Below are positions 1 to 36,252 of a stretch of 36,252 nt of DNA, in pieces. Origin of the DNA: Fimbriimonadaceae bacterium (GTDB lineage: Bacteria > Armatimonadota > UBA10988); the NCBI GenBank assembly GCA_020850355.1, contig JADZEX010000092.1, positions 1 through 36,252 on the forward strand, written 5' to 3'. The translations under genes and the position numbers were made by a program. The number at the start of each line of letters is the position of its first letter. Position 1 is the stretch's first letter. The notes beneath the pieces were generated by a model, which worked only from the letters and a program-made list of their open reading frames with translations, did not search any database and was not told where the DNA came from.

Positions 1-155
1 CGAGGGGGAGTCGGAGCCGGTCTGAAGAGGAGCGGAACCTCTCCCCCTAGCCCCCTCTCCGCCGGCGGCGAGGGGGAGTCGGAGCCGGTCTGAAGAGGAG
101 CGGAACCTCTCCCCCTAGCCCCCTCTCCGCCGGCGGCGAGGGGGAGTCGGAGCCG
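1..155. repeat. 68-bp tandem near-palindromic repeat, 2.3 copies seen
   Basis: Two full 68-bp units (1-68 and 69-136) are identical and a third begins at 137 and matches for 19 bases. The array runs off the left edge, so its copy number is unknown. Each unit boundary contains an almost perfect inverted repeat: CCCCCTCTCCGCCGG followed by CGGCGAGGGGG, centred near 63-67 and 131-135. This resembles REP-like or mosaic extragenic palindromes that follow genes in many high-GC genomes. It lies just downstream of the last gene of the phoH block (minus strand), so the transcribed RNA could fold into a terminator-like stem. No coding potential is claimed. Confidence 0.85.
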
Positions 156-172
156 CGCTGGATCGCACAGTG

Positions 173-910
173 CTATGGTCGGGCCAGCACGCCGAACACG
201 ATCATCGGCACCAGGATGCCCAGGATCGCGCCGTAGAAGACGGTGCGGACCCGGTGGTTCGGGTCGTGGAGGCGAAGCTGCACTACGATCAGGGCGGTGC
301 CGACGGCCAGGAGCATCGCCAGGGCGGCGACGGCGGTGTCTTTGACGATGAACCACAGGCTGCCGGCGAAGCAGAAGGCCACGGCGGTGTGGCCGCTGAC
401 GGCGCCACCGGTCAGGACGCTGCCCTCGGGGCGGCCGACCTTGATGGCGGTCAGGATGATCAACAGCAGGACCAGCGACATCGCCAGCGCGCGGAGCAGG
501 GCGCTCTCGTCCTGGTAGCCGCCGCTCCAGACTGCGCGGAGGCGGGTCAGGCGTTCGGGGTTGACGTAGATGCAGAGCCCCACCAGGCAGGAGTTGACGG
601 CGGTCACCAGGACCGCGCCGGCGGCGACGTCTTTGACGAAGCGGGCGATGGGGTGGTAGGTTTCGCAGACCAGATTGAGCGTCGCCTCGACCACCGTGTT
701 GATCATCTCGGCGAAGATCACCAGGGTAATGGTCAGCATCAGCACGGCCACTTCGATGGCGTTGAGCTTGTAGATCAGCGCCAGGATGGCGTTGCAGGCC
801 ATGAACACGAAGTGCGCCCGCATGTGGCGTTGCGAGCGGTAGGCGTCGAGCACGCCGTCCATCGCGTGGCGGAAGCTGCGGGCGAAGCGGCGCAGGTTGG
901 GCGGCTCCAT
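173..910 (-). CDS. Diacylglycerol kinase fused to a PAP2-like domain
   Basis: 245 aa. Residues about 1-120 are a DgkA-type membrane kinase, which phosphorylates diacylglycerol or undecaprenol at the inner membrane. Its signature AEMINTVVEATLNLV is followed by a YHPIARFVKDVAAGAVL helix. Residues about 130-245 form a second multi-helix domain with PAP2 phosphatase traces (KVGRPEG, then AVSGHTAVAF). The third PAP2 motif reads RLHDPNHRVRT, so the usual H-x3-D has Thr in place of Asp, and phosphatase activity is uncertain. The ATG follows GGGAGG by 7 nt and overlaps the ybeY stop as TGATG, so translation is probably coupled. The position after phoH-pgpH-ybeY matches dgkA in Firmicutes. Such kinase-phosphatase fusions are known and may interconvert C55-OH or DAG and their phosphates; the direction is inference. 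Confidence 0.88.
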   Translation of the reverse strand: MEPPNLRRFARSFRHAMDGVLDAYRSQRHMRAHFVFMACNAILALIYKLNAIEVAVLMLTITLVIFAEMINTVVEATLNLVCETYHPIARFVKDVAAGAVLVTAVNSCLVGLCIYVNPERLTRLRAVWSGGYQDESALLRALAMSLVLLLIILTAIKVGRPEGSVLTGGAVSGHTAVAFCFAGSLWFIVKDTAVAALAMLLAVGTALIVVQLRLHDPNHRVRTVFYGAILGILVPMIVFGVLARP

Positions 911-1377
911 CAGTCGGCCTCCCGCGGCGCCGCGGGGCGGCCGGCCGCCTGCAGCAGCTCATCCTCGCGCAGCCGCATCGCCGCGGCGCTGCTGGGATCC
1001 TGGTCGTCGTACCCGCGCAGGTGCAGCAGGCCGTGGACCAGCAGCAGCGCCACCTCGTCGGCGACCGTCCAGCCCACGAACGCGGCGGCCTGGGCGGCGG
1101 CAGTGTCGACCGAAATGGCAATATCACCCAACAGGGCGCCCGGCGGGGGAGGGGCACCAGCGGGCGTCAACAGCAACTGCGGGAAGGTCAGCACATCGGT
1201 CGGCTCGTCGAGGTTCAGGTAGTCGCGGTGCAACTCGGCGATCTGAGCGTCGGTCAGCAGCGCGACCGAGACCTCGACGGCGGTGCCGAAGAGCAGGTCG
1301 CAGGCCGTCTCGCCGATCCGTCGCAGAGCGGTGGCGTCGAGGCTATGGGCCTGGTGGTGGTCAACCAGCAGCAGCAC
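910..1377 (-). CDS. ybeY: Endoribonuclease YbeY (rRNA maturation)
   Basis: 155 aa. YbeY is a small zinc metalloprotein that takes part in 16S rRNA 3'-end maturation and ribosome quality control in the cytoplasm. The family core is visible: LNLDEPTDVLTFP, LLGDIAISVDTA and the metal site HGLLHLRGYDD near the C-terminus. The canonical site is HGxLHLxGYDH, so the third zinc-binding His is Asp here. I chose the GTG at 1377 because AGGGAGG lies 8 nt upstream and the protein then has the family length; a longer open frame to 1593 only overlaps pgpH and is not YbeY-like. The gene overlaps the end of pgpH by 17 nt and shares TGATG with the dgkA fusion, so it sits in one operon. Identity is secure; metal binding with Asp is untested. 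Confidence 0.93.
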   Translation of the reverse strand: MLLLVDHHQAHSLDATALRRIGETACDLLFGTAVEVSVALLTDAQIAELHRDYLNLDEPTDVLTFPQLLLTPAGAPPPPGALLGDIAISVDTAAAQAAAFVGWTVADEVALLLVHGLLHLRGYDDQDPSSAAAMRLREDELLQAAGRPAAPREAD

Positions 1378-3592
1378 GGTCGCCGCCTCCCTGGCTCGAT
1401 CTGGCCGCCCGGGCGCGGAGCGCTGGGGACGGGTAGTCGATGCGGTTGTGATACATCCCACGCAGGTAGTCGCAGAAGGCGGCTTCGATCTGATGCAGGT
1501 CGCGAAGCGTGAGGTCGCACTCGTCGAGTTGCCCCTCGTCGAGCCGCTTGCGGATCTGGTTGTGGACGATCTCGTGGATCTTCCGCTCACCAAGCGGCCC
1601 GCGCCGCGAGGCCGCCCGGACTTCGGCCTCGATGCCGTCGGCCAGCATCAGCACGCCGGACTCCTTGAACTGTGGCCGCGGCCCGTCGTAGCGGAACTGC
1701 TCTTCGGTGACGCGCTCCTCATCCTCGGCCCGTTCCAGCGCCTGGAAGTAGAAGAACGAGATCAGCGTCGTGCCGTGGTGTTGGGCGATCACATCCTGCA
1801 CCGGTCGCGGCAGGCCGTGCTCGCGGGCCAGTTCGAACCCTTCGCTGACGTGCGACTTGATGGCCAGGGCGCTGAGCGTCGGTTCGAGCGTGTCGTGGAC
1901 GTTGGCGGCGCCGAACTGGTTCTCGACGAACCAGGTCGGGTGCCGCAGCTTGCCGATGTCGTGGTAGTAGCCGCAAGTCCGCGCCAGCAGCGGGTCGGCG
2001 CCGATCACCTCGCAGGCATCGGCGGCCATGTCGCCGATGGTCAGGCTGGCGTCGAAGGTGCCCCGCGCCTCGCGTTTGAGGCGTTGCAGCAAGACCGTTG
2101 AGGTGTTGGTGAGGTCAAGCAGCCGGAACGGCGTGATGCAGCCGAACGGGCGCTCCAACAGCGGGATCATGCCCTGCGCCAGGAGGAACGCCAACATGCC
2201 CCAGGCGAAGCCGAAGAGGAGGTCGACGATCAGGTGCTCCGCCCGAAAGACGGCCGGGTCGCCCGCCAGCGGCAGCTGCACGACGGCGGCGATCAACATG
2301 CCGGCGAGCGCGGTGGCGAAGCCGGCCCGGGCGAGGTCGTTCCGATCCTTGACGTGGCGCAGCGCCATCGCGCCGACGCGGCCGGCCAGCCAGGCCTCGA
2401 AGGCGACCCACAGCCCGGCGTCGGGGTAGAGCATCCCCAGCAGCAGCGCCAGGGTGCCGGTCATCATCATCGCCAGGCGGTACTCGATCAGGACTGCGAC
2501 GATCATGCCGGTGGTGGCGCCGCAGAGGATCGCGGGGTGGGCCATCGACGGAATGCCGTTGCGCAGCCAGAGCATCAAGCGGAACAGTACGAGCGCCAGC
2601 ACGACCACCAGGTTGAGCAACAGCAGCTTGTGGTTGTCGAACCAGATCTCGGGCAGTTCGAGCCGGATGTAGAGCCCCAACACCAGCAGCATCAGGCAGA
2701 CCACGCTGGCCAGGGCGAACAGGCCGCGCCAGTCGCGTTGCGAGGTGGCCAGGCCGAGCGCGCGCAGGTCGCGCAAGACCTCGGCGGTGACGGGATGGCC
2801 CCGCTCGATGATCACCTGCCCCCGGCTGATGCTGCGCCGGACGGGCTCGACGGCGGCCGCGGCGGCGTCGCGAGCCTGGTCAGTGGCGTCACGATTGTGC
2901 CGGCGGTTCGGCCGCAAGACCTCGGGGCGGGTCAACAGGCTGGTCAGCCAGGCCGCATCAGCGCCAGCCTGGGCCTCCACCAAGGCCGCGACGGCGGTCC
3001 GGGCGGCGTGGACGTCGGCCACCACATCGTCGCGGATCTCGCGCCGCTGCGAGCCGGAGCCATAGACCTGCCGCAGCACCTGGGTGGCGGTGTCGGCCAG
3101 CGCCTCGCGCCGCGGCGCCGGGAGCGCGGCCAGCCGTTCGGGCACGCCCGGCGGTAAGTCGACCCACAAGGTGCGGCCGCGGATCAGCGCAGCGCGGGCG
3201 GCGGCGTCAAGGTCGGGGTCGCCGGCAGCCGCTGCCGCCTGGTTGAACACCTCGACCACCCGTTCGCGGGCGGTGTCCTCGACCGGCAAGGCGTCGTACT
3301 GCCGCGGCACGGCCTGTCGAGCGGCGGCTCGCAGTTCGGCGGTGGCTTCCTCATCGAGATACTCGACGGTCCGGTCGGCGACGATGTCACGGTCGGCCAG
3401 CTCGCCGTCCTGCCAGGCAATCCCGCCGCGGAACAGATCGGCTTCCAGCAGGGCGGTGTAGCCGACGATGCAGAAGGTGGCGATGAACAGCCGGCGCAGC
3501 GAGACCCGCCGCGGCAAACGCGCCCGCAGGGCGGACCAGAGCCGCGACCAACGACTCGGAGCGGCGCGCCGGGGTGGCTGTTTGCCAGCCAT
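1361..3592 (-). CDS. pgpH: 7TM-HD phosphohydrolase, PgpH/YqfF family
   Basis: 743 aa. The PgpH family degrades the second messenger c-di-AMP with a cytoplasmic HD domain behind a seven-helix membrane module. Visible parts: one N-terminal membrane segment (about 33-50), a long extracytoplasmic region (about 55-290), a cluster of hydrophobic helices (about 295-490), then the HD domain with YYHDIGKL near residue 543 and further metal ligands in VIAQHHGTT and VLMLADGIEA. Length and order match the family. It starts 6 nt after phoH and overlaps ybeY at its end, the same order as in Firmicutes. The ribosome site is weak (GGCGGT), consistent with coupling to phoH. If the c-di-AMP role holds here, the cell should also have a DisA or CdaA cyclase, not seen in this window. 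Confidence 0.92.
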   Translation of the reverse strand: MAGKQPPRRAAPSRWSRLWSALRARLPRRVSLRRLFIATFCIVGYTALLEADLFRGGIAWQDGELADRDIVADRTVEYLDEEATAELRAAARQAVPRQYDALPVEDTARERVVEVFNQAAAAAGDPDLDAAARAALIRGRTLWVDLPPGVPERLAALPAPRREALADTATQVLRQVYGSGSQRREIRDDVVADVHAARTAVAALVEAQAGADAAWLTSLLTRPEVLRPNRRHNRDATDQARDAAAAAVEPVRRSISRGQVIIERGHPVTAEVLRDLRALGLATSQRDWRGLFALASVVCLMLLVLGLYIRLELPEIWFDNHKLLLLNLVVVLALVLFRLMLWLRNGIPSMAHPAILCGATTGMIVAVLIEYRLAMMMTGTLALLLGMLYPDAGLWVAFEAWLAGRVGAMALRHVKDRNDLARAGFATALAGMLIAAVVQLPLAGDPAVFRAEHLIVDLLFGFAWGMLAFLLAQGMIPLLERPFGCITPFRLLDLTNTSTVLLQRLKREARGTFDASLTIGDMAADACEVIGADPLLARTCGYYHDIGKLRHPTWFVENQFGAANVHDTLEPTLSALAIKSHVSEGFELAREHGLPRPVQDVIAQHHGTTLISFFYFQALERAEDEERVTEEQFRYDGPRPQFKESGVLMLADGIEAEVRAASRRGPLGERKIHEIVHNQIRKRLDEGQLDECDLTLRDLHQIEAAFCDYLRGMYHNRIDYPSPALRARAARSSQGGGDRAAAG

Positions 3593-3598
3593 CGCAGG

Positions 3599-4645
3599 TT
3601 ACCGCCGCTCGCCGTCGGCGGTCTGCTGACGGCCGTAGGCCTCGACAATCCGCTGCACCAGCTCGTGCCGCACGACGTCCTCGCTCCCCAGTCGGGCCAC
3701 CGCAATGCCCTCAATGTCGCCCAGAATGCGGACCGCATGGACCAGCCCGCTGACGGTCCCGCTGGGCAGGTCAGTCTGGGTGATGTCACCGGTCACCACG
3801 GCGCAGGAGCCGAAGCCGAGCCGGGTTAGGAACATCTTCATCTGCTCCGCGGTGGTGTTCTGCGCCTCGTCCAAGATGATGAACGAGTCGTTGAGCGTGC
3901 GGCCCCGCATGAAGGCCAGCGGGGCCACCTCGACGATGTTGCGCTCGAGGTAGCGCTGGGCCCGTTCCATCTCCACCAGATCGTACAGCGCATCGTAGAG
4001 CGGGCGCAAGTAGGGGTCAATCTTGGCCTGCAGGTCGCCAGGCAGAAAGCCCAGGCGCTCGCCCGCCTCGACCGCTGGCCGGCAGAGGATGATCCGGCTG
4101 ACCTCCTTGGCCCGCAGCGCGCGCACCGCGGCAGCCATCGCCAGGTAAGTCTTGCCGGTGCCCGCCGGGCCGACGCCGAAGGTGATGTGGTGCCCGGCGA
4201 TCGCCTGCAGGTAGCGCCGCTGCCCGGGCGTGCGGGCGCGGACGGCCTTACCGCGGTCGGTGACCAGCACGATCTCGCTGATCTCGGCCGCCAGGTTGGC
4301 GGTCTGTCCGCCCCGCGCGCCGCGGATGGCGTACTCGATCTGCTCCCGGGTCAGCTCCTGACCGGCGGCCGCCGCCTGCAGCAACTGGGTCAGCAGGCCC
4401 TGCATCCCGGCCACCGCGGACTCCTCGCCACTCAGCAGCAGCGCGTCACGGGTGGCGGTTAGGCGCACCTCGGCGAAGGCGCGGCGGAGCAACTTGAGAT
4501 GGTCGTCGCCCGGTCCGAGCAGAGTCTGGAGATCTGATCCGTCAACCGCCAGTCGCGCTTCGATCGCGGTCTCCCCACGGGCGCCGGGCGCCCGGAACGA
4601 CACACGCCGCCCAGCCTGCTGGCCGGCGGCGTGTGTCCTTAGCAC
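3599..4645 (-). CDS. phoH: PhoH-family ATPase
   Basis: 348 aa. PhoH-like proteins are cytoplasmic P-loop ATPases linked to RNA metabolism and encoded next to ybeY in most bacteria. An N-terminal RNA-binding-like part (about 25-110) precedes the ATPase. Walker A is GVGPAGTGKTYLAMA near residue 157 and Walker B is FIILDEAQNTT near 254, with TRLGFGSCAVVTGDITQ following. The GTG at 4645 is chosen because AGGTGGAG lies 8 nt upstream. An alternative GTG at 4603 has no good ribosome site and would give a protein starting VSFRAPGARGE, closer to the usual family N-terminus. A 13-bp inverted repeat covers codons 3-16 (separate entry). It is followed by pgpH after 6 nt. Confidence 0.93.
   Translation of the reverse strand: MLRTHAAGQQAGRRVSFRAPGARGETAIEARLAVDGSDLQTLLGPGDDHLKLLRRAFAEVRLTATRDALLLSGEESAVAGMQGLLTQLLQAAAAGQELTREQIEYAIRGARGGQTANLAAEISEIVLVTDRGKAVRARTPGQRRYLQAIAGHHITFGVGPAGTGKTYLAMAAAVRALRAKEVSRIILCRPAVEAGERLGFLPGDLQAKIDPYLRPLYDALYDLVEMERAQRYLERNIVEVAPLAFMRGRTLNDSFIILDEAQNTTAEQMKMFLTRLGFGSCAVVTGDITQTDLPSGTVSGLVHAVRILGDIEGIAVARLGSEDVVRHELVQRIVEAYGRQQTADGERR
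4599..4637 (-). promoter_or_regulatory. 13-bp perfect hairpin over the phoH start
   Basis: Bases 4625-4637 and 4599-4611 are perfect reverse complements (GACACACGCCGCC on the minus strand) separated by 13 nt, with a possible small inner stem CCAG/CTGG. On the minus strand the stem begins 5 nt after the GTG start codon of phoH. A stem this stable would hinder initiation unless it is melted or remodelled. There is no T tract after it, so it is a poor intrinsic terminator. It could be a translation control element or an attenuator between rpsU and phoH; the role is inferred. Confidence 0.6.
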
Positions 4646-4734
4646 GGGTCGGACTCCACCTGTTCCACAAGAGGCCGTCGCCTGGGGGGCGCGGCACGTG
4701 GCGGGAGGGGGTAGTCATCGGTGGGGGGTGCGGA

Positions 4735-4938
4735 CTATTCCTTCATCGCCTGGCGCGTCATCCGGCGCAGTTGCCGGCGCCGGCGGGCCGCGCGCTCGCG
4801 GCGGCGGCGGTCACTGGGCTTCTCGTACCGCGACTTGCGGCGCGCTTCCTGCAGCGTGCCGTCGCGCTGCAACTGCTTCTTGAAGCGACGCAGCGCGCTG
4901 TCGAGAGACTCGTTGTCGCGGACTTCCACCTTCGCCAT
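4735..4938 (-). CDS. rpsU: 30S ribosomal protein bS21
   Basis: 67 aa. bS21 is a small, very basic protein of the 30S subunit near the anti-Shine-Dalgarno region of 16S rRNA. The sequence starts [20 protein letters not shown], typical of the family, continues with [16 protein letters not shown] and ends in an Arg-rich tail. The ATG at 4938 follows GGGAG with 7 nt; the frame is open further upstream but that part overlaps the HIT gene and is not S21-like. It lies 28 nt after the HIT stop and 89 nt before phoH. Linkage of rpsU to the phoH-ybeY block is seen in Firmicutes and relatives. Confidence 0.95.
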
Positions 4939-4966
4939 CAGCACTCTCCCACCTGGCCCCGCGGGC

Positions 4967-5317
4967 TTACCCGGGTGGCCATCCGAAACCTCGCCCGCCG
5001 AGCACATGCAGGTGCAGGTGCATGACCTCCTGCCCGGCCTGGCGTCCGTTGTTCAACACGATGCGATACCCGTCGGCCGCAATCCCGGCGGCGCGGGCGG
5101 CCTGCTCCGCGCCCAGCAACAACCGCCCCAACAACTCCGCCTGCGCCGGCTTGGCGCTGCTGAGGTTGACCAGGGGCTCTTTCGGGATCACCAGCAAGTG
5201 CACCGGAGCCACCGGCTGGATGTCGCGAAAGGCAAGCACGAGATCGTCTTCGTAGACCTTCTCGCACGGGATCTCCCCGCGCACGATCTTCGCGAATATC
5301 GTCTCGTTGTCGGCCAC
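4967..5317 (-). CDS. HIT-family nucleotide-binding protein (HinT-like)
   Basis: 116 aa. HIT proteins of the HinT type hydrolyse purine nucleoside phosphoramidates and related adenylates in the cytoplasm. The protein begins [25 protein letters not shown], then [17 protein letters not shown], and ends with the histidine triad [10 protein letters not shown] near residue 100, all typical. The GTG at 5317 is chosen because GGAGG lies 5 nt upstream and the length then fits; the open frame runs on to 5461 but would enter the tRNA gene. It stands between tRNA-Val and rpsU on the same strand. No promoter is obvious in the 102 bp between the tRNA and this gene, so read-through from the tRNA promoter is possible. 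That gap holds a small GC stem with a GCAA loop (minus strand, 5393-5406). Confidence 0.93.
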
Positions 5318-5419
5318 ACACGCCTCCGCGCGCCTGGCGGCGCCGGGTTGGTTGTTCGGGAAGCTCGCCCTCTCAGGCCGGCCCGCACCGGTCGGCCTTG
5401 CGGCCGCCGACACCGGCGA

Positions 5420-5493
5420 TGGGCGGACAGGGACTTGAACCCCGGACCTCATGCATGTCAAGCATGCGCTCTAACCAGCTGAGCTACCCGCCC
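5420..5493 (-). tRNA. tRNA-Val (anticodon GAC)
   Basis: A 74-nt cloverleaf folds on the minus strand. The acceptor stem is GGGCGGG with TCCGCCC, the D arm starts GCTCAGCTGG, the anticodon stem is CATGC/GCATG around TTGACAT, and the T arm has GGTTCAAGTCC. The anticodon is GAC, which reads valine codons GUC and GUU. The discriminator base is A and CCA is not encoded. A strong promoter lies 12 nt upstream. Confidence 0.95.
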
Positions 5494-5505
5494 GAACAAC
5501 CGCGC

Positions 5506-5534
5506 AGTATAGCCTCCTGCGACGCTGTCGTCAA
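5506..5534 (-). promoter_or_regulatory. Promoter of tRNA-Val
   Basis: On the minus strand TTGACG (5534-5529) and TATACT (5511-5506) are separated by exactly 17 nt, close to the sigma70 consensus. The expected start lies about 5 nt before the tRNA 5' end. This may also supply transcripts for HIT, rpsU and the phoH block. Confidence 0.8.
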
Positions 5535-5565
5535 GCGCTCGCGCGGCGTTCCAAACGGCGGCGCC

Positions 5566-5593
5566 TTGTGCGGTCGGCGCGGTCGGCTACAAT
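5566..5593 (+). promoter_or_regulatory. lysS promoter, probably leaderless
   Basis: TTGTGC (5566-5571) and TACAAT (5588-5593) are spaced by 16 nt. The lysS ATG begins 7 nt after the end of the -10 box, where transcription would be expected to start, and there is no Shine-Dalgarno sequence. It is divergent from the tRNA-Val promoter. Confidence 0.7.
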
Positions 5594-5599
5594 AGCGGT

Positions 5600-7084
<1,485 letters not shown>

Positions 7085-7102
<18 letters not shown>

Positions 7103-8497
7103 GGCCGCGCTGAAGTTGCCCGGCCCGCGCTGTCGGCGGGGCGGCCAGCAGCCGCGGTAGGCTGGCTGCGGCACCTGCCAGACCAGCGCGGCGGCGGCGG
7201 GCCGGCCGGCGGCGTCGAGCTCGACCGGGCCGAACTGCGTGCTGCCGTCCCAGACACCGGCCGGCGCGGCGCTCGGGTCGGGCAGCATCTGACCGCCCCA
7301 GACCCAGGCGCCGGGTTCCAGCCAGCAGGCCAGCAGACTTAGCCGGCTGTCGGCGCCGACCTCCAGCCGGCGACCGGCGCCAGTCAGCAGACAGCGGTCC
7401 AACCGCATGGTCGCCTGCCGCAGCACTGGGGTGACGTGCCGGCCGGTGACGTGTCGCAGGACCGCCGTCCCATAGATCTCCAGCCGGCCCGGCCGCTGTG
7501 CTGTCGCCTCGAACAGGCAGTGGCTGGCAACCAGGGTCGGGCGCGCGAGCGGGTCGCTCTCGGCCGGGTCGCCGGCCAGCGACTCGCCGGGGCGCAGGGC
7601 CAGCGGGGTGCCGTTGGCGGCAGCGCGGCAGTCGTCCAGTTGGTGCAGCCCGCCGTCGAACTGGAAGCCGAACTCGACGTTGTCGTGGCACCAGGTGTTG
7701 TGGTAGCTGCTGCGGCAACGGGTGACGTCGGCGACGCCGTTGTCATTGCCCCAGAACTCGGCGTCGCGGACGGTGATCTCGATGGTCTCGTGCGAGCTGA
7801 TCCCCTCGTCCATGTTCTCGCGCCCGACAACCCGTTCGCAGACCAGGTCGCGGCCGTCGCCATGGAGGTTGAAGCCGTCGTTCCAGTGGCGTTGGGCGAT
7901 CAGGTTGCGGAAGATCCAGTGGTCGCTCCGGCCGCCCAGCCGGACCGCCGCGTCACGCACGCAGATCTCGACGCGCGGCGGGGTGGGGGCCGTGGTGCAG
8001 ACGGTCACCTGACCGGCGCGCCAGGTCCATTGGCCCGGCTGCAAGTCGGCCGGCGCCGGCAGCGACTCCGGCTTGCCGCGGTGGGTCGGCAAGCGGCCCT
8101 GCCTCCAGAACGCCCCATCGACCACCACCGCCTCCGGCATCGTCGCCACGGCGACCGTCCAGCGACCCGCCCCCGCCGGCTGCACCGCGGCGGCTGGCAA
8201 CGGGTCGCAGCCGTCGATCACCGCGCCATGGCCGTCGATGCCGATGGGCTGCCCCGGCTCGCCGCAACGGTCGAACAAGACGAACTGCTGGCGGTAGTGG
8301 CCGGGCTGCAGCTCGATCCAGTCTCCCGGCCGCGCCACCTCGACGGCGCGCCGAAAGGTCGCCAGCGGCGCGCCGGCGGTGCCGGCAGCGTTGTCCTGCC
8401 CGGCGGGGCCGACCCACCAGGAACGGGCGGGGACGGGGTGGCTGGACAGCCAGAGGACGATTCCAGCGGACAGCCATCCGCGGGAGCCAGTCATCAC
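7085..8497 (-). CDS. Secreted right-handed beta-helix protein
   Basis: 470 aa. The first 25 residues look like a signal peptide (WLSAGIVLWLSSHPVPA), so export is likely. Next comes the DUF1565 or pectate-lyase-like start WVGPAGQDNAAGTAGAPLATF and AVEVARPGDWIELQPGHY, then repeated short beta-helix rungs such as DHWIFRNLIAQRHWNDGF and AEFWGNDNGVADVTRCR. This fold often binds or cleaves polysaccharides; I see no catalytic set that fixes a reaction. The start may be GTG 8497 (7 nt after GGAG) or ATG 8494. The stop lies inside the 3' end of lysS. A carbohydrate-related role is inference. Confidence 0.82.
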
Positions 8498-8549
8498 GTC
8501 TCGTCTCCGGCACTAACGGGCATCTATCGCCGTGCTGACCATTGCTTCG

Positions 8550-8744
8550 CCACGGGTTCCGAGAATCCGTGGACAGGAGTTGGCAGTTGCAGTTGAGGAG
8601 TGTCGGCCACCGCGCCGGGACGGGACGCCTGGGAGCCAGTCGGCCGAGACCCGCCGGGCCTCCCGGCGCGCCGCCCGGCACACCGGGCGGCCGATCAGCC
8701 CTCGCGACGAGTTCAGACGGAGCCCCAGCAGTCGGGGCTCCGTC
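8550..8744 (+). other. Highly structured intergenic region, possible RNA element
   Basis: The 335-bp gap between two divergent genes holds four strong inverted repeats: CCACGG at 8550-8555 with CCGTGG at 8567-8572; a perfect 10-bp stem CGCGCCGGGA at 8611-8620 with 8661-8670, enclosing 40 nt; GCCGCCCGG at 8670-8678 with 8683-8691 around a CACA loop; and an 11-bp stem at 8716-8744. No reading frame here looks coding. The order, structured domain then terminator-like stem then gene, suggests a leader RNA or small RNA for the plus-strand operon, but no known class is identified with confidence. Confidence 0.45.
8716..8744 (+). terminator. Terminator-like hairpin before the phosphoesterase operon
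   Basis: GACGGAGCCCC (8716-8726) pairs perfectly with 8734-8744 around the 7-nt loop AGCAGTC. On the plus strand it is followed by GCCGTTTGG, a weak T run. A terminator between divergent genes implies a transcript that starts upstream within the gap, so it could be an attenuator. Confidence 0.5.
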
Positions 8745-8832
8745 GCCGTTTGGGGATCCGGCGCGACAGCGAGCCTGCGAGTCCGGTGGCGCTGCACGGG
8801 AAATGAAGCCACCGGCAGAATGGACGGAGAGC

Positions 8833-9639
8833 ATGACGACGCTGGCCTGCAATGCGGTCTTCCTCTCGGACCTTCATCTGGGTGCCTGCTGGAGCGACAC
8901 CAACGCCCTGTTGGCGGTGCTGCAGCAGCTCCGCCCGCGGCGGCTCTATCTGGTTGGCGACGTGGTGGACTTCGCCCTGCTGCGGCAGTTCCCACAGTGG
9001 CCGGCGGCCGGCACTGCCGTCTTGCGGGCCCTCTTGGAACTGGGGCAGGCCGGGTCGGAACTCATCTGGTTACCGGGCAACCACGACGACTGCTTGCGGC
9101 ACCTCGGCCGACTCCGGCTCGGCAGCCTGGACCTCTGCGAGCAGGTGGTGCACACGACCGTCAACGGTCGGCGCTACCTGGTGCTGCATGGCGACCAGTG
9201 CGATGGCGTGGTGACCCGGTATCCCGGCCTGGCCTGGCTGGGCGGCCTGCTGCACGATCGCGCCTACCGGTTGCTGCGTTGGCTGCAGCCCCGCCTGTCA
9301 GCCCGCCGGCGCACTCCGAGCCTGGTGTCGCGGGTCAAGAGCTGGGTCAAGCAGGGCTGCCTGGGAATCTCCGCCTACCGTGAAGCGCTGCTGCTGAGGG
9401 CCCGCCAGGCTGGCGCGGACGGGGTGATCTGCGGCCATGTTCACAGCCCGAGTCACGACGTCTTCGATGGTGGGATGGAGTATCTCAACTGCGGCGACTG
9501 GGTGGAGAACTGCACCCTGGTGATCGAAACGATGGATGGACGGCTGGAGTTGCTTCGCTGGGACGAGGCCGCCGGGCTGCAGCCGCTAGCGACGGCTGCC
9601 CCGCAGCCGGTAGCGGAATTGGCGCTGGCTGTCGAATAG
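8833..9639 (+). CDS. LpxH-like metallophosphoesterase
   Basis: 268 aa. Calcineurin-type phosphoesterase with the ordered metal motifs FLSDLHLG (D13, H15), GDVVDF, GNHDD, LHGDQCD and CGHVHSPSHD. The family includes UDP-2,3-diacylglucosamine pyrophosphatases (LpxH), but related enzymes act on other phospho-lipids or nucleotide sugars, so the substrate is open. I chose the ATG at 8833 (GGAGAG just upstream) because the catalytic motif starts at residue 10; ATG 8803, 10 codons earlier, is possible. It heads a four-gene unit and the GT4 starts 18 nt after its stop. The context suggests a role in making or trimming a lipid-linked glycan. Confidence 0.85.
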   Translation: MTTLACNAVFLSDLHLGACWSDTNALLAVLQQLRPRRLYLVGDVVDFALLRQFPQWPAAGTAVLRALLELGQAGSELIWLPGNHDDCLRHLGRLRLGSLDLCEQVVHTTVNGRRYLVLHGDQCDGVVTRYPGLAWLGGLLHDRAYRLLRWLQPRLSARRRTPSLVSRVKSWVKQGCLGISAYREALLLRARQAGADGVICGHVHSPSHDVFDGGMEYLNCGDWVENCTLVIETMDGRLELLRWDEAAGLQPLATAAPQPVAELALAVE

Positions 9640-9657
9640 GGTGCTGGGAGCCGCATC

Positions 9658-10821
9658 GTGCGAGTCGCACTCTTCACCGACACCTTCGACCAGGTCAACG
9701 GCGTCGCCAACACCTTTCGCCGGTTCGCAGACCACTGCGCCGCGCGGGGCGTTGAGCTGGCCGTCTTCACGGCCGGCACCCCGGCCGGCCGGGAGCAGCG
9801 TGGCAGCGTGAGTATCGCCCGGTTCCGGCCGGTGCTGCCGCTGCGCTACTACGAGGAGCTGGTCTACGACCTGGCCCCGCGCCCCGATCTCTGGCACGCC
9901 GTAGCCGCCGGCGGGTACGACCTGGCGCACCTCGCGACGCCCGGAGCGGTCGGCTGGCACGGCTGGGCGGCGGCCCGCTGGCTGGGCCTGCGGTGCGTGG
10001 GCTCTTACCACACCGAGCTGGATCGCTACACCGAGCTGTTCTTCGCGCGGTGGCTGGCTGGCTGGCCGCCTGCGGTAGCGCCGGCCGTGCGCGCCGGGCG
10101 TTGGTGGATGCAGCAACAACTGCGGTCGTTCTACCGGGCTTGCGCGGTGGTGCTCGTGCCGTCGCCGAAGACCAGGGCGCAGGTGACCGCGATGATTGGC
10201 CGGCCGGTCGGCTACTTCCACCGCGGGATCGACTGCAGCCGTTTCGATCCGGCGCGCCGCCAGACGGGAGCACTACCGCGGGTGCTGTATGTGGGGAGGC
10301 TGTCCGTCGAGAAGAACCTCCCACTGCTGGCGCGCCTGGCGGAGCTTCGGACGCCCTGCGAAATCCACCTTGTCGGCGATGGACCGTGCCGCCGCGAACT
10401 GGCGTCCGCTCTGCCGCAGGCGGTCTTCCCTGGCTACCTGTTCGGCGAGGAGTTGGCCACCGCCTACGCCTCTGCCGACGTGTTCGTCTTCCCGTCGCTC
10501 ACCGACACGCTCGGCAATGTGGTGCTCGAGGCCAAGGCTTCGGGCCTGCCTGCCGTGGTCCTGGACGCCGGTGGGCCGGGCAGCCTGCTGCGTCATGGCG
10601 AGGACGGCTTCATCGCCCGAGACGCCGACGACCTGGTGGCCCGCATCGACTGGCTCTTGGCCCACCCGGCGCAGCGCGCCACGATGGGCCAGGCTGCTCG
10701 CCGGAGCGTGCTACAGCGGAACTGGGAGCGGATCTTCGATGACCTCCTCGACACCTATCGCGCCGTCCTCGCCGGAGACACTGGCGACGGCGTATCGCAT
10801 CAGACCTTACCACCGCTCTGA
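9658..10821 (+). CDS. Glycosyltransferase family 4
   Basis: 387 aa. GT-B retaining glycosyltransferase that moves a sugar from a nucleotide donor to a lipid or glycan acceptor, probably at the cytoplasmic membrane face. The N-terminal Rossmann domain starts VRVALFTDTFDQVNGVANT, with a GSYHTELDRY acceptor-side segment. The donor domain has RVLYVGRLSVEKN and the signature FPSLTDTLGNVVLEAKASGL. These fit the subgroup of MgtA, PimB and SqdX-like enzymes that glycosylate diacylglycerol or phosphatidylinositol. Start GTG 9658 follows GGGAG by 7 nt. The 3' end overlaps the GNAT gene. The acceptor is not known from sequence. Confidence 0.93.
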   Translation: MRVALFTDTFDQVNGVANTFRRFADHCAARGVELAVFTAGTPAGREQRGSVSIARFRPVLPLRYYEELVYDLAPRPDLWHAVAAGGYDLAHLATPGAVGWHGWAAARWLGLRCVGSYHTELDRYTELFFARWLAGWPPAVAPAVRAGRWWMQQQLRSFYRACAVVLVPSPKTRAQVTAMIGRPVGYFHRGIDCSRFDPARRQTGALPRVLYVGRLSVEKNLPLLARLAELRTPCEIHLVGDGPCRRELASALPQAVFPGYLFGEELATAYASADVFVFPSLTDTLGNVVLEAKASGLPAVVLDAGGPGSLLRHGEDGFIARDADDLVARIDWLLAHPAQRATMGQAARRSVLQRNWERIFDDLLDTYRAVLAGDTGDGVSHQTLPPL

Positions 10822-11434
10822 CTGGCCCGCCGTGGAGCGGATCTGCCGGGCCACGGCGCTGCGCGGGCGGCTGCGCTTCCGCGACCCACACCTGGTGGCC
10901 CAACTCTGGCTGCAGCCGTACTTGCGCCCAGAACCGCAGCACTGCTGGGTCGCCGAGGCGGCTGGCGAGGTGGTCGGGTACCTCGTCGCGTCACTGCACG
11001 ACGGTTTCCCGGGCCGCGTCCTGCGGGCCAACTGGTGGCCGCTGCTGAAGCTGCTAGGGTACTGGGTGCGCGGCCGCTACTATCGGGACGCCGCCAGCCA
11101 GCGGCTGGTGCATTGGCTCTTCGTGCGCCTCTGGCGCGAGACGCCGGGCAGTCCGGCCGGGCACGCACATTGCCACTTCAACCTGGCCGGCCCCTGGCGC
11201 GGCCAGGGCGTCGGCGAGGCGTTGGTCGAGCAGTTTGAGGCGCAGTGCCGCGACGCCGGGCTGCCCGGCTACTACGGCATCTTGTTCTCGACCGCCGCGC
11301 GGCGCAGCGAGCGGCTCTACCAACGACTCGGCTTCCGGATCCACGACCGTCGCGCGTGCAGCTTGTTCGAGCCGGAGGCCGTTGAGTTGCTGTGTGTGGT
11401 GAAGACCTGGGGAGAGCGCGCATGGGCGGCTTGA
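10739..11434 (+). CDS. GNAT-family N-acetyltransferase
   Basis: 231 aa. It transfers an acyl group from acyl-CoA to an amine. The domain starts YRIRPYHRSDWPAVERICRA and includes CWVAEAAGEVVGYLVASL and the CoA motif PWRGQGVGEALVEQF, ending with RSERLYQRLGFRIHDR. A central insertion around LLKLLGYWVRGRYY is longer than usual. The start is uncertain: ATG 10739 has GGGAGCGG 7 nt upstream and lies 83 nt inside the GT4 gene; a CTG at 10781 after GGAG would sit closer to the domain. Position between two glycosyltransferases suggests acetylation of an amino sugar, which is inference. Confidence 0.83.
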   Translation: MTSSTPIAPSSPETLATAYRIRPYHRSDWPAVERICRATALRGRLRFRDPHLVAQLWLQPYLRPEPQHCWVAEAAGEVVGYLVASLHDGFPGRVLRANWWPLLKLLGYWVRGRYYRDAASQRLVHWLFVRLWRETPGSPAGHAHCHFNLAGPWRGQGVGEALVEQFEAQCRDAGLPGYYGILFSTAARRSERLYQRLGFRIHDRRACSLFEPEAVELLCVVKTWGERAWAA

Positions 11435-12108
11435 CGGTGGTGCTCCCGGCCTACAATGAGGCGACCGTGCTGCCGGCAACGCTCGCCGCAGTCTGGGCGC
11501 AGCAGCCGGACGACGTCATCGTGGTCGCCGACTCCTGCACCGATCCGACCGTCGCCCTGGCGCGCCAGTCGGGCGCGCGCGTGGTCGAGGTAGCCACCCG
11601 CAACGTGGCCCTCAACCGTAACCTCGGCGCGCTCGTGGCTCTCGGAGACTGTTTGGTGTTCCTGGATGCCGACTCACCGCCGCCGCCCGGTTACCTGGCC
11701 GCGGTCCGGGCCGCCGTGGCGGCTGGTGGCCGGTACGGTGGCTGTGAGCTGGCCCCGCCGGCCGGTGCGGCTTGGATCGGCCGCTGGCGGATCGCTGCGA
11801 TGAACGCCTGCAGCCGCTGGCTCGGCCTCTACTACGGCACCAACACCTGGGTCACGCGCGGTGCGTTCGAGGCAGTCGGCGGCTACGATGAACAGATCGG
11901 CTGGGGCGAGGACCTCGACCTGACACTCCGGCTCCGGCTCCGCGGCCGAGCCTCGCACCAGGCCCGAGCTCGGGCGATCTACAGCGATCGTAAGTTCATC
12001 CGCACCGGCTACCTGCGCGAGACGCTGTCGCGGCTCTGGCTGGGCGGCGGCTATCTACTTCGCCTGAGCTGGCGGACCTGCTCCGGGCGCCGGTTGGCGA
12101 GCACCTGA
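11422..12108 (+). CDS. Glycosyltransferase family 2
   Basis: 228 aa. GT-A inverting glycosyltransferase. It starts MGGLTVVLPAYNEATVLPA, has VVADSCTDPT, the DxD donor motif in VFLDADSPPPPG, and GGYDEQIGWGEDLDLTLRLR, which contains the catalytic ED. The C-terminus includes a hydrophobic stretch (LWLGGGYLLRLSW) that may hold it at the membrane. The ATG at 11422 follows GGGGAG by 7 nt and overlaps the GNAT gene by 13 nt. It closes the four-gene unit. Confidence 0.92.
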   Translation: MGGLTVVLPAYNEATVLPATLAAVWAQQPDDVIVVADSCTDPTVALARQSGARVVEVATRNVALNRNLGALVALGDCLVFLDADSPPPPGYLAAVRAAVAAGGRYGGCELAPPAGAAWIGRWRIAAMNACSRWLGLYYGTNTWVTRGAFEAVGGYDEQIGWGEDLDLTLRLRLRGRASHQARARAIYSDRKFIRTGYLRETLSRLWLGGGYLLRLSWRTCSGRRLAST

Positions 12109-12217
12109 TCCGCAGACCCTGGGAACCGGGCGGTTCGCCGTGTCGTTTGCGTTCCTTACCCCCTCCTGCGTTGCCGCCCTGCGGCGTGTCAGCGCGGCGG
12201 AAGGTGGAGGGACTGCC

Positions 12218-13642
12218 ATGTTCGACGACGCCAAGCTGCGGCGGCTGGGATTTGCCGACGACGACCTGCGGGCCACCGCGGCGGTCGCCGCGCAGGCGCT
12301 GGGGCAGCTCGGCCTCAGCCTGAAGAAGGTCAAGACCGCGCTGCGCGACGTGCAGCAGCGGCCCGCGAAGTTCCAGGGTCACCCGCAACTCGGGCCGTTG
12401 GCGGCCGCCTTGCTGGCCGCCGCGCCGGCCGTGGTGGAGCCGGAGCAGGGACCGCGACCGCTTTGTGACGAACCGGTGCCGGGCGCGGTCTGGGGCGCGG
12501 AGCTGATCCAGCCAGAGGCGCTGGCGCAGTTCGAAACGGCGCGCCGGCTGCCGGTGGCGGTGCGCGCGGCGCAAATGCCCGACGGTCACGTCGGCTACGG
12601 GCTGCCGATCGGCGGCGTGCTGGCGACGCGCGGCGCAGTGATCCCCTACGCGGTCGGCGTCGACATCGCCTGCCGGATGCGGCTCAGCGTGCTGCCGGAG
12701 CAGCCGGAGTTGCTCGACCGCCAGCGCGACCTGCTGCGGCGAGCGTTGCGTCAAGAGACCCGCTTCGGGGTCGGCGTGCAGTTCGAGGGCCGTGACCTGC
12801 GGCAGCACGAGGTGCTGGACGACCCGGCCTGGGACCGCCTGCCGCTGCTGACGCACCTCAAGCGGGCCGCGGCGGGACAGCTTGGCACCAGCGGTTCGGG
12901 CAACCACTTCGTCGAGTTCGGTGAGTTGGCGACCGCCGGCCTGCCGGAGCTCGGCGTCGCCGCCGGGCGCTACCTGGCGCTGCTCAGCCACAGCGGCAGC
13001 CGGGGGCTCGGAGCGCGGATTGCCGACCATTTCACCAAGGTGGCCATGCAGCGCTGCCCGCTGCCGCCGCAGGCGAAGCACCTCGCCTGGCTGGCGCTGG
13101 AGTCCGACGCCGGGCAGGAGTACTGGCTGGCGATGACCCTGGCCGGCCGGTACGCCGCGGCCAACCACGAGCTGATCCACCGCCACGTGCTGCGGGCTGC
13201 CGGGCTGGAGCCACTGGCGGTGGTCGAGAACCACCACAACTTCGCCTGGCTGGAGGAGTACGACGGCGAGACCTTGGTGGTCCACCGCAAGGGCGCCACG
13301 CCGGCCGGGGCGGGGGTGCTGGGGGTGATCCCCGGCAGCATGGGCGACAGTGGGTTTGTGGTCCGCGGCAAGGGCCACGCCGCGGCGCTGTGTTCGGCGG
13401 CCCACGGCGCCGGGCGGCTGATGAGTCGCGGCGAGGCGCGGCGCGCGCTGACCGTCAGCCAGCGCAACGCCTGGCTGGCGGAGCACCAGGTCGAGCTGCT
13501 GGACGCCGGGATCGACGAAAGTCCGCAGGTCTACAAGCCGATCCGCGAGGTGATGGCGGCGCAGCAGGAGCTGGTCGAGGCGGTCGCCGAGTTCCGGCCG
13601 CGGCTGGTGCTGATGGCGGCCGGCGGCCCGGCCGAAGACTGA
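12218..13642 (+). CDS. rtcB: RNA-splicing ligase RtcB
   Basis: 474 aa. RtcB joins RNA 2',3'-cyclic phosphate or 3'-phosphate ends to 5'-OH ends using GTP and Mn. Metal-site residues are visible: GVDIACRM (D149, C152; canonical GVDIGCGM), GTSGSGNHF (H230), LSHSGSRGLG and VVENHHNFAW. The guanylated histidine candidate is H396 in SAAHGAGRLMSR, and VHRKGATPA and VIPGSMGD are also family motifs. The ATG at 12218 is chosen because GGTGGAGG lies 7 nt upstream; the frame is open 26 codons earlier but without similarity. No archease or RtcR/RtcA neighbour is seen, so it stands alone between a glycan operon and an oxidoreductase. The 109-bp gap before it shows no clear promoter. Confidence 0.93.
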   Translation: MFDDAKLRRLGFADDDLRATAAVAAQALGQLGLSLKKVKTALRDVQQRPAKFQGHPQLGPLAAALLAAAPAVVEPEQGPRPLCDEPVPGAVWGAELIQPEALAQFETARRLPVAVRAAQMPDGHVGYGLPIGGVLATRGAVIPYAVGVDIACRMRLSVLPEQPELLDRQRDLLRRALRQETRFGVGVQFEGRDLRQHEVLDDPAWDRLPLLTHLKRAAAGQLGTSGSGNHFVEFGELATAGLPELGVAAGRYLALLSHSGSRGLGARIADHFTKVAMQRCPLPPQAKHLAWLALESDAGQEYWLAMTLAGRYAAANHELIHRHVLRAAGLEPLAVVENHHNFAWLEEYDGETLVVHRKGATPAGAGVLGVIPGSMGDSGFVVRGKGHAAALCSAAHGAGRLMSRGEARRALTVSQRNAWLAEHQVELLDAGIDESPQVYKPIREVMAAQQELVEAVAEFRPRLVLMAAGGPAED

Positions 13643-13727
13643 AGGCGCAATGGCCGCCGGTCGGCAGGAATCGCCCCGCCGGGCGACGATCTGCCGCTGG
13701 GCGGGCGCCCCGCCGGGGAGGTAGCGC

Positions 13728-14714
13728 ATGTTGAAGATGGCGGTCTACGGTCTGAAGCATGGCCATGTCCAGAGCATCCTGGCGGACGCCCTGGCGCTGC
13801 CGAATGTCGAGCTGGTGGCCGTCGCCGACGACGAGGCGCGCTACCGCGAGCCGCTTGCCGCGCGGTTCGGGATCCCGGTCCGCGCCGCCACCGGCCAGCA
13901 GATCGTCGATGGCGAGGAGTTCGACATCTTCGTCTGCGCCGACGCCTACGGCCAGCGCGGCGACCTGCTCGAACGCGCCCTGGCGAAGGGCTGTCACCTG
14001 CTGGGCGATAAGCCCCTGTGTACCGATCCAGCGCAGGCCGCGCGGATCGCCACGGCGCTGACCGCCGGGGGCTGGGCCGCCAGCCTGATGCTGACGTTCC
14101 GCTACAGCGCACTGCTCAACGAGCTGCGCCGCCGCCTGGCGGCAGGCTGGCTCGGCGCGCTGCGAACGTTCCATGCCTTTGGGCCGCACCACCTCGCCTG
14201 GGGGTCGCGGCCGGACTGGTACTTCACCCCCCGGCTGCACGGCGGCATTCTCAACGACCTGCAGTGCCACGGCCTGGACTGCGCGCGCTGGCTCTCGGGC
14301 GAGAATCTGGAGCAGGTGCTCTACGCCGCGGTCGGCAATGTCAACTGCCCGCAGGCGCCGACCTTCGAGGACAACGGCCAGCACCTGGCGCTCTTCACAG
14401 GCGGCTTGCGCTTCGGCGGCGAGGTGAGCTATCTGACCCCGCCAGGCGGCCGCAGCATCGGCTGGCTGCTGGTCGGCTGGGCCGAGCGTGGGCAGTTCAT
14501 CATGGACACCCACGAGCAACGGATCCTGGTCGATGTGGCCGGTGAGGGCACCACCGAACTGCGCGAGGTGCCACCGCTGCCTCACCCGTCGCCGCTCCGC
14601 GACCTGGTCAACTACCTCGAGACCGGGGAGAGTCCGATTCTGACCACTGCCGAAGTGCTCGCCTCCTCGCAGCAGATCCTGGCGGTGCAGGCCGCGGCGG
14701 AGTGGGTGGCATGA
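13728..14714 (+). CDS. Gfo/Idh/MocA-family oxidoreductase
   Basis: 328 aa. NAD(P)-dependent sugar or cyclitol dehydrogenase family. The N-terminal Rossmann fold reads MLKMAVYGLKHGHVQSIL, where the usual GxGxxG is replaced by GLKHGHV, a variant I recall from Planctomycetes and Armatimonadota homologues. The catalytic EKP motif reads GDKPL (D94-K95-P96), and GGILNDLQCHGLDCARWL carries the H-x3-D-type segment. Start ATG 13728 follows GGGGAGG by 7 nt. The stop shares ATGA with the next gene, so the two are coupled. The substrate is unknown. Confidence 0.88.
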   Translation: MLKMAVYGLKHGHVQSILADALALPNVELVAVADDEARYREPLAARFGIPVRAATGQQIVDGEEFDIFVCADAYGQRGDLLERALAKGCHLLGDKPLCTDPAQAARIATALTAGGWAASLMLTFRYSALLNELRRRLAAGWLGALRTFHAFGPHHLAWGSRPDWYFTPRLHGGILNDLQCHGLDCARWLSGENLEQVLYAAVGNVNCPQAPTFEDNGQHLALFTGGLRFGGEVSYLTPPGGRSIGWLLVGWAERGQFIMDTHEQRILVDVAGEGTTELREVPPLPHPSPLRDLVNYLETGESPILTTAEVLASSQQILAVQAAAEWVA

Positions 14715-15667
14715 GCTGGCTGAGTCTGCTCTCCCTGTTGGCGAGCGAACCGGTCGTCGAGACGGTCAATGGGCCGCTGCCGGTCAGCCAACTGGGGCGG
14801 GTGCTGGTTCACGAGCATATCCTGGTCGACTTCGGCGGCGCGGCGGTGGCGAGTCCGGACCGCTACGAGGCCGACGAGGTTTTCGCGGTGATGCTGCCGC
14901 AGGTGCAGGCCGCGCGTGCCGCCGGGGTCCAGACCATTGTCGAATGCACCCCGCGCCACCTCGGCCGTGACCCGCGCCTGCTGCGGCGACTGAGCGCGGC
15001 GACCGGCGTGCACTTCGTCACCAACACCGGGCTCTACCAGGGGACGTTCCTGCCGGCCTGGGCAACCACCGCGACGGTCGAGGAGCTGACCGCAGCCTGG
15101 ACCGCCGAAGCGCGTGACGGGTTGGACGGCACCGACTGCCGCCCCGGGTTCATCAAGATCGCGGTCGACGGCCCGCCGATCAGCGCATTGCAGCAGCGCG
15201 TCGTGCGGGCGGCGGCGCGGACCTCGTTGGCCACCGGCCTGCCCATCACGATGCACTGCCCGCGTGGGCAGTCGGCGCTGCAGGCGCTGGATCTGCTGGC
15301 GGCCGAGCAGTGTCCGGCGCAGCGCCTGATGGTCGCCCACGCCGATGCGGAGCCGGATCCCACGCTGCACGACCAGCTTGCCGCCCGCGGCGCCTGGCTG
15401 TCGTTCGATGGTCTGCGCGAGGCCAACGCGGCGCTGCGGCTGCCGCTGGTGGTGGCCACCTGGCGCCGCTGGGGGGCGCAACTGCTGGTCAGCCAGGATG
15501 CCGGCTGGTACCACGTCGGCGAGCCGCGGGGTGGGACGCTCGCGCCGTTCGACTGGCTGCCGCGCACGCTGCTTGGGCACCTGCGGGCGGCCGGCCTGGA
15601 GGGGGCGGCGGAAGCGCAGTTGCTGATCGCCAACCCAGCCCGCGCCCTGTCTAAGGCGCAGACGTAG
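14711..15667 (+). CDS. Phosphotriesterase-family metal hydrolase
   Basis: 318 aa. Amidohydrolase-superfamily TIM barrel of the phosphotriesterase/lactonase family. Metal ligands are visible in order: HxH in LVHEHILVDFG (H34, H36), the bridging Lys in PGFIKIAVDG (K149), His in TMHCPRG (H182), VAHADAEPD (H210) and Asp in VSQDAGWYH (D263). Family members hydrolyse lactones or phosphoesters. Start ATG 14711 overlaps the oxidoreductase stop as ATGA. A dehydrogenase plus lactonase pair would be a logical sugar oxidation module, but this is inference. Confidence 0.9.
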   Translation: MSWLSLLSLLASEPVVETVNGPLPVSQLGRVLVHEHILVDFGGAAVASPDRYEADEVFAVMLPQVQAARAAGVQTIVECTPRHLGRDPRLLRRLSAATGVHFVTNTGLYQGTFLPAWATTATVEELTAAWTAEARDGLDGTDCRPGFIKIAVDGPPISALQQRVVRAAARTSLATGLPITMHCPRGQSALQALDLLAAEQCPAQRLMVAHADAEPDPTLHDQLAARGAWLSFDGLREANAALRLPLVVATWRRWGAQLLVSQDAGWYHVGEPRGGTLAPFDWLPRTLLGHLRAAGLEGAAEAQLLIANPARALSKAQT

Positions 15668-15669
15668 CC

Positions 15670-15690
15670 CACCGGCTCCAGGAGCCGGTG
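15670..15690. terminator. Palindromic hairpin after the phosphotriesterase gene
   Basis: CACCGGCTCC (15670-15679) is mirrored by GGAGCCGGTG (15681-15690), 3 nt after the plus-strand stop codon. No T run follows on either strand. It may end transcription or protect the 3' end. Confidence 0.5.
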
Positions 15691-15704
15691 AGACCGAAGT
15701 GGGC

Positions 15705-15808
15705 GGGCGCGGGACCGAGTTGGGGGGAACTCGGCGGGGGACCCCGCGCCCATCGCATCTTCTCAACGCGTGACCGGAGGAGGGGTGACTCCGGTTGGGG
15801 ACACGCGT
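15705..15808. other. Two consecutive nested hairpins with a shared layout
   Basis: Unit A: outer stem GGGCGCGGG (15705-15713) with 15743-15751, inner stem CCGAGTT (15715-15721) with 15728-15734. Unit B: outer stem ACGCGTG (15766-15772) with 15802-15808, inner stem ACCGGAG (15773-15779) with 15789-15795. In both, the 3' side between inner and outer stem carries an unpaired GGGGA run (CGGGGGAC and TGGGGA) while the 5' side has one or no unpaired base. The rest of the 210-bp convergent gap holds a 16-codon frame (15820-15870) and AT-richer bases near 15815 but no convincing gene. Confidence 0.45.
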
Positions 15809-15877
15809 CTAGCGATATTATGACCTACACGCCCGCGAATCGTTGCGGTCGTTTTTGCGGAGCACGTTAAGTCCGAT

Positions 15878-17224
15878 TTATCTTGGCGGCGATGCGGTCG
15901 GCACGTGGTCGCTGCCAGCCTCCTCGAAGCCGCGGAAGACGACCCAGCCGAGGGCGGCCGCGAGGCCGGCAAAGGCGCAGCAGGACTGGAATCCGAGCGG
16001 CTGATCGACGGTCCGGCCGCCGAAGGTGAGGAGCTGGTCGGCGGTCACCACGGCCAGCGCCAGGCCGGCCTTGATGACAAGTCCTTGCACGCCGAAAAAG
16101 AGCGCCTCGCGACGGATGCCGTGCTGGGCGGCGTCGTGGTCGCAGACATCGGCCATCAGGGCGTGGGGCAGCACCAGGAACGCGCCGATCGCCGGTGCTG
16201 CCAGGAGCAGGCAGACGACGGCGCCGGCGGTCGAGGTGGCCAGGGCTAGCAGCGGAGCGGTGACCGCAAACCAGACCAGCGACAGCCGGAAGGTGCGGGG
16301 GCGACCAATCCGCCGGAGCAGCAGGCTGCAGAGCGGGAAGGTGGCCGCGCCGCTGACGATGGCAACGGCCGTCAGCAGACCGGCGACCGAGCCGTTGTGG
16401 GCCGCGGCGACGCCCAGGCGACCAGCCGGCAGTTGCGGCAAGATGGCCAAGATCACCTGGACGCCCCACCAGCAGGCCAGGAAGGCGCCGACAAAGTGCC
16501 GGAACGGCCGACTGGCGAAGGCCTCGCCGATGCTTCCGAAGAGCGGCGCCGAGGGCGGTCTGGTGACCGGCTGCTCCCGCCGGCCGAGCAGCGGCAGCGC
16601 CAGGGTGATCAGCCCCAGGCCGCCGATCACCAGGGCCGGCCGCAGGTAGCCGCCGCTGGCGGCGGGCGGCGCGCCGAACATCGCGTAGAGCTGCGGGAAG
16701 AGCGCAGCGGCGATCAGCCCGAGGACCTTGCAGATCGCCTGGCCGGTGGCGACGCGGTTGCGCTCCTGCGAGTTCGGCGTGAGCTCGGGCAGCAGCGCCA
16801 GGTAGGGCGCGTAGTAGAGCGTGAAGCAGACGAAGAAGGCGCTGCACCAGAGCAGCAGCCAGAGCCCGTTGACGGCGGCCTGCTGTGGCGACGGCGGCAG
16901 CCAGAGCAAGATGAAGGTGAGCACCAGCGGCAGCAGGCTGCCGGCCAGGTACGGTCGCCGGCGTCCCCAACGGGTCTGCGTGCGGTCGGACAGCCAGCCG
17001 ACCAGCGGGTCGCTGACCCCGTCGAGCAGCCGCGCGAGGGTGAACACCACGGCGAACAGGCCGGCCGAGACCAACTCGGGTTGTCCGGTGGCGGGGTGAC
17101 CGCGGTAGACCAGCAGAGCGTAGGCAGGGACAATCAGCCCGCAGGCGTTCGGGGCGAACTCCCCGGCGCAGTAGCACCAGCGCTCCCGCCAGCTCAGGAC
17201 CGTCTGGTCGTCCGGCGCGGCCAT
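15878..17224 (-). CDS. GPH-family sugar:cation symporter (MFS)
   Basis: 448 aa. Twelve-helix membrane transporter of the glycoside-pentoside-hexuronide family, importing sugars with Na+ or H+. The diagnostic segment LLDGVSDPLVGWLSDRTQT followed by RWGRRRPYL is present near residues 65-95, with PYLALLPELTPNSQERN further on, as in MelB and relatives. ATG 17224 follows GAGGAG by 6 nt and lies 10 nt after the DUF1854 gene. It is the last gene of the PAP2-ArnT-DUF1854 unit. The sugar is unknown. Confidence 0.9.
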   Translation of the reverse strand: MAAPDDQTVLSWRERWCYCAGEFAPNACGLIVPAYALLVYRGHPATGQPELVSAGLFAVVFTLARLLDGVSDPLVGWLSDRTQTRWGRRRPYLAGSLLPLVLTFILLWLPPSPQQAAVNGLWLLLWCSAFFVCFTLYYAPYLALLPELTPNSQERNRVATGQAICKVLGLIAAALFPQLYAMFGAPPAASGGYLRPALVIGGLGLITLALPLLGRREQPVTRPPSAPLFGSIGEAFASRPFRHFVGAFLACWWGVQVILAILPQLPAGRLGVAAAHNGSVAGLLTAVAIVSGAATFPLCSLLLRRIGRPRTFRLSLVWFAVTAPLLALATSTAGAVVCLLLAAPAIGAFLVLPHALMADVCDHDAAQHGIRREALFFGVQGLVIKAGLALAVVTADQLLTFGGRTVDQPLGFQSCCAFAGLAAALGWVVFRGFEEAGSDHVPTASPPR

Positions 17225-17234
17225 GCGGCGCTCC

Positions 17235-17795
17235 TCAGGCCAGGAAAGGGATCAGCAGCGCCCGGCTCCGCCGGTCCAGCGCGCCGAGGTCGCGGATCTC
17301 GTAGCGGTTGCCGTCGGTGTCGCTGATGGCCCAGCGGCTCTCGGTGACGGCGACGCAGCTCTGCCGCGGATGGGTGCTGCTGAACTCCAACGAGCCGCGG
17401 TCGGTGACGACCTGCCAGCGGAAGGTCCCGCTGACATCCTGCAGCTTGGTGACCTGCTCAATCAGCGGGCGGAAGTAACGCCGGTCCAGCTCGGCGCGGA
17501 GCATCTCACGTTGGGCCGGTTCGATGGCCTCGAGCTGCCGCAGGATGCCGACCTCGCGGTCGCCGTTGCGGATGCTGAGGTAGCCCTCGGGCTGGGACAG
17601 CGGCAGGACCCGCACGACCGCCACCCGAAGGTGACTGCGGTCGGCCTGATGCAGCCGCAACACGCCGCCCGGGGTGCGTTCGAAGGTCAGTTCCGCCGGG
17701 TCCAGGAAGACCACCTCGGTGGCGCTGAGATCGAGTTCGGTGCCACTCTCGGCCGGCAGCTCGGTCAGCGTCGGCAGGTCGTCGGGTGGGGTCAT
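17235..17795 (-). CDS. DUF1854 domain protein
   Basis: 186 aa, soluble, no membrane segment or signal. The sequence VLRLHQADRSHLRVAVVRV, LPLSQPEGYLSIRNGDREVG and ILRQLEAIEPAQREMLRAEL matches my recollection of DUF1854, a family with no assigned reaction that is often encoded beside ABC transporters. The end RWAISDTDGNRYEIRDLGAL is also typical. The ATG at 17795 overlaps the stop of the ArnT-like gene as ATGA and follows GGAGG by about 9 nt. Its place between an ArnT-like enzyme and a sugar importer is unusual and may point to a regulatory role in envelope sugar transfer; that is inference. Confidence 0.8.
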   Translation of the reverse strand: MTPPDDLPTLTELPAESGTELDLSATEVVFLDPAELTFERTPGGVLRLHQADRSHLRVAVVRVLPLSQPEGYLSIRNGDREVGILRQLEAIEPAQREMLRAELDRRYFRPLIEQVTKLQDVSGTFRWQVVTDRGSLEFSSTHPRQSCVAVTESRWAISDTDGNRYEIRDLGALDRRSRALLIPFLA

Positions 17796-19531
17796 CGCGG
17801 CAGCCCTCCGCTGGCCGCTTCGACGTCGGCGGCCAGCTTCCTCTCGGCCAGCCGCGCCTGGCGCTCGGTCCAGGGCGATGGCGGCAGCTCCCAACCCGCT
17901 GGCGGGGGCCGGTTGGCGACCAGCCGCCAGCCATCGCGGGTGGCCCAATCCCAGCAGCGCGCCGAGTCGAGCAGGCCACCGACGCGGACGCTGCGGGTCA
18001 GCAAGAAGACCGGCTGTGGCGCGGCGAAGCGGCGGGCGAGGTGCCAGCGAGCCCAGGCACTGTCGGCGGGCCAGGTCAACCGGGTGAAGAGCCGCCGGCC
18101 GGTGAAGGCGACACTGGGGTTGTGGATGTTGAGGGTCAGAAACTCCCCGCCGTTGGCCATCTGCCGCACTGCGACGGCGGTCAGCAGGCGCACGGTGCCC
18201 TGCTGGTAACGGTAGATCACCGGCGCCAGGCCAAACCAGAGCACCCAGCAGAGCGTCAGCCCGGTGGCGGCCGAGGCGAGCGGATAGCGGCGCGGCTGCC
18301 GGTAGCCCAGCACGGCCGCGGCCGTCGCCACGACGGCCAGCAGCAGACCCCCGACCAGCGGACCCGGGCCGACTGTGACGCTGCTGCCGGGCAGCTCGCG
18401 CGCCAGCACCGGCAGGCCCGGCAGCCAGGCGCCCAGGCTGGCGATGCCCAGCCCGGCCAGCGCGCAGCCGAGCAGCGCCGGCAGCGCGATGCGGTGCGCC
18501 TGCCGCGGTGCGCCAGCGGCCACTTGGGCGGCCACCCAGCCGGCCAGCAGCGCCGCGGCGGGGTAGGCCGGCGAGATGTAGTTGGGCAGCTTGGTCTGTG
18601 ACAGCGAGAACAGCCCGACCACGGTCACCAACCAGAGCGCGCAGAACAGCAACGGCCGCGCCGCCGGCTCGCGCCGCCGGTGCCAGGCTTCGCCGAGGCC
18701 CGCCAGCAGGTAGCCGCTCCAGGGCGCAAAGCCGATCAGCAAGACCAGCGGGAAGGTGTAGATCGGGCCCCCATGCCCCGACTGCGTGCGAGTCAGGCGG
18801 TCCAGGTTGTGGTAGCCCAGAAAGGTCTCGTAGAACGCCAGGTGGTGCCGGCGGTAGATCTCGAGGCACCAGGGCAGCAGCAGCAGACCGTAGAGCAGGA
18901 AGCCCCACCAGCAGTGCGTCGCGTCGAGGGTCCGCCAGAGGCGGCGCCGCCAGAGCAGCCAGAGCAGCCAACAGCCACCGGGCAGCACCAGCGCGACCGG
19001 CCCTTTGGTCAAGGTCGCCGCGGCCAACGCCACCGCGGCCGCCAGGAACCAGCGTGGGGACTGCCGTTCGGCGGCCTGGTAGAGCGCCAGCCAGCCCGCG
19101 CCCATCAGCAGCACCAGCGTCAGATCGGCGACGCTCTGGTGGCTCATGAAGTAGCCGTGCAGCGAAACCACCATCGCCACCGCGGCCCAGCGGCCAGCCG
19201 ACCGGCCGAGCAGCGCCGTACCCGCCAGCAGCAGCAGCAGCGCCAGCAGCAGGCTGTGGCCGGTGGCGGTGAGCCGGGCCGCCAACGGTGACGGGCCGAG
19301 CAGCGCCACCGCCGGGCTCATCGCCCAGTAGATCAGCGGCGGCTTGTCCCAGCGCTCGCCGCCGTTGTAGCGCGGGGTGATGTAGTCGCCGCTGACCACC
19401 ATCTCGCGGGTCGCCTCGGCGAAGATCGCCTCATCGACATCGAACAGCCCGATCCGGCCGAGACCGCAGAGGTTGAAGAGCAGCAGGCCGAGCAGCAGAA
19501 CCAGGTCGGGTTTGCGCTCAGGCCACCGCAT
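17792..19531 (-). CDS. ArnT/PMT-like membrane glycosyltransferase
   Basis: 579 aa. GT-C enzyme with about a dozen membrane helices that transfers a sugar from a polyprenyl-phosphate carrier to a lipid or protein on the outer face of the membrane. Motifs: GLFDVDEAIFAEATREM with the acidic catalytic pair, GGERWDKPPLIYWAM, AATLTKGPVALVLPG and FSLSQTKLPNYISPAYPAAA, all typical of the GT83/ArnT group. The C-terminal part after about residue 450 is soluble. It overlaps the PAP2 gene by 14 nt and DUF1854 by 4 nt. A polyprenyl-linked donor fits the upstream PAP2 phosphatase. Confidence 0.92.
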   Translation of the reverse strand: MRWPERKPDLVLLLGLLLFNLCGLGRIGLFDVDEAIFAEATREMVVSGDYITPRYNGGERWDKPPLIYWAMSPAVALLGPSPLAARLTATGHSLLLALLLLLAGTALLGRSAGRWAAVAMVVSLHGYFMSHQSVADLTLVLLMGAGWLALYQAAERQSPRWFLAAAVALAAATLTKGPVALVLPGGCWLLWLLWRRRLWRTLDATHCWWGFLLYGLLLLPWCLEIYRRHHLAFYETFLGYHNLDRLTRTQSGHGGPIYTFPLVLLIGFAPWSGYLLAGLGEAWHRRREPAARPLLFCALWLVTVVGLFSLSQTKLPNYISPAYPAAALLAGWVAAQVAAGAPRQAHRIALPALLGCALAGLGIASLGAWLPGLPVLARELPGSSVTVGPGPLVGGLLLAVVATAAAVLGYRQPRRYPLASAATGLTLCWVLWFGLAPVIYRYQQGTVRLLTAVAVRQMANGGEFLTLNIHNPSVAFTGRRLFTRLTWPADSAWARWHLARRFAAPQPVFLLTRSVRVGGLLDSARCWDWATRDGWRLVANRPPPAGWELPPSPWTERQARLAERKLAADVEAASGGLPR

Positions 19532-20138
19532 CGCAGCTCTCCGCCCGGGCGCGCCCGGCGGCGTAGTTGCCGAGCTGCCAGCCGAGCAAGGCGCCGCAGA
19601 GAATGTCGGTGACGAAGTGATCCCCGCCGTAGACCCGCCCCACGGTGACCGCCGCGGCCAGCCCCAGCAGGGCGGCGCGCAGCCGCGGGAAGGTGGCCGC
19701 CAGGACCAGCGCGACGGCCGTGACGGTGGCCGCGTGGCCCGACGGGAAGCTGTCCCAGGACGCCGCCACGGTCGGGCCGCAGGGCACCCACAGCCCGTCG
19801 CCGGCGTAGAACCGCGGTCGTGGCCGGCCGATCAGGTGCTTGATCGCCTGCGACCAGAACCCCGCCAGGAGCACCGCGGCCATCACCCAGCGCCCGCCCG
19901 CCCGCCAAGTCGCCCGCTCCAGCAGGTCGCCCAGCAGGTACAGCAGCAGGCCCACCAGGAAGAGGTTCAGGCCATCGCCCAGCACGTGCGCGGCGTGGTC
20001 CAAGAACAGCCGGTAGGCCGGCCACTGCGGGGTGTTGACGACGTCCAGCCGCAGGCACAGCCAGTAGTCGAAAGGCAGGAGCAGCAGCAGGGCGAACGGC
20101 AGCACGGAGCGCAGGGGCCAAGGCCGGCGACTGAACAT
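19518..20138 (-). CDS. PAP2 lipid phosphatase
   Basis: 206 aa. Membrane phosphatase for undecaprenyl diphosphate or phosphatidate-type lipids. The three signature motifs are complete: IKHLIGRPRPRF (KX6RP), FPSGHAATVTA and GRVYGGDHFVTD (R-x5-H-x3-D). About five hydrophobic helices surround them. The ATG at 20138 is chosen because the promoter below places the transcript start only about 3 nt upstream; the frame is open 19 codons further, but that part spans the promoter. First gene of a four-gene minus-strand unit. Confidence 0.92.
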   Translation of the reverse strand: MFSRRPWPLRSVLPFALLLLLPFDYWLCLRLDVVNTPQWPAYRLFLDHAAHVLGDGLNLFLVGLLLYLLGDLLERATWRAGGRWVMAAVLLAGFWSQAIKHLIGRPRPRFYAGDGLWVPCGPTVAASWDSFPSGHAATVTAVALVLAATFPRLRAALLGLAAAVTVGRVYGGDHFVTDILCGALLGWQLGNYAAGRARAESCDAVA

Positions 20139-20147
20139 GACGCCGAC

Positions 20148-20176
20148 AGCATAACGGCGCCCTGACGGCGTGTCAA
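20148..20176 (-). promoter_or_regulatory. Strong promoter of the PAP2-ArnT-DUF1854-GPH unit
   Basis: On the minus strand a perfect TTGACA (20176-20171) and TATGCT (20153-20148) are spaced by exactly 17 nt. Transcription should start about 3 nt before the PAP2 ATG, leaving no room for a Shine-Dalgarno site. Confidence 0.8.
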
Positions 20177-20209
20177 ACCAGACTTCAGGCGACAATCGGA
20201 GGGCCGAGC

Positions 20210-21193
20210 ATGGCGCAGCGGTGGCAGGGGCGGCGGGTGCTGGTCACCGGAGCTGGCGGCTTCGTCGGCGGGCAGCTCTGCGCGGCGTTGCTGCGCGAAG
20301 GTGCCACGGTCACCGCGCTGCTGCTCGACCAGCGGCCGCAGCTCGCGCTCGACCTGTTGGGCGCCGGGTCGCGCGTCAACCGCGTCGCTGGTAACCTCTG
20401 CGACGAGGGCCTGCTGGAGCGGGTGCTGCAGAGCTACGAGGTCGACACCGTCTTCCACCTCGCCGCCCAGGCTCTGGTGGGCGTGGCCGCCAAGGGCCCG
20501 GTGCCGACCCTCGAAGCCAACATCCGGGGGACCTGGCTGCTGCTGGAGGCCTGCCGCCTGGTCGGCATCGAACGGGTGGTGGTCGCCAGTAGCGACAAGG
20601 CCTACGGCCCGCAGCGGGTGCTGCCGTACACCGAGGACGCCAGCCTGGCCGGCAGCGGGCCCTACGATGCCTCGAAGGTCTGCACCGATGTGCTGACGCG
20701 GATGTACGCCACCGCGTTCGGCCTGCCAGCGGCGGTGACCCGTTGCGCCAACCTCTACGGCCCGGGCGACCTGCACGCCTCCCGACTGGTGCCCGAACTG
20801 TGCCGCGCCGTGCTGGCCGGCCGGCGGCCGCAGATCCGCTCCGACGGCTCGCCGACCCGCGACTACCTGTACATCGACGACGCCGTCGAGGCCTATCTGC
20901 TGCTCGGCGCGGCGGCCGACCGACCGGAGGTCCGCGGCCGCGCCTTCAACTTCGGCACCGGTCGCGAAGTCAGTGTGCTGGAGTTGGTGCAGACGATGAT
21001 CACGGTGGCGGGGGCCGACCTGGAACCCGAGGTCCTGGGCGCCGCGCGGGGCGAGATTGACCGCCAGGTGCTCGACAGCAGCCTGGCCCGCGCGACGCTC
21101 GGCTGGGCACCGCAGGTCGCCCTGGCCGACGGGCTGCGCCAGACGCTGGACTGGACGCGCTGGCTGCTGGGACAGACCGATGGCGCAGCCTGA
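20210..21193 (+). CDS. NAD-dependent epimerase/dehydratase (sugar nucleotide)
   Basis: 327 aa. Extended short-chain dehydrogenase. The NAD motif is VLVTGAGGFVGGQL, followed by VFHLAAQALVG, the catalytic segment VVASSDKAYG and Y152-x3-K156 in GPYDASKVCTD. TRCANLYGPGDLHASRLVP and RDYLYIDDAVEAYLLL are substrate-side motifs. The SSDKAYG form resembles CDP-glucose 4,6-dehydratase-like and related nucleotide-sugar enzymes, but the exact sugar is not fixed. ATG 20210 follows GGAGGG by 7 nt. It overlaps the FAD oxidoreductase by 14 nt. Confidence 0.88.
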   Translation: MAQRWQGRRVLVTGAGGFVGGQLCAALLREGATVTALLLDQRPQLALDLLGAGSRVNRVAGNLCDEGLLERVLQSYEVDTVFHLAAQALVGVAAKGPVPTLEANIRGTWLLLEACRLVGIERVVVASSDKAYGPQRVLPYTEDASLAGSGPYDASKVCTDVLTRMYATAFGLPAAVTRCANLYGPGDLHASRLVPELCRAVLAGRRPQIRSDGSPTRDYLYIDDAVEAYLLLGAAADRPEVRGRAFNFGTGREVSVLELVQTMITVAGADLEPEVLGAARGEIDRQVLDSSLARATLGWAPQVALADGLRQTLDWTRWLLGQTDGAA

Positions 21194-22319
21194 CTGCCTG
21201 GTAGTCGGGGCCGGCGTGGTCGGGCTGGCGACGGCCTACGAGCTGGCTACCACCGGCCGCCAGGTCCTGGTGCTCGATCGCGGCCGGGTCGGCGCGGGCG
21301 CCTCGGGGGTCGGCGGAGGGTTCGTGACGCAGGTCGGGCAGCGCGGCAAGCTGGCGCTGGCGCTGGTCCGCGAGAGTCAGCGACGTTACCTGCAGCTTGG
21401 TGAACGCCTGGCCGGCGACATCGGCCTGCGCCAGTGCGGCTGCCTGGTGGCCGCGGCAGACTCCTCCGAGGCCGCCGCGCTGGACCGCGTCGCCGCCGAT
21501 CTGGCCACCGCCGGCTCACCCGGCGAGCTCCTCGACGCCGCCTCCGTCCGCCGCGTCGAGCCGGCGCTGGCGCCGTCGGTGGTGCGGGGGCTGGCGATGC
21601 CGGAGGACCTCCAGATCGAGCCAGCGCGGCTGCTGGCGACCTACCGCCAGGCGCTCCGGCGGCTCGGCAGCGAGGTCCGCGAGCAGCGGCTGGTGACCGG
21701 CCTGCGGCGCAGCGGTGAGCGGGTCGTCGGGGTGCGCACCCGCTACGGCGATCTCGACGCCGGCGAAGTGGTGCTCTGCGCCGGGTGTTGGACCGCGGCG
21801 CTGTTGCCGCCGAGCTACGCCAGCATCATCCGCCCAAGACGTGGCCAGGTGCTACTCGGACGGCTGCGCCGGCGCTGCCTGCAGGGGCTCGTGCTGGGCG
21901 TCGACTACCTCTCCAGCAAGTCCGGCGGGCCGGTGGTGGGGTGTAGCGTCGAACAAAACGTCGACGGTCTGGTGCGGCTCGGCGGCTCGCGCGAGTGGGT
22001 TGGGTTCAACGAGCTGCCGACCGCCGCGGCCGCTGCCATCCTGGCCAATGCCGGACGCTACCTGCGGCTGCCCGAGGACCTGGAGTGGCAGTTCGCCGCG
22101 GCCGCGTTGCGGCCTGCGACGCCCGACGGGCTGCCGCTGCTGGGAGCGGTCGAGCCGGGCCTCTGGATCCACGGCGGCCACGAGGGCAGCGGCTTTGCGA
22201 TGTCGCCGGCCACGGCCCAGCGGCTGGCCGCCCTGATCGGTCGCCAACCGGTGGACTTGCGCGGCCTGCTGCCCAGCCGGTTCATGACCCCGCCGCAGGC
22301 CGTGCCGCACGGCGATTGA
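21180..22319 (+). CDS. FAD-dependent oxidoreductase, DAO family
   Basis: 379 aa. D-amino-acid oxidase-like flavoprotein. The FAD-binding start is CLVVGAGVVGLATAYELA, with VLVLDRGRVGAGASGVGGG next, and the C-terminal FAD segment is PDGLPLLGAVEPGLWIHGGHEGSG. Related enzymes oxidise glycine, sarcosine, D-amino acids or opines. The ATG at 21180 overlaps the stop of the epimerase gene by 14 nt, with only a weak GGGACAG site, so coupling is likely. What joins it to a sugar-nucleotide enzyme is not clear. It converges on the next gene with 4 nt between stops. Confidence 0.88.
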   Translation: MAQPDCLVVGAGVVGLATAYELATTGRQVLVLDRGRVGAGASGVGGGFVTQVGQRGKLALALVRESQRRYLQLGERLAGDIGLRQCGCLVAAADSSEAAALDRVAADLATAGSPGELLDAASVRRVEPALAPSVVRGLAMPEDLQIEPARLLATYRQALRRLGSEVREQRLVTGLRRSGERVVGVRTRYGDLDAGEVVLCAGCWTAALLPPSYASIIRPRRGQVLLGRLRRRCLQGLVLGVDYLSSKSGGPVVGCSVEQNVDGLVRLGGSREWVGFNELPTAAAAAILANAGRYLRLPEDLEWQFAAAALRPATPDGLPLLGAVEPGLWIHGGHEGSGFAMSPATAQRLAALIGRQPVDLRGLLPSRFMTPPQAVPHGD

Positions 22320-22323
22320 AGGT

Positions 22324-22641
22324 CTACGGAGCCACTCCCTGGCGGGCCTTCGCCAGCTCCAGGTACCGCCGGTAGGTCGGCCGGCCCAGCAGCTTGTTCT
22401 GAATCACATGAATCGCCGTAGCGATCTCCTGGCGGTCCATCGGATGCAGTTCGGGCAGTGCGAAGAAGGCCCCGGCGCACTTCGCCGCGAGCTCCCAGCA
22501 GTCTGCCTCGCCGGGCGTCAGTCCCGCGCCCAGGACGCAGTCGCGGTCGGTCTGCGGCGCGCTTTCGGCGGCCTGCACCAGGCTGCCAAGTCCGGCACCC
22601 ACCGCTGTCGCCAGCGCGGCCCGTCGGGTTACGTCATCCAT
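22324..22641 (-). CDS. Small protein with Tat-like signal, unknown function
   Basis: 105 aa, not recognised. Residues 1-25 (DVTRRAALATAVGAGLGSLV) have a twin-arginine, a hydrophobic stretch and an Ala-x-Ala-like site, so export by Tat is plausible. The rest contains CWELAAKCAGAFFALPELHP, two cysteines in a C-x6-C arrangement, and IHVIQNKLLGRPTYRRYL, and is probably helical. ATG 22641 follows GGGAGA by about 9 nt and overlaps the end of the sulfatase-like stub by 13 nt. It may be an exported helper for a redox or metal protein, but no function can be stated. Confidence 0.75.
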   Translation of the reverse strand: MDDVTRRAALATAVGAGLGSLVQAAESAPQTDRDCVLGAGLTPGEADCWELAAKCAGAFFALPELHPMDRQEIATAIHVIQNKLLGRPTYRRYLELAKARQGVAP

Positions 22642-22778
22642 GGTCTGCGGTCTCCCGCCGGGTGCCGGGACCCGGTGTTCAGACGGCGGGGGCCAGCGGC
22701 GGCAGGTCGCAGAGCGCCGGGAGCGTCGTCCGCATGGTGCCGGTCACGGAGCACCAGCAACACATTCGGTTGCGGCAT
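22629..22778 (-). pseudogene. Sulfatase-like N-terminal stub (49 aa)
   Basis: A 49-codon frame starts MPQPNVLLVLRDRHHADDA. This matches the first strand and calcium-site region of type I sulfatases (PNxLLxLxDQHxAD), with Arg where Gln or Asp is usual, and then the similarity ends. It has a good ribosome site (GGAG, 6 nt) and overlaps the GT2 stop as TGATG, so it may still be translated. The remaining sulfatase (about 400 aa, with the CxPxR site) is not found downstream in any frame. Most likely a decayed or truncated gene; a real small protein cannot be excluded. Confidence 0.4.
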
Positions 22779-23605
22779 CAACGGCTCCAGTCGCCAGGTT
22801 GGCGCCGCGCGAGCAGACACCTGCCGGTCTGTCGCAGCAACGCCGGCCACCAGGCCGCCCCAGCCGGCAGATGGCGCCGGCTGTAGAGGTGCTCGGCGAG
22901 CTGGTCGGGTGCGGCCAGACCAAGCCGGAAGAACGTCACCACCAGGCCGTTCAGCAGCACGGCCCGCAGCGGGCCGGTACGCAGGTATTTGGCGGCGTCG
23001 ACCGCCACCGCCGACCGCAGCACGCGGCACGGCCCCAGGCGGCGTAGCCGGTCGGCCAGGGCGAAGTCCTCGAACAGCCGCCAGTCGGGGAGTTTGGCCC
23101 AGGCCTCCCGGCGGACCCAGACGGCGTTGGTGCCCACCGGTCGGCCGCGGCGCAGGTCGCCCAGGTTGAGCCAGACCGCTTGCCAGGCCAGCAGCCGCGG
23201 CTGCGGCTGGTAGTGCTTGCGGAAGCAGCCCCAGAGAGCGCCGGCCGCCAGGGCTTGGCGGACCGCGGCCAGGCCGTCGGCTGGCAGGCGGCAGTCGGCG
23301 TGGAGGACCAGCAGCGCCTCGCCAACGGCGGCGGCGGCGGCGGCGTTGATGGCGGCCCCGCGGCCCCACGGCGGACGGCGCTCGTCGTAACCGTTGTGCA
23401 GCAGCCGCAGCGTGTGGGGCCAGGCCGCCCCCAGGGCGGCCCGCAGCGCCACCGTCCAGTCGGCGCGGCGCGTCGGCACGCTGGCGGCGACGACCACCTC
23501 GAGCGGTCCCGGCTGCGCCGCAAGAGCCTGCAACGCCGCCAGCAACGCCGGCGCGGGACCGGCGGTCTGGCGAGTCAGGAAGGGCATCAGGATCGAAACC
23601 AGCAC
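22778..23605 (-). CDS. Glycosyltransferase family 2 (TIGR04283-like)
   Basis: 275 aa. GT-A fold with the donor-site motif LLVLHADCRLPADGL, preceded by RGAAINAAAAAAVGEA, and followed by GTNAVWVRREAWAKLPDW, LFEDFALADRLRR, then a hydrophobic C-terminal part. The HADCRLP pattern is like the TIGR04283 group of GT2 enzymes. The GTG at 23605 follows GGGAG by 6 nt. Downstream come the sulfatase stub and the Tat-type small protein, coupled by overlapping codons. Acceptor unknown. Confidence 0.87.
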   Translation of the reverse strand: MLVSILMPFLTRQTAGPAPALLAALQALAAQPGPLEVVVAASVPTRRADWTVALRAALGAAWPHTLRLLHNGYDERRPPWGRGAAINAAAAAAVGEALLVLHADCRLPADGLAAVRQALAAGALWGCFRKHYQPQPRLLAWQAVWLNLGDLRRGRPVGTNAVWVRREAWAKLPDWRLFEDFALADRLRRLGPCRVLRSAVAVDAAKYLRTGPLRAVLLNGLVVTFFRLGLAAPDQLAEHLYSRRHLPAGAAWWPALLRQTGRCLLARRQPGDWSR

Positions 23606-23735
23606 GCTCGCTCCCGCTGCGCAGTTCCGGCCGTCGGCCGCGCTACCTCCAGGTCAACCCAATGTGAAGAAGACCGCGCGCAACCGGCCGATAGCATGGT
23701 AGACCTGGTGGACAAAGGCCCTGTAGGAGGTCGCC

Positions 23736-24776
23736 ATGCCGGAGTCGGTGCGAGTTGCCCTGGTGGGATGTGGCCACAACGGGTTGGGCCACTTCGAGTG
23801 CTACGCCAACGACGACCGTTGTGAGATCGTGGGGGTCTGCGATCTCCATGAGGGACGCCGCCAGGCCGCGGCGGACGACTTCCTGGTGCCGGGCTTCGGC
23901 TGCGTCGAGACGATGCTGGGCGAGACCGGTCCGGATCTGGTGCTGGTCTGCACCGGCGACCCGTTCCATGTTGAGCCGTTCGTCGCGGCGGCGGAGTTTG
24001 GCTGCCACGTCTTCGTCGAGAAGCCGATGGCCGACAGCATCGCCGGGCTGGAACGGATGCTCCAGGCGGCCGCGGGCACCCGCGGGCAGAAGATGATGGT
24101 CGGGCAGGTCCTGCGCTTCAATCCGTTCTTTGCGCAGGTCAAGCAGTCCTGCGCCGACGGCACGCTCGGGCGGCTGTTCTACCTCGAAGCCGACTACATC
24201 CACGACCTGCGGCAGCAGGCCGACCCGGCGCGCTTCAACGAGGCCATCGGCATGAACTGGTACACCGCGCGCGAGCAGCCCGCGGTGGGCGGCGGAGTGC
24301 ACGCTTTCGACCTGCTGCGCTGGTTCGCCGGCGCTGACTGCGTCGAGGTGACCGGCTACGCCAACCAGATCGCCTTCCCGAGCATGACGCAGCCCGACTG
24401 CCAGGTCTTCCTGGCGAAGTTCGCCAACGGCGTGCTGGCCAAAGTCGCCAGCGCCTACGGTGTGATCGGCCCCCGGCCGGCGGTCAACCGGCTCAGCGTC
24501 TACGGCACAGCCGGCACCGTGCGGGAGACTGACCTCTGGCTGGGCGACGGCGACGAGGGCGCCGAGGTGATGCACTTCGGGCTCGGCGACCTGGCCATTC
24601 AAGGGCATCCCTACACGCCCGAGGTGGAGCACATCCTGAGCGCCATTCTGGAGGACCAGCCGGTGCTTTGCGATGTCTGGGGCGTCGCCAACGCCACCGC
24701 GGCCTGCATCCTGGGGGCCGAGTCGGCGCAGGTCGGGCGGCCGCTGGCGGTGCCCTGCTACGGCCGCGCGCGTTAG
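23736..24776 (+). CDS. Gfo/Idh/MocA-family oxidoreductase
   Basis: 346 aa. NAD(P)-dependent dehydrogenase, probably of a sugar or inositol. The Rossmann start VRVALVGCGHNGLGHFECY carries a GxGxxG-like turn, and the catalytic motif is intact: VFVEKPMADS (K96). GGGVHAFDLLRWFAG contains the H-x3-D segment. It is more canonical than the copy at 13728. ATG 23736 follows GGAGG by 5 nt. Its TAG stop overlaps the TAA of the convergent gene in a shared TTAG. Confidence 0.9.
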   Translation: MPESVRVALVGCGHNGLGHFECYANDDRCEIVGVCDLHEGRRQAAADDFLVPGFGCVETMLGETGPDLVLVCTGDPFHVEPFVAAAEFGCHVFVEKPMADSIAGLERMLQAAAGTRGQKMMVGQVLRFNPFFAQVKQSCADGTLGRLFYLEADYIHDLRQQADPARFNEAIGMNWYTAREQPAVGGGVHAFDLLRWFAGADCVEVTGYANQIAFPSMTQPDCQVFLAKFANGVLAKVASAYGVIGPRPAVNRLSVYGTAGTVRETDLWLGDGDEGAEVMHFGLGDLAIQGHPYTPEVEHILSAILEDQPVLCDVWGVANATAACILGAESAQVGRPLAVPCYGRAR

Positions 24777-25123
24777 GGGGCGGAACAGACCGGCAGCCGC
24801 AGGCTCGCCTCATTGAGCCAGGCGCCGTCGGCTGCGTACAGCCGCACGGTGAACTGCCCCACGCCGCCGCCGGCGTTGAGCGGCAGGCGGAGTGCCGGTT
24901 GGCTGGCGACCACGGCGGCGGCGAGAGTTTCGCCGGCTGGCACCGGCGCCAGGCTAAGGCGCCAACTCAGCAGCACGCCCCGCTCGATCTCCAGGGTCAA
25001 CTCGGCGCTGGCATCGACCAACGGTTGCGCCGTCGGGTTGGCGACCCCGATCTGCAGCGGCAACGGCTGATCCGGCCGGACCTCGGCGGCGAGCGCCGCC
25101 AGCAGCGGGGTTGGCCAGTCCAT
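24773..25123 (-). CDS. Small beta-rich protein, unknown function
   Basis: 116 aa, not recognised. No signal peptide or membrane helix. Alternating hydrophobic stretches (LPLQIGVANPTAQPLVDA, SAELTLEIERGVLL, GQFTVRLYAADGAWLNEASL) look like one immunoglobulin-like or CARDB-like beta sandwich. ATG 25123 shares TGATG with the MFS stop, so it is probably translated with the exporter. It may be a free-standing domain related to those in glycosidases; this is a guess from composition. Confidence 0.65.
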   Translation of the reverse strand: MDWPTPLLAALAAEVRPDQPLPLQIGVANPTAQPLVDASAELTLEIERGVLLSWRLSLAPVPAGETLAAAVVASQPALRLPLNAGGGVGQFTVRLYAADGAWLNEASLRLPVCSAP

Positions 25124-26376
25124 CAGAGGGCCACCTCACTGCCGGGCGGCAACGCCGGGCGGTCGGTGACGCCCAGGGCGACCAGCGCGGCCACCGCGCA
25201 GAGCACCGCGCCCAGCAGGAACGGCGACGGGCGTTGCAGGCCGTAGAGCGCCCCGCCGGCCACGGGGCCGACGATCCGCCCCAGGCTGCCGACCGCCTGC
25301 AGCAACCCGAGCGCCTCACCGCGCCGCGGCTCCGGGCTGTGGAAGGTCATCAGCGTCGGCAAGGTGGCGGTGCAAAGAGCGTTGCCGATGGCCAGCGGGG
25401 TGGCCACCAGCAGCAGTTGCCCCAGGCTGTGCGTCCAAGGGAGCAGCGCCAGGGCACCCGCCAGCAGCACCAGGCCGGCCAGCAGCAGCCGCGACTCCCC
25501 GCAGCGCTGCACCAGCCGGCCGATCAGGCCGCCCTGCACCAGCGCCGCCAGCAACCCGATCCAGGTGAACAGGTAGCCCGTGAAGCGCTGCGCCGCGCCG
25601 GTGTCGGTGGCCACATCCAGGCGAAGCGAGTCGATCAGGTGGTAGCTCAAGATGGCGTGCAGCACCGAGAACCCGGCGGTCGCGACGAAGAACACCCACA
25701 GCAGCCGCGTCAGCACGGGTTGCTGGTGACAGAGGTCGAGCGAGGCGGTCGCGAAGGGGCTGCTCGGTGCGGCGTCGCCGCTGCGTCGGTCGGGCGGCAG
25801 CGACTCCGGCAGGCGCGCCGCGCCCAACAGCAGCGTCAGCAGCGAGAGGCTGCTGGCCAACAGGCCGATGGCCAGGTTGCCGCCGTGCGGGCCCCAGTGG
25901 TGGCTGCCCCACGGCCCGAGGATCGCGCCGCAGGCCGGCCCGAAGACGAAGCCGAGGCCGAAGGCCGCGCCGATCAGCCCCATCGCCTTGGCGCGTCGCT
26001 CCGGCGGCGTGACGTCGCCGAGGTAGGCCTGCGCGGTCGCCAGATTGGCGCTGCCCAGGCCGTGGATCAGCCGCGAGACAAAGAGCATCGCGAAGCTGTG
26101 GCTGAAGGCGAACAGCAGGTAGCCGGCCAGCGAGCCGCACAGCGAAAGCAGCAGCACCGGCCGCCGCCCGACGCGGTCGGACCAGCGCCCGAACAACGGA
26201 CCGCAGAGGAACTGCATCAGCGAGTAGCTGGCGATCAGCAGCCCTTGCGCCAGGCCGCTGGCGCCGTACAGCTTGGCGTAGACCCCAAGCTGCGGGATCA
26301 CCAGCCCGAAGCCGAGCAGGTCGAGAAACACGATGGCGTAGATCACGCCTGTCTGCGAACGGGGCCGGCTTTCCAC
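25123..26376 (-). CDS. MFS transporter, TetA-like (DHA1)
   Basis: 417 aa. Twelve-helix drug/H+ antiporter-like major facilitator. Helix 1 has FLDLLGFGLVIPQLGVYA, followed by the loop 2-3 motif GPLFGRWSDRVGRRPVLLLS and the motif RLIHGLGSANLATAQAYLGD with GLGFVFGPACGAILGP, as in tetracycline-type exporters. Natural substrate unknown; resistance should not be assumed. The GTG at 26376 follows GGGAG by 6 nt. It is divergent from the DUF512 gene and coupled to the small beta-rich protein. Confidence 0.9.
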   Translation of the reverse strand: MESRPRSQTGVIYAIVFLDLLGFGLVIPQLGVYAKLYGASGLAQGLLIASYSLMQFLCGPLFGRWSDRVGRRPVLLLSLCGSLAGYLLFAFSHSFAMLFVSRLIHGLGSANLATAQAYLGDVTPPERRAKAMGLIGAAFGLGFVFGPACGAILGPWGSHHWGPHGGNLAIGLLASSLSLLTLLLGAARLPESLPPDRRSGDAAPSSPFATASLDLCHQQPVLTRLLWVFFVATAGFSVLHAILSYHLIDSLRLDVATDTGAAQRFTGYLFTWIGLLAALVQGGLIGRLVQRCGESRLLLAGLVLLAGALALLPWTHSLGQLLLVATPLAIGNALCTATLPTLMTFHSPEPRRGEALGLLQAVGSLGRIVGPVAGGALYGLQRPSPFLLGAVLCAVAALVALGVTDRPALPPGSEVAL

Positions 26377-26394
26377 AGGGCGCTCCCAAGGGGC

Positions 26395-26423
26395 ATGATG
26401 CCGCCCCGCGCGACTCCTGACAA
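26395..26423 (-). promoter_or_regulatory. Promoter of the TetA-like exporter
   Basis: On the minus strand TTGTCA (26423-26418) and CATCAT (26400-26395) are spaced by 17 nt. The predicted start leaves a leader of about a dozen bases that includes the GGGAG ribosome site. Confidence 0.55.
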
Positions 26424-26496
26424 GCCAGGTGCCCGGTCCGGCCAGCCGCGGGGTGTGCCGGCCCGGTACCCACCGACCAGACCGGCCATCACGCGG

Positions 26497-26502
26497 TATA
26501 CT
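26497..26502 (+). promoter_or_regulatory. -10 box of the DUF512 gene, probably leaderless
   Basis: TATACT (26497-26502) lies 6 nt before the ATG at 26509, so transcription should begin at or next to the start codon. No Shine-Dalgarno sequence is present. The -35 region (CCGACC near 26473) is weak. Confidence 0.6.
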
Positions 26503-26508
26503 GCCAGC

Positions 26509-27876
26509 ATGGCAGAGGCAGCACCGACGTTAGTCACCGTGGGCCACGCGACGCCGATGCGCGTGCGGGAGCCGTTGGCGGTGATGGCTGAGATCGAGCC
26601 CGGCAGCATCGCCGACCAGCTCGGCTGGCAGCCGGGCGACCGGCTCCTGCGGATCAACGGCGAACCGCCCCGCGACCTGATCGACTACCAGCTCTGGACC
26701 GCGGTCGAGGAGCTCGAGCTGCTGGTCGCCACCGCCGGCGAGGAGGTCGTCTTCGAACTCGAAAAGGACCCCGACGAGGACCTCGGCGTACGCTTCGAAG
26801 ACGCGCTCTTCACGCCGCTGCGGACCTGCAACAACGGCTGTCTGTTCTGCTTCGTGGTGCAAGCCCCGCCGGGCCTGCGACCGACGGTCTACGTCAAAGA
26901 CGACGACTACCGGCTGAGCTTCCTGGGCGGCCACTTCACCACCCTCACCAACCTCACCGAGCCGCACTTCGAGCGGATCCTGAACCAACACCTGAGCCCG
27001 CTCTACGTCTCGGTCCACGCCAGCGACCCGGCGCTGCGGCGGGTCTTGCTGGACAACCAGAAGGCCAACCTGGGATGGGACTACCTGGTCCGGCTGGTGG
27101 CGGCCGGGATCGAGTGCCACACCCAGATTGTGCTCTGCCCCGGCGTCAACGACGGGCCGGCCCTCGACCAGACCATCGGCGACCTGGCGGCCCTCGGGGA
27201 GCTGATCCGCAGCATCGGGGTGGTGCCGGTTGGGCTGACCCGCTACCAGCAACACCCGCTGATGCGAGCGATGCAGGCGGCGGAGGCCCACGCCACGCTG
27301 GCGCAAATCGAGACCTGGCGGGCGCGTCTCGACGATGGTGAGCTGCGCCGGGTCTACGCGGCCGATGAGCTGTTCCTGATGGCCGGCCTGCCGCAGCCGC
27401 CGGCCGCCTACTATGACGAGTTTGCGCAGGTCGAAAACGGGGTGGGGCAGACCCGCCTCTGGGACGACGCCGTGGCAGAGCTGCTGCCGCGGCTGCCGCG
27501 GCGCGTGACGCCGGCGCAGCGGGCGCTCTGGCTGACCGGCGGCTACGGGGCCCAGTTGCTGCCGCCGTTCGTCGCGGCGTTGCGGGCCGTCGAGGGTCTG
27601 ACCATCGACCTGCACCCGATCCGGAACGACCTGTTTGGCGGCAATGTCGAATGCAGCGGGCTGCTCTGCGCGCAAGACATCCTGGCGCAGACCGCGCCGC
27701 CGGGTGACCTCACGACGGTGCTGCTGCCGGGGCGGGCGGTCAACGAGAACGGCCTGCTGCTGGACGACCTGACCCCAGCCGACCTGGCGGCGCGGCTTGG
27801 GGCAGCGGTGCGGCCGTGCCTCACGCCGCAGGACGTCGTCACCGCGCTGGGCGTGCGGCTGCGGACGACGCGGTGA
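26509..27876 (+). CDS. DUF512 PDZ/radical-SAM-like protein
   Basis: 455 aa. An N-terminal PDZ-like domain (IEPGSIADQLGWQPGDRLL, about 30-80) is followed by a radical-SAM-like domain with RTCNNGCLFCFV (C107-x3-C111-x2-C114), DDYRLSFLGGHF and LYVSVHASDP, then a C-terminal DUF512 part. Family members occur in Firmicutes, Chloroflexi, Armatimonadota and others and have no settled function; iron-sulfur binding is expected from the cysteines. The ATG at 26509 is chosen from the -10 box spacing. An internal ATG at residue 26 would still keep the PDZ domain. Its 5' region is shared with the divergent MFS gene. nagA-like gene follows after 47 nt. Confidence 0.9.
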   Translation: MAEAAPTLVTVGHATPMRVREPLAVMAEIEPGSIADQLGWQPGDRLLRINGEPPRDLIDYQLWTAVEELELLVATAGEEVVFELEKDPDEDLGVRFEDALFTPLRTCNNGCLFCFVVQAPPGLRPTVYVKDDDYRLSFLGGHFTTLTNLTEPHFERILNQHLSPLYVSVHASDPALRRVLLDNQKANLGWDYLVRLVAAGIECHTQIVLCPGVNDGPALDQTIGDLAALGELIRSIGVVPVGLTRYQQHPLMRAMQAAEAHATLAQIETWRARLDDGELRRVYAADELFLMAGLPQPPAAYYDEFAQVENGVGQTRLWDDAVAELLPRLPRRVTPAQRALWLTGGYGAQLLPPFVAALRAVEGLTIDLHPIRNDLFGGNVECSGLLCAQDILAQTAPPGDLTTVLLPGRAVNENGLLLDDLTPADLAARLGAAVRPCLTPQDVVTALGVRLRTTR

Positions 27877-27923
27877 CTTGACGGCGGACGTCGGGCGCGG
27901 CACTCTGCGCCACGGAGACGACG

Positions 27924-29087
27924 ATGCGGTTGCGTGGGATGCTGCCGGGCGACAACCAGCCCAGCGACGTGGTGCTGGCCGGTGACCGGATCGCCGCGAT
28001 CGGTCCGCCGCAGGGCACGCCCGACCTGGGCGGGGCCGACCTGCACCTCGGGCCGGGGCTGATCGATCTCCAGGTCAACGGCTGCGGCGGCCACGACTTC
28101 AACGTCGAAGGGTGGACCAACCACCCCGTGACTCCCGAGACTGGGGCCGCCATCGCCGCGTTGCTGGCCGCCGCGGGCACCACGCAGTTTCTGCCGACGC
28201 TGGTCACCAACTCGCCCGAGAACCTGCTCCGCGGCCTGCGCGCCATCGCCGCCGGCCGGCGGCAAGACCCCGCGATGGCGCAGCAGGTGCCGGGTGTCCA
28301 CCTCGAAGGCCCCTTCGTCAGTCCCGACGACGGTCCCCGCGGCGCGCACGAGTTGCGTTACGTGCAGGAGCCGAGCTGGGACGCCTTCTGCCGCTGGCAA
28401 GAGGCTGCCGAGGGCCTGGTCAAGGTGCTCACCATCGCGCCCGAGCGACCCGGGGCGGTCGACCTGATCCGCCGCGCCGTGGCCAGCGGGGTGATCTGCA
28501 GCATCGGCCACAGCAATCCGACCGCGGACGACATCCGCGCCGCGATCGACGCCGGCGCGAGCATGTCGACGCACCTCGGCAACGGCTCCCACGCGGTGCT
28601 GCCGCGGCATCCGAACTACATCTGGGAACAACTGGCGGCCGATGAGCTGGTGGCGTCGGTGATGGCCGACGCGCAGCATCTGCCGCCGAGCGTCCTGAAG
28701 TGCTTCGCCCGCATCAAGGGCGAGCGGCTCTGTGTCGTCAGCGACGCCGTGGCGCTGGCCGGGCTGCCACCGGGGCTTTACGACCACGGCCGCCACGAGG
28801 TCCTGCCGTCGGGCCGCGTCAACCTCGCCGGCACGCCCTACCTGGCTGGCGCCGGCCACCTGCTCGACACCGGCCTGGCCAACCTCCGCCGGCTCGCCGA
28901 GCTATCCGAGCCCGCCTGCTTCACCGCCGCCGCCGCCCTGCCGGCGCGGCTGTTGGGCCAGACCGACAACGGTCGCTTGGAAGTCGGCTGCCGCGCCGAT
29001 CTGATCCTGTTCCGCTGGCCGGCGGCGGACGGCCCGATCGCAGTTCACGCGACGCTGGTCGCCGGCGCGGTGCGGTACCGCGCTTAG
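27924..29087 (+). CDS. NagA-like amidohydrolase
   Basis: 387 aa. Related to N-acetylglucosamine-6-phosphate deacetylase, which removes acetate from an amino-sugar phosphate. Visible family segments: GLIDLQVNGCGGHDFNVE, GVHLEGPFVSP with the metal-binding Glu near residue 127, CSIGHSNPTADD, STHLGNGSHAV and the catalytic Asp in VVSDAVALAG near 273. The THLGNG segment differs from the usual THLYNAM, and the GREPG region with the substrate-phosphate Arg of E. coli NagA is replaced by a RHPNYIWEQL-type sequence, so the substrate may not be a 6-phosphate. ATG 27924 follows GGAG by 6 nt. Its TAG stop shares TTAG with the next convergent gene. Confidence 0.82.
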   Translation: MRLRGMLPGDNQPSDVVLAGDRIAAIGPPQGTPDLGGADLHLGPGLIDLQVNGCGGHDFNVEGWTNHPVTPETGAAIAALLAAAGTTQFLPTLVTNSPENLLRGLRAIAAGRRQDPAMAQQVPGVHLEGPFVSPDDGPRGAHELRYVQEPSWDAFCRWQEAAEGLVKVLTIAPERPGAVDLIRRAVASGVICSIGHSNPTADDIRAAIDAGASMSTHLGNGSHAVLPRHPNYIWEQLAADELVASVMADAQHLPPSVLKCFARIKGERLCVVSDAVALAGLPPGLYDHGRHEVLPSGRVNLAGTPYLAGAGHLLDTGLANLRRLAELSEPACFTAAAALPARLLGQTDNGRLEVGCRADLILFRWPAADGPIAVHATLVAGAVRYRA

Positions 29088-30286
29088 GAGGCCGGCCGGC
29101 GGTCGTCGACCGGCGTGGCGATGCCCTCGAACCGGTTGTCGTCCAGCTCGACGGTGCCCACCTGCGGCTCGATCCGGACGCCGGTTCGGGTCACCCCGAG
29201 GCCGCTGTCGGTGATCCGGTTGCCGCGCAGCACCGTGCCGTTGACCTTGTCCTGGAGCCAGATTGCCAGCCCGTCGCCGGCGCCGCCGTTGTCCTGCAGG
29301 TGGTTGTCGAGCAGCGTGTTGTCGTGGGGCAGCCAGTGCTCACGCGGCTCGCTCCGGAAGCGCACACCGGCCAGGCCGTTGCACCGAATGGTGTTCCCGC
29401 GGATCAGGTTGCGGACATCGCGGTGGCCGATGTCGATGCCCCAGTGGCGGTTGTCGCGCAGCGTGTTGCCCTCGGCCAGGCCGTCGGCGACGCCCCAGCA
29501 GAAGAACAGGCCGACCTCGTTGTGGTGGCTCTGACAGCCGCGAATCGTCGGTCGCAGCGAGCCGCTGCCGGGGTGCAGGCCGAGATTGGCGTGGTCATGG
29601 GTGCGGCAGTCCAGCACCTGCACGTCGGGGCAGACCTGCCACGAGAAGCCGTCGCCGAAGTAGTGGTGGGCCGTGACGTTGCGAATCTCCACGCGCGTCG
29701 CGTACTGCATGAAGATGCACCCGGCGTGGTTGCCGTCGAGCAGCGTGTTCTGGTCGCGATTGCCGTCCAGGCGCAGATCGGCCACGCCGCAGTCGTGTTG
29801 CTGCTCGATCCAGACCAGCGGAAACAGCGACGAGACGGTGACCTCCAGCTCGGTGTAATAGTCCTTGACCACGGTCCGGTCGAGCAGCAGCCGGTGGCCG
29901 TCGATCCCCGCCACCAGGCGCTTCTCTTTGTTCAGAGCCGCGTAGCCCCCACCGTAAGGCTCGCCCTCCAGGATCACCCCATCGCCGACCCGAAAGCCGG
30001 AGGCGTCGGCGACCTCGATCACGTCGTCGAACCAGTCGGCGTCGGCGGCCAGGCGCGTGGCGTGGACCGGCGCCTTGACGAGGTGCGTGTCGTCGCCGTC
30101 GCCGACCAGCCAAACGCCGCTGCGCAGTTGCACCGGTCCCCGCAGTTCGTAGCGGCCGGCCAACAGGTGAACCACCCCGCCGCCTTGGGCGGCGACGTAG
30201 TCCACGGCGGCTTGGATGGCGAGCCGGTGGTAGCCGGGCAGGTCGGCCTGGCTGGGACCGACGGTCAGGGTGCGTGGCCAGGCCAT
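29084..30286 (-). CDS. Right-handed beta-helix protein
   Basis: 400 aa. The start ADLPGYHRLAIQAAVDYVA and QGGGVVHLLAGRYELRGPVQ is the pectate-lyase-3 or NosD-like opening. Repeated rungs follow, for example NTLRDNRHWGIDIGHRDVR and NTLLDNHLQDNGGAGDG. Unlike the helix protein at 7085 there is no signal peptide, so it may stay in the cytoplasm or leave by another route. ATG 30286 follows GGAGGA by about 9 nt and lies 2 nt after ppk1, so the two are probably coupled. Binding or cleavage of glycans is inference. Confidence 0.82.
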   Translation of the reverse strand: MAWPRTLTVGPSQADLPGYHRLAIQAAVDYVAAQGGGVVHLLAGRYELRGPVQLRSGVWLVGDGDDTHLVKAPVHATRLAADADWFDDVIEVADASGFRVGDGVILEGEPYGGGYAALNKEKRLVAGIDGHRLLLDRTVVKDYYTELEVTVSSLFPLVWIEQQHDCGVADLRLDGNRDQNTLLDGNHAGCIFMQYATRVEIRNVTAHHYFGDGFSWQVCPDVQVLDCRTHDHANLGLHPGSGSLRPTIRGCQSHHNEVGLFFCWGVADGLAEGNTLRDNRHWGIDIGHRDVRNLIRGNTIRCNGLAGVRFRSEPREHWLPHDNTLLDNHLQDNGGAGDGLAIWLQDKVNGTVLRGNRITDSGLGVTRTGVRIEPQVGTVELDDNRFEGIATPVDDRRPAS

Positions 30287-30288
30287 CG

Positions 30289-32367
30289 TCAGGCTTCCTC
30301 CGGCACCGCCGCCCGGGCGCGGCGTTGCAGTTCGTCTTGCACGCTCCAGGGCGCGACACCCGCGGCCGGCCGCCGGCGCTCCCAGCGTCCGTCGGGCTGC
30401 AACAGCCAGGTCGTCGCGGTGTCGGCGAGGTACAGCTCCAGCAGCTCAATCAGCTCCGCCCGCGCCGTCGGCTCTTCGATGGGTACCGCCACTTCGACGC
30501 GGTGGTCGAGGTTGCGGTACATCCAGTCGGCCGAGGCGAGGTAGACGCGGTCCGCGCCGCCGTTGCCGAACCGCATCAGGCGGGCATGCTCCAGGAACGG
30601 GCCCAACACGCTGCGCACGCGAAGCTGGTCGGTCTGGCCCGGCACGCCCGGTCGCAGGCAGCACTCGCCGCGGATGATCAGGTCCACCGCCACCCCGGCG
30701 CGGCTGGCGTCGATCAGCGCCAGGGCCAGTTCGACATCGACCAGGGCGTTCATCATTGCGACGATCCGACCGCCGCGCCCGGCGCGCTGGTGCTCCACCT
30801 CGGCGGCGATATCGGCCAGGAAGCGTTGCCGCAGGTCGGTCGGCGCCACCGCCAGCTTGCGGTAGGCCGGCACATCGGCGTAGCTGGTCAGGAAGTTGAA
30901 GAGGTCGATCACATCGGCGCTGAGGTCGGGCGACGCCGTGAACAGCCCCAAATCGCAGTACGAGCGCGCCGTCAGGTCGTTGTAGTCGCCGGTCGCCAGA
31001 TGCACGTAGCGCCGCAACTCCTCGTCCTCCTGGCGCACCACCAGAATCATCCGCGTGTGGGTCTTGATGCCGGGCAGGCCGTAGGTCTTGTTGACCCCCG
31101 AGCCTTCCAGCCGGCGCACCCAGGCGATGTTGGCGGCCTCGTCCAGACGGGCCTTGAGCTCCAGCAGGGCGGTCACCTCTTTGCCCGACTCGGCCGCGCT
31201 GAGCAAGGCCTCGAGGCACTTCGACTCCGGCGAGGTGCGGTAGAGGCACTGCTTGATGGCCACCACATCCCGGTCGGCGGCGGCCGCTTGGACGAAGCTG
31301 ACGACGGTCTGGTCGTAGTCGTGGTAGGGATGATGGACGACAATGTCGCGCTCGCGGATGGCCGCAAAGACGGCGCCCGGATCCTCGGCGTCGGCCGGCA
31401 GGCGCGGATGCGGACAGGGTTGCCAGGCCGGCCGGCTCTGGGCCGGCAGGTCGACCGCCAGGATCGCGCTGAGACAGCTCAGGTCGAGCAGACCGTCGAC
31501 CTCGAAGACCTCCTGGTCCTGCAGGCCGAGCTCGGCGACCAGCAGTTGCCGCGGATCGTCGGGCATCGCGGCATCGAGTTCGAGGCGCACCACCGGCGCG
31601 AACTTGCGTCCGCGCACGGTCTCGACGGCAAAGCCCAGCAGGTCGTCGGCCGCCGCGTCGTCCTGCGCCACGTCGGCGCTGCGGGTGACCCGGAAAGCGT
31701 GCGCCCCGGCGACGGTCATGCGGCGGAAGAGCTGGTCGAGGTGGTGGGCAATCACCTGCTCCAGCGGCACAAAGCTGCGGCCGTCGCCCAACGCCACCAG
31801 CCGCTGCCGGTTGGCCGGGACCTTGACCCGCGCGAAGAGCGGCGCGCCGTCGTCGTACTGGAGCACCACCGCCAGCGACAGGCTGAGGTTGCTGATGTAC
31901 GGGAAGGGCCGCCCTGGGTCGACCGCCAGCGGGGTCAGCACGGGGAAGACCTGCGCCTCGAAGTGCCGATCGACCACGCGGCGGTCGGCCTGGTCGAGGT
32001 CGGCGTAGTCGTAGAGGCGGACCCCCGCGGCGGCCAGCGCCGGCAGCAGGTCGGCCCGCAAGACCTCGATCTGCGCCGTTTGCATGCGGCGCACCTCGTC
32101 GGTGACGCGCTGCAGCTCCTCGGCCGCGGTGAGCGGCCAGGGCGCCTCGCGCGGTAGACCGCTGTCGGCCTCGCGGACCAGTGCGCCGATCCGCTTCATG
32201 AAGAAGCCGTCCAGGTTCTGCGCGCTGATCACCAGGAAGCGCAGCCGCTCCTGCAGCGGCAGGTCCGGGTCGCAGGCCAACTCCAGGACCCGCCGGTTGA
32301 AGTCGAGCCAACTCGTCTGGCGGCTCAGGAACAGGTCTCTGGCGGGCACGGGCGGTGCGCTGCTCAT
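30289..32367 (-). CDS. ppk1: Polyphosphate kinase 1
   Basis: 692 aa. Makes inorganic polyphosphate from ATP, reversibly, at the membrane or in the cytoplasm. The N-domain starts FLSRQTSWLDFNRRVLELA, then LRFLVISAQNLDGFFMKR. The first catalytic His is in GIKTHTRMILVV (about 436), with RRYVHLATGDYND next, where the family usually has GNYN. The second is in GPFLEHARLMRFGNGG (about 592), then ASADWMYRNLDHRVE. Both positions match E. coli PPK1. ATG 32367 is chosen because GGGAG lies 5 nt upstream; GTG 32373 would be too close to it. A polyphosphate kinase followed by a beta-helix gene is unusual. Confidence 0.95.
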   Translation of the reverse strand: MSSAPPVPARDLFLSRQTSWLDFNRRVLELACDPDLPLQERLRFLVISAQNLDGFFMKRIGALVREADSGLPREAPWPLTAAEELQRVTDEVRRMQTAQIEVLRADLLPALAAAGVRLYDYADLDQADRRVVDRHFEAQVFPVLTPLAVDPGRPFPYISNLSLSLAVVLQYDDGAPLFARVKVPANRQRLVALGDGRSFVPLEQVIAHHLDQLFRRMTVAGAHAFRVTRSADVAQDDAAADDLLGFAVETVRGRKFAPVVRLELDAAMPDDPRQLLVAELGLQDQEVFEVDGLLDLSCLSAILAVDLPAQSRPAWQPCPHPRLPADAEDPGAVFAAIRERDIVVHHPYHDYDQTVVSFVQAAAADRDVVAIKQCLYRTSPESKCLEALLSAAESGKEVTALLELKARLDEAANIAWVRRLEGSGVNKTYGLPGIKTHTRMILVVRQEDEELRRYVHLATGDYNDLTARSYCDLGLFTASPDLSADVIDLFNFLTSYADVPAYRKLAVAPTDLRQRFLADIAAEVEHQRAGRGGRIVAMMNALVDVELALALIDASRAGVAVDLIIRGECCLRPGVPGQTDQLRVRSVLGPFLEHARLMRFGNGGADRVYLASADWMYRNLDHRVEVAVPIEEPTARAELIELLELYLADTATTWLLQPDGRWERRRPAAGVAPWSVQDELQRRARAAVPEEA

Positions 32368-32410
32368 CGTCACTCCCAGGCGGGGCAGCCAGCCCCCGAG
32401 CGTCAGGGCT

Positions 32411-32451
32411 AGTGTGCCGCCGCGGCCAGCGGCCTGTCAGCCTGCCACACT
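32411..32451 (-). terminator. Possible stem after the glycosidase-like gene
   Basis: AGTGTG at 32411-32416 pairs with CACACT at 32446-32451, with a GC-rich inner part. It overlaps the stop codon of the glycosidase-like gene and lies before ppk1 on the same strand. No T run. Weak candidate. Confidence 0.25.
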
Positions 32452-34976
32452 CAGGGCTGCAGCAGCAGCACGCGCGTCACACCGGCCTCGGCTGGCAAGG
32501 TGACCTGCCGCCCGCCCAGCGCCGCACCGCTCAGAGCGTCGGAGCAGCGGCCGTCACGACCGCAGTCGACCGCCAAGGGACCGTCGTCGAACGGCGTGAT
32601 CACCAGGTAGCGCGCCCCGTCGCTGGCGACGTCGGCGGTCCAGACATGGGCCGCCCGCTGCGTCACCAGCGGCACGCCGGCGCGGCTCGCGACGGCCCGC
32701 AGCAGCTCCGGGACCAACTGCGGCACGCCACAGAAGACCTCGCCCGGGCGGACCACCAGCGCGGGCGAGCCGTCGGACCAGGTGGCCCAGACTTCGCCCG
32801 GGCCGCTGACCGTGAAGAGCGGCTGAATCGCCGCGGCCGGTCCCCAGCTCGCGGGCAGCCCGGCGGCCAGCCCGGCAGCCGTCGCTTTGGCCTGGGCCGT
32901 CGGCACGGTCACCGGCCGCAGCGCGAAGCCGTGAACCTGCTGCGCGGCGGCCAGGTCCTGGCCGGCTGGCCCGTAGACCGCTGGCGCCCAGCACCACAGG
33001 CGAGTCACACCGGCCGGCCGCGCGGCCAGCCGTTGGCGTTGCGCGGCGGTCAGCGACCAGGCGGCCAGCATCACCTGCAGGCGCGGCTGGCGCGGTGCCG
33101 CCAGCAGGCGGTCCAGGAGATACTGCCCGTAGGGCGCTCCGACCCGGCCCAGCGCCGCGCGGCTGTCGTAGATCAGCGGCCGCGCCGCGACCTGGGAGCC
33201 GCCCGCCAGGAGGTCCGTGCTGGCTTCGTCGAGCACCGCGGCGATGTCTGGCGCGAACGGCGTGGTCCGCCGCAACAGGCCCTGGTCCAGCGGCGCCAGC
33301 TCGCGCATCACCTGCCAGATGGCGGCGTCGTTGAACCAGCCTTGACCCGGCAGGTCCATCCACCAGCAGCCCTGTCCGCGCACGATCGACATCGCGGTGT
33401 TGCGGCGCATCAGGTGCTGGGTCTGCGCCAGATTCACCAGCCCGCCCTCCTGCGCGTGCTCCTGCTGCCGCGGATCGAGGTAGGTCCGGGTGTCGTCTTC
33501 GTTGAGCCACAGCTTGCCGGCCGCGGCGACGCTCTCGGCGGCCGTCATCACCGGCCCGGTGCCCAACCAGGCGCGGTCGGTGTAGCTGATCGGCGAACAG
33601 AGCACGTCGATGTCGGGTGACGCCAGGACGCGGTCGAGGTCGTAATGTCCGCTGACCGAGGCGCCGTTGCCGATGGCGCCGAACTCCCAGCCGTAGCCAT
33701 AGAAGAAGACCACCAGCCGGCCGGCCCCCAGCCCGCGACGAGTGGCGGCGGCCAGAGCCAGCACGGTGTCACCCATCTCGCGTTGCCAGAAGCGGTTGAA
33801 GGCCACCAGGCGCGCCTCGCGCACCGGGTCGCGCAGCAGGCCCAACGGGGCGCCGTGCCGCTCGGTTGCCGGGGGCACGCTGGCAGTCTGCCAATCGGCG
33901 GCGCCCGTCGCGCGCAGGTACTCCCGCCAGGCCGCCGCGGTGGCGGGATCGTAGCCCGACAGCGGCCGGCCCCAGGTCTCGGCGTAGAACCACTCGCCGG
34001 TGTTTTGGCCGCACGGGTGGAGGCCGATCACCTGCCGCGGGAAGCGCTCGGCGAGGTGCCGCCCGATCCGCTCCAACTGCGCCGCCGCCGCGGCCCGGTA
34101 GGCGCGGTCGGTGACCACCGACCGTTGCACGGCCCGACCGTCTTCGAAGACCATCCGGGCCTCCAGATGGCGATTGAGGTACCAGTCCGGCGCGTCCGCG
34201 CCGACCCGCGGAATCAGCAGCGCCTGCGGGTTGACCTCCAGGATCTCTTCGCAGAGGTCGTCCAGCGGCTGCCAGTTGGCCGGCTCCTCCGGCGGGCCCC
34301 AGCAGTTCGGGGCGCTGAACGAAACGATGTCGACCCCGGCCTGCTGGGCCAGCTTGACCTGCGACAGGAAGTAGCCGGGCGGCGCGCCGATCTGGCGCCA
34401 GGTGCTGTTGGCGACGTCGAACAGCGCCAGGTTCAGCGACCGCGCGGCGCTGGCCCGCGCCTCGAAGCTGACGCGGTACTTGACCCGCGGTTGCAGCTCG
34501 AGTTTGGCTGCGGAGTGGAAGTGGAAGTCGGGCCACTGACCGCCCGGTGGGTCGCGCAGTTCGATTCGCAGAGCGCCCTCGCCGAAGCTCCAGCGGCCGA
34601 CGGTGTTCTGGTCGCCCAGTGGCCAGACCAACCAGCTCCGGCCGAAGGCAGCCGCGTCGGCCAAGCTGCCGGCGGGGAAGACGTCCTGGCCGGCGGGGTC
34701 GGTGATCCGCAGGTTGCGCAGCTCCAGGCTGCCGGCGCCAGCGCCAAACCGGAAGTGCAGCGTGCAGCGGCCGACCGGCGGAATGCGTGGGGTGACGTCA
34801 AACCCGAGCGGCTGCCAGGCCGTGCCGACGGCCACGCTACCACCGACCCGTTGGCCCCAGAACACCCGCAGCGGCCGGGGCTGGCCGTCGATCTGCAACT
34901 GCGGGCCACCAGGGGTCGGGACCACGACCGCCGGACCCGGGGCCGTGGGCAACAGCGCAAGCAGGATCCACCACAT
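32451..34976 (-). CDS. Large secreted glycosidase-like protein
   Basis: 841 aa. A signal peptide-like start MWWILLALLPTAPGPAVVV is followed by a beta-rich domain (about 25-200) and a TIM-barrel-like part. LCEEILEVNPQALLIPRVG, then HPCGQNTGEWFYAETWG near 325, then FYGYGWEF and KLWLNEDDTRTYLD near 491 suggest a clan-A glycoside hydrolase with Glu near 327 as acid/base and Glu near 491 as nucleophile. It resembles GH42-like beta-galactosidases, but I cannot assign a family. The C-terminal part (after about 620) looks like a Rossmann-type trimerisation domain and a beta sandwich. ATG 34976 follows GGAG by 8 nt; the frame is open 41 codons upstream but without sense. Gap to ppk1 83 nt. Confidence 0.75.
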   Translation of the reverse strand: MWWILLALLPTAPGPAVVVPTPGGPQLQIDGQPRPLRVFWGQRVGGSVAVGTAWQPLGFDVTPRIPPVGRCTLHFRFGAGAGSLELRNLRITDPAGQDVFPAGSLADAAAFGRSWLVWPLGDQNTVGRWSFGEGALRIELRDPPGGQWPDFHFHSAAKLELQPRVKYRVSFEARASAARSLNLALFDVANSTWRQIGAPPGYFLSQVKLAQQAGVDIVSFSAPNCWGPPEEPANWQPLDDLCEEILEVNPQALLIPRVGADAPDWYLNRHLEARMVFEDGRAVQRSVVTDRAYRAAAAAQLERIGRHLAERFPRQVIGLHPCGQNTGEWFYAETWGRPLSGYDPATAAAWREYLRATGAADWQTASVPPATERHGAPLGLLRDPVREARLVAFNRFWQREMGDTVLALAAATRRGLGAGRLVVFFYGYGWEFGAIGNGASVSGHYDLDRVLASPDIDVLCSPISYTDRAWLGTGPVMTAAESVAAAGKLWLNEDDTRTYLDPRQQEHAQEGGLVNLAQTQHLMRRNTAMSIVRGQGCWWMDLPGQGWFNDAAIWQVMRELAPLDQGLLRRTTPFAPDIAAVLDEASTDLLAGGSQVAARPLIYDSRAALGRVGAPYGQYLLDRLLAAPRQPRLQVMLAAWSLTAAQRQRLAARPAGVTRLWCWAPAVYGPAGQDLAAAQQVHGFALRPVTVPTAQAKATAAGLAAGLPASWGPAAAIQPLFTVSGPGEVWATWSDGSPALVVRPGEVFCGVPQLVPELLRAVASRAGVPLVTQRAAHVWTADVASDGARYLVITPFDDGPLAVDCGRDGRCSDALSGAALGGRQVTLPAEAGVTRVLLLQP

Positions 34977-35040
34977 CCGACACGCTCCGGCCGCAGCCAG
35001 CCGCGGCAGAGGCTCATTCGGGTGGCGCCGGCCGAACCCT

Positions 35041-35232
35041 TCAGCCGGCCCGCGGGCCGGCCTCGGCGGTGGGGTACTCCTCGTCGCCGGTGACCTCAAA
35101 CTTCGCGGCCTCGGGGTCCTTGTACTGCCCTGCCCGGTGGCTGAGGACCGCGACGACCACCCCGGCCACCATGATGATCAGCGCGATCCCCAGGACCGCG
35201 CCCATCGTCTGGGCGTCCGCACCGTGATGCAT
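35041..35232 (-). CDS. Small single-span membrane protein, CcoS-like
   Basis: 63 aa. One membrane helix (MGAVLGIALIIMVAGVVVAVL, in part) then HRAGQYKDPEAAKFEVTGDEE. This layout, a helix followed by GQ-x-x-D-x-E and an acidic tail, resembles CcoS, a cbb3 oxidase assembly protein, but no cytochrome oxidase gene is in the window. ATG 35232 follows GGAG by 9 nt. It is divergent from the gene at 35372 and 64 nt ahead of the glycosidase. Its -10 element may be TAGTAT on the minus strand. The CcoS match is tentative. Confidence 0.65.
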   Translation of the reverse strand: MHHGADAQTMGAVLGIALIIMVAGVVVAVLSHRAGQYKDPEAAKFEVTGDEEYPTAEAGPRAG

Positions 35233-35234
35233 GG

Positions 35235-35262
35235 CTGAAAACTCCGGCCTAAGTCGTATACT
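35235..35262 (+). promoter_or_regulatory. Promoter between the two divergent membrane genes
   Basis: CTGAAA (35235-35240) and TATACT (35257-35262) are spaced by 16 nt on the plus strand, giving a leader of about 100 nt before the gene at 35372. The palindromic GTATAC may also serve the minus-strand gene. Confidence 0.55.
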
Positions 35263-35371
35263 AGGATGTTGTCATCATCAAGATGCATGGGCCGCAACGC
35301 CATGACAAGGTCGTGGCACCTCTTCGGACGGCGCCAGCTCGGACGTTCAGCGAGGACGGGAGGTCCGCGCG

Positions 35372-36118
35372 ATGAACTCTGTGATCGTACCATTGCTGCT
35401 GATCCTCGGCGGTGTCACGCCGGGGTTCGTGGCGGCAATCGCCGCGATCGTCCTGTGGCGGCAACGCCGGGTCCTCGAGGAGCACCAGGTGCGGCGGTCG
35501 CTCTGGTGTGGCTACGGCTGGCTGGCGGTGTTCTGCTTCGTCGCGGTCTTCGCCACCCAGGACAGCAGCGCCAAGCCGTGGCTGATCGCCTTCGGTTGGA
35601 TCGCCACCCCGGCCCTGTTCAGTGTCTTCGGCCTGTGGTACCTCGCCGAGCGGCAGCGCCTGCTGCAGGGCTTCCCCAGCCCGCAGCGGATGTTCCAACT
35701 GTCCACCGAGAACCGCCAGGAGCTGCGCTACCTGGCCAGCGAGCTGTCGAGCGACCTGAACCGCGCCCTGGCCGCGCAGACCGCGCTGGCCAAGGGCAAC
35801 GCCGTCCTGCGCCGGATGGGGCGCGACACCGACGAGACCGAGCGGGTCGTGCAGCGCCTGCGGGCCAGCATCCAGCGGTGCCACGAACTGGAGGCGCGCT
35901 ACGGCCTGCACCTGCGACGGGTGAAGGTCCTGCTGGACGACGAGGCTTACGACAACCCGGAGCTGACTGAGGAGCAGGAGGTCGCACTGGCCAACCTGCA
36001 GGATGCCCAGAACGAACTCGATGCGCTCCTCTCGAAGCTCTTCGACAGCGCCGTCGACTGCCGGGCCGCGGTCAACCGGGCGGTTCAGGACGTTGCCTTC
36101 ACCGGCGTCGAGGTCTGA
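35372..36118 (+). CDS. Membrane protein with C-terminal coiled coil, unknown
   Basis: 248 aa, not recognised. Three hydrophobic segments near 5-28, 48-63 and 70-92 (VIVPLLLILGGVTPGFVAA, GWLAVFCFVAVFA, FGWIATPALFSVFGLWYLA) are followed by a long charged, heptad-like region to the end (ELSSDLNRALAAQTALAKGN, EEQEVALANLQDAQNELDAL). ATG 35372 follows GGGAGG by 8 nt. The architecture is like small scaffold or sensor proteins at the membrane. No enzyme motif seen. Confidence 0.75.
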   Translation: MNSVIVPLLLILGGVTPGFVAAIAAIVLWRQRRVLEEHQVRRSLWCGYGWLAVFCFVAVFATQDSSAKPWLIAFGWIATPALFSVFGLWYLAERQRLLQGFPSPQRMFQLSTENRQELRYLASELSSDLNRALAAQTALAKGNAVLRRMGRDTDETERVVQRLRASIQRCHELEARYGLHLRRVKVLLDDEAYDNPELTEEQEVALANLQDAQNELDALLSKLFDSAVDCRAAVNRAVQDVAFTGVEV

Positions 36119-36149
36119 CCCCGGCCTAGGAGCCCGTTGCCAATAGCCC

Positions 36150-36174
36150 GGCCGTCGTCTCGCCTACGGCCTTT
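36150..36174 (+). terminator. Terminator-like stem after the membrane gene
   Basis: GGCCGT (36150-36155) and ACGGCC (36166-36171) pair around 10 nt and are followed by TTT, about 30 nt after the stop codon. The remaining 78 bp to the window end show nothing else I can name. Confidence 0.35.
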
Positions 36175-36252
36175 GGGGCACACGTGCGGTGCGCTGGCCG
36201 GGCCACTCCTGCCCGACCACACCGACCTGGCGCCCGTCTGCGTCGTGTCGCC

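Follow-up and report, generated by a model that had tools for sequence, protein, structure and literature searches.

The gap between two divergent genes at positions 8498-8832 of the window, the whole stretch of 36,252 nucleotides that was analyzed, is rich in inverted repeats. A first-pass annotation had read these repeats as a candidate structured RNA or attenuated leader ahead of a glycan operon, with a terminator-like stem just before the first gene. This raises the question of whether transcription is terminated in the gap and, if so, whether the terminated RNA is a leader that controls the operon.

All four inverted repeats of the first-pass annotation, including the perfect 10-bp stem around 40 nt, were found where it had placed them (Table 1). 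Their strength is uneven: the 11-bp stem at 8716-8744 is the strongest, the hairpin at 8550-8572 is also good, and the others are weaker. The 11-bp stem is the sole perfect stem of at least 10 bp with a loop of up to 10 in the 36-kb window, and when the gap was shuffled with dinucleotides preserved, 1 of 400 sequences reached 11 bp. For the segment 8498-8715 alone, a 9-bp stem with a loop of up to 9 arose in 6 of 400 shuffles, and a 10-bp stem with a loop of up to 45 in 12 of 400. The long stem of the core (8611-8620/8661-8670) contains 10 perfect pairs around 40 nt, and the local stem 8670-8678/8683-8691 contains 9 pairs with a loop of 4. The G+C content of the gap is ~57% over the first 100 bp and 70-90% thereafter. 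By codon-usage scoring, no plus-strand frame in the gap scores as coding, and one minus-strand frame has a score of just +0.26 bits per codon, confined to a short segment. The reading frame of the phosphoesterase stays open upstream of its start, but codon usage is poor there. ATG 8833, preceded by GGAG, is the better start, with the in-frame ATG 8803 as an alternative.

Table 1 Features of the divergent gap and the adjoining genes, in window positions.
Feature	Position	Strand	Description
Lysyl-tRNA synthetase gene lysS	5600-7102	+	Overlaps the 7085-8497 gene convergently
Divergent neighbor, secreted beta-helix protein	7085-8497	-	Weak DUF1565 match; likely ATG at 8494
Divergent gap	8498-8832		Between the beta-helix protein gene (-) and the phosphoesterase gene (+)
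Hairpin	8550-8572	+	Arms 8550-8559/8563-8572, 10 pairs (one G-U), loop 3
GC-rich core, alternative folds	8597-8694	+	Long stem 8611-8620/8661-8670, or local hairpins, e.g. 8670-8691
Terminator hairpin	8716-8744	+	Arms 8716-8726/8734-8744, 11 perfect pairs, loop 7, -23.6 kcal/mol
Tail GCCG-TTTGGGG (GCCGTTTGGGG)	8745-8755	+	TTTGGG is the top enriched hexamer behind hairpins in the genome
PlcP-like calcineurin-type phosphoesterase	8833-9639	+	Pfam Metallophos; relatives, gene order
Agt-like GT4 glycosyltransferase	9658-10821	+	Pfam; order as in Pelagibacteraceae

The hairpin at 8716-8744 starts 117 nt and ends 88 nt upstream of ATG 8833 (84 nt for the terminator copy in the TTTGGG survey described below). 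A scan for canonical terminators calls none here because the tail, GCCGTTTGGGG, has no T run, only three T. The stable GC-rich hairpin of an intrinsic terminator is present but the ~5-8 T directly after the stem are not, so we describe the element as a terminator-like variant and not as a canonical member. After TTTGGG(G) had been seen repeatedly downstream of hairpins in gaps, the enrichment of TTTGGG was tested against all hexamers. Within 8 nt 3′ of a perfect hairpin of at least 9 bp, TTTGGG occurs 11 times in 1.56 Mb of the genome versus 0.16 expected (P 5e-17), the window's own hairpin being counted among the cases, and it ranks first. The hexamer TTGGGG occurs 8 times versus 0.4 expected in the same 1.56 Mb, and permutations of TTTGGG mostly lack such enrichment. 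With a looser stem and 1.90 Mb of the genome, 14 cases of TTTGGG were found versus 0.54 expected, again the strongest enrichment of any hexamer.

The positions of these sites relative to genes indicate their function. There are 42 TTTGGG in the gaps of the 1.90 Mb, and 21 of them have strong folding just upstream. Among these 21 sites, 13 lie 50-118 nt past a same-strand stop codon (8 of the 13 at 50-57 nt), with the reservation that genes were called by a simple codon-usage script and single contexts can be wrong. Some of the 13 have a convergent gene next. Of two further sites, one lies behind a short ferredoxin-like ORF and the other behind a gene truncated at the edge of its locus. Because most of the sites sit 50-118 nt after stop codons, we take the TTTGGG class to be transcription terminators. 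In clear cases, TTT ends about 7-8 nt past the stem, as in intrinsic terminators, and polymerase may stop at the T-to-G boundary.

The class appears to be concentrated in one family. In the family member G001 (369 kb), TTTGGG again ranks first, with 3 cases versus 0.12 expected, and across 688 kb drawn mostly from other phyla it ranks far lower (2 versus 0.42). A covariance model, R1, was built from 11 members including the window hairpin, with the TTTGGG tail, and thus favors that tail. It finds 13 sites in the genome itself and 18, 4, and 11 in three other family members, where the sites again mostly follow stop codons. The model finds none in the relative from the order, and 0-2 per genome in 36 others from the phylum. 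Because the R1 members were chosen for their stems, counting pairs in their alignment is circular and was not used as evidence. The only strong R1 match in the window is 8716-8755, at 30 bits, itself a member of the training set. Separately, two equal-scoring weak hairpin matches lie 68 bp apart at window positions 44-75 and 112-143, probably a short direct repeat. Taken together, the hairpin 8716-8744 with its tail is very probably an intrinsic terminator in a lineage-specific form, in which a strong GC hairpin is followed after about 4 nt by TTTGGG(G) where a long T run would be expected. The first-pass reading of a terminator-like stem thus gains support from a tail, TTTGGGG, that marks gene-end terminators in the genome and the family.

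The RNA upstream of the terminator gives a different picture. The segment 8550-8744 folds with z = -4.4 on the plus strand, due mostly to the two outer hairpins, and -4.3 on the minus strand. The z is -3.2 for 8550-8715, -1.7 for 8573-8715 (9 of 200 shuffles equally good), and -1.9 for the core 8597-8694 (10 of 200 equally good). A rod-like fold is predicted at 8586-8708, ahead of the terminator. A structure model of 8586-8712 found no significant match in the order and none in the family. DNA searches of 60 relatives found no homologues of the region beyond short GC-rich chance matches. The DNA similarity hits L002, L004, and L005 are GC-rich stretches of 25-65 nt, and L002 and L005 overlap long ORFs. 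No copies of the hairpin or gap sequence that would indicate a repeat family were found elsewhere in the genome. Until the 3′ arm has been transcribed, the 5′ arm of the terminator could pair with about 8554-8561. The best partner that this arm finds upstream does not exceed what shuffles offer (89 of 200), so no antiterminator is claimed. The GC-rich core is not convincingly more structured than shuffles, and a structured RNA beyond GC-rich composition is not supported. The same holds for a structured sensor RNA in the leader, though one may exist. The candidate structured RNA of the first-pass annotation is therefore not confirmed, with marginal z for the core and 8573-8715 and a structure model that has no homologue.

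The comparison with Rfam, which the first-pass annotation had proposed as a check, assigned the gap to no family: nothing was found at curated thresholds, and chance-level matches alone at E up to 10. The gap contains GCCAC, GGGACGG, and AGCCAG...GAGACC in an order similar to that of the cobalamin riboswitch (RF00174), but its B12-box-like part is interrupted by 6 nt. The cobalamin covariance model gives it no score at E up to 10, and the gap aligns poorly with two true cobalamin riboswitches on other contigs of the genome, which score about 85 bits each. Declining to call this class despite the motif order was thus correct. For the T-box (RF00230), the window has no covariance-model match, and its leader lacks the UGGNACC antiterminator sequence. 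6S RNA (RF00013) has no match at E up to 10 on any contig of the genome. TTTGGGG also occurs inside intrastrand triplex motifs (PMC4666352), but the stems here do not fit these motifs. Two tandem AAAAGGGTCCTGACCCCTTTGGGG units at L140:10820-10880 (+) resemble a triplex-type repeat, and tandem repeats with a GGCCCCGCTTGCGCGGGGCC hairpin lie beside a tRNA-Val gene at L176:13100-13504 (+).

The window copy is not at a gene end and stands alone in its divergent gap. Three other class members in divergent gaps, in L113, L151, and L143, are likewise unattached to a gene end. The one in L151 closes a T-box leader before leuA (L151:3140-3401, minus strand, equal to C42:163140-163401). With 76 bits (E 7.5e-17), this T-box falls short of the Rfam cut-off of 93, and it is one of five T-box matches in the genome, all on other contigs than the window. 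Because a TTTGGGG-tailed terminator closes this leader, the TTTGGG form serves attenuation in the genome, which also strengthens the terminator reading of the window hairpin. Upstream of the terminators are TTGACA-N17-TACCAT in L151, TTGACA-N18-TACGCT in L113, and GTGACG-N17-TACCAT in L143. The pattern TTGAC-N17-19-TANNNT is a reliable and specific promoter sign in this genome: 97 gap sites face a same-strand gene versus 5 oriented the other way, and 10 occur in 1.76 Mb of coding sequence. The promoter-like sites in L151, L113, and L143 and the T-box in L151 indicate that a divergent-gap terminator with no gene attached to it tends to have a promoter upstream in the same gap, and that in at least one case it is part of an attenuator. 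In the window gap, no sigma-70-type promoter was found on either strand, including the stretch between 8755 and the start codon.

Other gaps of the genome contain similar arrangements. At L113:10523-10860 (-), an M50-type protease gene is preceded by a divergent-gap leader that contains the TTGACA promoter-like site, a Shine-Dalgarno sequence, AAAGGAGGTGATCC, a 14-codon ORF, and the TTTGGGG-tailed terminator; it may be a small ORF leader. At L142:18180-18640 (+), a candidate gap transcript contains AAAGGAGG, a 17-codon ORF, and a TTTGGGG-tailed terminator, with no same-strand gene nearby. A prepilin-like FPVFAKAREKAR sequence is also present in the genome and points to an armatimonadote as the probable organism.

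The genes downstream of the terminator form an operon of the PlcP-Agt type by gene order, with predicted enzyme activities. The order of metallophosphoesterase and GT4 glycosyltransferase is the same as that of plcP-agt in Pelagibacteraceae and several other Proteobacteria. PlcP-Agt type, with a metallophosphoesterase and a glycosyltransferase, is a better description than glycan operon. Orthologues of the phosphoesterase are absent from the family members, and those in the phylum are about 32-41% identical. The presence of the pair at 8833-10821 while the family lacks the phosphoesterase suggests gain or repeated loss.

How, then, is the terminator used? Its isolated position in a divergent gap makes a role in the 5′ leader of the operon most likely, and from within the leader it may act as a switch. 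That it works there as an attenuator is, in our judgment, slightly better than an even prospect; a leader attenuator or, more broadly, a short RNA starting in the gap is likely. Transcription would start within about 8498-8600, where the gap is richer in A+T; it is this base composition that leads us to expect a promoter in the first 100 bp. Most transcripts would end near 8751 as short RNAs, roughly 150-250 nt long, and under some condition polymerase would pass the terminator and transcribe the operon. From the genes, low phosphate would be a natural guess for the signal. The complete scenario, in which a new leader RNA controls a phospholipid-to-glycolipid remodeling operon by premature termination at the hairpin-TTTGGG element with T-to-G release, seems unlikely to hold in every part. 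As for a leader or small RNA controlling the operon, as proposed in the first-pass annotation, the terminator part is supported and the structured RNA part is not.

The main rival, and a serious one although we rate it as somewhat unlikely, is that the hairpin insulates the operon, stopping antisense read-through from lysS, with the operon starting downstream of 8755 or being unattenuated. The start of a transcript within the gap, which the first-pass annotation took to be required, is therefore likely but not forced. The overlap of lysS with the convergent gene at 7085-8497 leaves no space for a terminator directly behind lysS, and R1 gives no good plus-strand match other than 8716-8755 between lysS and the operon. 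The layout of L113 is similar: a plus-strand gene stops 22 nt short of a convergent gene, and a divergent gap with a terminator follows. However, terminators in this genome typically lie 50-118 nt past the stop codon and not 1.6 kb, the stretch from 8755 to the start codon lacks a promoter-like site, and in L113, L151, and L143 the gap that holds the unattached terminator also holds a promoter-like site.

The terminator might instead mark the end of a separate structured RNA, about 150-250 nt long and acting elsewhere. Such a free-standing small RNA gene would account for the hairpin at 8550-8572 and the rod-like predicted fold that precede the terminator, and for the z of 8550-8715. The lack of any Rfam match in the gap or 6S match in the genome, the lack of a family homologue by DNA or structure model, and the marginal value of the core alone make it quite improbable. 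Still less probable, and in our view very improbable, is that the repeats are chance or non-transcriptional GC-rich hairpins, such as a repeat remnant. The resemblance of the core to composition-matched shuffles and a G+C content of up to 90% would fit this explanation, but the 11-bp stem, unique in the window, has behind it the very tail by which terminators in the genome are recognized, and the sequence has no copies elsewhere in it. We favor a terminator acting as an attenuator in the leader of the operon, or one that ends a short RNA from the gap.

If these conclusions are right, standard predictors overlook a form of terminator in use in an uncultured high-GC bacterial family. Operon maps and attenuator searches in the family would then be incomplete, and the TTTGGG tail would be a simple finder. 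Terminators away from gene ends would point to leader regulation; one of them proved to belong to a T-box below the Rfam cut-off. It would also become testable whether a strong hairpin followed by a T-to-G boundary can do without the U tract. We found no description of a TTTGGG terminator tail in the open-licence literature.

Compared with known systems, the element resembles canonical Rho-independent terminators in its strong GC hairpin, in the spacing of about 7-8 nt between the stem and the presumed release point, and in the occurrence of its class behind stop codons and between convergent genes. It differs in having only three T and then GGGG, in the conservation of the TTTGGG tail, and in being invisible to the standard scan. 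Terminators poor in U tracts have been described in high-GC bacteria, and a GC-rich genome and a short or missing U tract are common to both; here, the tail is a specific TTTGGG, strongly enriched and found mainly in one family. The T-box leader in L151 and the window leader are both divergent-gap leaders with a TTTGGG-tailed terminator (TTTGGGG in each) at the end, whereas the window leader lacks a T-box sequence or a known ligand. In Pelagibacteraceae and several other Proteobacteria, the plcP-agt pair takes part in the replacement of phospholipids by glycolipids under phosphate starvation, with Pho boxes predicted upstream (PMC4796936). A metallophosphoesterase followed by a GT4 glycosyltransferase is found in both that lipid-remodeling operon (PMC4796936) and the window, whereas the window pair is followed by an acetyltransferase-like gene, so named by reading its sequence, and a GT2 gene, and its proteins are about 35-44% identical to the nearest relatives found.
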